This document shows, one piece after another, positions 1 through 55,212 of a DNA stretch of 55,212 nucleotides. Every line of letters begins with the position of its first letter. The first letter of the stretch is position 1. A program made the translations under genes and the position numbers. The notes beneath the pieces were generated by a model. It was given only the letters and a program-made list of their open reading frames with translations, did no database searches and had not been told where the DNA came from. This DNA is from Bacteroidales bacterium. Its GTDB lineage: Bacteria; Bacteroidota; Bacteroidia; Bacteroidales; UBA12170. Location: contig JAGGWH010000104.1 in assembly GCA_021157585.1 (NCBI GenBank), positions 1 through 55,212 of the forward strand. The letters are read 5' to 3'.

Positions 1-85
1 AAAATGTTGTTCCGACTGTGATTTGCTGGGCAAATAAATGATTCATTAATAAAAGGGATGCCGAAATTAAAAGTAGTTTTTTCAT
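1..85 (-). CDS. N-terminal fragment of an exported protein (runs off left edge)
   Basis: A minus-strand ATG at 85-83 opens a frame that stays open to the window edge, giving 28 residues. They form a clear Sec signal peptide: MKKLL, then a hydrophobic core, then LFAQ followed by QITVGTTF. Cleavage after Ala-Gln is the usual pattern in this phylum, and the same pattern ends the signal peptides at 5638 and 13068. The mature sequence starts with a beta-like stretch, so an outer-membrane or secreted protein is possible, but too little is present to name a family. No TAnnTTTG box lies just upstream. Confidence 0.6.
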   Translation of the reverse strand, partial: MKKLLLISASLLLMNHLFAQQITVGTTF

Positions 86-379
86 AATTATTGTGTTTTA
101 TGCTTGCTGGTAAACTAGTTTATATGTTTATAAAAGTTAAACTATACCACCCAAATGTGGGGAATATGTATATGTTTTATGTATTTATTATAACTCAAAT
201 TAGAGGGGTATATTAATGCTATACTCCCAAAGTTACAGTAATATTTTGTTTATTCAACAAAATGAGCAGTTTATTTAAAAAAACGATAAAACCCGAACAT
301 AAAAAAGGAGGGTTTTCCCTTTTAAAAACGCTGTGAACTTTCATCAGAACGAGCTAATAATAAATCAGATATAGCAAAT

Positions 380-424
380 ATTCTCCGCATATTTAAGGAG
401 TATATTGTGATCATTCTCCGCATA
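380..424. repeat. 12-bp direct repeat pair
   Basis: ATTCTCCGCATA occurs at 380-391 and again at 413-424, 33 bases apart in register, inside the non-coding stretch before the dehydrogenase gene. A pair this close may be a regulator site or a duplication scar; only two copies are seen. Confidence 0.5.
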
Positions 425-483
425 CCGCATTTACTCACATTAACACAATGGGATTTTACTCATCAATCCCCAATTATAAAAAG

Positions 484-531
484 CTATTATATTACATTAA
501 CATCTTGGGTTTAATGAGTATAATATAATAG
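484..531. repeat. Long imperfect hairpin
   Basis: CTATTATATTACATTAA (484-500) pairs with TTAATG (511-516) and TAATATAATAG (521-531). This gives 17 base pairs interrupted by a 4-base bulge (517-520), with a 10-base loop. No T-run follows on either strand, so a simple terminator is not favoured. Confidence 0.55.
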
Positions 532-710
532 TAATCAGTCGCATACAATTATTGTAATGACGAAAACTAAATATTTCTAATTTTTCTATTTACAAAAATA
601 TTTAATTATAGGTATAAATATTATAGCTGCCGGCAGGCTGTATGAGCGCGCATTATAGACTATTTTTTACTGTCAATTTTTTAATTTAAGCGTCTTTTAG
701 AAAAACAGAG

Positions 711-718
711 TATCTTTG
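711..718 (+). promoter_or_regulatory. -7 box TATCTTTG upstream of the CEOS-like gene
   Basis: TATCTTTG fits the Bacteroidota sigma-ABfr -7 consensus TAnnTTTG. It would start transcription near 722 and give a leader of about 150 bases before 874, longer than usual here. No clear -33 TTTG lies 19-21 bases upstream. Confidence 0.45.
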
Positions 719-873
719 CAGCAGGTTTATACCATTTTTGATTTCAATTAGTCACTACTCCACTTTGCTGCTTTAATAATAAATCTTTCACTCTGGCAAA
801 TTATTTCTCATTGAATTACGGATAGTCAGGCCGACATTAATTTATTTATAGCATAATTAGCAAAGTAGAATTT

Positions 874-2022
874 ATGAAAAAACTAACATTAGGAGTTATT
901 GGAACTTCAAGAAAAGAAGATGAAAAACGCGTACCAATTCATCCGGAACATTTATCACGTATACCGGAAGATATTAGGAAACAATTAATTTTTGAAAAGG
1001 GATATGGTATTCCTTTTGGTTTAGATGATGATTTTTTTATTTCTCAAACCGGAGGAGTTGCCTCTCGTCATGAATTATTGGCCGATTTAGGTTCGGTAAT
1101 TATTGCGAAACCTGTATTAGCAGATTTACAAGAAATACGTGAAGGAGGTTTAATATGGGGTTATCCACATTCCGCACAACAACGTGATATTACGCAAGCT
1201 GCAATAGACCGAAAATTAACATTAATTGCATTTGAGGATATGTTTGTTTGGTCTCCTGATGGTCAAATAGGTAGACATACATTTTATAAGAATAATGAAA
1301 TGGCAGGCTATTGTGCAGTTATTCATGCATTACAATTAAGGGGTATTGATGGCCATTATGGTAACCAACGAAAAGTAATTATTTTTAGTTTTGGGGCAGT
1401 TAGTCGCGGCGCTATTTATGCACTCAAAGCTCATGGTTTCAGAGATATTACAATTTGTATCCAAAGACCGGATTATGAGGTGCGTGAAGAAATTTTAGAT
1501 GTTAATTATGTTCGTATCCGTAAAGGGAATAATGGTGAGGCCAGAATGGTAACTATTGAACACGATGGAACAGTTCGGCCTTTATCCGATTTAATCAGTG
1601 AATCTGAAATCATTATTAATGGCACCTATCAGGATACAGACAATCCAATCGATTTTGTCACGGAAGAAGAAAAAGATACTTTAAAATCAGGAAGTTTAAT
1701 TATTGATGTAAGTTGCGACGAAGGTATGGGATTCTATTTTGCTAAGCCTACAACTTTTAAAACCCCAATTCTAAAGATCGATAGCATCGACTATTATGCA
1801 GTTGATCATACGCCAAGTTATCTATGGGAAAGTGCTTCAAGGTCGATTTCTGCAGCACTAATTATTTATCTACAAACAATTTTAGAAGGTCGTAAAAGTT
1901 GGATGAAAAACCCTACAATTCAAAAGGCTATCAATATTGATGATGGTGTGATTAAAAAAGAATCTGTTTTAACTTTTCAAAATCGTATGCAAAATTACCC
2001 ACATGATTTTATAAAAAATTAA
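874..2022 (+). CDS. N5-(carboxyethyl)ornithine synthase-like dehydrogenase (AlaDH/PNT fold)
   Basis: Soluble NAD(P)H-dependent enzyme of the alanine dehydrogenase/transhydrogenase fold. The N-terminal half has EKRVPIHPEHL (about 17-27), WGYPHSAQQRDIT (about 95-107), the FEDMF stretch and GRHTFYKNNEMAG. These match my memory of lactococcal CEOS, which joins pyruvate and ornithine reductively into an opine-like amino acid. A Rossmann segment IFSFGAVSRGA follows, and later SLIIDVSCDEG and AVDHTPSYLW. At 382 residues it is longer than the roughly 313-residue lactococcal enzyme, with extra sequence in the nucleotide domain and at the C-terminus, so the substrate may differ. An alanine- or lysine-type opine dehydrogenase is the alternative. 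It stands alone, with no amino acid genes beside it. Confidence 0.65.
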   Translation: MKKLTLGVIGTSRKEDEKRVPIHPEHLSRIPEDIRKQLIFEKGYGIPFGLDDDFFISQTGGVASRHELLADLGSVIIAKPVLADLQEIREGGLIWGYPHSAQQRDITQAAIDRKLTLIAFEDMFVWSPDGQIGRHTFYKNNEMAGYCAVIHALQLRGIDGHYGNQRKVIIFSFGAVSRGAIYALKAHGFRDITICIQRPDYEVREEILDVNYVRIRKGNNGEARMVTIEHDGTVRPLSDLISESEIIINGTYQDTDNPIDFVTEEEKDTLKSGSLIIDVSCDEGMGFYFAKPTTFKTPILKIDSIDYYAVDHTPSYLWESASRSISAALIIYLQTILEGRKSWMKNPTIQKAINIDDGVIKKESVLTFQNRMQNYPHDFIKN

Positions 2023-2396
2023 CCGTCAGAACTATCAATTCTTGAGAATAAAGAATTTGAGCTCACTAATAATCAGTTAAATACGCTTGTTGATATATTG
2101 ATTTTATCAACAATTGGGAGTTATTTTAGATTTATTGAAAATTAGAGCTTATTGAGCGACTTGCCCCGATTATTTTGGGGTTTAGCAGTCTGTGTAAGAA
2201 GCGTAGCAGATTCGAAGGTATTCGTTTTCGGTCGGCAAGACCGATAAAGAATCGTCAACTAAGTCGTACTAACAACTGCTGCTCCTATTACATATGATCC
2301 TTTTATAGAGAGTTATTTGTTAATTTTCATATCCAATGTGTTTTTCCCAACAGTATAAGCATATGAAGATGAAGGGATGTATTGAATATTTATTTT
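2023..2396. other. Intergenic region, partly structured
   Basis: No gene is supported in these 374 bases between convergent genes. They contain a 9-bp inverted repeat (2087-2113), a short CCCC...GGGG hairpin (2164-2180) and a 6-bp hairpin TCGGTC/GACCGA (2228-2244). The part from about 2160 to 2290 is richer in G+C than its surroundings and may be a decayed repeat. Confidence 0.4.
2087..2113 (+). terminator. Possible terminator hairpin after the CEOS-like gene
   Basis: TTGTTGATA (2087-2095) and TATCAACAA (2105-2113) form a perfect 9-bp stem with a 9-base loop, 65 bases past the stop codon. The following TTGGGAGTTATTTTA has only a weak T-run, so the role is uncertain. Confidence 0.4.
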
Positions 2397-4022
2397 TCAC
2401 TTCTCTATCTCTTTTCTTTCTCTCTTTTGAGTTTCATCTTTACTCAACTCCAAAGGCCAAAGCATTAAAAAGAAAGCATTAAAAAAAGCAAAATATGTCG
2501 CTCCCGATTGGGTTTCCAACACATCTTCAACAAGAAAAGAAAAGAAAATAGTTATAAAAAAGAGCCAATAAAACGGATTTTTAAAAGCAGCAATATAAAC
2601 AGGGGGATAAAACAGTATAAAAAGGAAAAGAAAAAGACCAAAGACTCCAAAACTAAGCCAAAAACTTAAAAACTGATTATGCGGATGAAACCATAAATCT
2701 TTACTTAATTTGGTATTTATTTCCCTATAACCTTCTTGCATAATTGTAGTATTGTCGCCGCTACCGTAGCCAAAAAGGGAAGATTTCTTTATCATATGCC
2801 AACTGCTTTTCCAAAATTCTTGTCTCTGAGCTAAACTATAACCGGAAGGGTTATTGTTAATCCTTAATTGTTCCATCTCAAAAGCTAATTGCATTAAACG
2901 AACTTTAAATGCTGCTTTACTAACATAATTAATATTGGCAATACCATTTTCTATATTCAAAATATCCCTATCGGATAATTGACTAAATCCCAAACTGTCT
3001 TTACGTAAATCAAGAGATGTCAAATAACGAATAAGTGTTGTCTTTAGTTCTTGCCCTTTCCTATCCGTTCCATAAAAAGGAAATTCACTTTTGCTGCTCC
3101 ACTGCTTATTTAACTCTTTTTCGCAAACATAGGCATAGATTCTTTTTCCGTTTTCTGTTAGTTCTTTTGGCTTATGGCTATAATAATTTCCTTGTGCTGT
3201 TTTTTTATCTAAGGGCAGGCTTTCTATTATTTCATCGTTCAAAAAAAGAGGCATTATAGAAGAAATTACAAAATAAGAAGCCGCAAATAGAGTAATGAAA
3301 AAGATAAATAAACTAAAGATAAATTTCTTGCCTTTGATTTGACTTAAAGTATAAATCCATAAAAATACTAAGGACAAAACAAAAATAATATAAGCCGATA
3401 AAGCACCCGTTTTCAGCATAAACACAAAAAGCCAAAGAACAATTAAAAAGGCTAAACCCTTGAGCCATATCTTTTTCCACTCATAAACAAGCAATAATAA
3501 CAGACTGAAAATAGCCAAATTTATACTTAAACTAAATCGCATATGTTTTATAAACCTATCGGATAATATAGACTTAATATCTTTGCCCCAAATCCAATTT
3601 TCTACACTTACAAACAGACTTGCATATAGCACTCCGGCAATAAAAGCGATTAAAATCCAAATAGTTTTTTTCTTGGTAAACCGTGTTGAGCTACTAAAAA
3701 AGAAAGGCAAAAGTAATAAGGGTAGTTTTATTCGTAAGTCGTTAAACGCAGCTTCAAAATCGGCGGTATAAAGCAAGCCTACAAGATGTACAATAAATAA
3801 TGAAGATAAAATAACAGCAATTCTATTACGAAAAAAGAGAGTGAGTTTTTCGCGATACCGTCCATCTAATATCCACAAACTTGCTAATGCAATTTGGCTC
3901 ATACTCATTAGTAAACGAGATGTTGGAATAGCAAATGCCATTACTAAAAGAAAGAAAAAGAAAAATTCTTCGTAATAATTTTGTGATAATCTTGAAAGTA
4001 TAAAACGGGGCTGCCGATTCAT
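2397..4022 (-). CDS. O-antigen ligase family membrane protein (Wzy/WaaL type)
   Basis: Polytopic inner-membrane protein with about ten hydrophobic segments and one large periplasmic loop (about residues 265-410). The Wzy_C-type core is visible: RQEFWKSSWHMIKKSSLFG followed by GYGSGD, then HPHNQFLSFWLSFGVFG, the usual catalytic Arg/His region. The family joins O-antigen to lipid A-core or polymerises surface glycans. The loop contains NGKRIYAYVCEKEL, typical of Bacteroidota members. Its ATG overlaps the stop of the upstream S41 protease by one base (TAATG), so the two are probably translationally coupled. No other glycan genes are adjacent, so ligase and polymerase roles cannot be separated. 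Confidence 0.75.
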   Translation of the reverse strand: MNRQPRFILSRLSQNYYEEFFFFFLLVMAFAIPTSRLLMSMSQIALASLWILDGRYREKLTLFFRNRIAVILSSLFIVHLVGLLYTADFEAAFNDLRIKLPLLLLPFFFSSSTRFTKKKTIWILIAFIAGVLYASLFVSVENWIWGKDIKSILSDRFIKHMRFSLSINLAIFSLLLLLVYEWKKIWLKGLAFLIVLWLFVFMLKTGALSAYIIFVLSLVFLWIYTLSQIKGKKFIFSLFIFFITLFAASYFVISSIMPLFLNDEIIESLPLDKKTAQGNYYSHKPKELTENGKRIYAYVCEKELNKQWSSKSEFPFYGTDRKGQELKTTLIRYLTSLDLRKDSLGFSQLSDRDILNIENGIANINYVSKAAFKVRLMQLAFEMEQLRINNNPSGYSLAQRQEFWKSSWHMIKKSSLFGYGSGDNTTIMQEGYREINTKLSKDLWFHPHNQFLSFWLSFGVFGLFLFLFILFYPPVYIAAFKNPFYWLFFITIFFSFLVEDVLETQSGATYFAFFNAFFLMLWPLELSKDETQKRERKEIEK

Positions 4023-5638
4023 TATTTTTGTGGTCTTACTAGTGCTTGATAGGTATTTCTATCGCTTAAAACTTCAATAGCTTTTTGTACGGCTTCATCA
4101 TTTCCTAAGCAAAGTCGTGCTGCGCCTTCGCGATAAAACTTATGAGTTAAGATTTCAAAACGCAAAATATTTTTTAGTTCTTGAACCGCCTGTGAGCTTT
4201 GCTGCTCCGAAAGCAATCTTTGTTGATTTTCGGCTTGCAGTAATAAATTTACTAACTCTTCTTGTCCTTTTTCATTCTCAATTTGTTTTCGCAAATCACG
4301 AACTTTCTTTTCTGTAGGGCTAACATAGCTGTAATTTCTTTCTGCAAGAAATTGTTTATAAGAATCTACAATCACATCATCAACAATAAAATTTTCATCA
4401 ATCTCCTTACGGTTTTGTTTTGCAAAATACTCATTGGCAAACTCAAAAATAAAAAGTCGTTTATATTGATCAAGAAGTTGAGGATCGTTAACTTTTTTAA
4501 TCATTTTAATATCGGGCGTAAGCCCTTTTCCTTCAAAGACTTCTCTTCCACTCAATGTGGTAAAGACTTCACTTGAAGCTTGTGATTCTTCGTTTTTAAT
4601 ACCTCTTCCGCTTGGCAATATAAAGCGTGCTATAGTAATTTTTAACTGAGCGTCGTAATTTAAAGGAACAACATTTTGCACCAATCCTTTTCCGTAAGTA
4701 TTTTGTCCTATCAAAACAGCCCTATCAAAATCCTGAGCCGCTCCGGCCATTATTTCAGCTGCTGAAGCTGTTTGGTCATCGACTAAAAAAACCAATGGTA
4801 TAGCAATATCTACAGCCGGACGTTGAGTACGGTAGATATATTCGCTCTTGGCCTGTTTACCTTCCGTTCTAACGAGTTCTAAACCACGTTGTAAAAATAC
4901 ATTTAAAGCATGAACGGCTTCTATTATTAAACCGCCTCCATTATCTCTCAAATCAATAATTAAACCTTTTGGATTTTCTTCTTTTAAATCGAGAAAAGCA
5001 CTTAAGAACTCATTTGCAGCATTTAAAGTAAAAGATTGTAGGGAAATGTATGCAATAGAATTATCGAGCATAGTAGAAAATGCAACATTTCTTACCTTAA
5101 TATTTTTACGAGTTAATAAATAATCTACCGAAGTTATTTCACCAAGTCTTTCAATACTTAACAAAAAAGGCTTTCCGGGTGTGCCTTTAAAAATAACACC
5201 AAGTTCTTTTTTTGTCATTTTTCTGGTGTCGTAACCATCAACTCTAAGTATTTTATCGCCTATTTGCAAACCCGCCTGATCGGCCGGCTGATCGGGCATA
5301 ATGTTGGAAATATAAGCGTAGTCATTTTCGTTTTTTACAATTGCAAGTCCCACACCTCCGTACTTACCTGTACGTACATATTCAAAACTTTCTTTTTCTG
5401 CTTCGGGAATAAAAACAGTATACGGGTCTAATTCTGCCAATAAAGCATCAATAGCAGTTTTATTTAACTCAGAAAAATTTAATGTATCAATATACGACAT
5501 CTTGAGTGTTTTGATAAGATTATTGTAAATCTCAAGATTCTTGGAATAATCAAATGCAATATCTTTATTTTGTGCGTTAAGTTTTAAACTTGATAAAACA
5601 AAGAAAAGTAAGAAGAGGAAAGCCGTTTTTTTTATCAT
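4022..5638 (-). CDS. S41 family carboxy-terminal processing peptidase
   Basis: Exported serine protease of the CtpA/Prc family. Residues 1-22 form a signal peptide ending LKLNAQ. A PDZ domain lies at about 88-170 (YGGVGLAI, then QPADQAGLQIGDKIL). The S41 catalytic domain follows, with LIIDLRDNGGG and the Ser/Lys dyad Ser292 (TASAAEI) and Lys317 (TYGKGLVQ); their 25-residue spacing matches CtpA enzymes. A C-terminal helical region of about 170 residues carries no second domain that I recognise. It likely trims periplasmic or outer-membrane proteins. It leads a two-gene unit with the O-antigen ligase-like gene. A TAAATTTG box at 5675-5668 could start the unit. Confidence 0.85.
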   Translation of the reverse strand: MIKKTAFLFLLFFVLSSLKLNAQNKDIAFDYSKNLEIYNNLIKTLKMSYIDTLNFSELNKTAIDALLAELDPYTVFIPEAEKESFEYVRTGKYGGVGLAIVKNENDYAYISNIMPDQPADQAGLQIGDKILRVDGYDTRKMTKKELGVIFKGTPGKPFLLSIERLGEITSVDYLLTRKNIKVRNVAFSTMLDNSIAYISLQSFTLNAANEFLSAFLDLKEENPKGLIIDLRDNGGGLIIEAVHALNVFLQRGLELVRTEGKQAKSEYIYRTQRPAVDIAIPLVFLVDDQTASAAEIMAGAAQDFDRAVLIGQNTYGKGLVQNVVPLNYDAQLKITIARFILPSGRGIKNEESQASSEVFTTLSGREVFEGKGLTPDIKMIKKVNDPQLLDQYKRLFIFEFANEYFAKQNRKEIDENFIVDDVIVDSYKQFLAERNYSYVSPTEKKVRDLRKQIENEKGQEELVNLLLQAENQQRLLSEQQSSQAVQELKNILRFEILTHKFYREGAARLCLGNDEAVQKAIEVLSDRNTYQALVRPQK

Positions 5639-5667
5639 AGGAATAAATATTGCCTTATATCTTTCAT

Positions 5668-5675
5668 CAAATTTA
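5668..5675 (-). promoter_or_regulatory. -7 box TAAATTTG before the S41 protease
   Basis: The minus strand reads TAAATTTG here, matching TAnnTTTG, 30 bases upstream of the ATG at 5638 and inside the 60-base gap to the HAD gene. No good -33 element is seen. Confidence 0.35.
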
Positions 5676-5698
5676 ATAAAAAAGAGTGAGGGTTATCG

Positions 5699-6400
5699 CT
5701 AAATGGCTTCTAATAATTCTAAAATGGACTTTATTTTTAAAAAACGTTCGTTATTTTGTTCATTATTAGTAACATTTTCGTGTATCCAAGTTGTGTGGTA
5801 CGGAATATGAATGGCATAAGAACCCATAGCTAAAACGGGTAAGATATCTGATTTCACCGAATTACCTACCATTAAAAATTCATCGGGAGAAATTTCTAAA
5901 CGCTCCAAGAGTTTTTGATAATCATCTTGGTTTTTATTACTCATTATTTCGATATGGTGAAAACATTTGGCTAAACCCGATTTTTTTAATTTTCGTTCCT
6001 GATCCAACAAATCGCCTTTAGTAGCCAAAACTAATTTTACACTTCTTTTATTTAAGTTTTCAAGAGTCAATCTAACTCCATCTAATAGTTTAATAGGTTT
6101 ATTAATTAAAGCTTTACCCAAAGTTAAAATTTGATTGATAATTTCATTTTCGATTTTATCTTTAGTTATTTCTAAAGCCGTTTCTATCATCGAAAGCACA
6201 AAGCCTTTAACGCCATAACCATAGAGTTTAATATTTTGCGTTTCCGTTTTTAAGAGTATTTCGCTTACTTTTTCTTCCGGTAAATAATCTTTTAAAAGAT
6301 GCGTAAACGCTCTTTCTGTTTCTCGATAATAAGTCTCATTTACCCAAAGCGTATCGTCAGCATCAAAAGCAATAATTTTAATTTTCGAGTTGATATTCAT
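5699..6400 (-). CDS. HAD superfamily hydrolase
   Basis: Soluble haloacid dehalogenase-like phosphatase of 233 residues. Motif I is AFDADDTLW (about 11-19), with nucleophile Asp13 and general acid Asp15. Motif II is near LVLATKGD. Lys and Asp/Glu of motifs III and IV fall around DDYQKLLERL and FLMVGNSVKSDI. A helical cap lies between motifs I and II, as in phosphoglycolate-phosphatase-type members. The substrate cannot be read from the sequence. I chose the ATG at 6400; an in-frame TTG at 6424 would add eight residues. It lies 47 bases downstream of the cobalamin adenosyltransferase on the same strand and may be cotranscribed with it. Confidence 0.8.
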   Translation of the reverse strand: MNINSKIKIIAFDADDTLWVNETYYRETERAFTHLLKDYLPEEKVSEILLKTETQNIKLYGYGVKGFVLSMIETALEITKDKIENEIINQILTLGKALINKPIKLLDGVRLTLENLNKRSVKLVLATKGDLLDQERKLKKSGLAKCFHHIEIMSNKNQDDYQKLLERLEISPDEFLMVGNSVKSDILPVLAMGSYAIHIPYHTTWIHENVTNNEQNNERFLKIKSILELLEAI

Positions 6401-6447
6401 TTTTATCAATTTAGTTCTTATCAAGATACTTTATATCAAAAGTGTTC

Positions 6448-7002
6448 CTACACTCTGGGTTTCCACTTAATCTCTTCTCCACCAAGTTCTACGGCAAACT
6501 TACGAGCTAAAACAAATAAGAAATCCGAAAGGCGGTTCAAATATTTAATTGTTAAAGAATCTATATTAAATTCATTTGCCGCTTTAATTGTTTGGCGTTC
6601 GGCGCGTCGACAGATAGTACGGGCAATATGCGTATGCGAAGCCAAAATATGCCCCCCGGGCATAATAAAACTCGAAAGTTGAGGAAGAGTTTCATTCATT
6701 TTATCAATACTTTTTTCTAAAAGCTCTACATCGGTTTCAAATAACTTAGGCAAACTTTTAGATGATTCTTCGGAGTCGGCAGCAATCAGACTCTCGGCTG
6801 TAAACAACCTATCCTGTACCTCAAATAATAAATCACGTATATCTCCATCTTCCGACAAATCGCGTATTAAACCAATATAAGATTTTAGTTCATCAACCGT
6901 TCCGTAAGCTTCTATTCGCTGATGATATTTAGGAACGCGCTTTCCGCCAATTAAAGCCGTTTTACCTTTATCGCCTCCTTTGGTATATATTTTCCAGTCC
7001 AT
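6448..7002 (-). CDS. ATP:cob(I)alamin adenosyltransferase, PduO type
   Basis: Cytosolic enzyme that transfers the adenosyl group of ATP to cob(I)alamin, making coenzyme B12. The N-terminal ATP site YTKGGDKGKTALIGGKRVPK (6-25) is nearly canonical. The family signatures RRAERQ and LNRLSDFLFVLAR lie in the C-terminal half. Its 184 residues are normal for the family. Adenosylcobalamin would serve methylmalonyl-CoA mutase, whose GTPase chaperone MeaB is encoded at 29610-30707; the mutase itself is not in the window. Confidence 0.92.
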   Translation of the reverse strand: MDWKIYTKGGDKGKTALIGGKRVPKYHQRIEAYGTVDELKSYIGLIRDLSEDGDIRDLLFEVQDRLFTAESLIAADSEESSKSLPKLFETDVELLEKSIDKMNETLPQLSSFIMPGGHILASHTHIARTICRRAERQTIKAANEFNIDSLTIKYLNRLSDFLFVLARKFAVELGGEEIKWKPRV

Positions 7003-7173
7003 TATCAGTTTTTTTCTTTGTGCTAAATTAATGTATTTTCGTCGATGATGGTTTTGGATTTAAATTTTTAAGCTTCTATACTCAAAAAAGGCGTGAAAAA
7101 TTTAATCAATTAATTCCGAGATTAAGATAAAATTTAGTGCTATATTTCAGGGTGTTTTTCAATAATCAAATTA

Positions 7174-8406
7174 ATGACAACGTTTAAAAACAGACAATTT
7201 TATCAGTTTTGCGCTTATGGTTTTTTAAAAAACCTTCGGTTTTTCGACCCTTTTTTACTTCTATTTTTTCTTTCTAAAGGTTTTGATTATTTTGATATCG
7301 GGATGCTTTATGCTATTCGTGAAATGGGTTTTATTATAACCGAAATTCCCAGCGGTATTTTTGCTGATACTTTTGGGCGAAAAAAGACATTAATTATTTC
7401 TTATATCGCTTATCTGCTTTCGTTTTTAGGGTTTTATTTTGCACATTCTTTTGCCTTGGCTGCCACTGCAATGTTAGTTTTTTCTTTTGGCGAAAGCTTT
7501 CGTTCAGGGACGCATAAAGCACTTATTTTTACTTATTTAAAACATAAGGAATGGGATTCTTTAAAAACAGATTATTATGGAAACACCAGAGCCTGCTCCC
7601 AATTAGGCTCCGCCCTTTCTGCTACTCTTGCAGCTTTTATTGTTATTTTAAATGCCAATATTGAAACTATTTTTCTTTTTTCTACCATTCCTTATTTATT
7701 CGGACTGATTAACCTTAGTCTTTATCCTGCTTATTTAGACACTATTAATAAAAATGAATCTTTTAGTAAGCTTTGGAAAAAAGCATTACAGTTAAGCGTA
7801 GAAAGTTTGAAGGCATTTAAACAAAAGCAAATGGTTTTGGCAACATTTAATCTATCGTTTTACTCTGCTTATTATAAATCTGTAAAGGATTATTTTCAGG
7901 TACTTATTTTAAGTTTTAGTGCCGGCATTGTCTTTTTACCAAACTTTAATACTAATCAGCAAAATGCTATTTTTATTGGTATTGCTTATACTTTACTATT
8001 TCTTCTATCTTCTGTTGCATCAAAAAAATCACAAAAATTTCTATCGTTTTTTACTTCCGATAAAAGAGCTTTAAACTATAGTATTATTGTGGGTGTTTTG
8101 GTTGGTGGTTTTGCCGGTTTACTTTTATATTTCGATTTAAAACTAATTGCTGTCCTATTATTTTTCGGGATTTATATTATCGAAAACTTAAGAAAACCCA
8201 TAGGTATTAGTCGGGTAATAAACTATTCTAATGAAAAAATAAACGCAACTATTTTATCCATAGGCTCACAAATTCAAGCTGCTATTACGGCTCTTTTAGC
8301 TTTATTTATCGGCTTTATTGCCGATTTATATTCTGTTAGTTTAGCTTTAATTTTGTCGGCTTTACTTTTGCTTTTACTATCACCGCTTTATTGGTTGAAA
8401 AAATAG
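7174..8406 (+). CDS. MFS transporter
   Basis: Twelve-helix-type carrier of 410 residues. The loop after helix 2 has the MFS motif GIFADTFGRKKT (about 62-73). Acidic and basic residues in helix 1 and loop 4 (FGESFRSGTHKALIF) suggest proton coupling. The sequence resembles small-molecule efflux carriers, but I cannot assign a substrate. It stands alone between a minus-strand gene and ispD; the 171-base upstream gap holds no clear TAnnTTTG box. Confidence 0.8.
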   Translation: MTTFKNRQFYQFCAYGFLKNLRFFDPFLLLFFLSKGFDYFDIGMLYAIREMGFIITEIPSGIFADTFGRKKTLIISYIAYLLSFLGFYFAHSFALAATAMLVFSFGESFRSGTHKALIFTYLKHKEWDSLKTDYYGNTRACSQLGSALSATLAAFIVILNANIETIFLFSTIPYLFGLINLSLYPAYLDTINKNESFSKLWKKALQLSVESLKAFKQKQMVLATFNLSFYSAYYKSVKDYFQVLILSFSAGIVFLPNFNTNQQNAIFIGIAYTLLFLLSSVASKKSQKFLSFFTSDKRALNYSIIVGVLVGGFAGLLLYFDLKLIAVLLFFGIYIIENLRKPIGISRVINYSNEKINATILSIGSQIQAAITALLALFIGFIADLYSVSLALILSALLLLLLSPLYWLKK

Positions 8407-8535
8407 ATATTATTTTAAGCCTAAATAGTTTGATACAATTTCTGTATTTTTACAAAAGCACAATTTATACAGTCAGATACTGCAATTTACCAAAAGAAGA
8501 AAATTTATAGATTTACTCGAACAGAAATTCAAGAA

Positions 8536-9228
8536 ATGAAAAAAACCACCGCAATTCTTCTTGCTGCCGGAAAATCGGAACGTTTTAAAAACAAGAAGTT
8601 AAAACCTTTTTTGCTTTTAAATAATAAGGCTGTCTACCGATATAGTTTAGATGTTTTTTTAGCCCACCATAAAATTGACACCATAATTTTAGTCCTCCCC
8701 GAAGACTTACTTTTATCCGAAAAAGAAAGATTTAAGAAAGAGGTATTACCAAAAACCGTAAAATTAATTGCCGGAGGAAAAACACGTTTTGAAAGTGTTA
8801 AAAACGCTTTAAGCATATTAAATGATTCGGCTGAAAACATACTTATTCACGATGCTGCCAGACCTTTTATAAACAATTTACTTATTGATAATTGTCTTTT
8901 AAAACTCAAACAAGAAAAAGCAGTTAGTTGTGCTATAAAATCAACAGATACTATAGTTTTTACTAATAAAGATAAACTTGCGGTATCCTATCCCGAAAGA
9001 GATAACATAATGCGTATTCAAACGCCACAAGCGTTTAAAACAGATATTTTAAAAACGGCATATTCTTTAGCAACAAAAGAAAGAAAAACAAATTTTACCG
9101 ACGATAGTAGTCTTATTCAGTATTATAATCTTGCTTCCGTTTACTTAGTTTCCGGAAGCGAAGAAAACATAAAAATAACTTATACTGTAGATTTTCTTTT
9201 AGCAAAACAGCTTCTTGAAAAACCTTAA
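8536..9228 (+). CDS. ispD: 2-C-methyl-D-erythritol 4-phosphate cytidylyltransferase
   Basis: Third enzyme of the MEP isoprenoid pathway, joining CTP and MEP to give CDP-ME. The nucleotide-binding start ILLAAGKSERFKNKKLKPFL (7-26) has the family pattern AAGxxxRF...K-P. HDAARPF, RIQTPQAF and FTDDSSLI follow in the expected order. Its 230 residues are typical. It converges with glyS, with a 12-base gap. The 129-base region upstream has no obvious promoter box. Confidence 0.93.
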   Translation: MKKTTAILLAAGKSERFKNKKLKPFLLLNNKAVYRYSLDVFLAHHKIDTIILVLPEDLLLSEKERFKKEVLPKTVKLIAGGKTRFESVKNALSILNDSAENILIHDAARPFINNLLIDNCLLKLKQEKAVSCAIKSTDTIVFTNKDKLAVSYPERDNIMRIQTPQAFKTDILKTAYSLATKERKTNFTDDSSLIQYYNLASVYLVSGSEENIKITYTVDFLLAKQLLEKP

Positions 9229-9240
9229 TCCTTATTCTTT

Positions 9241-10767
9241 TTAAGCTTTAATTTTTATTTTACCTGCAATAATCTGACGCAATTCAGAAATAGCAACACG
9301 TTCTTGTTTCATGCTATCGCGATCACGAATTGTTACCATATTATCTTTCAGACTGTCATGATCAACGGTAATACAGAAAGGTGTTCCGATAGCATCTTGT
9401 CGACGATAGCGTTTTCCAATAGCATCTTTTTCTTCGTATTTACACATAAAATCATCCTGCAATTCTGCCATAATTTCGCGTGCTTTCTCAGGTAAACCGT
9501 CTTTTTTTAGTAAAGGCAAAATAGCTGCTTTTATAGGAGCCAATACTGGAGGAAGATTTAAAACAACACGTTCCGAACCATCTTCTAATTTCTCTTCTTT
9601 ATAAGCCGTACTCAAGATTGCTAAAAACATACGATCTAATCCGATGGATGTTTCTACAACATAAGGCACATAACTTTCGTTAATTTCAGGATCGAAATAA
9701 CGAAGTTTTTTACCGGTATATTCTTCGTGAGCTTTTAAATCAAAATCGGTACGCGAATGAATACCTTCAAGCTCTTTAAATCCCATAGGGAAATTAAATT
9801 CGATATCTGCCGCAGCATTAGCATAATGTGCTAATTTTTCATGATCATGGAAACGATAATTCTCTGCTTTCATTCCAAGAGAAAGATGCCACTTCATACG
9901 CTCGGATTTCCAATACTCATACCATTTTATTTCTTCGCCGGGGCGGACAAAAAATTGCATTTCCATTTGTTCAAACTCACGCATACGGAAAATAAATTGA
10001 CGCGCAACAATCTCATTCCTAAATGCTTTTCCTGTTTGTGCAATTCCAAAAGGTATTTTCATGCGTCCTGTCTTTTGTACATTCAGGTAATTCACAAAAA
10101 TACCTTGAGCCGTTTCCGGACGAAGATAAATTTCGTTTGCTCCTTCTGATGTAGATCCCATTTGAGTAGCAAACATCAAATTAAATTGCTTTACCTCCGT
10201 CCAGTTTTTAGAACCCGAAACAGGACAAGCAATTCCTAATTCCTCTATTAAAGCCTTAACATCCACTAAGTCATTTTTCTCTAAAGAACCATAAAGACGC
10301 TTGGAAATAACTTCCATTTTTTCTTTATTGGCAAGAACTCTTGGATTGGTACTTAAAAATTCTTCTTTGTTAAACGAGTCACCAAAACGTTTTTGCGCCT
10401 TAGCAACTTCTTTATTTATTTTTCCTTCAATTTTAGCCAAATAATCCTCAACCAAAACATCGGCACGATAGCGTTTTTTAGAGTCTTTATTATCAATCAT
10501 CGGATCGTTAAAAGCATCCACATGACCGGAAGCCTTCCAAATTGTAGGGTGCATAAATATTGCAGAATCTAAACCAACAATATTTTCATTCATTTGCACC
10601 ATGGCTTTCCACCAATAGTTTCGGATATTCTTTTTAAGCTCAACACCATTTTGAGCATAATCGTAAACGGCACTTAAGCCGTCGTATATTTCACTACTCT
10701 GAAAAACAAAGCCATACTCTTTAGCATGACTTATTATTTTCTTCAATTTATCTTCGTTATTTGTCAT
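9241..10767 (-). CDS. glyS: Glycine--tRNA ligase (single-chain class II)
   Basis: Homodimeric class II synthetase of 508 residues that charges tRNA-Gly. Motif 2 is recognisable in FRNEIVARQFIFRMREFEQ, followed by MEMQFFVRPGEE. Motif 3 is VVETSIGLDRMFLAIL. The C-terminal anticodon-binding domain is present (APIKAAILPLLKKDGL). This is the eukaryote/archaea-like alpha2 form and not the alpha2-beta2 form of enterobacteria, as is usual in this phylum. A -7 box (10779-10772) ends only five bases from the ATG, so the mRNA should have almost no leader. Confidence 0.95.
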   Translation of the reverse strand: MTNNEDKLKKIISHAKEYGFVFQSSEIYDGLSAVYDYAQNGVELKKNIRNYWWKAMVQMNENIVGLDSAIFMHPTIWKASGHVDAFNDPMIDNKDSKKRYRADVLVEDYLAKIEGKINKEVAKAQKRFGDSFNKEEFLSTNPRVLANKEKMEVISKRLYGSLEKNDLVDVKALIEELGIACPVSGSKNWTEVKQFNLMFATQMGSTSEGANEIYLRPETAQGIFVNYLNVQKTGRMKIPFGIAQTGKAFRNEIVARQFIFRMREFEQMEMQFFVRPGEEIKWYEYWKSERMKWHLSLGMKAENYRFHDHEKLAHYANAAADIEFNFPMGFKELEGIHSRTDFDLKAHEEYTGKKLRYFDPEINESYVPYVVETSIGLDRMFLAILSTAYKEEKLEDGSERVVLNLPPVLAPIKAAILPLLKKDGLPEKAREIMAELQDDFMCKYEEKDAIGKRYRRQDAIGTPFCITVDHDSLKDNMVTIRDRDSMKQERVAISELRQIIAGKIKIKA

Positions 10768-10771
10768 GCTG

Positions 10772-10779
10772 CAAAATTA
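10772..10779 (-). promoter_or_regulatory. -7 box TAATTTTG for glyS
   Basis: The minus strand carries TAATTTTG immediately before the glyS ATG (10767), predicting a leaderless or nearly leaderless transcript. No -33 TTTG is seen at the expected spacing. Confidence 0.5.
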
Positions 10780-10885
10780 GTACATTTGTTTTGATTGACA
10801 GCATCTTGTTTAGCTTTTGAAGCGATGAATTATAATAAATGCTCTTTATATTCTTTTGCTTTAACAATTATTGCCTGCTATTTTT

Positions 10886-10893
10886 TACTTTTG
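10886..10893 (+). promoter_or_regulatory. -7 box TACTTTTG for pssA
   Basis: TACTTTTG lies 19 bases before the pssA ATG in the divergent glyS-pssA gap and matches TAnnTTTG. Confidence 0.5.
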
Positions 10894-10911
10894 CTGAAGA
10901 AATAGAAACAA

Positions 10912-11640
10912 ATGTTTAAAAAACAGATTCCAAACAGTATTACGGCACTAAACCTTCTTAGCGGTATTTTTGCTATTATAGCCACTTTTGAAGGGGTTTT
11001 ACTTTGGGCAGGATTTTTTATTGCTTTAGGTGCTTTTTTTGATTTTTTTGATGGTATGTCAGCACGCTTACTCAAAATAAAGTCGAACATAGGTAAAGAA
11101 ATGGATTCGCTTGCTGATTTAGTAAGCTTTGGAGTTGCTCCGGGATTTATTGCTTATCAGCTTATGCTACAAACCAATAACCTTCCTCAATGGATTTTAT
11201 TTAATTATAATATTGCAGCATTTTTTGCTTTTATAATTCCTGTTTTTGCAGCTTTCCGTTTAGCTAAATTTAATATCGACACAAGACAAACTACAAGTTT
11301 TATTGGCTTGCCAACTCCGGCAAACGCCTTATTTTTTGCCTCACTCCCATTTATTCTAAGCGCAACTTATACTATTGATTTACCTATTTTCCAAAGCTGG
11401 ATTTCAAACTATTGGTTTTTACTAATTATGGCATTTTTAATTAGCATTTTAATGGTAGCAGAACTTCCGCTATTCGCTCTAAAATTTTCCAATTTAAGCT
11501 GGCGCGATAATAAATTTAGATTTGTGTTTATAAGTCTTGCTATTGTATTGCTTATACTTTTACAGTTTACCGCTTTTCCAATAATTATTCTAATCTATAT
11601 TGCTTTATCAATAGTGCAAAATAAATTTTCTACTAAATAA
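10912..11640 (+). CDS. pssA: CDP-diacylglycerol--serine O-phosphatidyltransferase
   Basis: Integral membrane enzyme making phosphatidylserine, the precursor of phosphatidylethanolamine. The CDP-alcohol phosphatidyltransferase signature is intact: DFFDGMSARLL, then G and two Asp in GKEMDSLAD, fitting D-x2-D-G-x2-A-R...G-x3-D-x3-D. SFGVAPGF next to it is characteristic of PssA and separates it from PgsA. About eight hydrophobic helices are present in 242 residues. A phosphatidylserine decarboxylase gene is not nearby. Confidence 0.9.
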   Translation: MFKKQIPNSITALNLLSGIFAIIATFEGVLLWAGFFIALGAFFDFFDGMSARLLKIKSNIGKEMDSLADLVSFGVAPGFIAYQLMLQTNNLPQWILFNYNIAAFFAFIIPVFAAFRLAKFNIDTRQTTSFIGLPTPANALFFASLPFILSATYTIDLPIFQSWISNYWFLLIMAFLISILMVAELPLFALKFSNLSWRDNKFRFVFISLAIVLLILLQFTAFPIIILIYIALSIVQNKFSTK

Positions 11641-11655
11641 AAATCGAGTGTTAAC

Positions 11656-13068
11656 TCAAATTGCCCAATTAAATCCAAAAATAATAAAGTGCTGATTAAA
11701 CGGAAAAAAGGTTTCTGTTTCTATCCAGTCTGTTCCCATATCACTTGTTCCTCCACCAAAACCAAAACCCTCATCCTGAGCTGTTCCTAAAGTATGGCTT
11801 GTTAATGGACTTTCTTTTCGAGTTAATTGATAACGCAGAGAAAGGCTGACTCCATTTGTAAAAGCAAGGTTTAAAACCGCATCGGCTTTATATATTGTTT
11901 TGTCGGGCAGATTATAAACTATAGCTCCAAAATTTTCGTGAGTATTTTTTAAATCGCCATAAGTAAAAGCTGTTTCGCCCCACAATCTTGTGGTTAATTG
12001 CCCACCCACAGCAAGTTTATAAATCATTCTAGAGCTTTGATCTTCATTAAAAAAACGTAACTCGGGAGTAAAATACAAACTGTAATTTCCTTTTGGCAAG
12101 TAGCTTAATTTGGCATTTAGCTGTCGCTGACTAGTTTCGTTTAACCAAGAATAGCTCAAAGAAGCTGCTAAATCAAACAAGCCACTTCGTTTTACAACAC
12201 CAAAACCAAGGAGTTGGTCGTTCCATTTTAAACTATTTATACTTCTTCCAAAATCAATATCAATACCCTGTTCTAATTCATATGCTGTGGTATCGTACAT
12301 TATTTCGGTAAGGGTTAAAGATGTGTTAACATTATGAAAAAATGGTGTTATCATCAAGCCGGAAGCATTATAAATATTTACCGATAGAGCAAAATCAATT
12401 TGCTTGACAGTTAAATCCTCTTGCTCCAAATCTTTATCTTTAACTTTATACTGATGCTCTGATTGAATCCCCAAGCTGGTATAAGCAAGATTCACACTTA
12501 CCGGTTTTGCCACATTTAGCAAAAGATTCATATTAAAATAGCTTTGTGACTTACGAGTAAATATTTCTGATAAATAAATTTCAGATGTAGAAGGAAGACT
12601 AATGTCTTTATCGTCGTAATCGGCAAAAGCAAAACCGGTTTCCATATAGATATTTCCTAAAGCGGAAAGATTTTCAGGCTTTATTTTCTTTCTTAAAGAA
12701 ATAGGTAAATTGGCAGCATAAAGTCGTGCCACATTCTTCTGCCCCGAATACAGATATGCATAATATAAATACTCTTGTGCAATAGGATCGTTAGGAACAA
12801 AATCTATTGCTTTTTTATAATTTATTATAGCTTTTCGGTAATTTTTCTGATTTGCATAAGCTATACCTAAACGAATTCGCAAATAATAGAAATCAACACC
12901 TTTATCTAAAGCTTCGTTTGCTGTTGTAATTAATCCCGACCAATCCTTTTCTAAATATTGGTTATAGGTTTGTTCGCCATACAGAATTTTTAAATCGCTT
13001 TGCTGTGCATTTGCTGAAAAAAGAGAAAAAGTAAAAAAAGTAATTAGTAATAAGTAAGTCCTGTTCAT
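11656..13068 (-). CDS. TPR-containing outer-membrane beta-barrel protein
   Basis: Exported protein of 470 residues. I chose the ATG at 13068 because it opens a clean signal peptide (MNRTYLLLITFFTF, ending SANAQ); a longer in-frame start at 13131 would bury it. Residues about 50-130 are tetratricopeptide-like helices (LRIRLGIAYANQKNYRKAI, then INYKKAI). The remaining roughly 330 residues alternate short hydrophobic and polar strands rich in aromatic residues and end FIIFGFNWAI, a typical terminal barrel strand. It could be a channel or surface scaffold with a periplasmic TPR docking domain. I do not recognise a named family. Confidence 0.65.
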   Translation of the reverse strand: MNRTYLLLITFFTFSLFSANAQQSDLKILYGEQTYNQYLEKDWSGLITTANEALDKGVDFYYLRIRLGIAYANQKNYRKAIINYKKAIDFVPNDPIAQEYLYYAYLYSGQKNVARLYAANLPISLRKKIKPENLSALGNIYMETGFAFADYDDKDISLPSTSEIYLSEIFTRKSQSYFNMNLLLNVAKPVSVNLAYTSLGIQSEHQYKVKDKDLEQEDLTVKQIDFALSVNIYNASGLMITPFFHNVNTSLTLTEIMYDTTAYELEQGIDIDFGRSINSLKWNDQLLGFGVVKRSGLFDLAASLSYSWLNETSQRQLNAKLSYLPKGNYSLYFTPELRFFNEDQSSRMIYKLAVGGQLTTRLWGETAFTYGDLKNTHENFGAIVYNLPDKTIYKADAVLNLAFTNGVSLSLRYQLTRKESPLTSHTLGTAQDEGFGFGGGTSDMGTDWIETETFFPFNQHFIIFGFNWAI

Positions 13069-13188
13069 GTTGTATATTCCGATTAAAAATGATTTGCTTG
13101 CAAAAATAGATAAAATGAATAAGACCAACAATAATACACCTCTGGCTGTTTAAATTAAACAAGCTCATTTACAAATGTGTTAAAAACT

Positions 13189-13196
13189 TATCTTTG
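13189..13196 (+). promoter_or_regulatory. -7 box TATCTTTG for the flavoprotein gene
   Basis: TATCTTTG matches TAnnTTTG and overlaps a TTG that would otherwise be an in-frame start at 13194. The transcript would begin near 13201, so translation must start at the ATG at 13215 or 13224. Confidence 0.5.
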
Positions 13197-13214
13197 TTCG
13201 CTGATGAAAACAGT

Positions 13215-14228
13215 ATGCACAAAATGAAAAACAAATACGATGTAATAATTGTTGGAGCTGGACCGGGCGGTTTGGCTTGCGCCGAAGAATTAAAAAATAG
13301 TGCTTTAACTGTTTTACTACTTGAAAAAAATAGTATTGTCGGACCAAAAATTTGCGCCGGTGGTTTAACTCGTTTGGATGCTGATTTTGATTTACCCAAA
13401 AACAAAAGCAGAGAATTTAAAACTCAGCATATATTTTTTAACGGTAAAGAACATCAAATTAAATTAGCTTATCCCTTAAAAACTATCTCGCGAACCGATT
13501 TAGGACAATATCAATTGGAAAAACTCAAAAATGCAAATAATATTGATGTATACACTGATAACCGCGTTTTAGAAATAAAATCCAATTCTATAATTACTCA
13601 AAACGGGAAGATCAATTTTAAATATCTCGTGGGTGCCGATGGCTCAAACTCATTGGTGCGTAAATCATTAAAATTATCTTCTACTCAAAATATGGGTCTG
13701 TATTATAATCTTGATTTTGTTAGCAATAAGTTTGAATGGTATGTAAATACCAAAGATTGGGGCTCTGCTTATTTATGGGTTTTTCCACATCTAAAACATA
13801 CAAATATTGGCTTTCATTTTAACCCAAAATTTATTTCGGGAAGTGAGGCAAAAAAGATCTTAGATAATTTCTTAGTAAAAAATAATTATAGCTTTAAAAA
13901 AGAAAACCTTAAAAGCGCTCCCTTAAATTACGACTATCAAGCTTATGCTTTTGGTACTGTGTTTTTAGTCGGCGATGCTGCCGGATTGGTATCTAAAGCA
14001 ACAGGCGAAGGAATTGCTATGGCACTTACAAGCGGCAAAGAAATAGCACGTAAAATTTTAGACCCAAAATATACTACGCCCGAACTCAAATCTATTATTA
14101 AAATAGTACAACGGCACACTAAAATGATTAATCATTTTGATAAACACCCTCGTTTACAATCAAGTTTTTTCTACTTATTTTTAAAAATGATGAAAAGTCA
14201 GCATTTTCAAAGCTATTTTGGAAATTAA
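13215..14228 (+). CDS. Geranylgeranyl reductase-family FAD oxidoreductase
   Basis: Flavoprotein with an N-terminal FAD Rossmann motif VIIVGAGPGGLACAEEL just after the start. ICAGGLT, a family hallmark, lies near residue 43. The second FAD signature, LVGDAAGLVSKATGEGIAMA, lies in the C-terminal half. The family reduces isoprenoid double bonds or hydroxylates and dehydrogenates lipids and quinone precursors; the true substrate is unknown. The start is 13215 (MHKMKNKYD) or 13224 (MKNKYD), because the upstream TTG lies inside a promoter box. It is a single-gene unit facing ssb. Confidence 0.75.
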   Translation: MHKMKNKYDVIIVGAGPGGLACAEELKNSALTVLLLEKNSIVGPKICAGGLTRLDADFDLPKNKSREFKTQHIFFNGKEHQIKLAYPLKTISRTDLGQYQLEKLKNANNIDVYTDNRVLEIKSNSIITQNGKINFKYLVGADGSNSLVRKSLKLSSTQNMGLYYNLDFVSNKFEWYVNTKDWGSAYLWVFPHLKHTNIGFHFNPKFISGSEAKKILDNFLVKNNYSFKKENLKSAPLNYDYQAYAFGTVFLVGDAAGLVSKATGEGIAMALTSGKEIARKILDPKYTTPELKSIIKIVQRHTKMINHFDKHPRLQSSFFYLFLKMMKSQHFQSYFGN

Positions 14229-14231
14229 AAA

Positions 14232-14258
14232 AGCCGACTTCTTACAAAGAAGCCGGCT
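14232..14258 (-). terminator. Rho-independent terminator of ssb
   Basis: AGCCG-A-CTTCTT (14232-14243) pairs with AAGAAG-C-CGGCT (14247-14258): 11 base pairs, one A-C mismatch and a 3-base loop. On the minus strand the hairpin is followed by TTTTTTAATTT, a proper U-tract, so it should end ssb transcripts. On the plus strand it also sits just after the flavoprotein stop codon and may act in both directions. Confidence 0.85.
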
Positions 14259-14278
14259 AAACTTTGGCTTATAAAAAA

Positions 14279-14620
14279 CTAGTTTTCTTTTTTACTTAGG
14301 ATAAGCATGTCGTTTACTACTATCTCCGTAGTATAACGCTTATTTCCGTCTTTGTCGTCGTAACTACCATAAACCAATTTCCCTGAAACCACAATTTCCA
14401 TACCTTTCTTCAAATAATTATCGGCATAAGTTGCACTTCCATTCCATGCAATAATTTTATGCCACTGAGTATCCTCCACTTTATTTCCGTCTTTATCTTT
14501 ATAATAATCGGAGGTGGCAAGAGAAAAGCGTGCTACTTTGGTTCCTGAATTTAAACTTTTTACTTCTGGATCTGCGCCTAAGCGGCCAATTAATTGGACT
14601 TGATTTCTTAAGTTTTTCAT
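14279..14620 (-). CDS. ssb: Single-stranded DNA-binding protein, short form
   Basis: OB-fold protein binding ssDNA in replication and repair. The fold is evident: NQVQLIGRLGADPEVK at the start, ARFSLATSDYY, TQWHKIIAWN, and KKGMEIVVSGKLVYGSY. At 113 residues it ends just after the fold with MLILSKKEN. It has no glycine/proline-rich linker and no acidic DDxPF tip, the usual docking site for partner proteins. A second, full-length SSB may exist elsewhere. A -7 box lies about 50 bases upstream and a strong terminator follows. Confidence 0.92.
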   Translation of the reverse strand: MKNLRNQVQLIGRLGADPEVKSLNSGTKVARFSLATSDYYKDKDGNKVEDTQWHKIIAWNGSATYADNYLKKGMEIVVSGKLVYGSYDDKDGNKRYTTEIVVNDMLILSKKEN

Positions 14621-14670
14621 AATACTTGTTTTTTACTGATGATGGAATCCCGTTTGAATTCCTGTTGATG

Positions 14671-14678
14671 CAAAAGTA
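14671..14678 (-). promoter_or_regulatory. -7 box TACTTTTG for ssb
   Basis: The minus strand reads TACTTTTG here, 50 bases before the ssb ATG at 14620. It matches TAnnTTTG; no consensus-spaced -33 element is seen. The rest of the gap up to 14829 shows no gene. Confidence 0.45.
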
Positions 14679-14829
14679 TATTGGCAAGCAAATATTAGTC
14701 GGTTAATAAATATTTGTAGTCGGATATAAACGATTAAAAACGTTTTTCTTACTGATTATCTGTAATTTATGTTTTACAATAAAAAACGCTTTAAAAACTT
14801 TTTCTTGGTTTACTAATGTTTTTTCGTTT

Positions 14830-14949
14830 CTATAAACCTAGCCAACGGCTGACAGCGTGAAAGATTGGAATTCCAAAATATCCTAAGTTATGTCTACCGC
14901 CATTATCCGGCATTTCGGCATATTCTATACTAAAAAAGTATAAAGTTTT
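14830..14949 (-). pseudogene. In-frame 39-codon relic after the carboxypeptidase stop
   Basis: Directly after the TAG of the M14 gene (14952-14950), the same frame stays open for 39 codons to a TAG at 14832-14830. The translation looks like real protein and not random AT-rich DNA: YFFSIEYAEMPDNGGRHN, then LGYFGIPIFHAVSRWLGL. The M14 domain is already complete at its own stop, so this is probably the tail of a different, deleted gene. Stop-codon readthrough is a less likely alternative. I do not recognise the family. Confidence 0.35.
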
Positions 14950-16077
14950 CTATAAATCGTCAATAATCTCTGCTATCGGATGTAAAACAGAAGCTCCAAG
15001 ATTCATTGCACGATCGGGTGACCAGCCAAAAATTTCATCCGGCATATCTGCATTATCTTTAAATGGCATTTCCATTGTCATTGATAAGCAGCCGAATTTC
15101 TCACCTATAGCTTTTGAACAAACATTAAGATTTGCTTTTCCGGCTTCGTTTTTAGGATAGCCTTCTTTAGTCTGGAAATCGGGACTAATACGTTCCCAGC
15201 TTTCTGAAAATTTTTCATCAATCATTTTTAGGTGAGCGTTATAAGAAGGGATTCCTTCTATCGAAGAAATAAAATTATATGGTAAGGCTTCATCGCCATG
15301 AATATCAAGATTGAGATCCACACCCGTTAGCTCCATTGTTTTAAGAATATGATAAACCTCAGGAGCGGTTTCCGGATTAGGCTTTGCCCATTCGCGATTA
15401 AGGTTAACACCGGCAGCATTTGCTCTTAAATTACCAAGTAAAGATCCGTCGGGATTTATATTTGGGACTACGTAGAAAACAGCTTTCTCCAAAAGTTTAC
15501 GAGAAAGCGGATCAGAATCATCTAATATACGATTTAAAAAACCTTCTACAAACCACTCTGCCATACTTTCACCCGGATGCTGACGAGCTATAATCCAAAT
15601 TCGTTTTTTATTTTCCTCTTCATCATTACCAATTACAAGCATATCCAAATCACGACCCTGAACAGTTTGCCCAATATTTACTACCATAGCTTCGGGCGAC
15701 ATTTGTGCCGTACTTAATAAATTGAGGTGTTGGTCGTGCGAATAAGGCGCAAAATAAGCCAAATACACACTATTGTATTCAGGCATAAATTCAATAGTCA
15801 GCTTCTTTCCATCGTAAGAAGTTGGAACTCTAAACCAAGTAATTCTATCGTAAGAAACAACAGCTTGATAATCTTCCCAACCTTCGGGATAAGATGATTC
15901 CGAAGCATTTAAAATATTTATACTTAAATCTAAACCTTGCGCTTCCTGAATACGGAAATAAAACCACTGAAAGAATTCAGCATTGGTATCTTTTCGGATA
16001 TTTAACTCAATATTTTGTGGATCGACAGCAGAAATAACTTCAATATTTCCGGCATCAAAAGCAGATGAAATATGCAT
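14950..16077 (-). CDS. M14 zinc carboxypeptidase, cytosolic CCP-like
   Basis: Metallocarboxypeptidase of 375 residues without a signal peptide. Zinc ligands fit His167 and Glu170 (ARQHPGESMAEWF) and His260 (LDIHGDE). NLNREW (225-230) supplies the substrate-binding Asn/Arg pair, and MTMEMPF (333-339) holds the catalytic Glu336. The beta-rich N-terminal domain ending YLAYFAPYSHDQH is the hallmark of the cytosolic carboxypeptidase (CCP/AGBL) branch. In eukaryotes that branch removes glutamates from tubulin; the substrate of bacterial members is unclear. A -7 box lies at 16107-16100. Confidence 0.85.
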   Translation of the reverse strand: MHISSAFDAGNIEVISAVDPQNIELNIRKDTNAEFFQWFYFRIQEAQGLDLSINILNASESSYPEGWEDYQAVVSYDRITWFRVPTSYDGKKLTIEFMPEYNSVYLAYFAPYSHDQHLNLLSTAQMSPEAMVVNIGQTVQGRDLDMLVIGNDEEENKKRIWIIARQHPGESMAEWFVEGFLNRILDDSDPLSRKLLEKAVFYVVPNINPDGSLLGNLRANAAGVNLNREWAKPNPETAPEVYHILKTMELTGVDLNLDIHGDEALPYNFISSIEGIPSYNAHLKMIDEKFSESWERISPDFQTKEGYPKNEAGKANLNVCSKAIGEKFGCLSMTMEMPFKDNADMPDEIFGWSPDRAMNLGASVLHPIAEIIDDL

Positions 16078-16099
16078 AATTAATAGATTTGTTTTTAAA

Positions 16100-16107
16100 C
16101 AAAGGTA
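16100..16107 (-). promoter_or_regulatory. -7 box TACCTTTG for the M14 gene
   Basis: Minus-strand TACCTTTG lies 22 bases before the ATG at 16077. A TTTG lies upstream at 16123-16120, but the spacing (12 bases) is too short for a consensus promoter. Confidence 0.45.
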
Positions 16108-16229
16108 TTAATTAAATAGCAAAAAAGTATGAGTTTAAACCTTTGTATAAACAGTAAATATATTTGGATTTAAAAAGGGGTATACAAAATCCTCTGTTCC
16201 CTCAAAAATTCATTAATATTTTATGTTTA

Positions 16230-16430
16230 TCAATAGTTCGTAATTACATCATCAGGAATTACTATCCAAGCAATAAGATAAACCAGTAAGCCAAATCCTG
16301 CAAAAATTACCGTTAGTGCCCAAATCAATCTAATAAGAACTTTGTCAATATTAAAATAGTCGCCCAATCCGGCACAAACACCACCAAAAACTCCTTCGCG
16401 TGATTTTCTATATAATTTCTTTGCTTCCAT
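16230..16430 (-). CDS. PspC domain protein
   Basis: Small membrane protein of 66 residues consisting of one PspC domain. KKLYRKSREGVFGGVCAGLG leads into DYFNIDKVLIRLIW and a single hydrophobic helix ending AWIVIPDD. The domain was first described in phage-shock response regulators. Stand-alone copies like this are common and their role is poorly defined; a part in envelope stress sensing is plausible. No other psp gene is nearby. Confidence 0.88.
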   Translation of the reverse strand: MEAKKLYRKSREGVFGGVCAGLGDYFNIDKVLIRLIWALTVIFAGFGLLVYLIAWIVIPDDVITNY

Positions 16431-16612
16431 TATTTTCTCTTTTTAGTCCACCAATTAGCTGACAAATGTTTAACTGCTTTGTGAACTCTTCAATCAATAA
16501 CTTTGATGCAAAATAAAAACCAAGGTTACAATATTGAATTATTTGATTTTGAGTTTCGCTCTGAAAAGTGTATCTTTAAAATTCCAAATATAGATTTCTC
16601 ATTTATTTTTCG

Positions 16613-17881
16613 ATGAAAGAAGAATTTTTACATTATCTATGGAGATTTCGTTTACTTCAGCCTTCGCTTTTTACTACTAATAACGAAAGTATTGAAGTAA
16701 TAAATACCGGCTTGCATAATACAGATGCAGGACCGGATTTTATTCAAGCAAAAGTAAAAATAGCGGAGACCATTTGGGCAGGGAATGTTGAATTACATTT
16801 GCAGGCTTCCGACTGGAACAAACATAAACATCAAAAAGACAAAGCGTATAATAACACCATTTTACATGTAGTTTACAGTTGCGATATGGATGTTCGTTTA
16901 GAAAACGGAGAAACTATTCCCTGCTTAGAATTAAAGGGGAAATTTAAAGAGGATTTACTAAAAAAATATGAAGGATTTTTAAAATCGGAAAAGTGGATTC
17001 CCTGTAGTGGTCAACTGAACGATTTCCCGAAAATAAAACTAAATGCTTTATATTCTCGTTTGAGTATTGAGCGTTTGGAAGACAAATCTCAAACTATTCT
17101 TAATCGTTTAGAAAAGAATAAAAACGACTGGGAAGAAACATTTTATCAGGTCTTAGCCGGAGGTTTTGGTTTAAAAATAAATCAAGATGTTTTTATTCGA
17201 TTAGCCGAATCCTTACCTCTGAAAAAAGTTTTATATCAACACAATAAAATATTTCAGATTGAAGCTTTGCTCTTTGGGCAAGCAGGTTTACTTTACTCAA
17301 ATCCTTTTGTAGATGAATATCCTATTAGTTTGAAAAAAGAATACACTTATCTCGCAAAAAAATATCAGCTTAACAGTTTACAGGGACATCTTTGGAAATA
17401 CCTTCGTTTACGACCATATAATTTCCCAACTTTACGTATTGCACAATTTTCAGCTTTGCTTTTTGCTCATAAAAACTTATTCTCAAAAATTATTGAAAGT
17501 GCGAAAATAGAAGATCTTTATCGCCTATTTAACGTTAAAGCATCATCCTATTGGGATAGTCATTATATTTGGGATAAACACACAGATACACATCCCAAGA
17601 AATTGAGTAAAAACAGGATCAATCTTTTGTTAATCAATGTTATAATCCCATTTATGTTTCTTTATGGAAAAGAACGAAATAAAGAATTCCTGATTGAAAA
17701 AGCATTAGAATTTCTGAATTTAATTCCTGCCGAGAATAATAAAGCAACAAAGAATTTTGGGCAAGAAGGCTTGGTTTTTAAATCTGCTTTTCAAACACAG
17801 GCACTAATTCAACTTAAAACAAAATATTGCGACACAAAAAAATGTCTTGAATGTCCGATAGGAAACCATTTATTAAAGTAA
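16613..17881 (+). CDS. DUF2851 family protein
   Basis: Soluble protein of 422 residues from a family largely confined to Bacteroidota, of unknown function. The N-terminal part is diagnostic: EEFLHYLWRFRLLQPSLF, then DAGPDFIQAKVKI and WAGNVELHLQASDWNKHKH, an arrangement reminiscent of a nuclease-like core with conserved D, E and H. The extreme C-terminus has a cysteine cluster C-x4-C-x2-C (406, 411, 414), which might bind a metal or Fe-S cluster. A near-match -7 box, TATCTTTA (16571-16578), precedes it. Confidence 0.8.
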   Translation: MKEEFLHYLWRFRLLQPSLFTTNNESIEVINTGLHNTDAGPDFIQAKVKIAETIWAGNVELHLQASDWNKHKHQKDKAYNNTILHVVYSCDMDVRLENGETIPCLELKGKFKEDLLKKYEGFLKSEKWIPCSGQLNDFPKIKLNALYSRLSIERLEDKSQTILNRLEKNKNDWEETFYQVLAGGFGLKINQDVFIRLAESLPLKKVLYQHNKIFQIEALLFGQAGLLYSNPFVDEYPISLKKEYTYLAKKYQLNSLQGHLWKYLRLRPYNFPTLRIAQFSALLFAHKNLFSKIIESAKIEDLYRLFNVKASSYWDSHYIWDKHTDTHPKKLSKNRINLLLINVIIPFMFLYGKERNKEFLIEKALEFLNLIPAENNKATKNFGQEGLVFKSAFQTQALIQLKTKYCDTKKCLECPIGNHLLK

Positions 17882-17968
17882 ATTTGAGTAGTTTAGTTCG
17901 GAAGAACAGTTTTGGTTAAATCCTTGTATTTCTTTAATATTGCAATTAAATAATTAATATTTGAACCC

Positions 17969-18964
17969 GTGTCTCAACATGCCTCATTAAATAGATTGTT
18001 TTACGCTGCAATTGCAATTGCAACAGTTTTATTAACAGGAACAATTGGTTTTATGTATTTTGAGGGCGACAGCTTTTTAGATTCTGTTTTTTTATCAATT
18101 ATTACTCTTTCAACTGTAGGATATAGCCTTCTTCATGAGTTAACAAATGAAGGAAAAATATTTACCATATTTTTAATTTTTATTAGCTTAGCTGTTTATG
18201 CATATTCAATTTCTATTATTACTTCGTATTTTGTTGAAGGTAATATGGAAAAATTAATACGAGGTAGAATTCATAAAAAAAGCAAAAAGATGAAAGATCA
18301 TACAATTGTTTGCGGTTATGGCCGAATAGGTAAGCAAGTTACCGAAGAATTATTAGCATATAACATACCTTTTTTAGTAATTGATGAAAAAACAGAAGTT
18401 ATCTCAAACGATACTAACGAAAAAGTAATATTTGTTGAAGGTGATGCTACAAACGATGATGTTTTATTAAAAGCAGGCATCGAAAATGCTAAAACTTTAA
18501 TATCGGCTCTGCCTCTTGATGCCGATAATCTTTATATTTCCCTCTCGTCAAGATCCCTTAACAAAAACATAACCGTTATCAGTCGTGGCTCTGACGAAAG
18601 CGCAGAAAAAAAGCTATATCTTGCCGGAGCCGATCATGTTATTCTTCCTGAAAAAGTAGGGGGTGCTCATATGGCAAAACTTGTAACCAGAAAAAATGTT
18701 GTTGAGTTTTTAGACCATCTATCGTATAGAGGAGATTCTTTAACAAATTTAGAAGAGATTGATTATATGGATTTACCAGAAGAATATCATAATAAGACAA
18801 TACTCGAAATAGGAATACGAAAAAAATCAGGAGCTAACATTGTAGGTTTTAAAACATCTAAAGGAGAATTTATTATTAATCCAACACCTGATGTAAAAAT
18901 AGAAATTGGCTCTACACTTTTTGTTTTGGGAACTCCTGAACAAATAAAATCTTTAAGAAAATAA
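17969..18964 (+). CDS. Two-TM potassium channel with RCK (TrkA-N/TrkA-C) domains
   Basis: Predicted K+ channel subunit. Two membrane helices (about 10-30 and 65-90) flank a pore helix and filter, SIITLSTVGYS (43-53). An RCK domain follows with the nucleotide motif CGYGRIG (115-121), and then a TrkA-C-type domain (about 240-331). The filter ends Ser where canonical channels have Gly (TVGYG), which may change selectivity or conductance. Translation starts at a GTG (17969). Eight bases separate it from the stress-protein gene, followed by the symporter, suggesting a cation-homeostasis operon. Confidence 0.82.
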   Translation: MSQHASLNRLFYAAIAIATVLLTGTIGFMYFEGDSFLDSVFLSIITLSTVGYSLLHELTNEGKIFTIFLIFISLAVYAYSISIITSYFVEGNMEKLIRGRIHKKSKKMKDHTIVCGYGRIGKQVTEELLAYNIPFLVIDEKTEVISNDTNEKVIFVEGDATNDDVLLKAGIENAKTLISALPLDADNLYISLSSRSLNKNITVISRGSDESAEKKLYLAGADHVILPEKVGGAHMAKLVTRKNVVEFLDHLSYRGDSLTNLEEIDYMDLPEEYHNKTILEIGIRKKSGANIVGFKTSKGEFIINPTPDVKIEIGSTLFVLGTPEQIKSLRK

Positions 18965-18971
18965 TATTGCT

Positions 18972-19790
18972 ATGGTTAAATCCATTTTAGTTCCAACCGA
19001 TTTCTCATTAATAAGCGAAAATGCAATAACGCATGCTGCCGGAATTGCTCAACAAACAGGAGCTAATTTAATTTTGACACATGTTATCAATAGCGATACT
19101 CGTGCTTATCTAAAGAAAAACAAAGAAAGTAAAGATCTCGTTTCAGAATACCTTAAAGATTATCAGAAACAACTAAGAAACGATTTTAATATTAGAGCAG
19201 ATATTAGGGTGCTTGAAGGAAAAATAACAGAGCAAATTCCTATTTTAGTAAGCGAGCTGGGAATTGATTTACTCATGTTTGGAACGCATGGTAAAAAAGG
19301 AATGCAGATTATAACAGGCAGTCAGGCTTTAAAACTTATTAATGCCGTTAGTATTCCTGTTTTTGTAGTTCAAAAAAGAGGTTTTGAAGAAGGATATAAA
19401 ACAATTGTCTTTCCGGTAAATACCTCAACCGAGTATAAAACTAAATTAAAATGGACTCTGTTTGTCGCCAAAAGCTTTAATGCAACAGTTAAGCTATTTA
19501 TTTATAACGAAACAAGGGCAAAAGTAAAAGCTAAAATGGAAGAAGTATTGATAAATATTCGGGATACTTTTTTAGCACATAAAATTAATTTTACTGAAGA
19601 TATTGCCGAATTTAAAGCCGATTTTCCTAAACAAATTATGGAATTTTCCATTTCAAACAGTGCTCAATTAATAGTTATAAAAGTAGATAACGATGAGTTT
19701 GAGCCTTCTTTTATCATAGGTTCTCCCGAAGAGAAAATACTATTTAATACAGCACAAATACCTATTTTTTGTGTGCAAAAACAACTATAA
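18972..19790 (+). CDS. Tandem universal stress protein (UspA family)
   Basis: Cytosolic protein of 272 residues with two Usp domains. The first (about 1-140) starts [10 protein letters not shown] and has the nucleotide-site region [17 protein letters not shown]. The second (about 145-272) is more diverged but ends with the expected [10 protein letters not shown] stretch. Usp proteins bind ATP/AMP and act in stress survival, and often sit beside ion transporters and modulate them. It lies between the K+ channel (7-base gap) and the Na+:amino acid symporter (11-base gap). Confidence 0.88.
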
Positions 19791-19801
19791 AACCAAGTAT
19801 A

Positions 19802-21445
19802 ATGGCAAAAAAACTTATTTTAAGTACTCTTTTACTTCTATTTATATTTACCTACAATACTGTTTTTGCACAAGACACTACCAATCAGTCAAATAATATT
19901 GAAAAAATAAAAGAGGAGACTACAAGCGATAAAATCAATTCCTTTTTCGAACCAATAGTTGCTAAAATGGCAACGGTATTATTTTTCGATCCTTTTGAAG
20001 CCCTCGGATTACACGATCCTGTAATTTATGATGAAAAAGGAAATCCGGTATTAGATCAAGCCGGAAATCCGGTTAAAAGTCATATTCCTATGATTGTTGC
20101 TTGGCTTATTATGGGAGCTTTATTTTTTACTGTTTATATGAGATTTATCAATTTTCGCGGATTTAAACACGCTCTTGATATTGTACGCGGAAAATTTGAT
20201 AATCCCGAAGATTCCGGTGAAGTTACCCACTTTCAGGCTCTCACAACAGCTCTTTCAGCAACTGTTGGATTAGGAAATATTGCCAGCGTTGCTATTGCAA
20301 TAGTAATTGGAGGTCCGGGAGCAACTTTTTGGATGATTTTAGCCGGTTTATTGGGTATGTCAACAAAATTTGTAGAATGTACTTTAGGTGTAAAATACCG
20401 TAAGATTGATATTTTTGGTCAAGTCTCCGGCGGTCCGATGTACTATCTTTATATGGGAATGAAAAACAGGGGAATGAAATGGTTGGGAGCTATTTTAGCT
20501 GTTGTTTTTGCTGTTTTAGCAATAGGAGGTTCTTTTGGTGGCGGAAATATGTTTCAAGCAAATCAAGCCTTTGCTCAACTTAAAACCATTTATCCCGCAA
20601 TAAGCGATTACGGTTGGGTTTTTGGAACAGTATTAGCCATAATGGTAGGTCTGGTAATTGTTGGCGGTATTAAAAGTATTGCTCATGTTACAGATAAGAT
20701 AGTTCCATTTATGGCAGCCTTATATGTTGGAACAGCACTGATTATTATTTTTATGAATATTGACCGAACGGGAGAAGCGTTTCGTTTGATTTTTGAAGGT
20801 GCTTTTTCTCCAACAGCAATGAAAGGTGGTTTTATTGGCGTGTTAATTGTCGGGTTTCAAAGAGCATCATTTTCTAATGAAGCCGGAGCCGGATCGGCAG
20901 CTATTGCTCACTCTGCCGTAAAAACCGACGAGCCTATCAGCGAGGGTTTTGTTGCGCTTCTTGAACCTTTTGTAGATACTGTTGTGATTTGTACAATGAC
21001 GGCTTTGGTAATTATTTTTACCGGCAGCTATTTAAATCCCGACAACTTAGAAGGAGCAGAATTAACATCTCAAGCCTTTGGCACAGTTTTTTCCTGGTTT
21101 CCTTACCTTTTGGTTGTAGCAATATTCTTATTTGCTTTTTCAACTATGATTAGCTGGTCTTATTATGGATTAAAAAGCTTTGACTATTTGTTTGGTGGTA
21201 TGTCAGAAAAATGGTTTGGCACACGTAAATATGCTGCAAATTTTTATCGTATATTGTTCCTGATATTTATTGTCATAGGTTCTTCATCAACAATGGGAGC
21301 TGTTACCGACTTTTCTGATATGATGATTTTAAGTATGGGATTACCTAATATATTAGGATTAATTATTATGGCTCCCGAAGTAAAACGCGATCTGAAAGAC
21401 TATTTGGCAAGGGTAAAAAGTGGAGAAATAAAAAGATATAAATAA
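19802..21445 (+). CDS. Sodium:alanine/glycine symporter (AGCS family)
   Basis: Inner-membrane Na+-coupled amino acid carrier. Family signatures include [29 protein letters not shown], then [15 protein letters not shown] and [20 protein letters not shown]. About eleven hydrophobic segments are present. I chose the ATG at 19802 because the in-frame TTG at 19769 lies within the preceding gene. Unusually, an N-terminal signal-like segment ([10 protein letters not shown]...FAQ) and about 60 polar residues precede the first carrier helix. Likely substrates are alanine or glycine, but related members carry glutamine. Confidence 0.85.
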
Positions 21446-21450
21446 AACTA

Positions 21451-21458
21451 TAATTTTG
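21451..21458 (+). promoter_or_regulatory. -7 box TAATTTTG before the LysM gene
   Basis: TAATTTTG lies 11 bases before the LysM protein ATG (21470) in the 24-base gap after the symporter. It could give a second, nearly leaderless transcript inside the operon. The match may be chance in such AT-rich sequence. Confidence 0.35.
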
Positions 21459-21469
21459 TCGTTTTAGAA

Positions 21470-23848
21470 ATGATGCAAATAAATATAAAATTAATACTTC
21501 GTGTTATAACACTTAGCCTTTTTCTCGGGCTTTCTTCCGTGAGCTATGCTCAAGAATGGGGAACAGTAGAAAAATCAGAAATAACAGAGCAGATAGGGAA
21601 TCAAGTTTTTTATCTGCATACAATTGCAAAAGGGAATACTTTTTATAGCCTTGCCAAAGTGTATGGAGTAACAACCGACGAAATAAAAACTGCTAATCCT
21701 GATTTGGATAATGAACTAAAATTAGGAGCTGTTATTCTAATCCCTAAAGCCGATATAGCAGAAGTTAAAACATCATCAAGCCCAACAGTATCTTACGATA
21801 ACTATTTCTTTCATATTGTAAAACAGGGTGAATCGCTATTTTCTATTGCTAAGATATTTGATGTAACAGTTGAAGATATAGTTAATATTAATAAACTTAA
21901 CTCTACCAATATCTCTCCCGGATTTCATTTAAAAATCCCTGAAATAGAATACAAGACGACACTAATAACTAAGAAAACGGAAGTTCCGCAAGCAACAAAA
22001 AAGTTAAGCTATTTTGAATATACCGTTCAAGCTAAAGAAACCTTATTTAGTATTGCTAAGCGATATGGAATAGGCTTAGAAACGCTTAAATATATCAATA
22101 ACTTTTCCGGCAACGACATTAAACCGGGGCAAATTGTATTAATTCCTAAGGTTGTATTAAATAAAAAGCCACAGGAAAGAAAAACATATATTATTCATCA
22201 AGTACAACCAAAAGAAGGTTTGTATGGTATTGCCCGAAAATATGGTGTTAATATCAATCAAATAAAAGCAATTAACCCTGGATTGACAGATGCTATTTCT
22301 ATTGGTCAAAACATTAAAATTCCACGACAACCAAATGAAAAGGGCTTTATTGAACATAAAGTAACCGATAGAAAAGAAAAGTTATCCAGTATTGCTCGTG
22401 AATACGAAATTTCTGTACATAATTTAAAAAAGCTAAATCCTAATGCTCCAACAAAAGTCCGTCGGGGAGAAACCATTTTTATTCCCTTAGATTTTATTGA
22501 TAAAAAAGAAGAGGAAATAACTGAAGAACCGTTTGAAACTAAGAAAGATATTGAATTTGAACAGGAAATATATACTCAAAACACACATCGCGTTTTTAAC
22601 GTTGCTTTGATGCTCCCTTTGTATTTATCAGACGTTGATAGCTTATTAGATATGGATCGTGGCGAACTATTAGCTAAACGTTATGAGACCCGAGCTTTTC
22701 GATTTTTGGAATTCTATGAAGGAGCACAAATTGCCGTTGATAGTCTGAGACAGTTAGGAATGCAAATAAATTTTCGTGTTTACGATGTGAATGATGATAA
22801 AATAGAAACAGCATTGCTTTTACAAGACCCTAGTTTACGTGATATGGATTTGATAGTAAGCCTCCTGTTCAGTCGTAGCTTTGCTTTGGTTTCCGAATTT
22901 AGTAAAGAATATCATATTCCACTTGTAAATGCACTTTCAACGCGCAGACAAGTTATCTATGAAAATCCTTATGTTTTTAAGATGATTCCAAAACCAAATG
23001 CGTTATATCATAGTGTTGCCGATTTTGTTGGACAAAATATGTCGGAATATAATACCATAATTGTGAGAAATAATCCATATCAATTATCTAATGAGTACAA
23101 TTTAATTTCCGGTCTTCTGAAAGAGCAGGTAAAAGAAAAGTCCTATTTCTTAAACGCTTATGCTTTACAAAAAATAGATAAATATATGGAAGACAAGCAA
23201 GAGACATATCTTGATACTTTACGTTATGAATTAGAGAAAATTGAAACTGCATTTGTTTTAGATAGTGTAATTGCTCATCCTTTTGATACAACTTGGGTAA
23301 ACAATTCTATAAATACAGTTATTTATTCTGCTGATAGTTTGTCCGGAATTATGAATAATGCTTCTCTTTTTCGCGATAATTTAATTGTTGCTATGGGTAG
23401 CGACGAAGTTTTTGCTATAGAATTGTTTACCAAACTGAATTTTGTACGCGATTCCTTAAATATAAAAGTAATTGGCTTGCCAGACGACTGGCACAGTTTT
23501 ATGAATTTAGATGTAGATTATTCTCAGCCATTTAGTTTGCGAGTAGCAAGCGAAAATTTTGTTGATTATACTTCTGAAGACGTAAACCGTTTTATTTATA
23601 AATTCCAAAAACAATATAATAAAATTCCGGAAGTTGAAACTTATTCATTTCTTGGATATGATGCTACTTTTTATTTTCTACAGGCTCTTTTCCATTTTGG
23701 CGACGATATGTTAGAAAATATTCCTGATTTTCGTATTCCTTTACTTCAAAACCAATTGCATTTTGAAAAGCAAAATAACGGAGGTTTTGAAAATATTTAC
23801 TGGAATTTGTACCGACAAGAGAACTATACATACAAAATAGAAAAGTGA
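21470..23848 (+). CDS. Five-LysM protein with a type-1 periplasmic-binding domain
   Basis: Exported protein of 792 residues. A signal peptide (1-28, ending SVSYAQ) is followed by five LysM domains at about 48-93, 113-158, 182-227, 240-285 and 294-340. Examples of their motifs are GNTFYSLAKVYGV and ESLFSIAKIFDV. LysM binds peptidoglycan. An acidic linker leads to a roughly 415-residue domain (376-792) resembling branched-chain amino acid/leucine-type binding proteins: VALMLPLYL, EFYEGAQIAVDSL, then YHIPLVNALSTR. The protein may hold a ligand sensor on the cell wall, or have lost ligand binding. Its place after an amino acid symporter is suggestive. Confidence 0.8.
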   Translation: MMQINIKLILRVITLSLFLGLSSVSYAQEWGTVEKSEITEQIGNQVFYLHTIAKGNTFYSLAKVYGVTTDEIKTANPDLDNELKLGAVILIPKADIAEVKTSSSPTVSYDNYFFHIVKQGESLFSIAKIFDVTVEDIVNINKLNSTNISPGFHLKIPEIEYKTTLITKKTEVPQATKKLSYFEYTVQAKETLFSIAKRYGIGLETLKYINNFSGNDIKPGQIVLIPKVVLNKKPQERKTYIIHQVQPKEGLYGIARKYGVNINQIKAINPGLTDAISIGQNIKIPRQPNEKGFIEHKVTDRKEKLSSIAREYEISVHNLKKLNPNAPTKVRRGETIFIPLDFIDKKEEEITEEPFETKKDIEFEQEIYTQNTHRVFNVALMLPLYLSDVDSLLDMDRGELLAKRYETRAFRFLEFYEGAQIAVDSLRQLGMQINFRVYDVNDDKIETALLLQDPSLRDMDLIVSLLFSRSFALVSEFSKEYHIPLVNALSTRRQVIYENPYVFKMIPKPNALYHSVADFVGQNMSEYNTIIVRNNPYQLSNEYNLISGLLKEQVKEKSYFLNAYALQKIDKYMEDKQETYLDTLRYELEKIETAFVLDSVIAHPFDTTWVNNSINTVIYSADSLSGIMNNASLFRDNLIVAMGSDEVFAIELFTKLNFVRDSLNIKVIGLPDDWHSFMNLDVDYSQPFSLRVASENFVDYTSEDVNRFIYKFQKQYNKIPEVETYSFLGYDATFYFLQALFHFGDDMLENIPDFRIPLLQNQLHFEKQNNGGFENIYWNLYRQENYTYKIEK

Positions 23849-23878
23849 TTTTACCTGTATAAAAAATAGCTGTAAAAT
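23848..23878. terminator. Weak bidirectional hairpin between LysM gene and lspA
   Basis: ATTTTAC (23848-23854) and GTAAAAT (23872-23878) form a 7-bp AT-rich stem that overlaps both convergent stop codons. It is plausible as a shared terminator but thermodynamically weak. Confidence 0.35.
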
Positions 23879-24483
23879 TATAAAGAATTTTTACCTAAAA
23901 ATTGCTTTTGAAATATAATAAGCAAGCCCACACCTATTGATATTGCAGAATCGGCAATATTAAAAATAGGACGGAAAAACAAGAAATCAGATCCGCCTAA
24001 ATAAGGAATCCATTCAGGCCATATTCCGTTAATAAGAGGAAAATAAAACATATCAACTACCTGTCCGTGTAAAAAACTACTATAACCGCCTTCGGCAGGT
24101 AAAAAAACGGCTTTATGATAAAATGTGCTTTCGCTAAATACCAAACCATAAAAAGCACTATCAATAATATTACCTAAAGCACCGGCAAAAATAAGAGATA
24201 GGCTAATAATTAAGCCATTATTTTCTTTACGCTTAATACAACGCCAAAGATACCATCCGATTGCTAATATGGCAATAATTCTGAAAACGCTTAAAAATAG
24301 TTTCCCATAAGAGAACCCTAATTCAAAGCCAAAAGCCATACCGTTATTTTCGGTAAAATGAAGATAAGCCCAATTTCCAAAAAGAGCCACTTCTTCACCC
24401 AATAAGAAATTAGTTTTTATCCAAATTTTAAGAACTTGATCTAAAAATAGTACCAGTAAAATTATGAAGATAGATTTTTTCAA
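23878..24483 (-). CDS. lspA: Lipoprotein signal peptidase
   Basis: Inner-membrane aspartic protease that cleaves prolipoprotein signal peptides (type II). LFLDQVLKIWIK lies in helix 1, ENNGMAFG follows, and the catalytic aspartates fall in GALGNIIDSAFYG and FNIADSAISIG. HGQVVDMFYF is also typical. At 201 residues it is longer than the roughly 160-residue enterobacterial enzyme because of an extra periplasmic segment around 120-165, common in this phylum. It follows ileS and the DksA/TraR gene, but a terminator stands just before its start. Confidence 0.93.
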   Translation of the reverse strand: MKKSIFIILLVLFLDQVLKIWIKTNFLLGEEVALFGNWAYLHFTENNGMAFGFELGFSYGKLFLSVFRIIAILAIGWYLWRCIKRKENNGLIISLSLIFAGALGNIIDSAFYGLVFSESTFYHKAVFLPAEGGYSSFLHGQVVDMFYFPLINGIWPEWIPYLGGSDFLFFRPIFNIADSAISIGVGLLIIFQKQFLGKNSL

Positions 24484-24511
24484 GTGCCGGTATTTTTAGG
24501 CATAAACAAAA

Positions 24512-24556
24512 AGGTCGTTTCTTATGGTTTAATATTTTCTTAAATAGAAACGACCT
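24512..24556 (-). terminator. Terminator/attenuator between dksA-like gene and lspA
   Basis: AGGTCGTTTCT (24512-24522) pairs perfectly with AGAAACGACCT (24546-24556): an 11-bp stem with a 23-base loop. On the minus strand it is followed by TTTTTG, so it should stop ileS/dksA transcripts. No TAnnTTTG box lies in the 28 bases left before lspA, so lspA may depend on readthrough. Confidence 0.75.
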
Positions 24557-24573
24557 GTAATTTCTTCTACTAT

Positions 24574-24975
24574 CTATCTGGAAACCGGACGATTTAGCTT
24601 AGCTTCAATAGATAAAGTAGCATGAGGTACGCTTTTTAGACGTTCCTTAGAAATAAGTTTTCCCGTTTCGCGACAAATACCATAAGATTTATTTTCTATG
24701 CGTATTAAGGCTTTTTCGAGTGAAGAAATAAATTTCTCCTGACGATTGGCAAGTTTACTGTTTTCCTCTTTCGACATTACGGCATTACCCTCTTCCAACA
24801 CTTTAAATGTAGGCGAGGTATCGTTAGTGTCGTGATCGTTTTTATTTGTATACGCGTCAGTCAACATTATAAGATCAGCCTTGGCTTTTTCTAACTTAGA
24901 GAGGATGATTTCCTTAAACTCCTCTAATTCTTCATCGGAGTATCTGGTTATAACAGATTTTGTTGTTTTAGTCAT
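24574..24975 (-). CDS. DksA/TraR-family protein with incomplete zinc finger
   Basis: Cytosolic 133-residue protein with an N-terminal coiled coil (about 14-95) and the C-terminal DksA/TraR fold: YGICRETGKLISKERLKSVP, then HAT. Classical DksA binds zinc with four cysteines; here only Cys101 remains and Thr104 takes the second position, so zinc binding is unlikely. DksA binds RNA polymerase and alters stringent control; Cys-poor members keep the fold. It lies between ileS and lspA, an order I recall as common in Bacteroidota. Confidence 0.85.
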   Translation of the reverse strand: MTKTTKSVITRYSDEELEEFKEIILSKLEKAKADLIMLTDAYTNKNDHDTNDTSPTFKVLEEGNAVMSKEENSKLANRQEKFISSLEKALIRIENKSYGICRETGKLISKERLKSVPHATLSIEAKLNRPVSR

Positions 24976-25009
24976 GGCTCTATATTTTTATTTGTAAATA
25001 GTGTCCTTT

Positions 25010-28000
25010 TTATATTTTCTTAATATCTATAAATACCGATACCGATTCAGTCAATTCTATGCTGTCTGAACCATCTTGCAGTTTGTCAGAAAGTTTCAAG
25101 GACTCTGTTAACGTTTCCGAGCAAATATAAGAAAAATTATTTTCAATTGCAGCATCAAAATCAGGATGTTTTTGCAATATCACCTGTATTTTATCGGTAA
25201 CCTCAAATCCTTTTTCTTTACGTAGATTTTGTATCTTATTAATTAGGTCGCGAGCTTTCCCTTCTTGTACCAAATCTTCGGTTAATGTTGTATCCAAAGC
25301 AACGGTATAAACTCCTGAATTAGCAATTAACCAACCGGGGATATCTTGAGTTGAAATCTCAACATCTTCTATACCTATTTCAATAGTTTCATCTGCCAAA
25401 GGCAAAGAATAAACTCCTGTTTTTTCAAGTGTTTTAATACCTTCCTGATCTATCTGCATAATGGCAGCCGAAATTTGCTTCATTAGTTTGCCGTATTTTG
25501 GACCCAGGCTTTTAAAATTAGCCTTGATTTTTTTTACCAATAAAGAAGAATCTTCCGGCATAAACTCAAGCGTTTTTACATTTACTTCCGATAGTATAAG
25601 CTCTTTGATTTTATCCATCTGTTCTTTGAATTTCTCATTTAAAACAGGAATCATCAACTTATTTAATGGTTGGCGAACACGTAAATGGTTTTTCTTACGA
25701 AGCGACAAAACCATTGAAGAAAATATCTGTGCCATCTCCATACGTTCTTCCAAATCTTTATCAATTAAATCTAAATCAGCAACAGGCATATACGTTAAAT
25801 GAACAGATTCTTCTTGATGCTTTTTGCTTACTTTATTTAGATCGAGGAATAGCTTTTCACTATAAAAAGGAGCAATTGGCGAACTTAATTGAGCAACAGT
25901 CTCCAAACATTTATATAATGTTTGATATGCAGATATTTTATCGCTGCTATAATCGCCTTTCCAAAAACGGCGGCGACTTAAGCGTACAAACCAATTGCTT
26001 AAGTGCTCATTTACAAAATTGGATATTGCACGACCGGCACGAGTTAATTCATAATCAGAAAGTGCTTTATCAACGGTTAAAATTAAACTGTTTAATTCTG
26101 ATAATATCCAACGGTCTATTTCCGGACGATCTTGAGTAGGAATATCGTCTTCGGCATAAGTAAACTCATCGATATTAGCATAAAGAGCAAAAAAGTTATA
26201 TGTATTATAAAGCGTTCCGAAGAATTTTCTACGAACTTCTTCTATTCCTTTTAAATCGAATTTTAAGTTATCCCAAGGCTGAGCATTAGTAATCATATAC
26301 CAACGTGTAGCATCGGCACCATACTTTTCAAGAGTTTCAAAAGGATCGGCAGCATTGCCTAATCGTTTCGACATTTTATTCCCTGCTTTATCCAAAACCA
26401 AACCGTTAGAAATAACGTTTTTGTATGCTACTTTATCAAAAATCATTGTAGCGATGGCATGAAGTGTAAAAAACCATCCTCGTGTTTGATCAACACCTTC
26501 GGCAATAAAATCAGCCGGAAAAAAATTATCGATTTTTTCTTTATTCTCAAACGGATAATGCCATTGAGCATAAGGCATAGAACCGCTATCAAACCAAACA
26601 TCTATTAAATCCGGTTCGCGATACATAGCTTTGCCGGAAACGGAAACTAAGACTATTTTATCTACATAAGGGCGATGAAAATCAAAAGTCTCATAATTGT
26701 CTTTCGACATGTCTCCAACGACAAAATTTGCCAAAGGATTTTCATCCATTAAACCGGCAGCAACCGATTTTTCAATTTCATTTTTTAGTTCTTCGGCAGA
26801 ACCTATAAAAATTTGCTCTTCTCCATCTTTAGTACGCCAAATAGGCAAGGGAATTCCCCAAAAACGAGAACGACTCAGATTCCAGTCAACAAGATTTTCT
26901 AACCAATTACCAAAACGACCGGTTCCGGTAGCAGCAGGTTTCCAATTGATGGTTTTATTAAGCTCAATCATTTTGTCCTTCATTGCTGTAGTTTTAATAA
27001 ACCAACTATCGAGAGGATAATAAAGAATGGGCTTATCTGTACGCCAACAATGAGGATAAGAGTGAGTGTGTTTTTCGGCTTTAAAGGCTCTATTCTCTTT
27101 CTTTAATTTAACGATAATATCTACATCAACAGATTGAGATTTTAAAGGATCGTCATCAGAATAATATTCTGATTTAACAAAACGTCCGGCAAACTCTCCC
27201 ATTTCCTTAACAAAACGACCTGTTTTATCCACCATTGTTAGAGAGCCTATACCGTTTTGAGCAGCTACTTTAAAGTCATCGGCACCAAAGCTGGGAGCAA
27301 TATGCACAATTCCTGTTCCATCTTCAGTAGTTACAAAATCTCCAATTATAACACGAAAAGCATCACCTTCTTTTGGTTTAGCATAAGGCATTAATTGTTC
27401 GTAACGAATACCGGCTAATTCAGAACCTTTACAACTACCAATAATTTCAAAAGGTATTGCTTTTTGTCCGGCTTCATAATCTTCTAGTTTTAGCTCTGCA
27501 TTTTTTGCCGGAAAAAGACTATTCATTAGCTTTTCGGCCAAAACAACAGTCACTTTTTCAAAAGTGTAAGGATTATATGTTTTAACGATAACGTAATCAA
27601 TTTTTTTTCCGACAGCTAAAGCGGTATTTGATGGTAAGGTCCATGGTGTTGTTGTCCATGCTAAGAAAAACACATCACCAAAAGCATTTTTAAATAATTT
27701 CTCACTTTTATCACTACGTACAACTTTAAATTGTGCAGTCATAGTTGAATCTTTTACGTCGCGATAGCAACCGGGTTGATTTAACTCGTGAGTGCTCAAA
27801 CCTGTTCCGGCAGCCGGAGAAAAAGGTTGAATAGTATATCCTTTGTAGATTAGGCCTTTTTCGTTGAGCTTGCTTAATAAATGCCAAACAGTTTCTATAT
27901 ATTTATTATCAAAAGTGATATAAGGATCGTCTAAATCGACCCAATAACCCATTTCTTTTGTTAAGTTGCCCCAAAGATCTTTGTATTTCATTACTTCGGT

Positions 28001-28366
28001 ACGACAAGCTTTATTATAATCTTCTACAGAAATTTTTGTTCCTATATCTTCTTTAGTAATTCCTAAGCTTTTCTCTACACCAATTTCAACAGGTAATCCG
28101 TGAGTATCCCAACCGGCTTTACGCATAACCTGTTTTCCTTTGAGTGTTTGGTAACGACAAACAATATCTTTTATGGTACGAGCCATAACGTGATGAATAC
28201 CCGGAACGCCATTAGCAGATGGAGGTCCTTCATAAAAAACAAAAGGCTTTTTTCCTTCGCGAGTTTTTAGGCTTTTTTCAAAAGTGTGATTCTCTTCCCA
28301 AAACCTAAGTACTTCTTTAGCTATCTCCGAAAGGTTTAAATTATTATATTCCTGATATTGTGTCAT
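25010..28366 (-). CDS. ileS: Isoleucine--tRNA ligase
   Basis: Large class I synthetase of 1118 residues charging tRNA-Ile. The HIGH motif reads PGIHHV (about 55-60) and the KMSKS loop reads NKMSKRLGN (about 663-667). A CP1 editing domain and a long C-terminal domain are present; the C-terminus lacks the Cys4 zinc finger of E. coli IleRS. This looks like the eukaryote-like IleRS branch. I chose the ATG at 28366, because the longer frame begins at a TTG inside the promoter box at 28398-28391. It heads the ileS-dksA-lspA cluster. Confidence 0.95.
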   Translation of the reverse strand: MTQYQEYNNLNLSEIAKEVLRFWEENHTFEKSLKTREGKKPFVFYEGPPSANGVPGIHHVMARTIKDIVCRYQTLKGKQVMRKAGWDTHGLPVEIGVEKSLGITKEDIGTKISVEDYNKACRTEVMKYKDLWGNLTKEMGYWVDLDDPYITFDNKYIETVWHLLSKLNEKGLIYKGYTIQPFSPAAGTGLSTHELNQPGCYRDVKDSTMTAQFKVVRSDKSEKLFKNAFGDVFFLAWTTTPWTLPSNTALAVGKKIDYVIVKTYNPYTFEKVTVVLAEKLMNSLFPAKNAELKLEDYEAGQKAIPFEIIGSCKGSELAGIRYEQLMPYAKPKEGDAFRVIIGDFVTTEDGTGIVHIAPSFGADDFKVAAQNGIGSLTMVDKTGRFVKEMGEFAGRFVKSEYYSDDDPLKSQSVDVDIIVKLKKENRAFKAEKHTHSYPHCWRTDKPILYYPLDSWFIKTTAMKDKMIELNKTINWKPAATGTGRFGNWLENLVDWNLSRSRFWGIPLPIWRTKDGEEQIFIGSAEELKNEIEKSVAAGLMDENPLANFVVGDMSKDNYETFDFHRPYVDKIVLVSVSGKAMYREPDLIDVWFDSGSMPYAQWHYPFENKEKIDNFFPADFIAEGVDQTRGWFFTLHAIATMIFDKVAYKNVISNGLVLDKAGNKMSKRLGNAADPFETLEKYGADATRWYMITNAQPWDNLKFDLKGIEEVRRKFFGTLYNTYNFFALYANIDEFTYAEDDIPTQDRPEIDRWILSELNSLILTVDKALSDYELTRAGRAISNFVNEHLSNWFVRLSRRRFWKGDYSSDKISAYQTLYKCLETVAQLSSPIAPFYSEKLFLDLNKVSKKHQEESVHLTYMPVADLDLIDKDLEERMEMAQIFSSMVLSLRKKNHLRVRQPLNKLMIPVLNEKFKEQMDKIKELILSEVNVKTLEFMPEDSSLLVKKIKANFKSLGPKYGKLMKQISAAIMQIDQEGIKTLEKTGVYSLPLADETIEIGIEDVEISTQDIPGWLIANSGVYTVALDTTLTEDLVQEGKARDLINKIQNLRKEKGFEVTDKIQVILQKHPDFDAAIENNFSYICSETLTESLKLSDKLQDGSDSIELTESVSVFIDIKKI

Positions 28367-28390
28367 TTTACTTATTATTTTTAAAGCTTG

Positions 28391-28398
28391 CAAAAGTA
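28391..28398 (-). promoter_or_regulatory. -7 box TACTTTTG for ileS
   Basis: Minus-strand TACTTTTG lies 24 bases before the ileS ATG at 28366. It overlaps and so rules out the in-frame TTG at 28393 as a start. Confidence 0.5.
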
Positions 28399-28477
28399 TA
28401 AATTTTTAACTTTACGACATAGAAAAAGCACTTATATCAATTTGTTTTATTCATTTTTTAATAAAATAAAAAATTAA

Positions 28478-28485
28478 TATCTTTG
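28478..28485 (+). promoter_or_regulatory. -7 box TATCTTTG for the TerC gene
   Basis: TATCTTTG matches TAnnTTTG and lies 34 bases before the ATG at 28520. A TTTG at 28441-28444 is too far upstream to be a standard -33 element. Confidence 0.5.
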
Positions 28486-28519
28486 TGAAAGTGAACTACT
28501 ATACATTTATATCTAATTA

Positions 28520-29581
28520 ATGAATAATCAAGAATTCTATTTTTTCACAGCTTATATAGTTTTCGTAGTTCTTATGCTTTCTCTCGATTTGGGCGTTTTT
28601 AATCGAAAAGCTCACGTTATCGGCATGAAAGAGGCTCTTTGGATGAGCATTTTTTGGGTTGGTCTCGGCATTTCGGCTTATTATTTCTTTCGCCACTTCG
28701 GATATTTAGTTCATGGCTTAGATAATTTGGAAGAGTTACAAGCTAGAATTGCTTTTTATCGTCATCCTATTGATATTACGGGCTTAAGCTTTGAAGATGC
28801 ACGCGATTTATATAATAAAAATTTATCCCTAGAATATATTACCTCTTATCTGATAGAAAAAGCCCTTTCAGTAGATAATATATTTGTAATGATACTGATA
28901 TTCAAAGGTTTTGGTATTGGTAATAAATATTTTCACAGAGTACTGTTTTGGGGGATTCTTGGTGCAGTAATTATGCGTTTCATCTTTATTTTTGCCAGTG
29001 CTGCTCTTATTCATGAGTTTTATTGGGTACTATATATCTTTGGTGGTTTCTTGATTTATAGCGGTGCTAAAATATTTTTCCAAAAAGATGATGAACAGGT
29101 GGAAACTAAAAACCACCCTTTAGTGAGGTTTGCAAGTAAACATTTTAAGGTTGCAGGTGATTATGTTGGGCAAAAATTTATTCTAAAAAGAGATGGTAAA
29201 TACTTGCTTACTCCTTTATTTTTGGTTTTAATAGTTATTGAATTTTCCGATGTAATATTTGCTATGGATAGCATTCCTGCTATTTTTAGTATTACATTAG
29301 ACCCTTATATCGTTTTCTTTTCCAATATATTTGCAATCTTAGGATTAAGAGCTCTGTTTTTCTTAGTCTCTAACATTATGGATCTGTTCCGCTTTTTGCA
29401 ATATGGACTGGGAGTTTTACTATCGTTTATCGGTATCAAACTACTTTTTCACGATTTCTTATACGAGAAATTAGGAATTGGAACAATAGAATCCCTATAT
29501 CTTATATTACTTATTCTAGGGGTTAGTATTATTGCTTCTTTACTTTTTCCCGAAAAAAAAGAAGATACAAAAGACGTTTAA
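28520..29581 (+). CDS. TerC/Alx family membrane protein
   Basis: Polytopic inner-membrane protein of 353 residues, about nine helices. TerC signatures include LSLDLGVFNRKAH in helix 1, EKALSVDNIFVM, and IEFSDVIFAMDSIPAIFSIT, with the membrane aspartates that bind metal ions. A cytosolic loop around 195-225 separates the halves. The family exports metals such as Mn2+ (Alx, MeeF, TerC) and has been linked to metalation of secreted proteins. It is a single-gene unit between divergent ileS and convergent meaB. No yybP-ykoY-type manganese riboswitch is recognisable in its short leader. Confidence 0.88.
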   Translation: MNNQEFYFFTAYIVFVVLMLSLDLGVFNRKAHVIGMKEALWMSIFWVGLGISAYYFFRHFGYLVHGLDNLEELQARIAFYRHPIDITGLSFEDARDLYNKNLSLEYITSYLIEKALSVDNIFVMILIFKGFGIGNKYFHRVLFWGILGAVIMRFIFIFASAALIHEFYWVLYIFGGFLIYSGAKIFFQKDDEQVETKNHPLVRFASKHFKVAGDYVGQKFILKRDGKYLLTPLFLVLIVIEFSDVIFAMDSIPAIFSITLDPYIVFFSNIFAILGLRALFFLVSNIMDLFRFLQYGLGVLLSFIGIKLLFHDFLYEKLGIGTIESLYLILLILGVSIIASLLFPEKKEDTKDV

Positions 29582-29609
29582 TTAAAAAAATAAGTAGCGT
29601 TTTAGGATA

Positions 29610-30707
29610 TTATTCCTTTTTTAATTCATCAACAAAAAACCGTACTAATTGCTCTGCTGCTTGGTATGGACTTATTTTTCGGTTTATTATTTGTTTTTCT
29701 AAAAAGTCACTCTTTTCTCTTATTGCTTTATTTGCATAAAACCGATTTTGAAGTTTTGCTTTAAAGCTAGCACTTAATGCTTTTAAATCTTGTTCTTTTC
29801 GTTTCCGATTAAAATACCCATTGGCTTGGGTAAATTGTTTATAATCCAATAACATTTCCCATATTTCTTCCAAACCGGAAAATTTTACCGACGAGCAAAT
29901 GGCTGTTTTTGGTGACCATTTAGAGGGAGGACTGGGGAAAAGATGCAAAGCATTAGCATATTGTGTTTTTGCTATAAGAGCTTTGTGATAGTTATCGCCA
30001 TCGGCTTTATTAATTATCAGAGCATCTGCCATTTCCATTATACCTCTTTTAATACCCTGTAATTCGTCTCCGGCACCGGCTAACATTAGTAAAAGAAAAA
30101 AATCTACCATAGAATGAACAGCAGTTTCACTTTGTCCAACGCCCACCGTTTCAATAAAAATTATATCATATCCTGCTGCTTCACAAAGTATAATACTTTC
30201 TCTTGTTTTTTGAGCCACGCCACCTAAAGAACCTGCCGAGGGAGAAGGACGAATAAAAGCATTTGGGTGATTAGATAACTTTTCCATACGGGTTTTATCG
30301 CCCAAAATACTTCCTTTACTGCGTTCACTGCTTGGGTCTATCGCTAAAACGGCTAACTTCTTATCGTATTTTTCAACCAATATAGATCCTAAAGCTTCAA
30401 TAAAAGTACTTTTGCCTACTCCGGGAACACCTGTTATGCCTATTCGGATAGAATTTTGAGAGTATGGTAAGCACGATTCTATAATTTTTTGTGCAAGTTC
30501 CTGATCGCTAATTAAAGTACTCTCTACTAAAGTAATAGCTTGACTCAGGATAGCACGTTTACCATTCAAAATTCCTTGCACATAATAATCGGTACTATGA
30601 CGAGTAGAAGATAGTTTTTTATTTTCTTTTGTGTTTGGATTAATGGATCCGGGGGATACAACTCCTTTTTGTATTTTAATAGCCGATTTATTTTTTGATT
30701 TACCCAT
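29610..30707 (-). CDS. meaB: Methylmalonyl-CoA mutase-associated GTPase MeaB
   Basis: G3E GTPase chaperone that loads and protects the adenosylcobalamin cofactor of methylmalonyl-CoA mutase. Walker A GVPGVGKST (93-101) is clear. AIDPSSERSKGSILGDKTRM, ETVGVGQSE and the guanine-specific NKADGD follow. The C-terminal helical dimerisation region is present. I set the start at the ATG at 30707, seven bases after a perfect -7 box; the longer frame would begin upstream of transcription. The mutase genes are not in the window, but a PduO-type adenosyltransferase is encoded at 6448-7002. Confidence 0.92.
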   Translation of the reverse strand: MGKSKNKSAIKIQKGVVSPGSINPNTKENKKLSSTRHSTDYYVQGILNGKRAILSQAITLVESTLISDQELAQKIIESCLPYSQNSIRIGITGVPGVGKSTFIEALGSILVEKYDKKLAVLAIDPSSERSKGSILGDKTRMEKLSNHPNAFIRPSPSAGSLGGVAQKTRESIILCEAAGYDIIFIETVGVGQSETAVHSMVDFFLLLMLAGAGDELQGIKRGIMEMADALIINKADGDNYHKALIAKTQYANALHLFPSPPSKWSPKTAICSSVKFSGLEEIWEMLLDYKQFTQANGYFNRKRKEQDLKALSASFKAKLQNRFYANKAIREKSDFLEKQIINRKISPYQAAEQLVRFFVDELKKE

Positions 30708-30713
30708 TCTAAG

Positions 30714-30721
30714 CAAAGATA
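30714..30721 (-). promoter_or_regulatory. -7 box TATCTTTG for meaB
   Basis: Minus-strand TATCTTTG ends seven bases before the meaB ATG at 30707, implying an almost leaderless mRNA and transcription separate from the large upstream operon. Confidence 0.5.
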
Positions 30722-30844
30722 TTAAAAAGCAGTGGAAAACAGTATACACACAAATCAACGAATTTCTACGAGATTCCCCAAAACTAAAAAGCCCATCTCG
30801 TTTCACAACGTGACAGGCCTTCGTCTAAATAAATTCTATTTGGT

Positions 30845-32650
30845 TTATTTCTTATTCTTCAATAGCATTGCTTCAATACCTTTTACGGCACGGAAACCAT
30901 CAGCAATAGCACTAATGGCATCTGCTGTGCGATTTACAGCATCACCGCCGGCAAACACTTTTGGGTCAGAAGTTTGTTGTTGATCGTTGGTAACAATCCG
31001 GCCACGATTAAGATCAATCTTATCCACATATTCTTCTGAAATAAATGAATAATCTGCTTCCTGACCAATAGCACCGATAATCGTATCAACTTCTATAATC
31101 TTATTGCTGCCTTCTATTGGAACCGGACGAGGACGAGCGCCTTCTTCAGCTACCATTTTAGCTTCTATATATTCAATAGCCTTTACTTTTTTACCACTTT
31201 CATCGGCAATAATACGAACAGGTATGGCTTGTGGATGAATATGAACACCTTCGTCTTCGGCACCTTCTATCTCTTCCCAATCAGCAGGCATATCTTGTAC
31301 TCTACGACGATAAAGAATGGTTACATCAGCTCCATAACGAGCAGAAACACGTGCACCATCAATAGCTACGTTTCCACCACCAATTACAACAACTTTCTTA
31401 CCTACATCAAAAGATTCTTCGTTATTAATCAAGCGAAGATATTCAACAGCAGGAATAGAATTTTCAAGATCTTCACCTTCAACACCTAATTTCCAAGGTT
31501 TTTCAAATCCAATACCAATAAATACAGCATCATTCTTTTTATATATTTCATCGAAAGTAATATCTGTACCCACACGAGTATTAAACTCAATTTTTACACC
31601 TATCTTCTGAAGATAACCAATCTGTTTATCCAAACTTTCCATAGGTAAACGATATTTTGGAATACCATACATCGTCATTCCTCCGGCAAATTTTTTGGCT
31701 TCGAAAACAGTAACATCAAAACCACGTAAAGCCAAATAATAAGCGGCTGTTAAACCGGAAGGTCCGGCACCGATAATACCTACTTTATAGCCATTAGCTT
31801 CTTTAATTTCAGGATTTACAATTTCTTTAATCAAATCCGAAGTTTGAGCGCGCTCGGTAGCATAGCGTTTTAACCAACGAATAGCAACGGCCTCTCCACG
31901 AACAGCTATAGCACAAACATCTTCACATCGACGAGTACATACTTTACCGCACATTTCGGGTAATGGATTATTATCGTAAATAATCTTTAACGCATCTTCA
32001 TCATTTCCTTTAGCAATAGCATTGATATATTCGGGAATATGCATATGGTCAGGACAAACTTCGGTACACAATCCGCAAGAGATACAGCGACTAGCCTCAG
32101 CACGCGCTTCTTCCTCGTTATAACCCAATACTACTTCGGCAAATGATTTAACACGCTCTGCTCCATCAAGCTCACGCATAGGAACACGGTTGAAAACCAT
32201 CAAACTGGTTTCATTATTGCTTGTAAATGAAAGTTGATCTTTTCCGTAGGGATTATCAACACCCGGAGTCCATAAAAATGAATTGGCATCAGGTGAAACA
32301 TAATTATATTCTTTGGTCAGATTTAACGATCCTGTTGGACAAACATCTACGCAAAGCGCACACCAGCAACAACGACCATAATCAACTCTTGGGCGAAGAC
32401 CGGAATTTCCTTTTTCTTCTTTAATGTTAAATTCAGCTGCCAGTTCAACCATATCGATAGCCTCATTCATACAAATTGTAGAACAATTTCCACAACCTAT
32501 ACAATCCTGTAAATCGTTATAGTGGAAACCACGATATCGATCGGCAGTATCTTGTCCAAGCACATCCATACGTTTGGTATGTGGATTTTTACCGAACTGT
32601 GATATACCCGTTAGTGGTCTTACAAATCCTTTTAAATCGAAAAAACTCAT
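30845..32650 (-). CDS. NuoI/MbxN-like ferredoxin fused to GltD/NfnL-type NAD(P)H oxidoreductase
   Basis: Predicted electron-input subunit of the 13-gene complex, 601 residues. Residues 1-125 resemble MbhN/MbxN/NuoI, with two 4Fe-4S motifs: C50-C53-C56-C60 and C94-C97-C100-C104. A third motif (C189-C192-C195-C199) and the GltD-type cysteines (C234, C238, C242, C246) follow. The flavoprotein part has the FAD site VGIIGAGPSG (290-299) and a second Rossmann site VVVIGGGNVAIDGAR. YRRR after it suggests NADP(H). A C-terminal FAD signature, VFAGGDAVN, completes it. Last gene of the operon, 51 bases after the NuoD-like gene. It could oxidise NAD(P)H, or reduce NAD(P)+ with ferredoxin. Confidence 0.85.
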   Translation of the reverse strand: MSFFDLKGFVRPLTGISQFGKNPHTKRMDVLGQDTADRYRGFHYNDLQDCIGCGNCSTICMNEAIDMVELAAEFNIKEEKGNSGLRPRVDYGRCCWCALCVDVCPTGSLNLTKEYNYVSPDANSFLWTPGVDNPYGKDQLSFTSNNETSLMVFNRVPMRELDGAERVKSFAEVVLGYNEEEARAEASRCISCGLCTEVCPDHMHIPEYINAIAKGNDEDALKIIYDNNPLPEMCGKVCTRRCEDVCAIAVRGEAVAIRWLKRYATERAQTSDLIKEIVNPEIKEANGYKVGIIGAGPSGLTAAYYLALRGFDVTVFEAKKFAGGMTMYGIPKYRLPMESLDKQIGYLQKIGVKIEFNTRVGTDITFDEIYKKNDAVFIGIGFEKPWKLGVEGEDLENSIPAVEYLRLINNEESFDVGKKVVVIGGGNVAIDGARVSARYGADVTILYRRRVQDMPADWEEIEGAEDEGVHIHPQAIPVRIIADESGKKVKAIEYIEAKMVAEEGARPRPVPIEGSNKIIEVDTIIGAIGQEADYSFISEEYVDKIDLNRGRIVTNDQQQTSDPKVFAGGDAVNRTADAISAIADGFRAVKGIEAMLLKNKK

Positions 32651-32701
32651 TTTTCTTAAATTTATTTTTGACGACTTACCTAAATAAGCCCAAAGTCTTT
32701 T

Positions 32702-33805
32702 TTATCTTTCTATCTCAGGAGGACAAACACCAAGGCTGTTCATAATGAACGATACATCGGCTAAATTTTCTCCTACCAAAACATCTTCTAACAAACTAAC
32801 ACCATGCACATAGGCAGGGCCTCTTGCGTGAGCTCTACGTGGTTTGTCACTTCCGTCGCTTACCACATGAAAACCAAACTCTCCTCTTACACTTTCAACT
32901 TTTCCATATGCCGACCCTGCCGGAATAGTCCATTTCATTGGATTCGGCATTTTATTCAAATAATCGCCGGAAGGCAAATTCTGAATCAGCTGACGAATCA
33001 TAGATATTGTTTGACGAATTTCGAACTGACGTACTCTGGCACGAGCCCAAACATCACCACCTTCGAAAATACCCATTTCAAAATCGAGTTTATCGTAAGC
33101 GTCGTAAGGATTGTCTTTTCGCACATCGTGACCAATACCACAGCCACGAAGTGGAGCTCCAACTACTCCCCATTCCATTGCTTTTTCTTTGGTGATAACA
33201 CCAACACCTTGCGCTCTTTTTTGGAAAATAGCACTATCAAACATCATACGATCATAATCGTCGATACGCTTTTCGATATAATCCATCGTGCGAAGTACTT
33301 TATCTTCAAAGCCTTCCGGAATATCTCTTCTAACACCACCCGGCCAAATATACATATGATAAATACGACCTCCTGTCAGCTCTTCAAATAAATCTAAAAC
33401 ATAGTTACGATCACCCACTGACCATTGTCCAACAGTATATAATCCTGCGGAACCTGATTGGCCTGCATACCAAAGCATAAAACTTTGCAAACGTGCCAAT
33501 TCCAAAACTAAGGAACGTAAATATTGTCCTCTTTCCGGAACTTCACGACCTTCAATTTGTTCAACAGCCAAAGCAAAAGCAGCTTCCGGCGGATCAGGCT
33601 CAGGAACACAAAAACGACATAAAATAGTTGTTGATTGCATCCAATTTCTACGTTCGATTAATTTCTCGAATGCGCGATGCAAATAACCTACGTGAGTAGT
33701 AGCTTTCACAATAGTATCGCCTTCGAGCTGAAGTTTTACCATCATATTTCCGGTAATTCCCGGATGCTGAGGGCCAAGATATAATGTTGTAGATTTTTCT
33801 CTCAT
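32702..33805 (-). CDS. NuoD/MbxL-like large subunit without a NiFe site
   Basis: Homologue of complex I 49-kDa subunit and group 4 hydrogenase large subunits, 367 residues. LGPQHPGITGN (10-20) and the THVGYLHRAFEKL stretch are typical. The hydrogenase L1 motif is partly kept as C63-R-F-C66. The L2 motif near the C-terminus reads C361-P-P-E364, so only three of the four NiFe-binding cysteines exist and nickel binding is unlikely. Archaeal MBX/MBS enzymes also lost the NiFe site. I chose the ATG at 33805, one base after the upstream stop; the longer frame would overlap the NuoC-like gene by 59 bases. Confidence 0.87.
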   Translation of the reverse strand: MREKSTTLYLGPQHPGITGNMMVKLQLEGDTIVKATTHVGYLHRAFEKLIERRNWMQSTTILCRFCVPEPDPPEAAFALAVEQIEGREVPERGQYLRSLVLELARLQSFMLWYAGQSGSAGLYTVGQWSVGDRNYVLDLFEELTGGRIYHMYIWPGGVRRDIPEGFEDKVLRTMDYIEKRIDDYDRMMFDSAIFQKRAQGVGVITKEKAMEWGVVGAPLRGCGIGHDVRKDNPYDAYDKLDFEMGIFEGGDVWARARVRQFEIRQTISMIRQLIQNLPSGDYLNKMPNPMKWTIPAGSAYGKVESVRGEFGFHVVSDGSDKPRRAHARGPAYVHGVSLLEDVLVGENLADVSFIMNSLGVCPPEIER

Positions 33806-33806
33806 C

Positions 33807-34385
33807 TTATTCTCTTGAGTATTTTTTTGCAAAATCAGGAATTTCTTCACCGCTACGGTTCGCAATTCGTTCTCTTACATCTTGTTTATCTTCTCTTCCT
33901 TCTCTTTCAAAGAAGGTATCGTTTACATATTCGAGAGTATCAAAATCGCGACGCATTGGAGGTGCATCTTCCCAATCTTCTAAAATAAATTCTTTTTCAC
34001 CAATAAATCCGGGGAATTCCACACCAAACATTTCACGAATTTCACGCTGATAAGTATTAATTTGTCGCCAAATCATATCCGTATTTTCCATTACAGGATT
34101 TTCTCTATCGATACGGGTTTTTACAAAGAGGTTTACTTTTGTTTCTGGCGACCAAATAATATACACAAGCTCAAGCTCTCCACTCTCAAGCCAGTCTACA
34201 CAACTTAAATGCGATAAACTAATATAACCCAGCTTTTCTTTGGCATAGAGCAAAATAGATGAAACTTGTTCTTTTGGAGCAAATGCAAAAACGGTGTCTT
34301 TTCTAACCACTTCCGTTATCAGGTGCTCAAAAGCTGCTTGTAACTGTTGAGCTAATATTTCTTCTTTTGTATAGCTTGTTTCCAT
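33807..34385 (-). CDS. NuoC/MbxK-like 30-kDa subunit
   Basis: Peripheral-arm subunit of 192 residues. The NuoC signature region is visible: INTYQREIREMFGVEFPGF, followed by FILEDWEDAPPMRRDF, where the family has L-R-D. It packs against the NuoD-like subunit. I chose the ATG at 34385, ten bases after the NuoB-like stop; a TTG at 34412 is an alternative and would overlap. No cofactor is expected. Confidence 0.85.
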   Translation of the reverse strand: METSYTKEEILAQQLQAAFEHLITEVVRKDTVFAFAPKEQVSSILLYAKEKLGYISLSHLSCVDWLESGELELVYIIWSPETKVNLFVKTRIDRENPVMENTDMIWRQINTYQREIREMFGVEFPGFIGEKEFILEDWEDAPPMRRDFDTLEYVNDTFFEREGREDKQDVRERIANRSGEEIPDFAKKYSRE

Positions 34386-34395
34386 ATCTATCCGT

Positions 34396-34941
34396 TTACC
34401 AGTTGTATTCAACCAAAGGCCAGTTTTTAAGTACTTTCTTTTGATTATTGCGATACCAATCTAAATTCTCTTTGTATTTTGTTGCACCATCGGCTTTACC
34501 TGCCGCAATAAGTCTTTGCAATTCTTTAAATCCTTCAATTACAGATTCCGGACGAGGCATACATCCATTGATATAAACATCAACAGGAATATATTTATCA
34601 AGCAATTTGATGGTGTTATACGAATCCCAATACATTCCTCCATTGATGGTACAAGAGCCAAATCCAATAACATATTTTGGGTCTTGCATTTGTTCGTAAA
34701 CACGAATAACACGCTTTAATGTTTTTGTTGATAGATAACCTGTTATCAGGAGTAAATCGGCCTGACGAGGAGTAGCAGCACCACGAACACCAAGACGCTC
34801 AGCATCATAGCGAGAAGTTAGTGTTGCTGGTAATTCAATAGCACCACAGCCTGTTCCGTAGGCCAACATAAATAAAGAATTTTTTCGAGTAAAATTCTTT
34901 ATATAATCAACGATTGTTTGTGCGTTTTTGTCGTTATACAT
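34396..34941 (-). CDS. NuoB/MbxJ-like Fe-S subunit with only three cysteines
   Basis: Homologue of the complex I PSST subunit and hydrogenase small subunit, 181 residues, carrying the terminal (N2/proximal) 4Fe-4S cluster. NuoB uses a tandem Cys-Cys pair plus two more cysteines. Here the pair reads GC-G (C32, G33), followed by C97 (GFGSCTINGG) and C127 (INGCMPRPE). The whole protein contains only these three cysteines, so the cluster should have an open iron. This is the feature I recall for the archaeal MBS complex, where the open site is proposed to reduce sulfane sulfur. It lies in tight operon context. Confidence 0.87.
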   Translation of the reverse strand: MYNDKNAQTIVDYIKNFTRKNSLFMLAYGTGCGAIELPATLTSRYDAERLGVRGAATPRQADLLLITGYLSTKTLKRVIRVYEQMQDPKYVIGFGSCTINGGMYWDSYNTIKLLDKYIPVDVYINGCMPRPESVIEGFKELQRLIAAGKADGATKYKENLDWYRNNQKKVLKNWPLVEYNW

Positions 34942-34961
34942 CGAATAAATATTTTAATCAT

Positions 34962-35873
34962 TTAATAAAAAGCTGCCCATACAAGACCAATAAGACCAAA
35001 AAATGCAGGCCACTTCCAAAAATATGTAATGGCTTGTTCTGTACGATAACGTGGATTTATTACGCCATACAAAACAGGAATCATATACAGAGCAAATGTT
35101 TTAATAACTAATTCTATCAAATTGGATGCTCCTCCCATAAATACATCTACAAATAAGGTAAGTTTAACAAAGGCGAATATTGATCCGCTTGTCATCATCA
35201 TTCCCAGATATTTTCCGCCAAATTCCGAAACAGGACCGGAAGCAACCTCTGCAGGAGCATGAACAATATCAAATGGAGCATAATGAAACATTCCTAACAT
35301 TGCCATAATAGCAGCTATAAAAGCAAAGGGATTGCTGAACATCATCCAGCTTTCACTCTGTGCTTGAAGTTCAATCATTCCGGTAATTGAAGTCGTGTGA
35401 AACTGAGTCATTAATGCTACCATAGACATAACAAAAGGAATTTCGTAGCCCACCATTTGACTTAAACCACGACTAACACCAATAGCTGAGTTTGGATTTC
35501 CTGTTTGTCCGGCTCCTAAAGCCATTCCTAAAGATCCGAAAACCATCATATATATGAGAAAAATAAGGTCGCCACTGAAATTTAAATTTGAAAACCAATT
35601 CCCACTTGTTAAAATAGGGACAAACATTAGTGATGTAATAGAAGCGGTAATAGCAAAAACAGGACCCATATGTTGCATCCAACCATGGTGAATACTGGTT
35701 TCTTTAGAGTATAATTTTACCACGTCTATAAAATTCTGATAGATGGGTGGTCCTACACGATTTTGAATCCGAGCAATAACTTTTCTTCTTGCTCCACCGT
35801 ACAACATACCAACCGTAAAGGCTAATAAAATGGTGGCTATTGCTCCAAGTATTTCTATTAAAATTGTATTCAT
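34962..35873 (-). CDS. NuoH/MbxM-like membrane subunit
   Basis: Membrane subunit linking the Fe-S arm to the pump modules, 303 residues, about eight helices. RIQNRVGPPIYQNFIDVVKL near residue 35 and the loop FDIVHAPAEVASGPVSEFGG are family signatures. That loop differs from the complex I version, which is rich in glutamate near the quinone tunnel, consistent with a relative that does not use quinone. It lies between the second MrpD-like gene (53-base gap) and the NuoB-like gene (20 bases). Confidence 0.88.
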   Translation of the reverse strand: MNTILIEILGAIATILLAFTVGMLYGGARRKVIARIQNRVGPPIYQNFIDVVKLYSKETSIHHGWMQHMGPVFAITASITSLMFVPILTSGNWFSNLNFSGDLIFLIYMMVFGSLGMALGAGQTGNPNSAIGVSRGLSQMVGYEIPFVMSMVALMTQFHTTSITGMIELQAQSESWMMFSNPFAFIAAIMAMLGMFHYAPFDIVHAPAEVASGPVSEFGGKYLGMMMTSGSIFAFVKLTLFVDVFMGGASNLIELVIKTFALYMIPVLYGVINPRYRTEQAITYFWKWPAFFGLIGLVWAAFY

Positions 35874-35926
35874 TTTATAGAATCTTTATTTCTTTTTATT
35901 TTTTATTTCAATCCTTCTTCCATTAA

Positions 35927-37777
35927 TTAGAAGCCAAAATATTTTGTTCCGGCTATCAATAGTAAGACTAAAAATGCCATTACATAGATAGCATAAAGCT
36001 GACCATTACCACTATAAAAACGTCGAATGAAATCGAACAATGCTTCTAAACCTTTGCCGAAATCGGTATAATAATCATCAATTTTTCTCTTTAATAAAGG
36101 CCAAATGGCTCTTTCAAAAGGTTTATAAAAATCCGTTTGAAAAGTCATATTATCTTCAGGCTGAATTATTTCGCCTGAAGAGCTAATATCTTTAGTGCTA
36201 ACATAACGTTGGTTTTTATATCCTTTAATTGTTATAAATGCCAAGCCAACTAAAAAGACACCCATAACGGAAATCATTATATTTTGCAATACTACTTTAT
36301 CGCCCCAAGAGTTAAATAATACACTAAGCTGATACCATTCGATATTAGGAATTCTGTTTTCAAACCCAAGAACAAGCATTGCTTTTTGAATAGGTTCAAT
36401 AATAAATCCGGGAAAAGTACCGGCAAATACCGAAATGGCTGAGAGGACTAACATAGGAATCAGCATTGCTAATGGAGCTTCTTTAACATTAGCATATTCC
36501 GGCTCTTCTTGTCCTAAGAACATTCCAAATAAAATGCGATAGGAATACAAAAAAGCAGCAGTACTGGATAAGAAAACCATAATCACTAAATAATAATGAT
36601 CAGAAGTAATTAAAGCTTCGTAAAGCATCCATTTACCCACAAAACCACCTAAAGGAGGAATTCCGGCTAAGGTGATAATGGATATTAAAGTGGCAATAAA
36701 TGTCCAAGGCATTCTTCTAATCAGACCTGTTACTTTAGTCATATCCGTACTTCCAACCTGACGCTCAACAGCTCCAACGGCCATAAATAAGGTTGCTTTA
36801 AATACGGCGTGAAGAACAGCTAAAAACAAACCTGCCATAACTCCAAGATAAGTTCCTGAAGCCAAACCGATAATAATATAACCTAATTGAGCAATAGAAG
36901 AATAAGCTAAAAGTTTTTTTGCATCAGTTTGAATAACGGCATAAAATGTTGCTAATACCGCAGTAATAGCTGCTAACCAAGCCACAACTTCATTAATCAG
37001 CCAGTTTTGCGTACTTACTAAATTAAATAGAACTAAAGCAAATCCAAAAACACCCATTTTTGAAAGTGCTCCTGAAAATAAAGCAGTAAATGACATTGGT
37101 GAGCCTGCATAAGCTTCAGGCGCCCACACATGAACAGGCATAATAGCGGTTTTAACACCAAAGCCTATCATTAATAATATTGCGATAGCTAATTGATAGC
37201 CAAAGCCGATAGCGTAAATACTGGCAAATATATCTTCCAATAAAAAACTTCCAATAAAACTATATATTATTACAATAGCCATTAACATTGAATAGGCTCC
37301 AATAGCACTAAAAATCATATATTTTAAGCCCCTACGATCTACATCTTTACCGGAATAGATTACAATAAGATAAGACGACCAAGTCATTATTTCCCAGAAA
37401 AAGAAAAGCGAAATTAAATCGCGACTCATAAGAATACCCAACATTGCACCAATGCTAAAAAGGAAATTCATATAAAAGTAGCCAAGATTATCTTTCCCAT
37501 TCATATAAGCTGTGGAATATAAAAGGGTTAAAAAACCTAAAACCACTACTATTATCCCAAATAAATATCCTGCCGAAGTAAAGCCCCATTGTAAATGAAG
37601 GCCTCCAATTTCAAAATTGAGCTGCGCTGCTGCATCTATTGAGAAAAAGAGATATGATACTGCAAGCATAATAAGTACTACAAAGGAATTGAGTAGAATT
37701 GGCAGAAACTTATTTAAAACAAAGCTTATAATTGCTCCGCCAAAAACCAGAATTAATATGATAATTAAACTATTCAT
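35927..37777 (-). CDS. MrpD/NuoL-type pump subunit, second copy (MbxH'-like)
   Basis: Antiporter-like membrane subunit of 616 residues. The proton/Na+ channel residues are conserved: Glu129 in FFFWEIMTWSSYL (helix 5) and Lys209 in GFGVKTAIMPVHVWAPEAY (helix 7). KKLLAYSSIAQLGY and HAVFKATLF follow. The C-terminal hundred residues are an extra polar stretch plus a final helix, somewhat like a short NuoL arm. Two MrpD-type genes in a row are the mark of MBX as against MBH operons. Confidence 0.87.
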   Translation of the reverse strand: MNSLIIILILVFGGAIISFVLNKFLPILLNSFVVLIMLAVSYLFFSIDAAAQLNFEIGGLHLQWGFTSAGYLFGIIVVVLGFLTLLYSTAYMNGKDNLGYFYMNFLFSIGAMLGILMSRDLISLFFFWEIMTWSSYLIVIYSGKDVDRRGLKYMIFSAIGAYSMLMAIVIIYSFIGSFLLEDIFASIYAIGFGYQLAIAILLMIGFGVKTAIMPVHVWAPEAYAGSPMSFTALFSGALSKMGVFGFALVLFNLVSTQNWLINEVVAWLAAITAVLATFYAVIQTDAKKLLAYSSIAQLGYIIIGLASGTYLGVMAGLFLAVLHAVFKATLFMAVGAVERQVGSTDMTKVTGLIRRMPWTFIATLISIITLAGIPPLGGFVGKWMLYEALITSDHYYLVIMVFLSSTAAFLYSYRILFGMFLGQEEPEYANVKEAPLAMLIPMLVLSAISVFAGTFPGFIIEPIQKAMLVLGFENRIPNIEWYQLSVLFNSWGDKVVLQNIMISVMGVFLVGLAFITIKGYKNQRYVSTKDISSSGEIIQPEDNMTFQTDFYKPFERAIWPLLKRKIDDYYTDFGKGLEALFDFIRRFYSGNGQLYAIYVMAFLVLLLIAGTKYFGF

Positions 37778-37789
37778 TTCTTTTTCTTT

Positions 37790-39280
37790 TTAATTACGCC
37801 CAACTGATAAAACCGACTGAATATAATGTTGCTTATCGAGTAAGTCAGTAGCGGCTCTTTCGATTAAACCCGAAATCAAATCGGGATAAATACCAATAAT
37901 AACAATAACTAATGCCAAAATAAGCATTGCAAATTTTGCGTTAAGGCTTGGTATCTTTATTTCGACAGTAGAAATACGTTCTTTAAAATAAATGCGATGA
38001 AGGACTCTGAAATAGTATACTATTTCTATAACACTCACCACTAAAATAATGGCAATAACCGCAATTAAGCGAACATCGGCAGCAGCCATTAAAATATATA
38101 ATTTGCTCCAAAAACCTGCAAAAGGAGGTAAGCCGACAATGGCTAACGAGCCCAAAGCGAAAAGGAAAGCTGTAAATGGCATTAGTTTACCTATACCATC
38201 TAAATCAGAAATATTTTTTTCTTTGGAATGATATACTAAATAGGTAGCACTTAAGAAAAGCATTCCTTTAATAATGGCATGATTAAACATTAAGAAAATA
38301 GCTGCAAATACGGCTTCGTGTGTTCCAATACCAAAAGCAACCAAGACTAATCCCATCTGACCAATACTGGAATAAGCCAACATCCGCTTTAATCTTCCTT
38401 GACGCATAGCAGTTACTTCGGCAACAGCCATCGTTATTAATCCCATAACAACTAATAACTGTAGAACTTCAACAACATCAAACAGAGTAAATATTATACG
38501 AATAAGGGCATAAACACCGGCTTTTACAACTATACCTGCAAAAATAGCACCTATAGGTCCGGGAGCTTGAGTATAAACATCGGGAGCCCAACCATTTAAT
38601 GGAAACATTTCGGCTTCAATACCAAATCCAACAAAAAATAGTATCAGAATAACACCTTTCATATATGGATTCATATCAGGAACTCTCTGAGCAATTTCGG
38701 CCATATTAAGTGTTCCAACCTGAGTATAAAGAATTAATATAGCTAATAGTATAAGAAATGAGGCAAAAGAACCAATCAATAAATATTTAAACGCAGCTTC
38801 AGCACCATCGCGTTCGCGATAAAAAGCCGTTAAGGAATATGCCGAGATGGCTGTAATTTCAAGAAATACAAATAAGTTAAAAATATCACCCGTTAGCACA
38901 ACTCCAATTGCACCTGTAATAAGCATCATAAATAACACATAAAATTTTTGTGTTTGAGCATAATCAACTTCAGGTTTAAAATTATAAGTATATATCCATA
39001 TTATAAGTCCAAGAAAGCTAAAAAGGCTAACAAGAAAGCCTGTGAAAGGACTAAATACCAGATTGATTCCCCAAGGAGGCGACCAACCTGCAATAATTTC
39101 GATAATAGTTGTGTCTTTTGTAATGACCTGTGTCATTAAAATAACCGAGATATAGGAAAGGTAAAGCAATACCAATCCGGGAATGAGTCGTACTAGATTC
39201 TTATTTAATTTCCCAAACAAAGGGATTAAGAAAGCCGCCATAAGCGGAAGTGCTATATAATGTACCGGAGATATTACCAT
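37790..39280 (-). CDS. MrpD-type pump subunit, first copy (MbxH-like)
   Basis: Antiporter-like membrane subunit of 496 residues, about 14 helices. Glu141 in FVFLEITAISAYS matches the helix 5 glutamate of NuoM/MrpD. The helix 7 position that is lysine in NuoM is glutamate here (Glu222 in GFGIEAEMFPLNGWAPD), and the nearby His is Asn. KRMLAYSSIGQMG and HAIIKGMLF are kept. Ion coupling may therefore differ from its neighbour, which has the canonical lysine. The start overlaps the end of the MrpC-like gene by seven bases. Confidence 0.87.
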   Translation of the reverse strand: MVISPVHYIALPLMAAFLIPLFGKLNKNLVRLIPGLVLLYLSYISVILMTQVITKDTTIIEIIAGWSPPWGINLVFSPFTGFLVSLFSFLGLIIWIYTYNFKPEVDYAQTQKFYVLFMMLITGAIGVVLTGDIFNLFVFLEITAISAYSLTAFYRERDGAEAAFKYLLIGSFASFLILLAILILYTQVGTLNMAEIAQRVPDMNPYMKGVILILFFVGFGIEAEMFPLNGWAPDVYTQAPGPIGAIFAGIVVKAGVYALIRIIFTLFDVVEVLQLLVVMGLITMAVAEVTAMRQGRLKRMLAYSSIGQMGLVLVAFGIGTHEAVFAAIFLMFNHAIIKGMLFLSATYLVYHSKEKNISDLDGIGKLMPFTAFLFALGSLAIVGLPPFAGFWSKLYILMAAADVRLIAVIAIILVVSVIEIVYYFRVLHRIYFKERISTVEIKIPSLNAKFAMLILALVIVIIGIYPDLISGLIERAATDLLDKQHYIQSVLSVGRN

Positions 39281-39636
39281 CTTAAATTCTTTATTTCGTC
39301 AATAGCTGCAGTATTATGATGTCTGTATAATCGGATAACCAACGAGAGAGCTACGGCGGTTACAGCAAAACCAATAACAATAGCCGTAAGCACTAATGCT
39401 TGAGGAACAGGATCGACCATAGCTTGAGTAGAGCCCAAAACTTCCGGTGAAAAAATAGGAGCTGTTCCGTTATTAACATATCCTATAGCTACAAAAAGTA
39501 GGTGAAGACCAGAATCTACTATCGAAAGACCGATAACGATCTTAAGTAGATTTTTCTTAGCTAGAGCAGCGTAGAGTCCGATTAACATCAGAGCTACTGC
39601 TGTTCCGTAAATACTTATCGTTAAAAATTCGTTCAT
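39274..39636 (-). CDS. MrpC/MnhC (MbxG)-like, NuoK-type subunit
   Basis: Three-helix membrane protein of 120 residues. The NuoK/MrpC pattern is visible in GLYAALAKKNLLKIVIGLSI, then DSGLHLLFVAIGY, and VDPVPQALVLTAIVIGFAVT, which includes the PQALVLTAIVI core of MnhC. In Mrp antiporters this subunit sits between the B- and D-type subunits. It is the sixth gene of the operon. Confidence 0.9.
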   Translation of the reverse strand: MNEFLTISIYGTAVALMLIGLYAALAKKNLLKIVIGLSIVDSGLHLLFVAIGYVNNGTAPIFSPEVLGSTQAMVDPVPQALVLTAIVIGFAVTAVALSLVIRLYRHHNTAAIDEIKNLRW

Positions 39637-39645
39637 TTTAGCGTC

Positions 39646-40362
39646 TTAATTTTCATTTTTGGCCTCAGGCCGATTGTTTAACAATACGGTATCGATAACA
39701 CCAGCAAGTTCTGAAGCTACTTTAAATCCAACAGCTACATAAATAATTCCGATGATACCTCCACTCAATAAATCGTTTAATTCGCCGGTAGGCAAAAAGT
39801 TTTCAAGAAAAGTCATACCAAGAATAAGTCCTACAAAACCAACAGTAGCAAAAACAACTCCTGCTATAGATTCTATCCAGCTAATGACATTATGATTAAC
39901 TTTAAATTTTCTATATGAAATTAACATTAACAAGGTAGCCGTTGCTATTATTGCTCCTCCTTGAAATCCTCCACCTGGTGAAAGGTGTCCGTGAATAAAA
40001 ACATAAGCTCCCAAAAGAACAATTAAAGGAAATAATATTTGGCTTCCTATCTGAACAATGCGACTTGAAGGTAATTTGGCGCGTATTTGTTTTTCGCCTT
40101 TTCGACGACGACGATACATAATACTTGACAAGCCGGTAGCAGCCAAAAATAATACTGTTACTTCGCCCAAAGTATCAAAACCCCGATAGTTAACTACAAT
40201 AGCTGTAACCGCATTCGACACTTTAAGTTCAGACGGAGTTTTTTCAATGTAATAATCGCCAACGTTATTACGATCTTCTCCAAATGGAATTTGAGAAACA
40301 ACACCTACAAGAAAATAACCGATAGTAGCTAAAATGAGAAATACTATAATTCTTTTAATCAT
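39646..40362 (-). CDS. Fused MbhE-like and MrpB/MnhB-like membrane subunit
   Basis: Membrane protein of 238 residues with two domains. The N-terminal part (about 1-85) matches MbhE, equivalent to the C-terminal end of MrpA: AIVVNYRGFDTLGEVTVLFL. The C-terminal part (about 105-230) is MnhB: YVFIHGHLSPGGGFQGGAII is its signature. In many Mrp and Mbh operons these are separate genes or part of MrpA. The start overlaps the DUF4040 gene by four bases (ATGA). Confidence 0.88.
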   Translation of the reverse strand: MIKRIIVFLILATIGYFLVGVVSQIPFGEDRNNVGDYYIEKTPSELKVSNAVTAIVVNYRGFDTLGEVTVLFLAATGLSSIMYRRRRKGEKQIRAKLPSSRIVQIGSQILFPLIVLLGAYVFIHGHLSPGGGFQGGAIIATATLLMLISYRKFKVNHNVISWIESIAGVVFATVGFVGLILGMTFLENFLPTGELNDLLSGGIIGIIYVAVGFKVASELAGVIDTVLLNNRPEAKNEN

Positions 40363-40658
40363 TTATCATCTCCTTTCTTCATCTCAACATAAGATGTTTT
40401 TTTGTCGCAACATCTTTCCTTATCGGTAGTATTACGAATAGTAATAATAAAAATGATAGTTGTTAAAGCCACTCCAATAGCAGCTTCGGTAAGTGCAACA
40501 TCGGGTGCTTGCAGAATAAAAAAGAATAACGAAAGACCCAAACTAACAAGACCGGTAGCAACAACGGCATAAAGTAAGTTTTTAGAGATTACCGCATAAA
40601 TTGCTGATCCTATAGTTAAAATAACTAAAGCAAAAACAGGAATTACTAACCAATTCAT
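40359..40658 (-). CDS. MbhD/DUF4040 membrane subunit
   Basis: Three-helix protein of 99 residues matching the DUF4040/MbhD domain, which corresponds to a late segment of MrpA: NLLYAVVATGLVSLGLSLFF, then LQAPDVALTEAAIGVALTT. APDVALTEA is the recognisable core. It overlaps both neighbours by four bases, so translation is coupled. The C-terminus is a charged tail. Confidence 0.88.
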   Translation of the reverse strand: MNWLVIPVFALVILTIGSAIYAVISKNLLYAVVATGLVSLGLSLFFFILQAPDVALTEAAIGVALTTIIFIITIRNTTDKERCCDKKTSYVEMKKGDDK

Positions 40659-41002
40659 TTTGATTCCTCCATTTTTTCTACCACTTCTTCGTAGGCATCA
40701 ATATGCTCTTTAGAAATGGGTTTAAGTTTATCTTTATAGCTTCCTCTAGCAATTGCATGCGAGCTAAGCGGATTAGAAAAGGCAATAAACAAAATCATTA
40801 ATACCAATTTTATCCACCAATCAGGTTCTAAAAAAGCGACTCCAAAAATTAAGCTCATAGCACCTAAAGTAGAAGCTTTTGTTCCGGCTTGGATCCTAGT
40901 ATAGATGTCGGGCATACGAAAAATACCTAAAGCTCCCAAAAACAAAAAGACAGCTCCGATACTAACAAAGAAATAGCCTATGTAAGTAAAAATATTTTCC
41001 AT
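40655..41002 (-). CDS. MrpG/MnhG-like subunit
   Basis: Three-helix subunit of 115 residues. SIGAVFLFLGALGIFRMPDI, then YTRIQAGTKASTLG is the MnhG signature. I chose the ATG at 41002, one base after the MrpF stop; the longer frame would begin at a TTG inside that gene. The charged C-terminal tail is cytosolic. Confidence 0.9.
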   Translation of the reverse strand: MENIFTYIGYFFVSIGAVFLFLGALGIFRMPDIYTRIQAGTKASTLGAMSLIFGVAFLEPDWWIKLVLMILFIAFSNPLSSHAIARGSYKDKLKPISKEHIDAYEEVVEKMEESK

Positions 41003-41003
41003 A

Positions 41004-41270
41004 TTAAATACCTCCCTCCAAATAGCGGGCAAATGCTAAAACGCCAATAAAACCTAAGACAGCATATACTAATGCAACATCAACATAAATAAAGCGCCCA
41101 AAAACGTGCGACATAAATACCATTGCAGCTATTGCTAAAACGGAAATGGTATCAAGAGCAACCACTCTATCAGAAGCCGTAGGCCCTTTTAAAAACCTAA
41201 CGAATCCCAACAAAATACCAAGAGAAATAATTGCAATGATTACCAAATTAAAATAGTCCTCGAATACCAT
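41004..41270 (-). CDS. MrpF/MnhF-like subunit
   Basis: Three-helix subunit of 88 residues. RFLKGPTASDRVVALDTISV is diagnostic for MnhF/MrpF. In Mrp antiporters it lies beside E and G at the end of the membrane arm. The ATG is two bases after the MrpE stop. Confidence 0.9.
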   Translation of the reverse strand: MVFEDYFNLVIIAIISLGILLGFVRFLKGPTASDRVVALDTISVLAIAAMVFMSHVFGRFIYVDVALVYAVLGFIGVLAFARYLEGGI

Positions 41271-41272
41271 AT

Positions 41273-41785
41273 CTATTTATCAAATATTTTAATTAAAATT
41301 TTCTCGAAATCAGCAGCTATTGCTTCATAAACACCTGCTTCATCTTTTGTTGTCATTTTTAACCAATGAATATAAAATTCATCTTCAATTAAATCAACGG
41401 TAAGCGTTCCGGGAGTGAGAGTAATACTGTTTGCTAAAACCATTTTGGCAAAATCGGATTTTAAGCTCGACTTAAATTTAACTATCCCCGGATTAACAGG
41501 TAATTTAGGATTGATTACAATTTTAGCAACTTGAAAATTAGCCTTTATAAGAGCAATTAAGAACACCCAAGAATATTGAAGCAAATACATTATTCTACGG
41601 GGATGAAAAAGACGAAAGCCATAATGGGAAAAAGAAGTAAAATTTAATGCAGATATTATTCCCGTTACTATAAGTCCCGTAACAATTTCGGCAGTTGCAA
41701 AACTAACAGTAAAGGCATACCAAACCACCATTAACAATAGCCAGGTATATAAAAACCGGCTCCATTTTGAAGAAGTATTTTTCAT
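41273..41785 (-). CDS. MrpE/MnhE-like subunit, first gene of the complex
   Basis: Membrane protein of 170 residues with two or three helices and a C-terminal soluble domain. FATAEIVTGLIVTGIISALN, the VLANSITLTPGTLTVDL stretch and FYIHWL are the MnhE/MrpE hallmarks. It heads the 13-gene operon running to 30845. A -7 box lies at 41849-41842 and a palindrome follows it, so this is the likely control point for the complex. Confidence 0.9.
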   Translation of the reverse strand: MKNTSSKWSRFLYTWLLLMVVWYAFTVSFATAEIVTGLIVTGIISALNFTSFSHYGFRLFHPRRIMYLLQYSWVFLIALIKANFQVAKIVINPKLPVNPGIVKFKSSLKSDFAKMVLANSITLTPGTLTVDLIEDEFYIHWLKMTTKDEAGVYEAIAADFEKILIKIFDK

Positions 41786-41817
41786 GTTTTAAGAACTTAA
41801 GTTTTTGGCTTTAATAC

Positions 41818-41832
41818 TTAGGTTAAGCCTAA
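41818..41832. promoter_or_regulatory. Palindrome TTAGG-N5-CCTAA in the operon leader
   Basis: TTAGG (41818-41822) and CCTAA (41828-41832) flank a 5-base centre. The site falls about 5-20 bases downstream of the predicted transcription start of the MBX-like operon, where a repressor could block elongation. Only one copy is seen. Confidence 0.35.
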
Positions 41833-41841
41833 ATATTGACA

Positions 41842-41849
41842 CAAAAATA
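41842..41849 (-). promoter_or_regulatory. -7 box TATTTTTG for the MBX-like operon
   Basis: Minus-strand TATTTTTG matches TAnnTTTG and lies 56 bases before the MrpE-like ATG at 41785. No -33 TTTG at 19-21 bases is visible, hinting at an activator or a weak promoter. Confidence 0.45.
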
Positions 41850-41951
41850 GTTCAAAAATGCAGGGTAGCTAAGTTGAATCCTAATTTATAATAAATCTAT
41901 GTAAGTAGGTATATCTAAGCTTACAATTATTACTATATATACTATTGATTT

Positions 41952-43502
41952 TCAGCTTAAAAACATCTTAATCTTCTGAAATAACTCGGCTTTTATTATA
42001 GGTTTTGTAATATACTCATCGCAACCAAAATCGAAGGCTTTTTCCATATCGCCATCTATAGCATAAGCGGTAACAGCTAAAACAGGAAGTTTTGGATTTA
42101 ATAGTTTTATTTGCTTAGTTGCATTATAACCATTCATAACCGGCATTCTAAGATCCATCAATATCAAATCAATCTTACGCTCCGTAAGCACTTCTTTGAC
42201 AGCGTCTTTACCGTTTTTTACCCAAATAAGCTCTGCTTTTGTTTTACGTAAAAGAGCTTCTAAATATTGGTAGTTTGATGCGATATCTTCTGCAATCAGT
42301 ATAACCTTATTCTCAAAATTGGGAATTTTTTTGTTTTCTTTTATCGTAACTCCTTCTTTTTCCTGCTTTCTTTGGAGGTAAGGAAGGGTAAAGTAAAAAC
42401 TACTCCCCTTTCCTAAAACTGATTCTACCCAAATATCGCCACCTAATTTTTTTACAAGGGTTTTTACAATTGTCAAACCTAGACCTGTACCCATCTTTTT
42501 ACCTTTGCCATCTACCTGATGAAAACGTTCAAAAATCAGTTTTTGATCTTCTTTGGAAATACCTATTCCCATATCATTCACAAAAAACAACAACTTAGGT
42601 GTTCCATCATTATAAGTTTCAGAAATAAGCTTATATCCAAAAGTTATTTTACCACTTTCTGTAAATTTAATCGCATTATCAATAAGGTTAGATACTACTT
42701 GACGAAGGCGTGTTTCGTCGGTTAAAATATCTGCATTAAGATAGGGTAACCCCTGTTCTAACTCTAAATCCAAAGCTTTAGAAACTAATCGTTTATCGTG
42801 TTTATAAAGTTTCTGCAGGTCTATTAAAATTTCATTAATATTGGTGGATACCAATTTTATATCCTGAAAACCGGCTTCTATTTTAGAAATATCTATTATA
42901 TCATTAATAAGAGTTAATAAATGAGCTCCACTTGTTTTTACTATTTCGGCAAATTGCTCTTTTTCTTCTGCATCTTCCGATTCGGCAAGTAATTTAGTAA
43001 ACCCAATAATAGTATTCATAGGAGTACGAATTTCGTGACTCATATTAGCTAAGAATGCCGATTTAAGCCTGTCGTTTTCTTCTGCTTTTGCCTTATCTTT
43101 AATAAGCTTTTCTTCTGTTATCTTTTGTAAACTGATATCCTCACCTAAATGGAGAAAATAGTAGTCCCCCGATTCAGTTTTTATTACTTTATTCGTTAAA
43201 TGATACCAAATAACTTTTCCGTTTACATCTTGTTTTTTAATATTAAAACTGAAATTCTTTTTCTTCCCTAATAAGCTTGCTTTATAAAGTAAGGAAATAG
43301 ATTCTTTATCTTCTTTACTTATAAGTTTTTCAAAAGGAATATCTCTGAGGGTATCTCCTTCACGAAAAGAATAACCACTAATTTTCTCAAACATTTCATT
43401 AACAAAAAGGATTTTGCCTTCTTCGTTGCTTAAAATAATAAATTGATTAGAATGCTTGATAATTAGTGAAAATATAGCGTTTAACGAAAGTGGGTTCGAC
43501 AT
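41952..43502 (-). CDS. PAS hybrid sensor histidine kinase/response regulator
   Basis: Cytosolic signalling protein of 516 residues with no membrane segment. A PAS domain (about 12-125) is followed by HisKA with phospho-acceptor His156 (ANMSHEIRTPMN). HATPase_c follows, with N-box SNLIDNAIKF and G boxes NDMGIGIS and GTGLGLTIVKTLV. The C-terminal receiver has acidic E405/D406, phospho-acceptor Asp450 (LILMDLRMPVMNGY), Thr478 and Lys500. The PAS ligand is unknown. It lies upstream of the MBX-like operon on the same strand with a 166-base gap, so it may sense redox or substrate for it; that link is only inference. A -7 box TATATTTG sits at 43535-43528. Confidence 0.9.
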   Translation of the reverse strand: MSNPLSLNAIFSLIIKHSNQFIILSNEEGKILFVNEMFEKISGYSFREGDTLRDIPFEKLISKEDKESISLLYKASLLGKKKNFSFNIKKQDVNGKVIWYHLTNKVIKTESGDYYFLHLGEDISLQKITEEKLIKDKAKAEENDRLKSAFLANMSHEIRTPMNTIIGFTKLLAESEDAEEKEQFAEIVKTSGAHLLTLINDIIDISKIEAGFQDIKLVSTNINEILIDLQKLYKHDKRLVSKALDLELEQGLPYLNADILTDETRLRQVVSNLIDNAIKFTESGKITFGYKLISETYNDGTPKLLFFVNDMGIGISKEDQKLIFERFHQVDGKGKKMGTGLGLTIVKTLVKKLGGDIWVESVLGKGSSFYFTLPYLQRKQEKEGVTIKENKKIPNFENKVILIAEDIASNYQYLEALLRKTKAELIWVKNGKDAVKEVLTERKIDLILMDLRMPVMNGYNATKQIKLLNPKLPVLAVTAYAIDGDMEKAFDFGCDEYITKPIIKAELFQKIKMFLS

Positions 43503-43527
43503 AGTTATTTTGTTTTAAATAGCTTTT

Positions 43528-43535
43528 CAAATATA
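43528..43535 (-). promoter_or_regulatory. -7 box TATATTTG for the hybrid kinase
   Basis: Minus-strand TATATTTG matches TAnnTTTG, 25 bases before the ATG at 43502. Confidence 0.45.
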
Positions 43536-43647
43536 CAACTATAGCTGCAAAAAAGAAAATAATAAATTATCGTATTCATTTACAGACCATTAACAACCGC
43601 AATAATATCTTAACTCATTAATTATTATATGATCTTTCTATAAATCT

Positions 43648-43655
43648 TATCTTTG
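43648..43655 (+). promoter_or_regulatory. -7 box TATCTTTG for yicC-gmk-nadD
   Basis: TATCTTTG lies 15 bases before the yicC ATG at 43671 and overlaps the in-frame TTG at 43653, ruling out that longer start. Confidence 0.5.
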
Positions 43656-43670
43656 CAAAAACATCGAATT

Positions 43671-44546
43671 ATGATTAAATCAATGACGGGTTACGGAAAA
43701 GCAATCGTAAGCTTACCCAACAAAAGTATAGTAATAGAAATAAAAGCTCTAAACAGTAAATATTTCGATTTCGTTTCCCGTATACCGTCTCTTTATAAAG
43801 AAAAAGAGCCTATTATTAGAACTTTACTTAATGGGATATTAGAAAGAGGGAAAATTGAGCTGAGTATGCTTACCGAAAACAAAAGTGGAGATACTAGTGT
43901 AAAAGTCGATCAAGCTGCTGCCGACGCCTATTTAAAGCAAGTAAAAGAATTACAAAACAAGCTTAACTTACCGGATGATCCCAATTTATTGAGTACTCTT
44001 TTGAAAATGCCTGATGTTTTAAGCTCGCCAATGGAAGATTTAGACGAAGAAGAATGGTTGGCAATTGAAATAGGATTAAAACAAGCCGCAGTTAAGTTAG
44101 ATGCTTTTCGTATAAGCGAAGGAGATGTTTTACTTAAAGATTTTTCAAAACGGATTGAATTAATCCGGGAATACTCTGAGGCGGTAGTGCCTTTTGAAGA
44201 ACCACGAATTGAGCTTTTAAGAACTCGCTTTAAGAAGAACCTATATAGCCTTGCTGAAGAATCGACTTTTGATACTAACCGCTTTGAGCAAGAGCTGATT
44301 TATTATATTGAAAAGCTTGATATTACAGAAGAAAAAGTGCGCTTAGCACGTCATTTAGATTATTTTATTGAAACGCTAAACGACGGTGGTACCAATGGAA
44401 AAAAACTCAACTTTATAGCTCAAGAAATTGGACGCGAAGTAAATACTATTGGATCAAAAGCCAACAGTGCCGATATTCAAAAGCTTGTGGTAATGATGAA
44501 AGATGAACTGGAAAAAATCAAAGAACAACTATCTAATATTTTATAA
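43671..44546 (+). CDS. yicC: YicC family endoribonuclease-type protein
   Basis: Cytosolic protein of 291 residues. The start MIKSMTGYGKA is highly diagnostic, followed by VIEIKALNSKYFD. The C-terminal DUF1732 end is also classic: FIAQEIGREVNTIGSKANSA. E. coli YicC has been described as an endoribonuclease acting on a small RNA; the role in this phylum is not established. It is followed by gmk after an 87-base spacer that can fold, and then by nadD. Confidence 0.9.
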   Translation: MIKSMTGYGKAIVSLPNKSIVIEIKALNSKYFDFVSRIPSLYKEKEPIIRTLLNGILERGKIELSMLTENKSGDTSVKVDQAAADAYLKQVKELQNKLNLPDDPNLLSTLLKMPDVLSSPMEDLDEEEWLAIEIGLKQAAVKLDAFRISEGDVLLKDFSKRIELIREYSEAVVPFEEPRIELLRTRFKKNLYSLAEESTFDTNRFEQELIYYIEKLDITEEKVRLARHLDYFIETLNDGGTNGKKLNFIAQEIGREVNTIGSKANSADIQKLVVMMKDELEKIKEQLSNIL

Positions 44547-44549
44547 TGA

Positions 44550-44600
44550 AACATCCATAAGAATACGTTCTTACAGTGGAATGACTATAAAATGGATGTT
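44550..44600. repeat. Foldable spacer between yicC and gmk
   Basis: AACATCCAT (44550-44558) can pair with ATGGATGTT (44592-44600). A nested hairpin, AAGAA-TACG-TTCTT, lies at 44559-44572. The element separates two operon genes, so it may be a processing or stability element; no U-tract follows. Confidence 0.5.
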
Positions 44601-44633
44601 CTATGTGACCATTAAAAATTAAATTATAGACAC

Positions 44634-45203
44634 ATGAAAAAGCGTAAAGTATTTATTTTTTCGGCTCCATCAGGATCGGGCAAAACAACTATAGTCCGTG
44701 CTTTATTAGATGCAGGCTTACCTTTTTCATTTTCTATTTCCGCAACAAGTCGTCCGAGTAGAAAAACAGAAACTCACGGCAGAGATTATTATTTTGTTAG
44801 TCCTGAAGAATTTAAACAAAAGGTGGAAAATGATGAGTTTGTCGAGTGGGAAGAAGTGTATGAAAACGTTTCTTACGGGACTTTAAAAAGTGAGATTGAA
44901 AGGATTTTTGAAAATGGAAAATACCCAATTTTTGATGTTGATGTTGTTGGCGGTTTAAATCTAAAAAAATATTTTGGTGACGATGCCCTCGCTGTTTTTG
45001 TACAAGCTCCTTCAATTGAAATTATTGAAGAGCGACTACGAAATCGCTCCACAGACGATGAAGAAAGTATTCAAAAGCGATTAGCTAAAAGCGCTTACGA
45101 AATGAGTTTTGCTACTCAGTTTGATACCATAATTATAAACGACAATCTAAATAAAGCTATTGAAGAAACAAAAAAACAAATTCAGGATTTTTTGGAAAAA
45201 TGA
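44634..45203 (+). CDS. gmk: Guanylate kinase
   Basis: Cytosolic nucleotide kinase phosphorylating GMP to GDP, 189 residues. The P-loop is APSGSGKTTIV (about 10-20). ATSRPSRKTETHGRDYYFVS and FVEWEEVYENVSYGT bind GMP. It overlaps nadD by four bases (ATGA) and follows yicC, a conserved neighbour. Confidence 0.95.
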   Translation: MKKRKVFIFSAPSGSGKTTIVRALLDAGLPFSFSISATSRPSRKTETHGRDYYFVSPEEFKQKVENDEFVEWEEVYENVSYGTLKSEIERIFENGKYPIFDVDVVGGLNLKKYFGDDALAVFVQAPSIEIIEERLRNRSTDDEESIQKRLAKSAYEMSFATQFDTIIINDNLNKAIEETKKQIQDFLEK

Positions 45204-45790
45204 ATACTGCACAACATAAAATAGGTTTGTTTTTTGGAAGTTATAACCCAATACATATTGGACATACCGCCATTGCCAATTATATGCTTGAATATAGCGA
45301 TTTAACAGAAATCTGGTTTGTAGTTTCGCCTCATAATCCGCTAAAAGAAAAGAAAACCTTGCTTGATGATTACCAACGTTTGGAAATGGTACGTTTGGCT
45401 ATTGAAGACGATTATCGCTTTCGCGCTTCGGATATTGAGTTTAAATTACCTCAACCTTCCTATACTATTGATACGCTCACGTACTTACACGAAAAATATC
45501 CACAGCACCAGTTTTGTTTGATTGTTGGTGGCGATAATTTAAGTAATTTCCATAAGTGGAAAAATTATCAAAGCATTTTAGATTACTATCCGCTTTATGT
45601 TTATGCTCGTCCGGGATTTAAAAAAGATGATTTTTCTGCTCAAGGCGATATTCAATTTTTTGATGCACCACAAATGGAAATATCGAGTAGCTTTATTCGT
45701 AAAGGAATTAAAGAAGGAAAAGATTTAAGGCATTTTCTATCGCCTAAAGTTTGGGATTATTTAACAGAAATGCATTTTTATCAGAAGTGA
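45200..45790 (+). CDS. nadD: Nicotinate-nucleotide adenylyltransferase
   Basis: NAD biosynthesis enzyme of 196 residues that adenylates nicotinate mononucleotide. The nucleotidyltransferase motif is GSYNPIHIGHTAIANYMLE (with HxGH). FVVSPHNPLKEKKTLL, then IVGGDNLSNFHKW and the C-terminal ISSSFIRKGI motif (ISSTxIR type) are all present. Its start overlaps the gmk stop, so the two are translationally coupled. A large hairpin follows five bases after the stop codon. Confidence 0.94.
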   Translation: MNTAQHKIGLFFGSYNPIHIGHTAIANYMLEYSDLTEIWFVVSPHNPLKEKKTLLDDYQRLEMVRLAIEDDYRFRASDIEFKLPQPSYTIDTLTYLHEKYPQHQFCLIVGGDNLSNFHKWKNYQSILDYYPLYVYARPGFKKDDFSAQGDIQFFDAPQMEISSSFIRKGIKEGKDLRHFLSPKVWDYLTEMHFYQK

Positions 45791-45794
45791 TAAA

Positions 45795-45827
45795 AGTGAG
45801 GGCGCGACTTGAAGTCGCACTCTCACT
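45795..45827 (+). terminator. Hairpin at the end of yicC-gmk-nadD
   Basis: AGTGAG, GG and GCGACT (45795-45809) pair with AGTCGC, C and the CTCACT side (45813-45827). The stem is about 15 positions with one mismatch and one G-U, and a 3-base loop. It begins four bases after the nadD stop. No plus-strand T-run follows; the minus strand would have TTTT, so termination on the plus strand is likely but not typical. Confidence 0.6.
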
Positions 45828-45874
45828 ATTAGAAGCAAACTATTGCAATATCCAAGACATAAGATGACTTAAGG

Positions 45875-45976
45875 TCACTCTATAGAATTCATTATAACGT
45901 CTGCCATTCCAAATTTAAAACCATTCATTACAGTATTAAATTTTAATCCATAGGCTTCTTTCGCTGGATTTTTCAT
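45875..45976 (-). CDS. Possible small protein or gene relic, 33 residues
   Basis: A minus-strand frame from ATG (45976-45974) to TGA (45877-45875) encodes MKNPAKEAYGLKF, then NTVMNGFKFGMADVIMNSIE. The composition is protein-like (GFKFGMAD, KEAYGL), but no ribosome-binding site or TAnnTTTG box is evident. It could be a real small protein, the remnant of a longer gene, or chance. I do not recognise it. Confidence 0.25.
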   Translation of the reverse strand: MKNPAKEAYGLKFNTVMNGFKFGMADVIMNSIE

Positions 45977-46144
45977 ATTAATTTACAGATTTTGTAAAAA
46001 CGTTACCATAAAAAAGCAATTATTTTTCATTTATTTTTCAACCAAATATTAAATATTTAAAGTTCCGCTTTTTTAGTTGAAAATTAACTAAAGCTATTTT
46101 TTAAGATAGTTTTACATGAAATGGCGAGTTTCTTAATACGTTTT

Positions 46145-46160
46145 TTATCATAAATGATAA
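46145..46160. promoter_or_regulatory. 16-bp palindrome upstream of the zinc-ribbon gene promoter
   Basis: TTATCAT-AA-ATGATAA is a perfect inverted repeat located 30 bases upstream of the -33 element. Its size and position fit a dimeric regulator site; AT-rich composition makes chance possible. Confidence 0.35.
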
Positions 46161-46189
46161 ATCGCTTATTTTCGTGTTTTTTATACTGG

Positions 46190-46221
46190 TTTGTATGTTA
46201 TACTTAAAGCTATTATATTTG
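46190..46221 (+). promoter_or_regulatory. Complete Bacteroidota promoter
   Basis: TTTG at 46190-46193, a 20-base spacer and TATATTTG at 46214-46221 match the full TTTG-N(19-21)-TAnnTTTG consensus. It is the best promoter in the window and lies 17 bases before the ATG at 46239. Confidence 0.65.
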
Positions 46222-46238
46222 AAACTCAATAACCAAGG

Positions 46239-46526
46239 ATGATATATTTGATAATAATTTATTTACTACTCACTATGGTAGTAGCTTATTTAGGGGAAAA
46301 TAGAAATATTGGATCTACAAAAGCCTTTGTTTTTAGCCTGTTGTTTACTCCTATTATTGGAATAGTAGTTGTTGCCAATTCCTCAAAAAAGATTACTTAT
46401 TCTGAGTTTCAATATCATTGTCCGCGTTGCGGCTATAATTTTACCGAAGAGTTGGAATTTTGTCCCTATTGCAGTAAAAACGGAAAAGAAATAAAATTAA
46501 TAAAGCAAGAAGTAACTACTACTTAA
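46239..46526 (+). CDS. Small two-helix membrane protein with zinc ribbon
   Basis: Protein of 95 residues. Two hydrophobic helices (about 1-18 and 29-47) form a hairpin, followed by a zinc-ribbon pair of CxxC motifs: HCPRCGYNF and FCPYCSKNG. The ribbon should face the cytosol. I do not recognise a named family; similar architectures occur in uncharacterised and signalling membrane proteins. It has a full consensus promoter and an upstream palindrome, so it is probably expressed and regulated. It converges with gpmI, with an 18-base gap. Confidence 0.7.
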   Translation: MIYLIIIYLLLTMVVAYLGENRNIGSTKAFVFSLLFTPIIGIVVVANSSKKITYSEFQYHCPRCGYNFTEELEFCPYCSKNGKEIKLIKQEVTTT

Positions 46527-46544
46527 TTAATAAGGCTAATTATT

Positions 46545-48068
46545 TTAAATCAGAACATTACCATCCATCTCTTTTGGAATTGGCAGCTCCATTATTTTTA
46601 AAATAGTGGGTGCAATATCTGCTAATTTACCATCTTTCATTTCTTTATAATTATCGTCTAAAAGAAATATTGGAACGGGATTTAGAGAATGAGCCGTATT
46701 TGGACTTCCATCGGTATTAATAGCATTATCCGAATTTCCGTGATCGGCAGTAATTAAAACAGAATAGCCTAAACTGCGAGCTGTTTTGGCGACTCTCTCT
46801 ACCGAACGATCCACTGTCTCCACAGCTTCAATAATAGCAGAATAAACTCCTGTATGTCCAACCATATCGGAATTGGCAAAATTCAACACTACTAAATCGG
46901 GTTTATTAGCTTGTAATTCTTTAACAATAGCATCGGTAACTTCCGGAGCGCTCATAGCAGGTTGCAAGTCGTAAGTAGCCACTTTTGGCGAAGGAATTAA
47001 AATCCTTTTTTCACCTTTAAATTCCTTCTCTCTACCTCCACTAAAGAAAAAAGTTACATGAGCATATTTCTCTGTTTCGGCAATACGAACCTGCTTTTTA
47101 TTTTGCTGTTCCATAACTTCTCCCAAAGTATTTTTTAAATCGTCTTTGGTAAAAGCAAGATGGATATTTTTAAATTTCTCGTCGTACTTTGTTAGAGTAA
47201 CATAATATAAAGGCAAGGTTTTCATACCATAATCAGGCATATCTTCCTGACTAAGTACGGTAGTTATTTCGCGAAGACGATCGGTGCGAAAATTAAAACA
47301 AAACACTACATCGTCATTAGCAATTTTAGTTAGAGGATTTCCATTTTCATCAACTATTACTTGGGGTTCTATAAACTCATCGGTCTTTCCTTCAGTATAA
47401 GAATCTTTAATTGCTTTAACCGCAGACTTAACCGCTTTACCTTTTCCATTTACTAAAAGATCGTATCCAAGTTTAATACGTTCCCAACGTTTATCTCTAT
47501 CCATGGTATAATAACGACCACAAACAGATGCAATTTTTCCCGTAGAATTTTTTAAATGATCTTCTAATTCCTGAACATAAGCAGCACCACTTCTTGGATC
47601 AGTGTCTCTTCCGTCGGTTAAAACATGTATAAAAACATCTTCTAAATCATATTGTTTGGCAATATCTGTAAGTTTCATCAAATGTTTAGTTGATGAGTGA
47701 ACTCCTCCATCAGAAACCAAACCTAAAAAATGAACGTTTTTATTGTTCTTTTTAGCGTATTTAAATGCGTCTGTTATAACTTTATTTTTTTCGATAGAGC
47801 CATCTTGAATAGCATGATTAATTTTTACCAAATCTTGATAAACAACTCTACCGGCTCCTATATTTAAGTGTCCAACTTCAGAATTACCCATTTGCCCTTC
47901 GGGTAAGCCTACATTTTCTCCATCTGTTAAAAGGTGAGAATGAGCGGCATTTTCCGGAAGATATAAACTTTTGATATATTTTGTGTCGGCTTGAAAAATA
48001 GCGTCGGCTTTATCTTTTTTACCTTCGCCCCAGCCATCCATTATAATAAATACAACTTTTTTATTCAT
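46545..48068 (-). CDS. gpmI: 2,3-bisphosphoglycerate-independent phosphoglycerate mutase
   Basis: Mn2+-dependent glycolytic enzyme of 507 residues interconverting 3- and 2-phosphoglycerate. IIMDGWG holds the metal ligand Asp11. MGNSEVGHLNIGAGR (60-74) contains the catalytic Ser63. HVLTDGRDTDPRSG, then NFANSDMVGHTG and ITADHGNSD follow in the alkaline-phosphatase-like fold. Full length. A -7 box at 48155-48148 would give a leader of about 73 bases. Confidence 0.95.
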   Translation of the reverse strand: MNKKVVFIIMDGWGEGKKDKADAIFQADTKYIKSLYLPENAAHSHLLTDGENVGLPEGQMGNSEVGHLNIGAGRVVYQDLVKINHAIQDGSIEKNKVITDAFKYAKKNNKNVHFLGLVSDGGVHSSTKHLMKLTDIAKQYDLEDVFIHVLTDGRDTDPRSGAAYVQELEDHLKNSTGKIASVCGRYYTMDRDKRWERIKLGYDLLVNGKGKAVKSAVKAIKDSYTEGKTDEFIEPQVIVDENGNPLTKIANDDVVFCFNFRTDRLREITTVLSQEDMPDYGMKTLPLYYVTLTKYDEKFKNIHLAFTKDDLKNTLGEVMEQQNKKQVRIAETEKYAHVTFFFSGGREKEFKGEKRILIPSPKVATYDLQPAMSAPEVTDAIVKELQANKPDLVVLNFANSDMVGHTGVYSAIIEAVETVDRSVERVAKTARSLGYSVLITADHGNSDNAINTDGSPNTAHSLNPVPIFLLDDNYKEMKDGKLADIAPTILKIMELPIPKEMDGNVLI

Positions 48069-48147
48069 AAATTTTTTGATTCATATTTGCTAAAACTTAT
48101 TATTTGTTTGAAATTTACTTTATGTCTGTATGTTTTCAAACTGAGCG

Positions 48148-48155
48148 CAAAGATA
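48148..48155 (-). promoter_or_regulatory. -7 box TATCTTTG for gpmI
   Basis: Minus-strand TATCTTTG matches TAnnTTTG, about 80 bases upstream of the ATG at 48068. The TTTG at 48184-48181 lies 25 bases upstream, slightly beyond the usual spacing. Confidence 0.45.
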
Positions 48156-48224
48156 CTGAAGAATATTAATAGAGCCTTCCCAAAAAACTTAAATACCTAT
48201 AATTGATTAAAAAGGCTTTTTCTT

Positions 48225-49673
48225 TTAATTTTTGTGCAAAAAAGGAATTAGCTTATGTAGTTTACTAAACATCCTTTTATATGTTTCCGAATCGAATAAA
48301 GGAGCATCCGAAGTAGCTTTGTATGTGAGAAAAATACCTAAAGGAAGAAATACCATTGAAGCTAACCACATTCCAAAGAATATGTTTATACCTCCGGCTA
48401 CAGCCGAGCGTTCACCTATCATAGATAAAATATGATATAGAACAAAAAACAATGTAGACACTACTACAGGTAAGCCCAAGCCACCTTTACGAATAATTGC
48501 GCCCAATGGTGCACCAACAAAAAACAATATTAAGCAAGCAAACGAAAGGGTGAATTTTTTATGATAAGCTATAGTGTGTTTTCTTATTTGTTCCCTTCGA
48601 TGATTAAAATCTTTTTTCTGATATTTAATATTGTCTTTTGTATTTCTGGCAGCTTCCAATGCTTTTTCAATAGCTTTTTTTCTGAGTTTGATATCCATTT
48701 TAAATAAAAAACTATTGTACGCCAGCTGTTGGGTATCTATAACCATAGTATTACGTGCCAACCTTGAAGAATCCAATTTGTTATATTGTGTTAACCTATT
48801 TTTTAGCGTACGGCTAAAAACTTCTTTTCTTTTAACTAATTCTTTTTGTAATGAATCTTTCGAAATACTAAGCTGTTCCAAATTCATCATATGGTAACTT
48901 GACTTGAATAAATTTTCGTCCGTTCTTCCTAATCCATTATCAAGTTTAAACCTTATTTGTTCTTCCTTAAACTCCATTCGTTGAAATGGACGGGTTTTAC
49001 GATAATTTTGTTTATCGATTTTTTCCTCATAATTAACACCATCATTAAGAGTAAACAAAATAGCACTTCCATTTGGCGTTTGTTTCATTATGCCTGTCTG
49101 CGCAATTGTGAGTTTAGTGTTTCCATACTTTTGCGAATGATCGTAAATCATTACATCATTTATACCCTCTCCATCATCATCACGAGATCCTATTCGTAAA
49201 ACATATTCACCTAAATCACGATTAAAAATTCCTTCTTTCATTTTAAAAGCCAACTTTTGATGCTGCACATCATAAAGAAGAGAACGGAATTTCAGATTAG
49301 CAACCGGTAATATAAAATCAGAGAATAAAAATGCGGAAATACTAATTAAAACCGATAAAACAATTAAAGGTCGCATTAATCGCTTTAAAGAAATTCCGGA
49401 AGATTTTAAAGCTACCAACTCATAATTTTCTCCTAAGTTACCAAAAGTCATTAACGAGGAAAGTAATATAGATAAAGGTAATGCCATTGGAACAAAAGTT
49501 GATGATGCGTAAAAAAGTAATTCCATCAGAACATACCAATCTAATCCTTTTCCCACCAAATCATCAATATATAGCCATAGAAACTGCATTAGCAATATAA
49601 ACAACGCAATAAAAAAGGTCATAATAAGTGGCCCGATATATGTCCTTAAAATAAAGATGTCAACCTTTTTCAT
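48225..49673 (-). CDS. LptF/LptG family permease
   Basis: Inner-membrane component of the LPS transport ABC system, 482 residues. Three N-terminal helices (starting ILRTYIGPLIMTFFIALFIL) are followed by FVPMALPLSILLSSLMTFGN and ELVALKSSGISLKRLMRP, the YjgP/YjgQ coupling region. A large periplasmic beta-jellyroll follows, then a charged helical insert (about 270-360), and three C-terminal helices. LptF and LptG cannot be separated by eye. The helical insert makes it longer than the roughly 360-residue enterobacterial proteins, which I have seen in this phylum. A -7 box lies at 49706-49699. Confidence 0.85.
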   Translation of the reverse strand: MKKVDIFILRTYIGPLIMTFFIALFILLMQFLWLYIDDLVGKGLDWYVLMELLFYASSTFVPMALPLSILLSSLMTFGNLGENYELVALKSSGISLKRLMRPLIVLSVLISISAFLFSDFILPVANLKFRSLLYDVQHQKLAFKMKEGIFNRDLGEYVLRIGSRDDDGEGINDVMIYDHSQKYGNTKLTIAQTGIMKQTPNGSAILFTLNDGVNYEEKIDKQNYRKTRPFQRMEFKEEQIRFKLDNGLGRTDENLFKSSYHMMNLEQLSISKDSLQKELVKRKEVFSRTLKNRLTQYNKLDSSRLARNTMVIDTQQLAYNSFLFKMDIKLRKKAIEKALEAARNTKDNIKYQKKDFNHRREQIRKHTIAYHKKFTLSFACLILFFVGAPLGAIIRKGGLGLPVVVSTLFFVLYHILSMIGERSAVAGGINIFFGMWLASMVFLPLGIFLTYKATSDAPLFDSETYKRMFSKLHKLIPFLHKN

Positions 49674-49698
49674 TTGTATTTATTCACAAAATTTTCGT

Positions 49699-49706
49699 CA
49701 AAGATA
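49699..49706 (-). promoter_or_regulatory. -7 box TATCTTTG for the LptF/LptG gene
   Basis: Minus-strand TATCTTTG lies 25 bases before the ATG at 49673 and matches the consensus exactly. Confidence 0.5.
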
Positions 49707-49783
49707 AAGTATTCGCTTTTTAACACCACCTTTTGATAACTAAAAAGTAAGAAAGCAAATGACTTTCCTTTTTTAAAAAGAAG

Positions 49784-49791
49784 TATTTTTG
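49784..49791 (+). promoter_or_regulatory. -7 box TATTTTTG for the proline-racemase-family gene
   Basis: TATTTTTG matches TAnnTTTG and lies 14 bases before the ATG at 49806. Confidence 0.45.
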
Positions 49792-49805
49792 AAAAAAAGC
49801 ACAGC

Positions 49806-50840
49806 ATGAACATAAAAAGTGACTGGAACATTCCAAACAAATGGCAAATAATTAAAACTATTGATATGCACACAGGTGGAGAACCTTTACGTATAATTAT
49901 TGATGGTTTACCGGAAATTAAAGGACAGGGTATTTTAGCAAAACGAAGATATTTTAAAGAGAATTTAGATTATATCAGAACAGGATTAATGTGGGAACCT
50001 CGCGGTCATGCCGATATGTATGGTGCTATAATAACAGAACCGCAAAGTGCAGATGCTGATTTTGGAACATTCTTTTTGCATAATGAAGGATATTCAACAA
50101 TGTGTGGTCATGCTATTTTGGCATTATGTAAATTGGTACTCGAAACCGGAATGATTGAAAAAAGAGGCGATAATCCAAGATTAGTAATTGATGCACCACC
50201 GGGTAAAATTACAGCCTTTGCTAAACGTAAAAATGGAATAGTAGAAACGATAAGTTTTCAAAATGTACCTTCTTTTGTTTATGCTTTAAATAAGGAAATT
50301 AATGTTAAAGGTATTGGTAAGCTTACATTTGATATTGCTTTTGGAGGTGCTTTTTATGCTTTTGTCGAAGCGGATTCGATAGGATTAAGTTTAGATAAAT
50401 CAAATTATTTAAAACAAATTGATTGGGGACGTAAAATTAAACTATCAATTATGGATGAAATGGAAATTAAGCATCCTTTTGAAGAAGACCTTAGTTTTTT
50501 ATACGGAACTATTTTTGTTGGCAAAGCTGATAACAAAAACCATCACTCTAAGAATATTTGCATTTTTGCCAATGGCGAAGTAGACAGAAGCGCAACAGGA
50601 TCAGGAGTTAGTGCCCGTGCAGCTTTACATTTTGCTAAAAGCGAACTAAAAATAGAAGAAAATATCAGCATAGAAAGTATAGTCGGATCTACTATGAATG
50701 TTAAAGTAGTAAAAGAAACCAAATTCGGTATCTATGATGCTATTATTCCGGAAGTTAGTGGAACTGCATTTTTTACGGGAAAACATGAATTTATTTTCGA
50801 TACAAACGACCCTTTTAAAGCCGGTTTTATCTTTAGATAA
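49806..50840 (+). CDS. Proline racemase family, probable trans-3-hydroxy-L-proline dehydratase
   Basis: Cytosolic enzyme of 344 residues of the proline racemase fold. DMHTGGEPLRI (20-30) and the substrate loop RGHADMYG are typical. The first catalytic Cys100 is present (YSTMCGHAI). The second catalytic position, usually Cys in DRSPCGTG of racemases and epimerases, is Thr264 here (DRSATGSG). The Cys/Thr pair is the signature of trans-3-hydroxy-L-proline dehydratase (as in human L3HYPDH), which forms pyrroline-2-carboxylate. It has its own -7 box and no neighbouring proline catabolism genes, so the pathway is unproven. Confidence 0.8.
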   Translation: MNIKSDWNIPNKWQIIKTIDMHTGGEPLRIIIDGLPEIKGQGILAKRRYFKENLDYIRTGLMWEPRGHADMYGAIITEPQSADADFGTFFLHNEGYSTMCGHAILALCKLVLETGMIEKRGDNPRLVIDAPPGKITAFAKRKNGIVETISFQNVPSFVYALNKEINVKGIGKLTFDIAFGGAFYAFVEADSIGLSLDKSNYLKQIDWGRKIKLSIMDEMEIKHPFEEDLSFLYGTIFVGKADNKNHHSKNICIFANGEVDRSATGSGVSARAALHFAKSELKIEENISIESIVGSTMNVKVVKETKFGIYDAIIPEVSGTAFFTGKHEFIFDTNDPFKAGFIFR

Positions 50841-50924
50841 TCCCTTTTAGAAAAGCAAAACTATATAGCACCATTTATTTTAAATATTTCTTTTGCTACT
50901 CAATTAACAATAGAAATTTTATTA

Positions 50925-50932
50925 TATCTTTG
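50925..50932 (+). promoter_or_regulatory. -7 box TATCTTTG for the pta operon
   Basis: TATCTTTG exactly matches the consensus; transcription would start near 50938 and leave a leader of about 65 bases. Confidence 0.5.
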
Positions 50933-50942
50933 CAAAAGTAAT

Positions 50943-50960
50943 ACGGCTTTTGTAAGCCGT
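50943..50960 (+). promoter_or_regulatory. 5' leader hairpin before pta
   Basis: ACGGCTT (50943-50949) and AAGCCGT (50954-50960) form a 7-bp stem with a TTGT loop, starting within a few bases of the predicted mRNA 5' end. TATTTTA follows. It could stabilise the mRNA or attenuate transcription. Confidence 0.45.
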
Positions 50961-51002
50961 TATTTTACAGACATTTATAATATAATTTCAGAAGAATAAA
51001 AG

Positions 51003-52010
51003 ATGACATTTACAACAAAAATTCGGGAACAAGCAATAAAAGCACATTCGCGCATTGTTTTACCCGAAGGAACAGAAGAAAGAACTTTAAAAGCAGCCGA
51101 TTTTGTTCTTACAGAGGGCATTGCCGATTTAATTTTATTAGGAAACTCAAAAGAGATTGAGAATCAAGCAAAAACTTTGGGCTTAAAAAATTTGAACAAA
51201 GCTAAAATTATTGATCCTAAGAATAACCCAAGTAAAGATAAATACGTGGATTTACTGATGAAAATCAGAGGAAAAAAAATTGAGAGTCGTGAACAAGCCG
51301 AGAAATTAGTTGAAGACCCTCTTTATTTGGCAACTTTATTAGTTAAAAATGGAGATGCTGACGGAGAGGTTGCAGGTGCAATGAACACCACCGGCAATGT
51401 TTTACGTCCGGCTTTTCAAATAGTAAAGACTTTACCCGGCATTACTGTCGTTTCAGGTGCATTTTTCATGCTATTAGAAAACAAAGATTTTGGTGATTAT
51501 GGTATGATGGTATTTGCCGATTGTGCTGTTCATCCTAATCCAACAGCCGAGGAATTGGCTCAAATAGCAGTTTCTACGGCTCACACAACTAAAGCCATTG
51601 CTAATATGCAACCACGTGTTGCCTTATTAAGTTTTTCAACTAAAGGAAGCGCGAAACACGAAATGGTAGATAAAGTTATAGAAGCAACAGCATTGGCACA
51701 AAAAATGGCTCCCGAATATCAATTTGATGGTGAGTTACAAGCTGATGCAGCAATTATCCCGGCTATTGGAAATAAAAAAGCTCCCAATAGTACTATTGCC
51801 GGCTATGCTAATGTCTTAGTATTTCCTACTTTAGAAGTTGGAAATATTGCATACAAATTAGTAGAGCGTTTAGCGGGAGCTCAAGCTGTAGGTCCGGTAT
51901 TACAAGGTATGGCAGCTCCAATTAACGATTTATCGCGTGGTTGTTCCGTTGATGATATAATAAATATGATAGCTATTACTTCACTACAAGCAGCAAGTAA
52001 AAAGGCTTAA
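51003..52010 (+). CDS. pta: Phosphate acetyltransferase
   Basis: Cytosolic enzyme of 335 residues converting acetyl-CoA and phosphate to acetyl phosphate; short form without the regulatory DRTGG region. RIVLPEGTEERTLKAADFVL, GEVAGAMNTTGNVLRPAFQI and FADCAVHPNPTAEELA are typical of PTA_PTB. NVLVFPTLEVGNIAYKLVER near the end is the classic Pta signature. It leads an operon with a 3-hydroxyacyl-CoA dehydrogenase-like gene (11-base gap) and ackA, giving ATP by acetate production. Phosphotransbutyrylase is unlikely given the ackA partner. Confidence 0.93.
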   Translation: MTFTTKIREQAIKAHSRIVLPEGTEERTLKAADFVLTEGIADLILLGNSKEIENQAKTLGLKNLNKAKIIDPKNNPSKDKYVDLLMKIRGKKIESREQAEKLVEDPLYLATLLVKNGDADGEVAGAMNTTGNVLRPAFQIVKTLPGITVVSGAFFMLLENKDFGDYGMMVFADCAVHPNPTAEELAQIAVSTAHTTKAIANMQPRVALLSFSTKGSAKHEMVDKVIEATALAQKMAPEYQFDGELQADAAIIPAIGNKKAPNSTIAGYANVLVFPTLEVGNIAYKLVERLAGAQAVGPVLQGMAAPINDLSRGCSVDDIINMIAITSLQAASKKA

Positions 52011-52021
52011 AAATAAAAGCT

Positions 52022-52993
52022 ATGAAAGAAAGATTAGAAGATTTTTCTCTTGGAAAGAAAATGATTAAACAAGGCGGACTCCAAAAAATTGGGGTTGTTG
52101 GTGCAGGAAGTACCGGAAAAGAAATTGTTCGTTTAGTGGCACGAAAAGGTATTGAAGCCGTTTTTGTTGACATTAGTGAAGAAAGAGTTCAAGAAGTAAT
52201 GAAACTCCTCAATGAACAGTTAGATGCAAAGATTAATCGATGGGGACTAACCGAAGGAGAAAAAAGGGCGATGTTGAGTCGTATTCACGGATCGGCAGAT
52301 TATTCAATATTAAAAGGTTGTAATATTGTTATAGAAGCTATCAATTCTAAAAAACCGGGGACTAGTTTAGAAGAGCGAAAAAAAGTGTTTCAAAAAATAG
52401 AGGCTGTTGTATCTCCTGAAACAACCATAGCTTCAAATACGGCTACGCTGATGATTTCCGAAATCTCTTCGGTGCTTAAGCATAAAGAACGTGCAATAGG
52501 TTTGCATTTTATTTTACCTATAGATCATGTTAAAGTTGTAGAGGTAGTAAAAACTGTTAGCACCAATGACCCGACTATGAATTGTATCAGTAAATTTTTA
52601 AAAATGACTGAGCGTCAAATGGTTGAAGTTCAGGAATCACCCGGAAATATTAATACTCGAATTATGGTGCCTTTGATTAATGAAGCTTGCGCTATTTTAC
52701 TAGAAGGTGTTGCTGATGTTGCTCAAATTGATAAAACTATTAAAAGCTCAACAGGTCTCTTAAACGGACCTTTTGAAATGGCTGATACTATTGGCTTAGA
52801 TAAAGTATTAAAATGGATGGAAAATCTTTATAGAGAGTTTGGAGAAATTAGATTTAAACCATCCCCATTTATTAAACGTTTGGTACGTGCCGGTATGCTT
52901 GGACGAAGAGTTGGAGAAGGATTTTATCTTTATAAAGACGGTAAACGTATACAGAAAAAAGGCAATATTTTGCATCTGGGAAGAAGCATTTAA
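52022..52993 (+). CDS. 3-hydroxyacyl-CoA dehydrogenase-like protein between pta and ackA
   Basis: Soluble protein of 323 residues with the two-domain 3-hydroxyacyl-CoA dehydrogenase fold. An NAD site, IGVVGAGSTGKEI (23-35), follows a 20-residue leader. The active site is altered by eye alignment: His162 (LHFILP) and Glu174 are kept. The usual NTSS serine is Ala141 (NTAT), and the Asn of the FIVNR motif is Thr212 (NINTR). The C-terminal domain (about 205-310) ends RRVGEGFYLY, as in 3-hydroxybutyryl-CoA dehydrogenases. It may reduce an unusual acyl-CoA or regulate flux at the acetate node. Gaps of 11 and 24 bases tie it to pta and ackA. Confidence 0.78.
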   Translation: MKERLEDFSLGKKMIKQGGLQKIGVVGAGSTGKEIVRLVARKGIEAVFVDISEERVQEVMKLLNEQLDAKINRWGLTEGEKRAMLSRIHGSADYSILKGCNIVIEAINSKKPGTSLEERKKVFQKIEAVVSPETTIASNTATLMISEISSVLKHKERAIGLHFILPIDHVKVVEVVKTVSTNDPTMNCISKFLKMTERQMVEVQESPGNINTRIMVPLINEACAILLEGVADVAQIDKTIKSSTGLLNGPFEMADTIGLDKVLKWMENLYREFGEIRFKPSPFIKRLVRAGMLGRRVGEGFYLYKDGKRIQKKGNILHLGRSI

Positions 52994-53017
52994 GCTAATT
53001 AAAAATCAAAAAGAATT

Positions 53018-54232
53018 ATGAAAATTATTGTATTAAACTGTGGTAGTTCATCAATAAAATATCAATTATTTGATATGCCCAGTCAACAAGTTATAGCTAA
53101 GGGGCTAGTTGATAAAATTGGCTTAAAGGGTTCTCTAATCGATCATGAACGAGAAGATGGAGCTCATGCTATATTAGAGGGTGAAATTCTTGATCACAAA
53201 CAAGGTATAGAATATGTTTTAGGCGTTTTACTAAGCGAAAAATATGGAAGCATAAAAGAATTGGAAGAAATTGATGCTGTAGGTCACCGCGTTGTACATG
53301 GTGGAGAGCGTTATGGAGAAAGTGTTAGAATCAACGAATCTGTTACTAATACTTTAGAAGAAATGATTGATTTAGCACCTTTGCATAATCCCCCCAATTT
53401 AGATGGTATCAATGCCATTACAGAACTTCTTCCGGAAGTTCCTCAAGTGGGAGTTTTCGATACTGCTTTTCATCAAACTATGCCAAAACACAGCTTTTTA
53501 TATGGAATTCCGTATTCATTATACAAGAAACATGGCGTTAGGCGATATGGATTTCATGGCTCCAGCCATAAATTTGTATCAAAAAAAGCCGCTGAATTTC
53601 TAAATAAACCAATGTCAGAACTAAATATTATTACCTGTCATTTAGGTAATGGAGCTAGTATTGCCGCTATTCAGAAAGGGAAATCAATAGATACCAGTAT
53701 GGGCATGACTCCCATAGAAGGTTTAATTATGGGAACTCGTAGTGGGGATTTAGATATTGGAGCATTATTTCACATTATTAAAAAAGAGAAAATAGATCTT
53801 GCTACTGCCAACACTTTAATTAATAAGCATAGCGGAATGTTGGGTATTAGTGGTGTTTCTTCAGATATGCGCGACATTGAAAAAGCCGCTGAAGAAGGTA
53901 ATGAACGTGCTCAGTGTTCTCTAAAAATGTATCAGTATAGGATTAAAAAATATATTGGCTCTTACGCAGCTGCAATGGGTGGTGTTGATACCATAGTATT
54001 TACCGGAGGTATTGGTGAAAATGATTGGCTGACTCGTCAGAATTCTGTTCAAGGATTAGAATTTATGGGTGTTGAGTTAGACAAATCAAAAAATACCGGA
54101 ATGCGTGGTAAAACTATGGATATTTCTACAGATTCATCTAAAGTTAAAATTTTAGTAATTCCTACAAACGAAGAGTTGGTTATTGCTTCTGATACTTTTG
54201 AAATTCTAGATAAAGGATTGGATAAGCTTTAG
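53018..54232 (+). CDS. ackA: Acetate kinase
   Basis: Cytosolic enzyme of 404 residues that makes ATP from acetyl phosphate. ASKHA fold motifs: VLNCGSSSIKYQLFD (4-18), RYGFHGSSHKFVS, CHLGNGASIAAI, GMTPIEGLIMGTRSGDLD and TGGIGEND. Full length. Third gene of the pta operon, followed after eight bases by a strong hairpin. With Pta it forms the substrate-level phosphorylation route of fermentation. Confidence 0.96.
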   Translation: MKIIVLNCGSSSIKYQLFDMPSQQVIAKGLVDKIGLKGSLIDHEREDGAHAILEGEILDHKQGIEYVLGVLLSEKYGSIKELEEIDAVGHRVVHGGERYGESVRINESVTNTLEEMIDLAPLHNPPNLDGINAITELLPEVPQVGVFDTAFHQTMPKHSFLYGIPYSLYKKHGVRRYGFHGSSHKFVSKKAAEFLNKPMSELNIITCHLGNGASIAAIQKGKSIDTSMGMTPIEGLIMGTRSGDLDIGALFHIIKKEKIDLATANTLINKHSGMLGISGVSSDMRDIEKAAEEGNERAQCSLKMYQYRIKKYIGSYAAAMGGVDTIVFTGGIGENDWLTRQNSVQGLEFMGVELDKSKNTGMRGKTMDISTDSSKVKILVIPTNEELVIASDTFEILDKGLDKL

Positions 54233-54239
54233 ATTATTA

Positions 54240-54270
54240 GTCGGGATGCAACTTTAAACAGCATCCCGAC
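54240..54270 (+). terminator. Hairpin after ackA
   Basis: GTCGGGATGC (54240-54249) and GCATCCCGAC (54261-54270) form a perfect 10-bp GC-containing stem with an 11-base loop, eight bases past the ackA stop. No T-run follows, so it may stabilise the 3' end or need a factor. Confidence 0.65.
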
Positions 54271-54345
54271 CAATACCAAATTTAGAGCTTTAAAAAAAGT
54301 ATATAAGTTGGACTTAGATGTAAACTATTTTACAATTACTCTTTT

Positions 54346-55212
54346 CTAGTAACCTGCCAATAACTGCAAACTACGGTTTTCGTCTTTTTTCAACTGAGTT
54401 TTCAGATTCTCCAAGCTATCAAATTTAACCTCATCGCGTATGCGTTCCACAAAATATATTGTTAGTTTTTTATCATAAATTTCCCCGGAGAAATTAAAAA
54501 TGTATACTTCCGTAGTTAGTTCGTGTTTCTCCAATTTAAGAGTAGGACGATAGCCTATATTTGCCATTCCTCTATAAGTATTTTCTTGATAGCGGATTAA
54601 GACAGCATAAACACCTTGTTTAGGAATAAGCTTGTTTTTATAAGTGTCTTTTACATCAATATTTGCTGTTGGATAGCCTATGGTTCTGCCTATTTGATTT
54701 CCTTTAATTACCTTACCACTAATGCTATACGGATATCCCAAAAGTTCATTAGCTTCTTTTATTAAGCCGTCTTTTAAAAATTTCCTGATTTTTACTGCCG
54801 TGATATTTCGTTTTCTGATATCCTCCATAGGAATCTCGTTTACACGAAAACCACACTTTTTCCCTAAGCTGTTAAGCTGAAGAAAATCGCCTTCTCTACC
54901 ATATCCAAAATTATGAGAGAAACCTACAACTAATTCTTTCAGATGAATCTTATCGACCAAATAATCAAGAATAAAATTTTCGGAAGTAATCCTAGAAAAT
55001 GATTCGGTAAACGGAAGAACCAATAAATAGTCTATCCCTAAATTTTGTAATAGCTCTTCTTTTTCTTGTTGAATATTCAACAACCTTATATTTTTTCCTT
55101 CTGAGGCATAAAGCACTTCCTCGGGCGAAGGGCTAAAAGTAATAATTACCGTTTGTCCCAGATTTTTTTTAGCGATATTTTTCAGACGTTCAATAAGTTT
55201 TTTATGTCCTAA
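54346..55212 (-). CDS. ribF: Bifunctional riboflavin kinase/FAD synthetase (5' end off the window)
   Basis: The frame is open to the right edge. It begins within the FAD-synthetase domain at LGHKKLIERLKNIAKK, the rest of the GxFDGxHxGH motif, followed by VIITFSPSPEEVL. The apparent start at 55116 (a GTG) is internal. KELVVGFSHNFGYGREGD belongs to the adenylyltransferase. The riboflavin kinase domain follows, with GRTIGYPTANI, then GVYAVLI and MANIGYRPTL. About 20 N-terminal residues are missing. It makes FMN and FAD for flavoproteins such as those at 13215 and 30845. Confidence 0.92.
   Translation of the reverse strand, partial: LGHKKLIERLKNIAKKNLGQTVIITFSPSPEEVLYASEGKNIRLLNIQQEKEELLQNLGIDYLLVLPFTESFSRITSENFILDYLVDKIHLKELVVGFSHNFGYGREGDFLQLNSLGKKCGFRVNEIPMEDIRKRNITAVKIRKFLKDGLIKEANELLGYPYSISGKVIKGNQIGRTIGYPTANIDVKDTYKNKLIPKQGVYAVLIRYQENTYRGMANIGYRPTLKLEKHELTTEVYIFNFSGEIYDKKLTIYFVERIRDEVKFDSLENLKTQLKKDENRSLQLLAGY

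Follow-up and report, generated by a model that had tools for sequence, protein, structure and literature searches.

Ion-pumping relatives of respiratory complex I of the MBX/MBS type are known from thermophilic microbes that reduce sulfur. The membrane-bound complex MBS of Pyrococcus furiosus (earlier MBX; structure 6u8y) has 13 subunits, a doubled MrpD and a proximal cluster held by three cysteines, and PMC7684303 links this three-cysteine cluster to an open iron at which sulfane is reduced. The MBX/MBS models set out in PMC7684303 and PMC9431562 have ferredoxin as the electron donor. Among bacteria, the MBX of Thermotoga maritima is described as a 13-subunit transcription unit homologous to MBS, whose published donor is ferredoxin and whose mbxA was up 4.36-fold with S0 (PMC9431562). 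Strain 3DAC (Zhurongbacter) is likewise presented with a 13-gene bacterial MBS that is up with sulfur and is described with ferredoxin (PMC10356935). The preliminary description of the locus studied here had suspected a related cluster in Thermotogae, and such a cluster is indeed in print (PMC2246101, PMC9431562). A literature search, with most subscription journals outside its coverage, returned no description of an NAD(P)H-linked MBX or of an MBX in Bacteroidota.

We analyzed a 55,212-nucleotide stretch of a Bacteroidales genome (contig JAGGWH010000104.1), hereafter the window. All 13 ORFs of the cluster were found on the minus strand at 30845-41785, with gaps or overlaps between neighbors of -59 to +53 bases. 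The membrane arm starts with MrpE-like (MNHE; 41273..41785; PF01899, E 2.3e-38), MrpF-like (41004..41270; PF04066, E 6.1e-19) and MrpG-like genes (40655..41032; MnhG, PF03334, E 3.7e-25), followed by an MbhD/DUF4040-like gene (40359..40658; PF13244, E 1.5e-20), an MbhE + MrpB fusion (39646..40362; PF20501, E 1.9e-10; MnhB PF04039, E 3.7e-23) and an MrpC-like gene (39274..39636; Oxidored_q2, PF00420, E 3.1e-26). Two antiporter-like genes follow, MrpD, which is MbsH-like (37790..39280; Proton_antipo_M, PF00361, E 1.1e-66; top NCBIfam PRK08377), and a second, MbsH'-like MrpD (35927..37777; Proton_antipo_M, PF00361, E 1.6e-62; top NCBIfam PRK08668). Then come the NuoH-like (MbsM; 34962..35873; NADHdh, PF00146, E 6.2e-56), NuoB-like (MbsJ; 34396..34941; Oxidored_q6; top PDB match 6u8y_J, E 5.3e-65), NuoC-like (MbsK; 33807..34412; Complex1_30kDa, PF00329, E 1.3e-20) and NuoD-like genes (MbsL; 32702..33865; Complex1_49kDa; top PDB match 6u8y_L, E 1.3e-108), and the last gene at 30845..32650. 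The cluster thus holds the MBX/MBS subunit set, with 13 subunits, two of them MrpD-type, and Mrp E/F/G/B/C modules. The gene order given in the preliminary description stood when checked by Pfam, and so did the lack of NuoE, F and G, none of which was found among the ORFs and Pfam matches of the 13-gene cluster; its thirteenth gene, however, proved to be a 601-aa fusion and not a plain NuoI. Neither Rfam at gathering cut-offs nor a tRNA search gave a match in the window.

The same set recurred elsewhere. Counting the window and 61 related loci, 34 of the 62 stretches matched all 13 genes, the other 28 being partial, and 31 of the 34 complete stretches kept strict order by ORF start, which places the 13-gene set far beyond chance. 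The exceptions were L044 and L071, which have an additional GltD-like ORF near the locus start, and L048, with overlapping ORFs. A TM7-type Glu was found in 33 of 43 MbsH-like ORFs and a TM7-type Lys in 37 of 48 MbsH'-like ORFs; the other 10 and 11, respectively, were unmatched by the pattern.

The electron partner of the complex had seemed not obvious at first reading. It lies in the operon itself, because NuoI is fused there with an FAD/NAD(P)H flavoprotein of the NfnB/GltD type. In the 601-aa product (Fer4_20, Pyr_redox_2; PRK13984, 635 bits; NfnL and MbsN matches), residues ~1-148 are NuoI-like and carry two complete 4Fe-4S sites, and residues ~149-601 form the flavoprotein half, with two further 4Fe-4S sites, FAD and NAD(P) motifs and a YRR motif; P. 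furiosus MbsN, in contrast, has 208 aa. In an AF2 model made without the start Met (pLDDT 87), the flavoprotein half folds like NfnL, with a Z of 46.5 across 439 residues; the fold matches cover only residues ~144-600 of the model, and the NuoI half was placed by sequence. A fusion-type gene comes after NuoD in 59 of the 61 related loci, the remaining two contigs stopping there, and in 58 of these 59 it visibly extends into the flavoprotein half.

Conservation was scored on 85 full-length fusions from the 91 loci with a best flavoprotein match, leaving out five that are cut or broken (L038, L044, L050, L107 and L109) and one below 700 bits (L066). All 17 cysteines of the fusion are conserved in 85/85. 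So is the equivalent of R201, the Arg near flavin N5, but this residue is not decisive for bifurcation since StnC, part of the Stn transhydrogenase, is reported to have one too (PMC10482914). Where bifurcating NfnB has a Glu that binds iron of its proximal cluster, all 85 have Lys; StnC, described as an NADPH input without bifurcation, also has Lys there (PMC10482914), the column having been aligned with 9n5u and not with StnC itself. We infer that the fused flavoprotein does not bifurcate either. At aligned columns, all 62 fusions of the window type, among them three intermediates, had YRR, and none of 23 of a second type did; among the excluded fusions, L066 has it, L107 does not, and the others stop short of the motif or are disrupted at it. 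The split amounts to a single change on the flavoprotein tree, hence one event and not many, which tells against the reading proposed below. As YRR is given as indicative of NADP in DsrL-2 (PMC7596348), the built-in flavoprotein probably takes electrons from NADPH. We propose that the cluster encodes an NADPH-fed, ion-pumping bacterial complex of the MBX/MBS family that reduces S-S bonds, and we rate the chances of this reading as even.

The fusion suggests a donor other than ferredoxin. Nonetheless, ferredoxin might still be the main donor, as in the published models, with the flavoprotein half serving as a side route in or out by which NADPH is balanced. The NuoI half has indeed kept both of its 4Fe-4S sites, and reduced ferredoxin would be used by Rnf, NfnAB and an FeFe hydrogenase cluster, all of them also encoded in the genome. 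Yet a fusion-type gene follows NuoD in all 59 loci with room for it, and cofactor ligands that a minor path would not need are invariant in 85/85, so that we regard this explanation as unlikely, if one to be taken seriously. The presence of nfnAB-like genes directly downstream in 3 of the 31 loci looked at speaks for the NADPH-fed proposal. As for the NuoEFG module, PF01512 matched nothing in the genome but RnfC and, next to the FeFe hydrogenase, a protein of the NuoF family.

On the acceptor side, NuoB and NuoD were both nearest, among PDB chains, to P. furiosus MBS, with which they share sequence kinship and, in NuoD, the loss of quinone residues. Judged by its residues, the active site is of the MBS type, with a three-Cys proximal cluster, no quinone His/Tyr and no complete NiFe set. 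The three MBS cysteines were present in all 54 NuoB compared (53 window type, 1 second type), and the paired proximal cysteines of complex I were missing from every one. C25, non-ligating in P. furiosus MBS, is absent even from the window NuoB, which has three Cys in total: the position is Gly in 54/54, without a further Cys within six residues of C28 in any. The aligned part of NuoB holds three Cys in 49/54 and one or two additional ones in 5/54. In NuoD, Thr stands at the position of Nqo4 H38 and Val at that of Y87 in 86/86, leaving no quinone-headgroup His/Tyr, and the final NiFe cysteine is replaced by Glu in 86/86. The C85 and C385 equivalents are absent from 5 of 25 second-type NuoD, which speaks against the proposal, though MBS has no need of either. 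A comparison at MbhL E21 was dropped, the alignment being uncertain there. Counted rows include near-copies, with identical NuoD in L058/L074 and in L019/L110.

These residues bear on whether the complex might be an NADPH:menaquinone oxidoreductase, that is, a complex I with a different dehydrogenase. In this 95.5% complete genome the only NuoD genes found are two of the MBX type, and menA and cytochrome bd are present; quinones are therefore likely to be available, which counts against S-S reduction. Against menaquinone, both quinone-headgroup residues are missing in 86/86 NuoD, no NuoB of 54 has the paired proximal cysteines and NuoD groups with MBS, and we consider such an enzyme quite unlikely.

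In the proposed NADPH-fed, S-S-reducing complex, NADPH would hand a hydride to the FAD of the last subunit, in its NfnB/GltD-type half. Single electrons would then run through the two 4Fe-4S clusters of that half and the two of the NuoI half to the NuoB proximal cluster. One iron of this cluster would be open, because there are only three cysteine ligands, and in the NuoB/NuoD/NuoH chamber it may reduce a substrate of the sulfane-sulfur or disulfide type. Powered by this redox step, the two MrpD-type subunits would pump H+ and the distal Mrp module would exchange Na+ and H+, with Na+ as the putative exported ion. To our knowledge, no activity has been described for any NAD(P)H-fused MBX. Electron transfer from NADPH to polysulfide has a small energy yield, as the potentials indicate, so coupling would have to be tight; both points count against the proposal, as does the ferredoxin donor of the published T. 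maritima model. Nfn-type reactions are reversible, and the complex may run in reverse or, as in an older idea on MBX, act as a ferredoxin:NADP+ oxidoreductase that balances redox pools while consuming or building up an ion gradient; an Mbx was cited in 2019 as a ferredoxin:NADP+ enzyme (PMC6349859). With ferredoxin:NADP+ activity, though, electrons could short-circuit inside the last subunit and bypass the pump-coupled proximal cluster, and we see this whole alternative, reverse running included, as very unlikely.

In a 105-row NuoD tree, 61 window-type and 25 second-type sequences formed one group with P. furiosus MbsL (SH-aLRT 99), separate from 16 Nuo rows and 2 group 4 hydrogenase rows, in line with the preliminary assignment to an MBX/MBS type distinct from both. 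This first tree took in 14 of 25 fetched Nuo loci, all high-scoring. The phylum also has a band of NuoD-like proteins with lower scores; when 10 of these were added (115 rows), the MBX/MBS group again had 99 and the added rows fell outside it; the group 4 rows were no longer on one side of a branch, a long row (L146) joining them. Both are quick trees with SH-aLRT support and long-branch warnings, and the single MBS row sits on a long branch. Canonical complex I is ruled out by the NuoD and NuoB residues and the trees, and group 4 hydrogenase by the NuoD residues and the trees; that the cluster is a misread version of either can hardly be maintained, for shared subunits are all that speaks for it, against NiFe cysteines incomplete in 86/86, separate placement in the trees and no NuoEFG in the cluster.

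The locus is no lone oddity. Of the 61 related loci, 40 are labeled Bacteroidota, and the same genome encodes a second MBX-type complex, whose flavoprotein scores 850 bits against 635 for that of the window (PRK13984 model). A lone transfer into one genome is ruled out by these two observations. The frequency of the fusion varies with the sampling: at E 1e-140, 2 of 395 genomes taken from the whole phylum had a match, one of them being that of the window, and at E 1e-100, 47 of 295 genomes of its order did, with only the first few candidates per genome scored in both surveys. Two of the 47 (G592 and G507) reach only ~350 bits and start past model residue 120, so ~45 look like whole or partial fusions.

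Taken further, an NAD(P)H dehydrogenase may have been gained at least twice in the complex I superfamily, as NuoEFG and as a GltD/NfnB-type module fused to NuoI in bacterial MBX. The two pumps of this genome, one with NADPH input and one, lacking the NADP motif, probably with NADH input, would both end at an open-iron S-S site and would constitute quinone-free, NAD(P)H-driven, ion-pumping sulfur respiration in Bacteroidota and relatives. We hold this wider view tentatively, at somewhat less than even chances. If it is true, the published MBX models that presume ferredoxin as donor may have to be revised for many bacteria, a relative of complex I that lacks NuoEFG, runs on NAD(P)H and pumps Na+ becomes testable, and anaerobic Bacteroidota, Ignavibacteria and Calditrichota could conserve energy from NADPH. 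It would also bear on how complex I came by its NADH module. With both complexes present in one genome, NADPH-type and NADH-type input on one machine lend themselves to a natural comparison.

With complex I (Nuo), the window cluster has in common the NuoB/C/D/H/I core architecture and antiporter-like subunits; it differs in having Mrp E/F/G/B/C modules and in being without NuoEFG, H38/Y87 and the paired proximal Cys. With NfnB of NfnAB (5jca, 4ylf), the fusions share the fold, FAD and NADPH motifs, the R201 equivalent and the cluster cysteines, and they differ by Lys for Glu, one additional invariant Cys and the fused NuoI. StnC of the Stn transhydrogenase (8oh5) is, similarly, a GltD-type NADPH module feeding a larger complex, but it is described as attached to a NuoG-like part and to a bifurcating core resembling HydBC, in an enzyme without a membrane arm (PMC10482914). 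T. maritima was the sole one of 14 control genomes with an NF010590 (PRK13984) match at E<=1e-150, above the model's cut-off. We assume this match to be the MBX operon gene; by model score (850 versus 635 bits), its flavoprotein should be nearer the second, YRR-less type. The kinship with T. maritima rests on this control-genome match and on the papers cited. MBX is thus already known from T. maritima, and what sets the present cluster apart as a variant is an NAD(P)H module of its own together with the pairing of two complexes in one genome.

The 13 genes that the preliminary description placed at 30845-41785 on the minus strand were all found there, the spacing between neighbours running from -59 (overlap) to +53 bases, and Pfam bore out the subunit order it had proposed: MrpE, F, G, MbhD, MbhE+MrpB, MrpC, MrpD, MrpD', NuoH, NuoB, NuoC, NuoD and NuoI. 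PRK08377 and PRK08668 were the top NCBIfam models for the two MrpD proteins. The TM7-type position was Glu in 33/43 ORFs of the MrpD (PRK08377) kind and Lys in 37/48 of the MrpD' (PRK08668) kind, the remainder being missed by the pattern; this fits MbsH and MbsH' of Pyrococcus furiosus MBS (PMC7684303). The MBX-type cluster is real, ordered and conserved. Upstream, 166 bases from MrpE and on the same strand, lies a PAS hybrid histidine kinase gene (41952-43502, -).

The last gene (30845-32650) had been read as NuoI-like. This holds for residues 8-117 of its 601-aa product, which match MbsN, a chain of just 208 aa in P. furiosus, but not for the rest, since residues 151-600 match the NfnB-type chain NfnL. 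In an AlphaFold2 model of the protein without its start Met (pLDDT 87.1, pTM 0.81), residues 148-597 superposed on P. furiosus NfnL with a Z of 46.5 and 1.9 A over 439 residues. The NCBIfam model PRK13984, "putative oxidoreductase", has the same length and architecture and scored 635 bits over residues 7-600, under its cut-off of 946. The electron partner, previously deemed not obvious, is therefore encoded within the operon itself, as the NfnL-like half of its last gene.

A genome scan with NuoD yielded 61 related loci (NuoD identity 55-97%), nearly all from MAG records, labelled as 40 Bacteroidota, 6 Ignavibacteriota, 5 Calditrichota, 4 Chlorobiota, 4 single others and 2 unlabelled, some of which labels may be wrong. 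A fusion-type gene followed NuoD in 59/61 loci, counting one (L050) whose sequence stops inside the NuoI half, and in the other two the contig ended there. At E 1e-100, 47/295 genomes of the window's order matched the fusion model, two of them with only ~350 bits; at the stricter E 1e-140, 2/395 genomes across the phylum did, one being the window's own, and among 14 control genomes only T. maritima matched at E 1e-150. Ten of the 61 loci came from isolates named Zod/ZodW or SulCav, names which we take to denote a sulfide-rich spring and sulfidic caves.

The 85 full-length fusions (62 of the window type, 23 of a second type) share every one of the 17 cysteines found in the window protein, a set that suffices for two 4Fe-4S sites per half plus one further Cys per half. 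The position of the NfnB proximal Glu ligand was Lys in 85/85, as it is in the NfnABC chain 9n5u. In StnC, the Glu-to-Lys swap accompanies an NADPH module of GltD type that delivers electrons without bifurcating (PMC10482914); StnC likewise retains the Arg equivalent to R201, which was present in 85/85 fusions. The extra Cys234 of the window flavoprotein (PEMCGKVC), also invariant in 85/85, is replaced by Thr in NfnL and by Leu in 9n5u; it may help to bind the cluster that lost its Glu ligand to Lys. A YRR motif, termed indicative of NADP in DsrL-2 proteins (PMC7596348), occupied the aligned columns in 62/62 window-type fusions and 0/23 second-type ones; in the latter, six columns are inserted and the motif's place is taken by SLE or something near it. 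On a flavoprotein-half tree built without the motif, this was one change, so that the two types separate cleanly, although this amounts to a single event. Three loci (L105, L106 and L108) paired a second-type NuoD with a YRR-bearing fusion, showing that the type of the core does not always match that of the flavoprotein.

Among PDB chains, the window NuoD and NuoB were closest to MBS 6u8y (E 1.3e-108 and 5.3e-65). The tree comparison suggested in the preliminary description was run on NuoD (quick maximum-likelihood, 105 rows): 61 window-type and 25 second-type rows formed one group with the P. furiosus subunit MbsL (support 99), leaving outside 16 Nuo and 2 group 4 hydrogenase rows, and the group stayed intact (99) when the tree was extended by 10 NuoD-like proteins with lower scores from the phylum. 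Second-type rows made one clade (100), as did 60/61 window-type rows (96), with L066 outside; the reference branches being long and SH-aLRT the sole support, the deep order is unsure.

The active site was of the MBS kind. In 54/54 NuoB (53 window-type, 1 second-type), the three MBS cluster ligands were kept, the position of the idle MBS C25 was Gly, and the six residues on either side of C28 held no further Cys; three is the total Cys count of the window NuoB. All of 86/86 NuoD had Thr and Val in place of the quinone residues H38 and Y87, and Glu in place of the last NiFe cysteine. Equivalents of MbsL C85 and C385 were Cys in 61/61 window-type and 20/25 second-type rows. The MBS authors connect sulfane-sulfur reduction with the open iron of the three-cysteine cluster and find C25, C85 and C385 dispensable (PMC7684303). 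Separately, window-type NuoD (32702-33865 in the window) carries one more Cys, three positions ahead of the C85 equivalent (CRFC), in 59/61 rows, which creates a CxxC adjoining the substrate chamber; 6/25 second-type rows share this Cys.

The complex likely runs from NADPH to an S-S substrate with ion pumping. NADPH would reduce the FAD of the flavoprotein half, and electrons would then pass through its two clusters, the two NuoI clusters and the NuoB cluster, a chain predicted from ligands and homology, to an S-S acceptor suggested by the MBS-type site. MrpD, MrpD' and the Mrp module would pump the ion, presumably Na+ by analogy with P. furiosus. Among 31 window-type loci looked at downstream (L057 has no sequence beyond the fusion gene), three (L029, L036, L072) carried nfnAB-like genes directly after the cluster, NfnB being called by its match and NfnA by reading, which weakly hints at a tie to the NADPH pool. 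In L023, the opposite strand carries, downstream of the fusion gene, two ORFs whose first letters show CxxCH-type haem motifs.

The window's own genome (95.5% complete) has two NuoD-like genes, the second on contig C25 in another cluster of the same kind with a second-type flavoprotein, where a single 1045-aa protein combines MrpD and MrpD' (L073:7841-10978, -). Divergent to this second complex, a gene read as a putative CRP/FNR-type regulator (L073:13728-14426, +; no NCBIfam match at E 1e-20) hints at redox control. The genome also holds rnf genes (RnfB, G and E assigned by sequence reading only), a group A6 FeFe hydrogenase, NfnAB-like proteins, menA and cytochrome bd, and the window holds phosphate acetyltransferase and acetate kinase; this set is consistent with a fermentative organism that uses several redox carriers and probably quinone. 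Two copies of a dihydroorotate-dehydrogenase-like protein (NCBIfam PRK07565; L009:11348-12343, -, and L010:7981-8970, -) are present, one right after the second complex's fusion gene and one adjoining nfnAB. Judged from first letters, such an ORF also follows the fusion gene in 5/31 window-type loci (L051, L056, L060, L062, L070) and nfnAB in 3 more of the 31. PreA is the partner of PreT, and this protein may pair with GltD-type modules in the same way.

The Thermotogae relative suspected earlier exists: the T. maritima mbx operon (PMC2246101, PMC9431562). The operon is described as transferred from Thermococcales (PMC2246101), and MBX as a 13-subunit homolog of MBS with ferredoxin as proposed donor and a 4.36-fold induction of mbxA by S0 (PMC9431562). 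Strain 3DAC has been described with a bacterial MBS (PMC10356935), and Riftia symbionts with a putative Mrp-Mbx (PMC11636981). In the Melioribacter genome, a complex I cluster lacking NuoEFG was reported, for which a donor other than NADH, e.g. ferredoxin, was suggested (PMC3534657). In the literature searched, which covered few subscription journals, we found no description of an NAD(P)H module in MBX. The present cluster departs from known MBX/MBS complexes by its built-in NAD(P)H input, and it comes in two paralogous versions.
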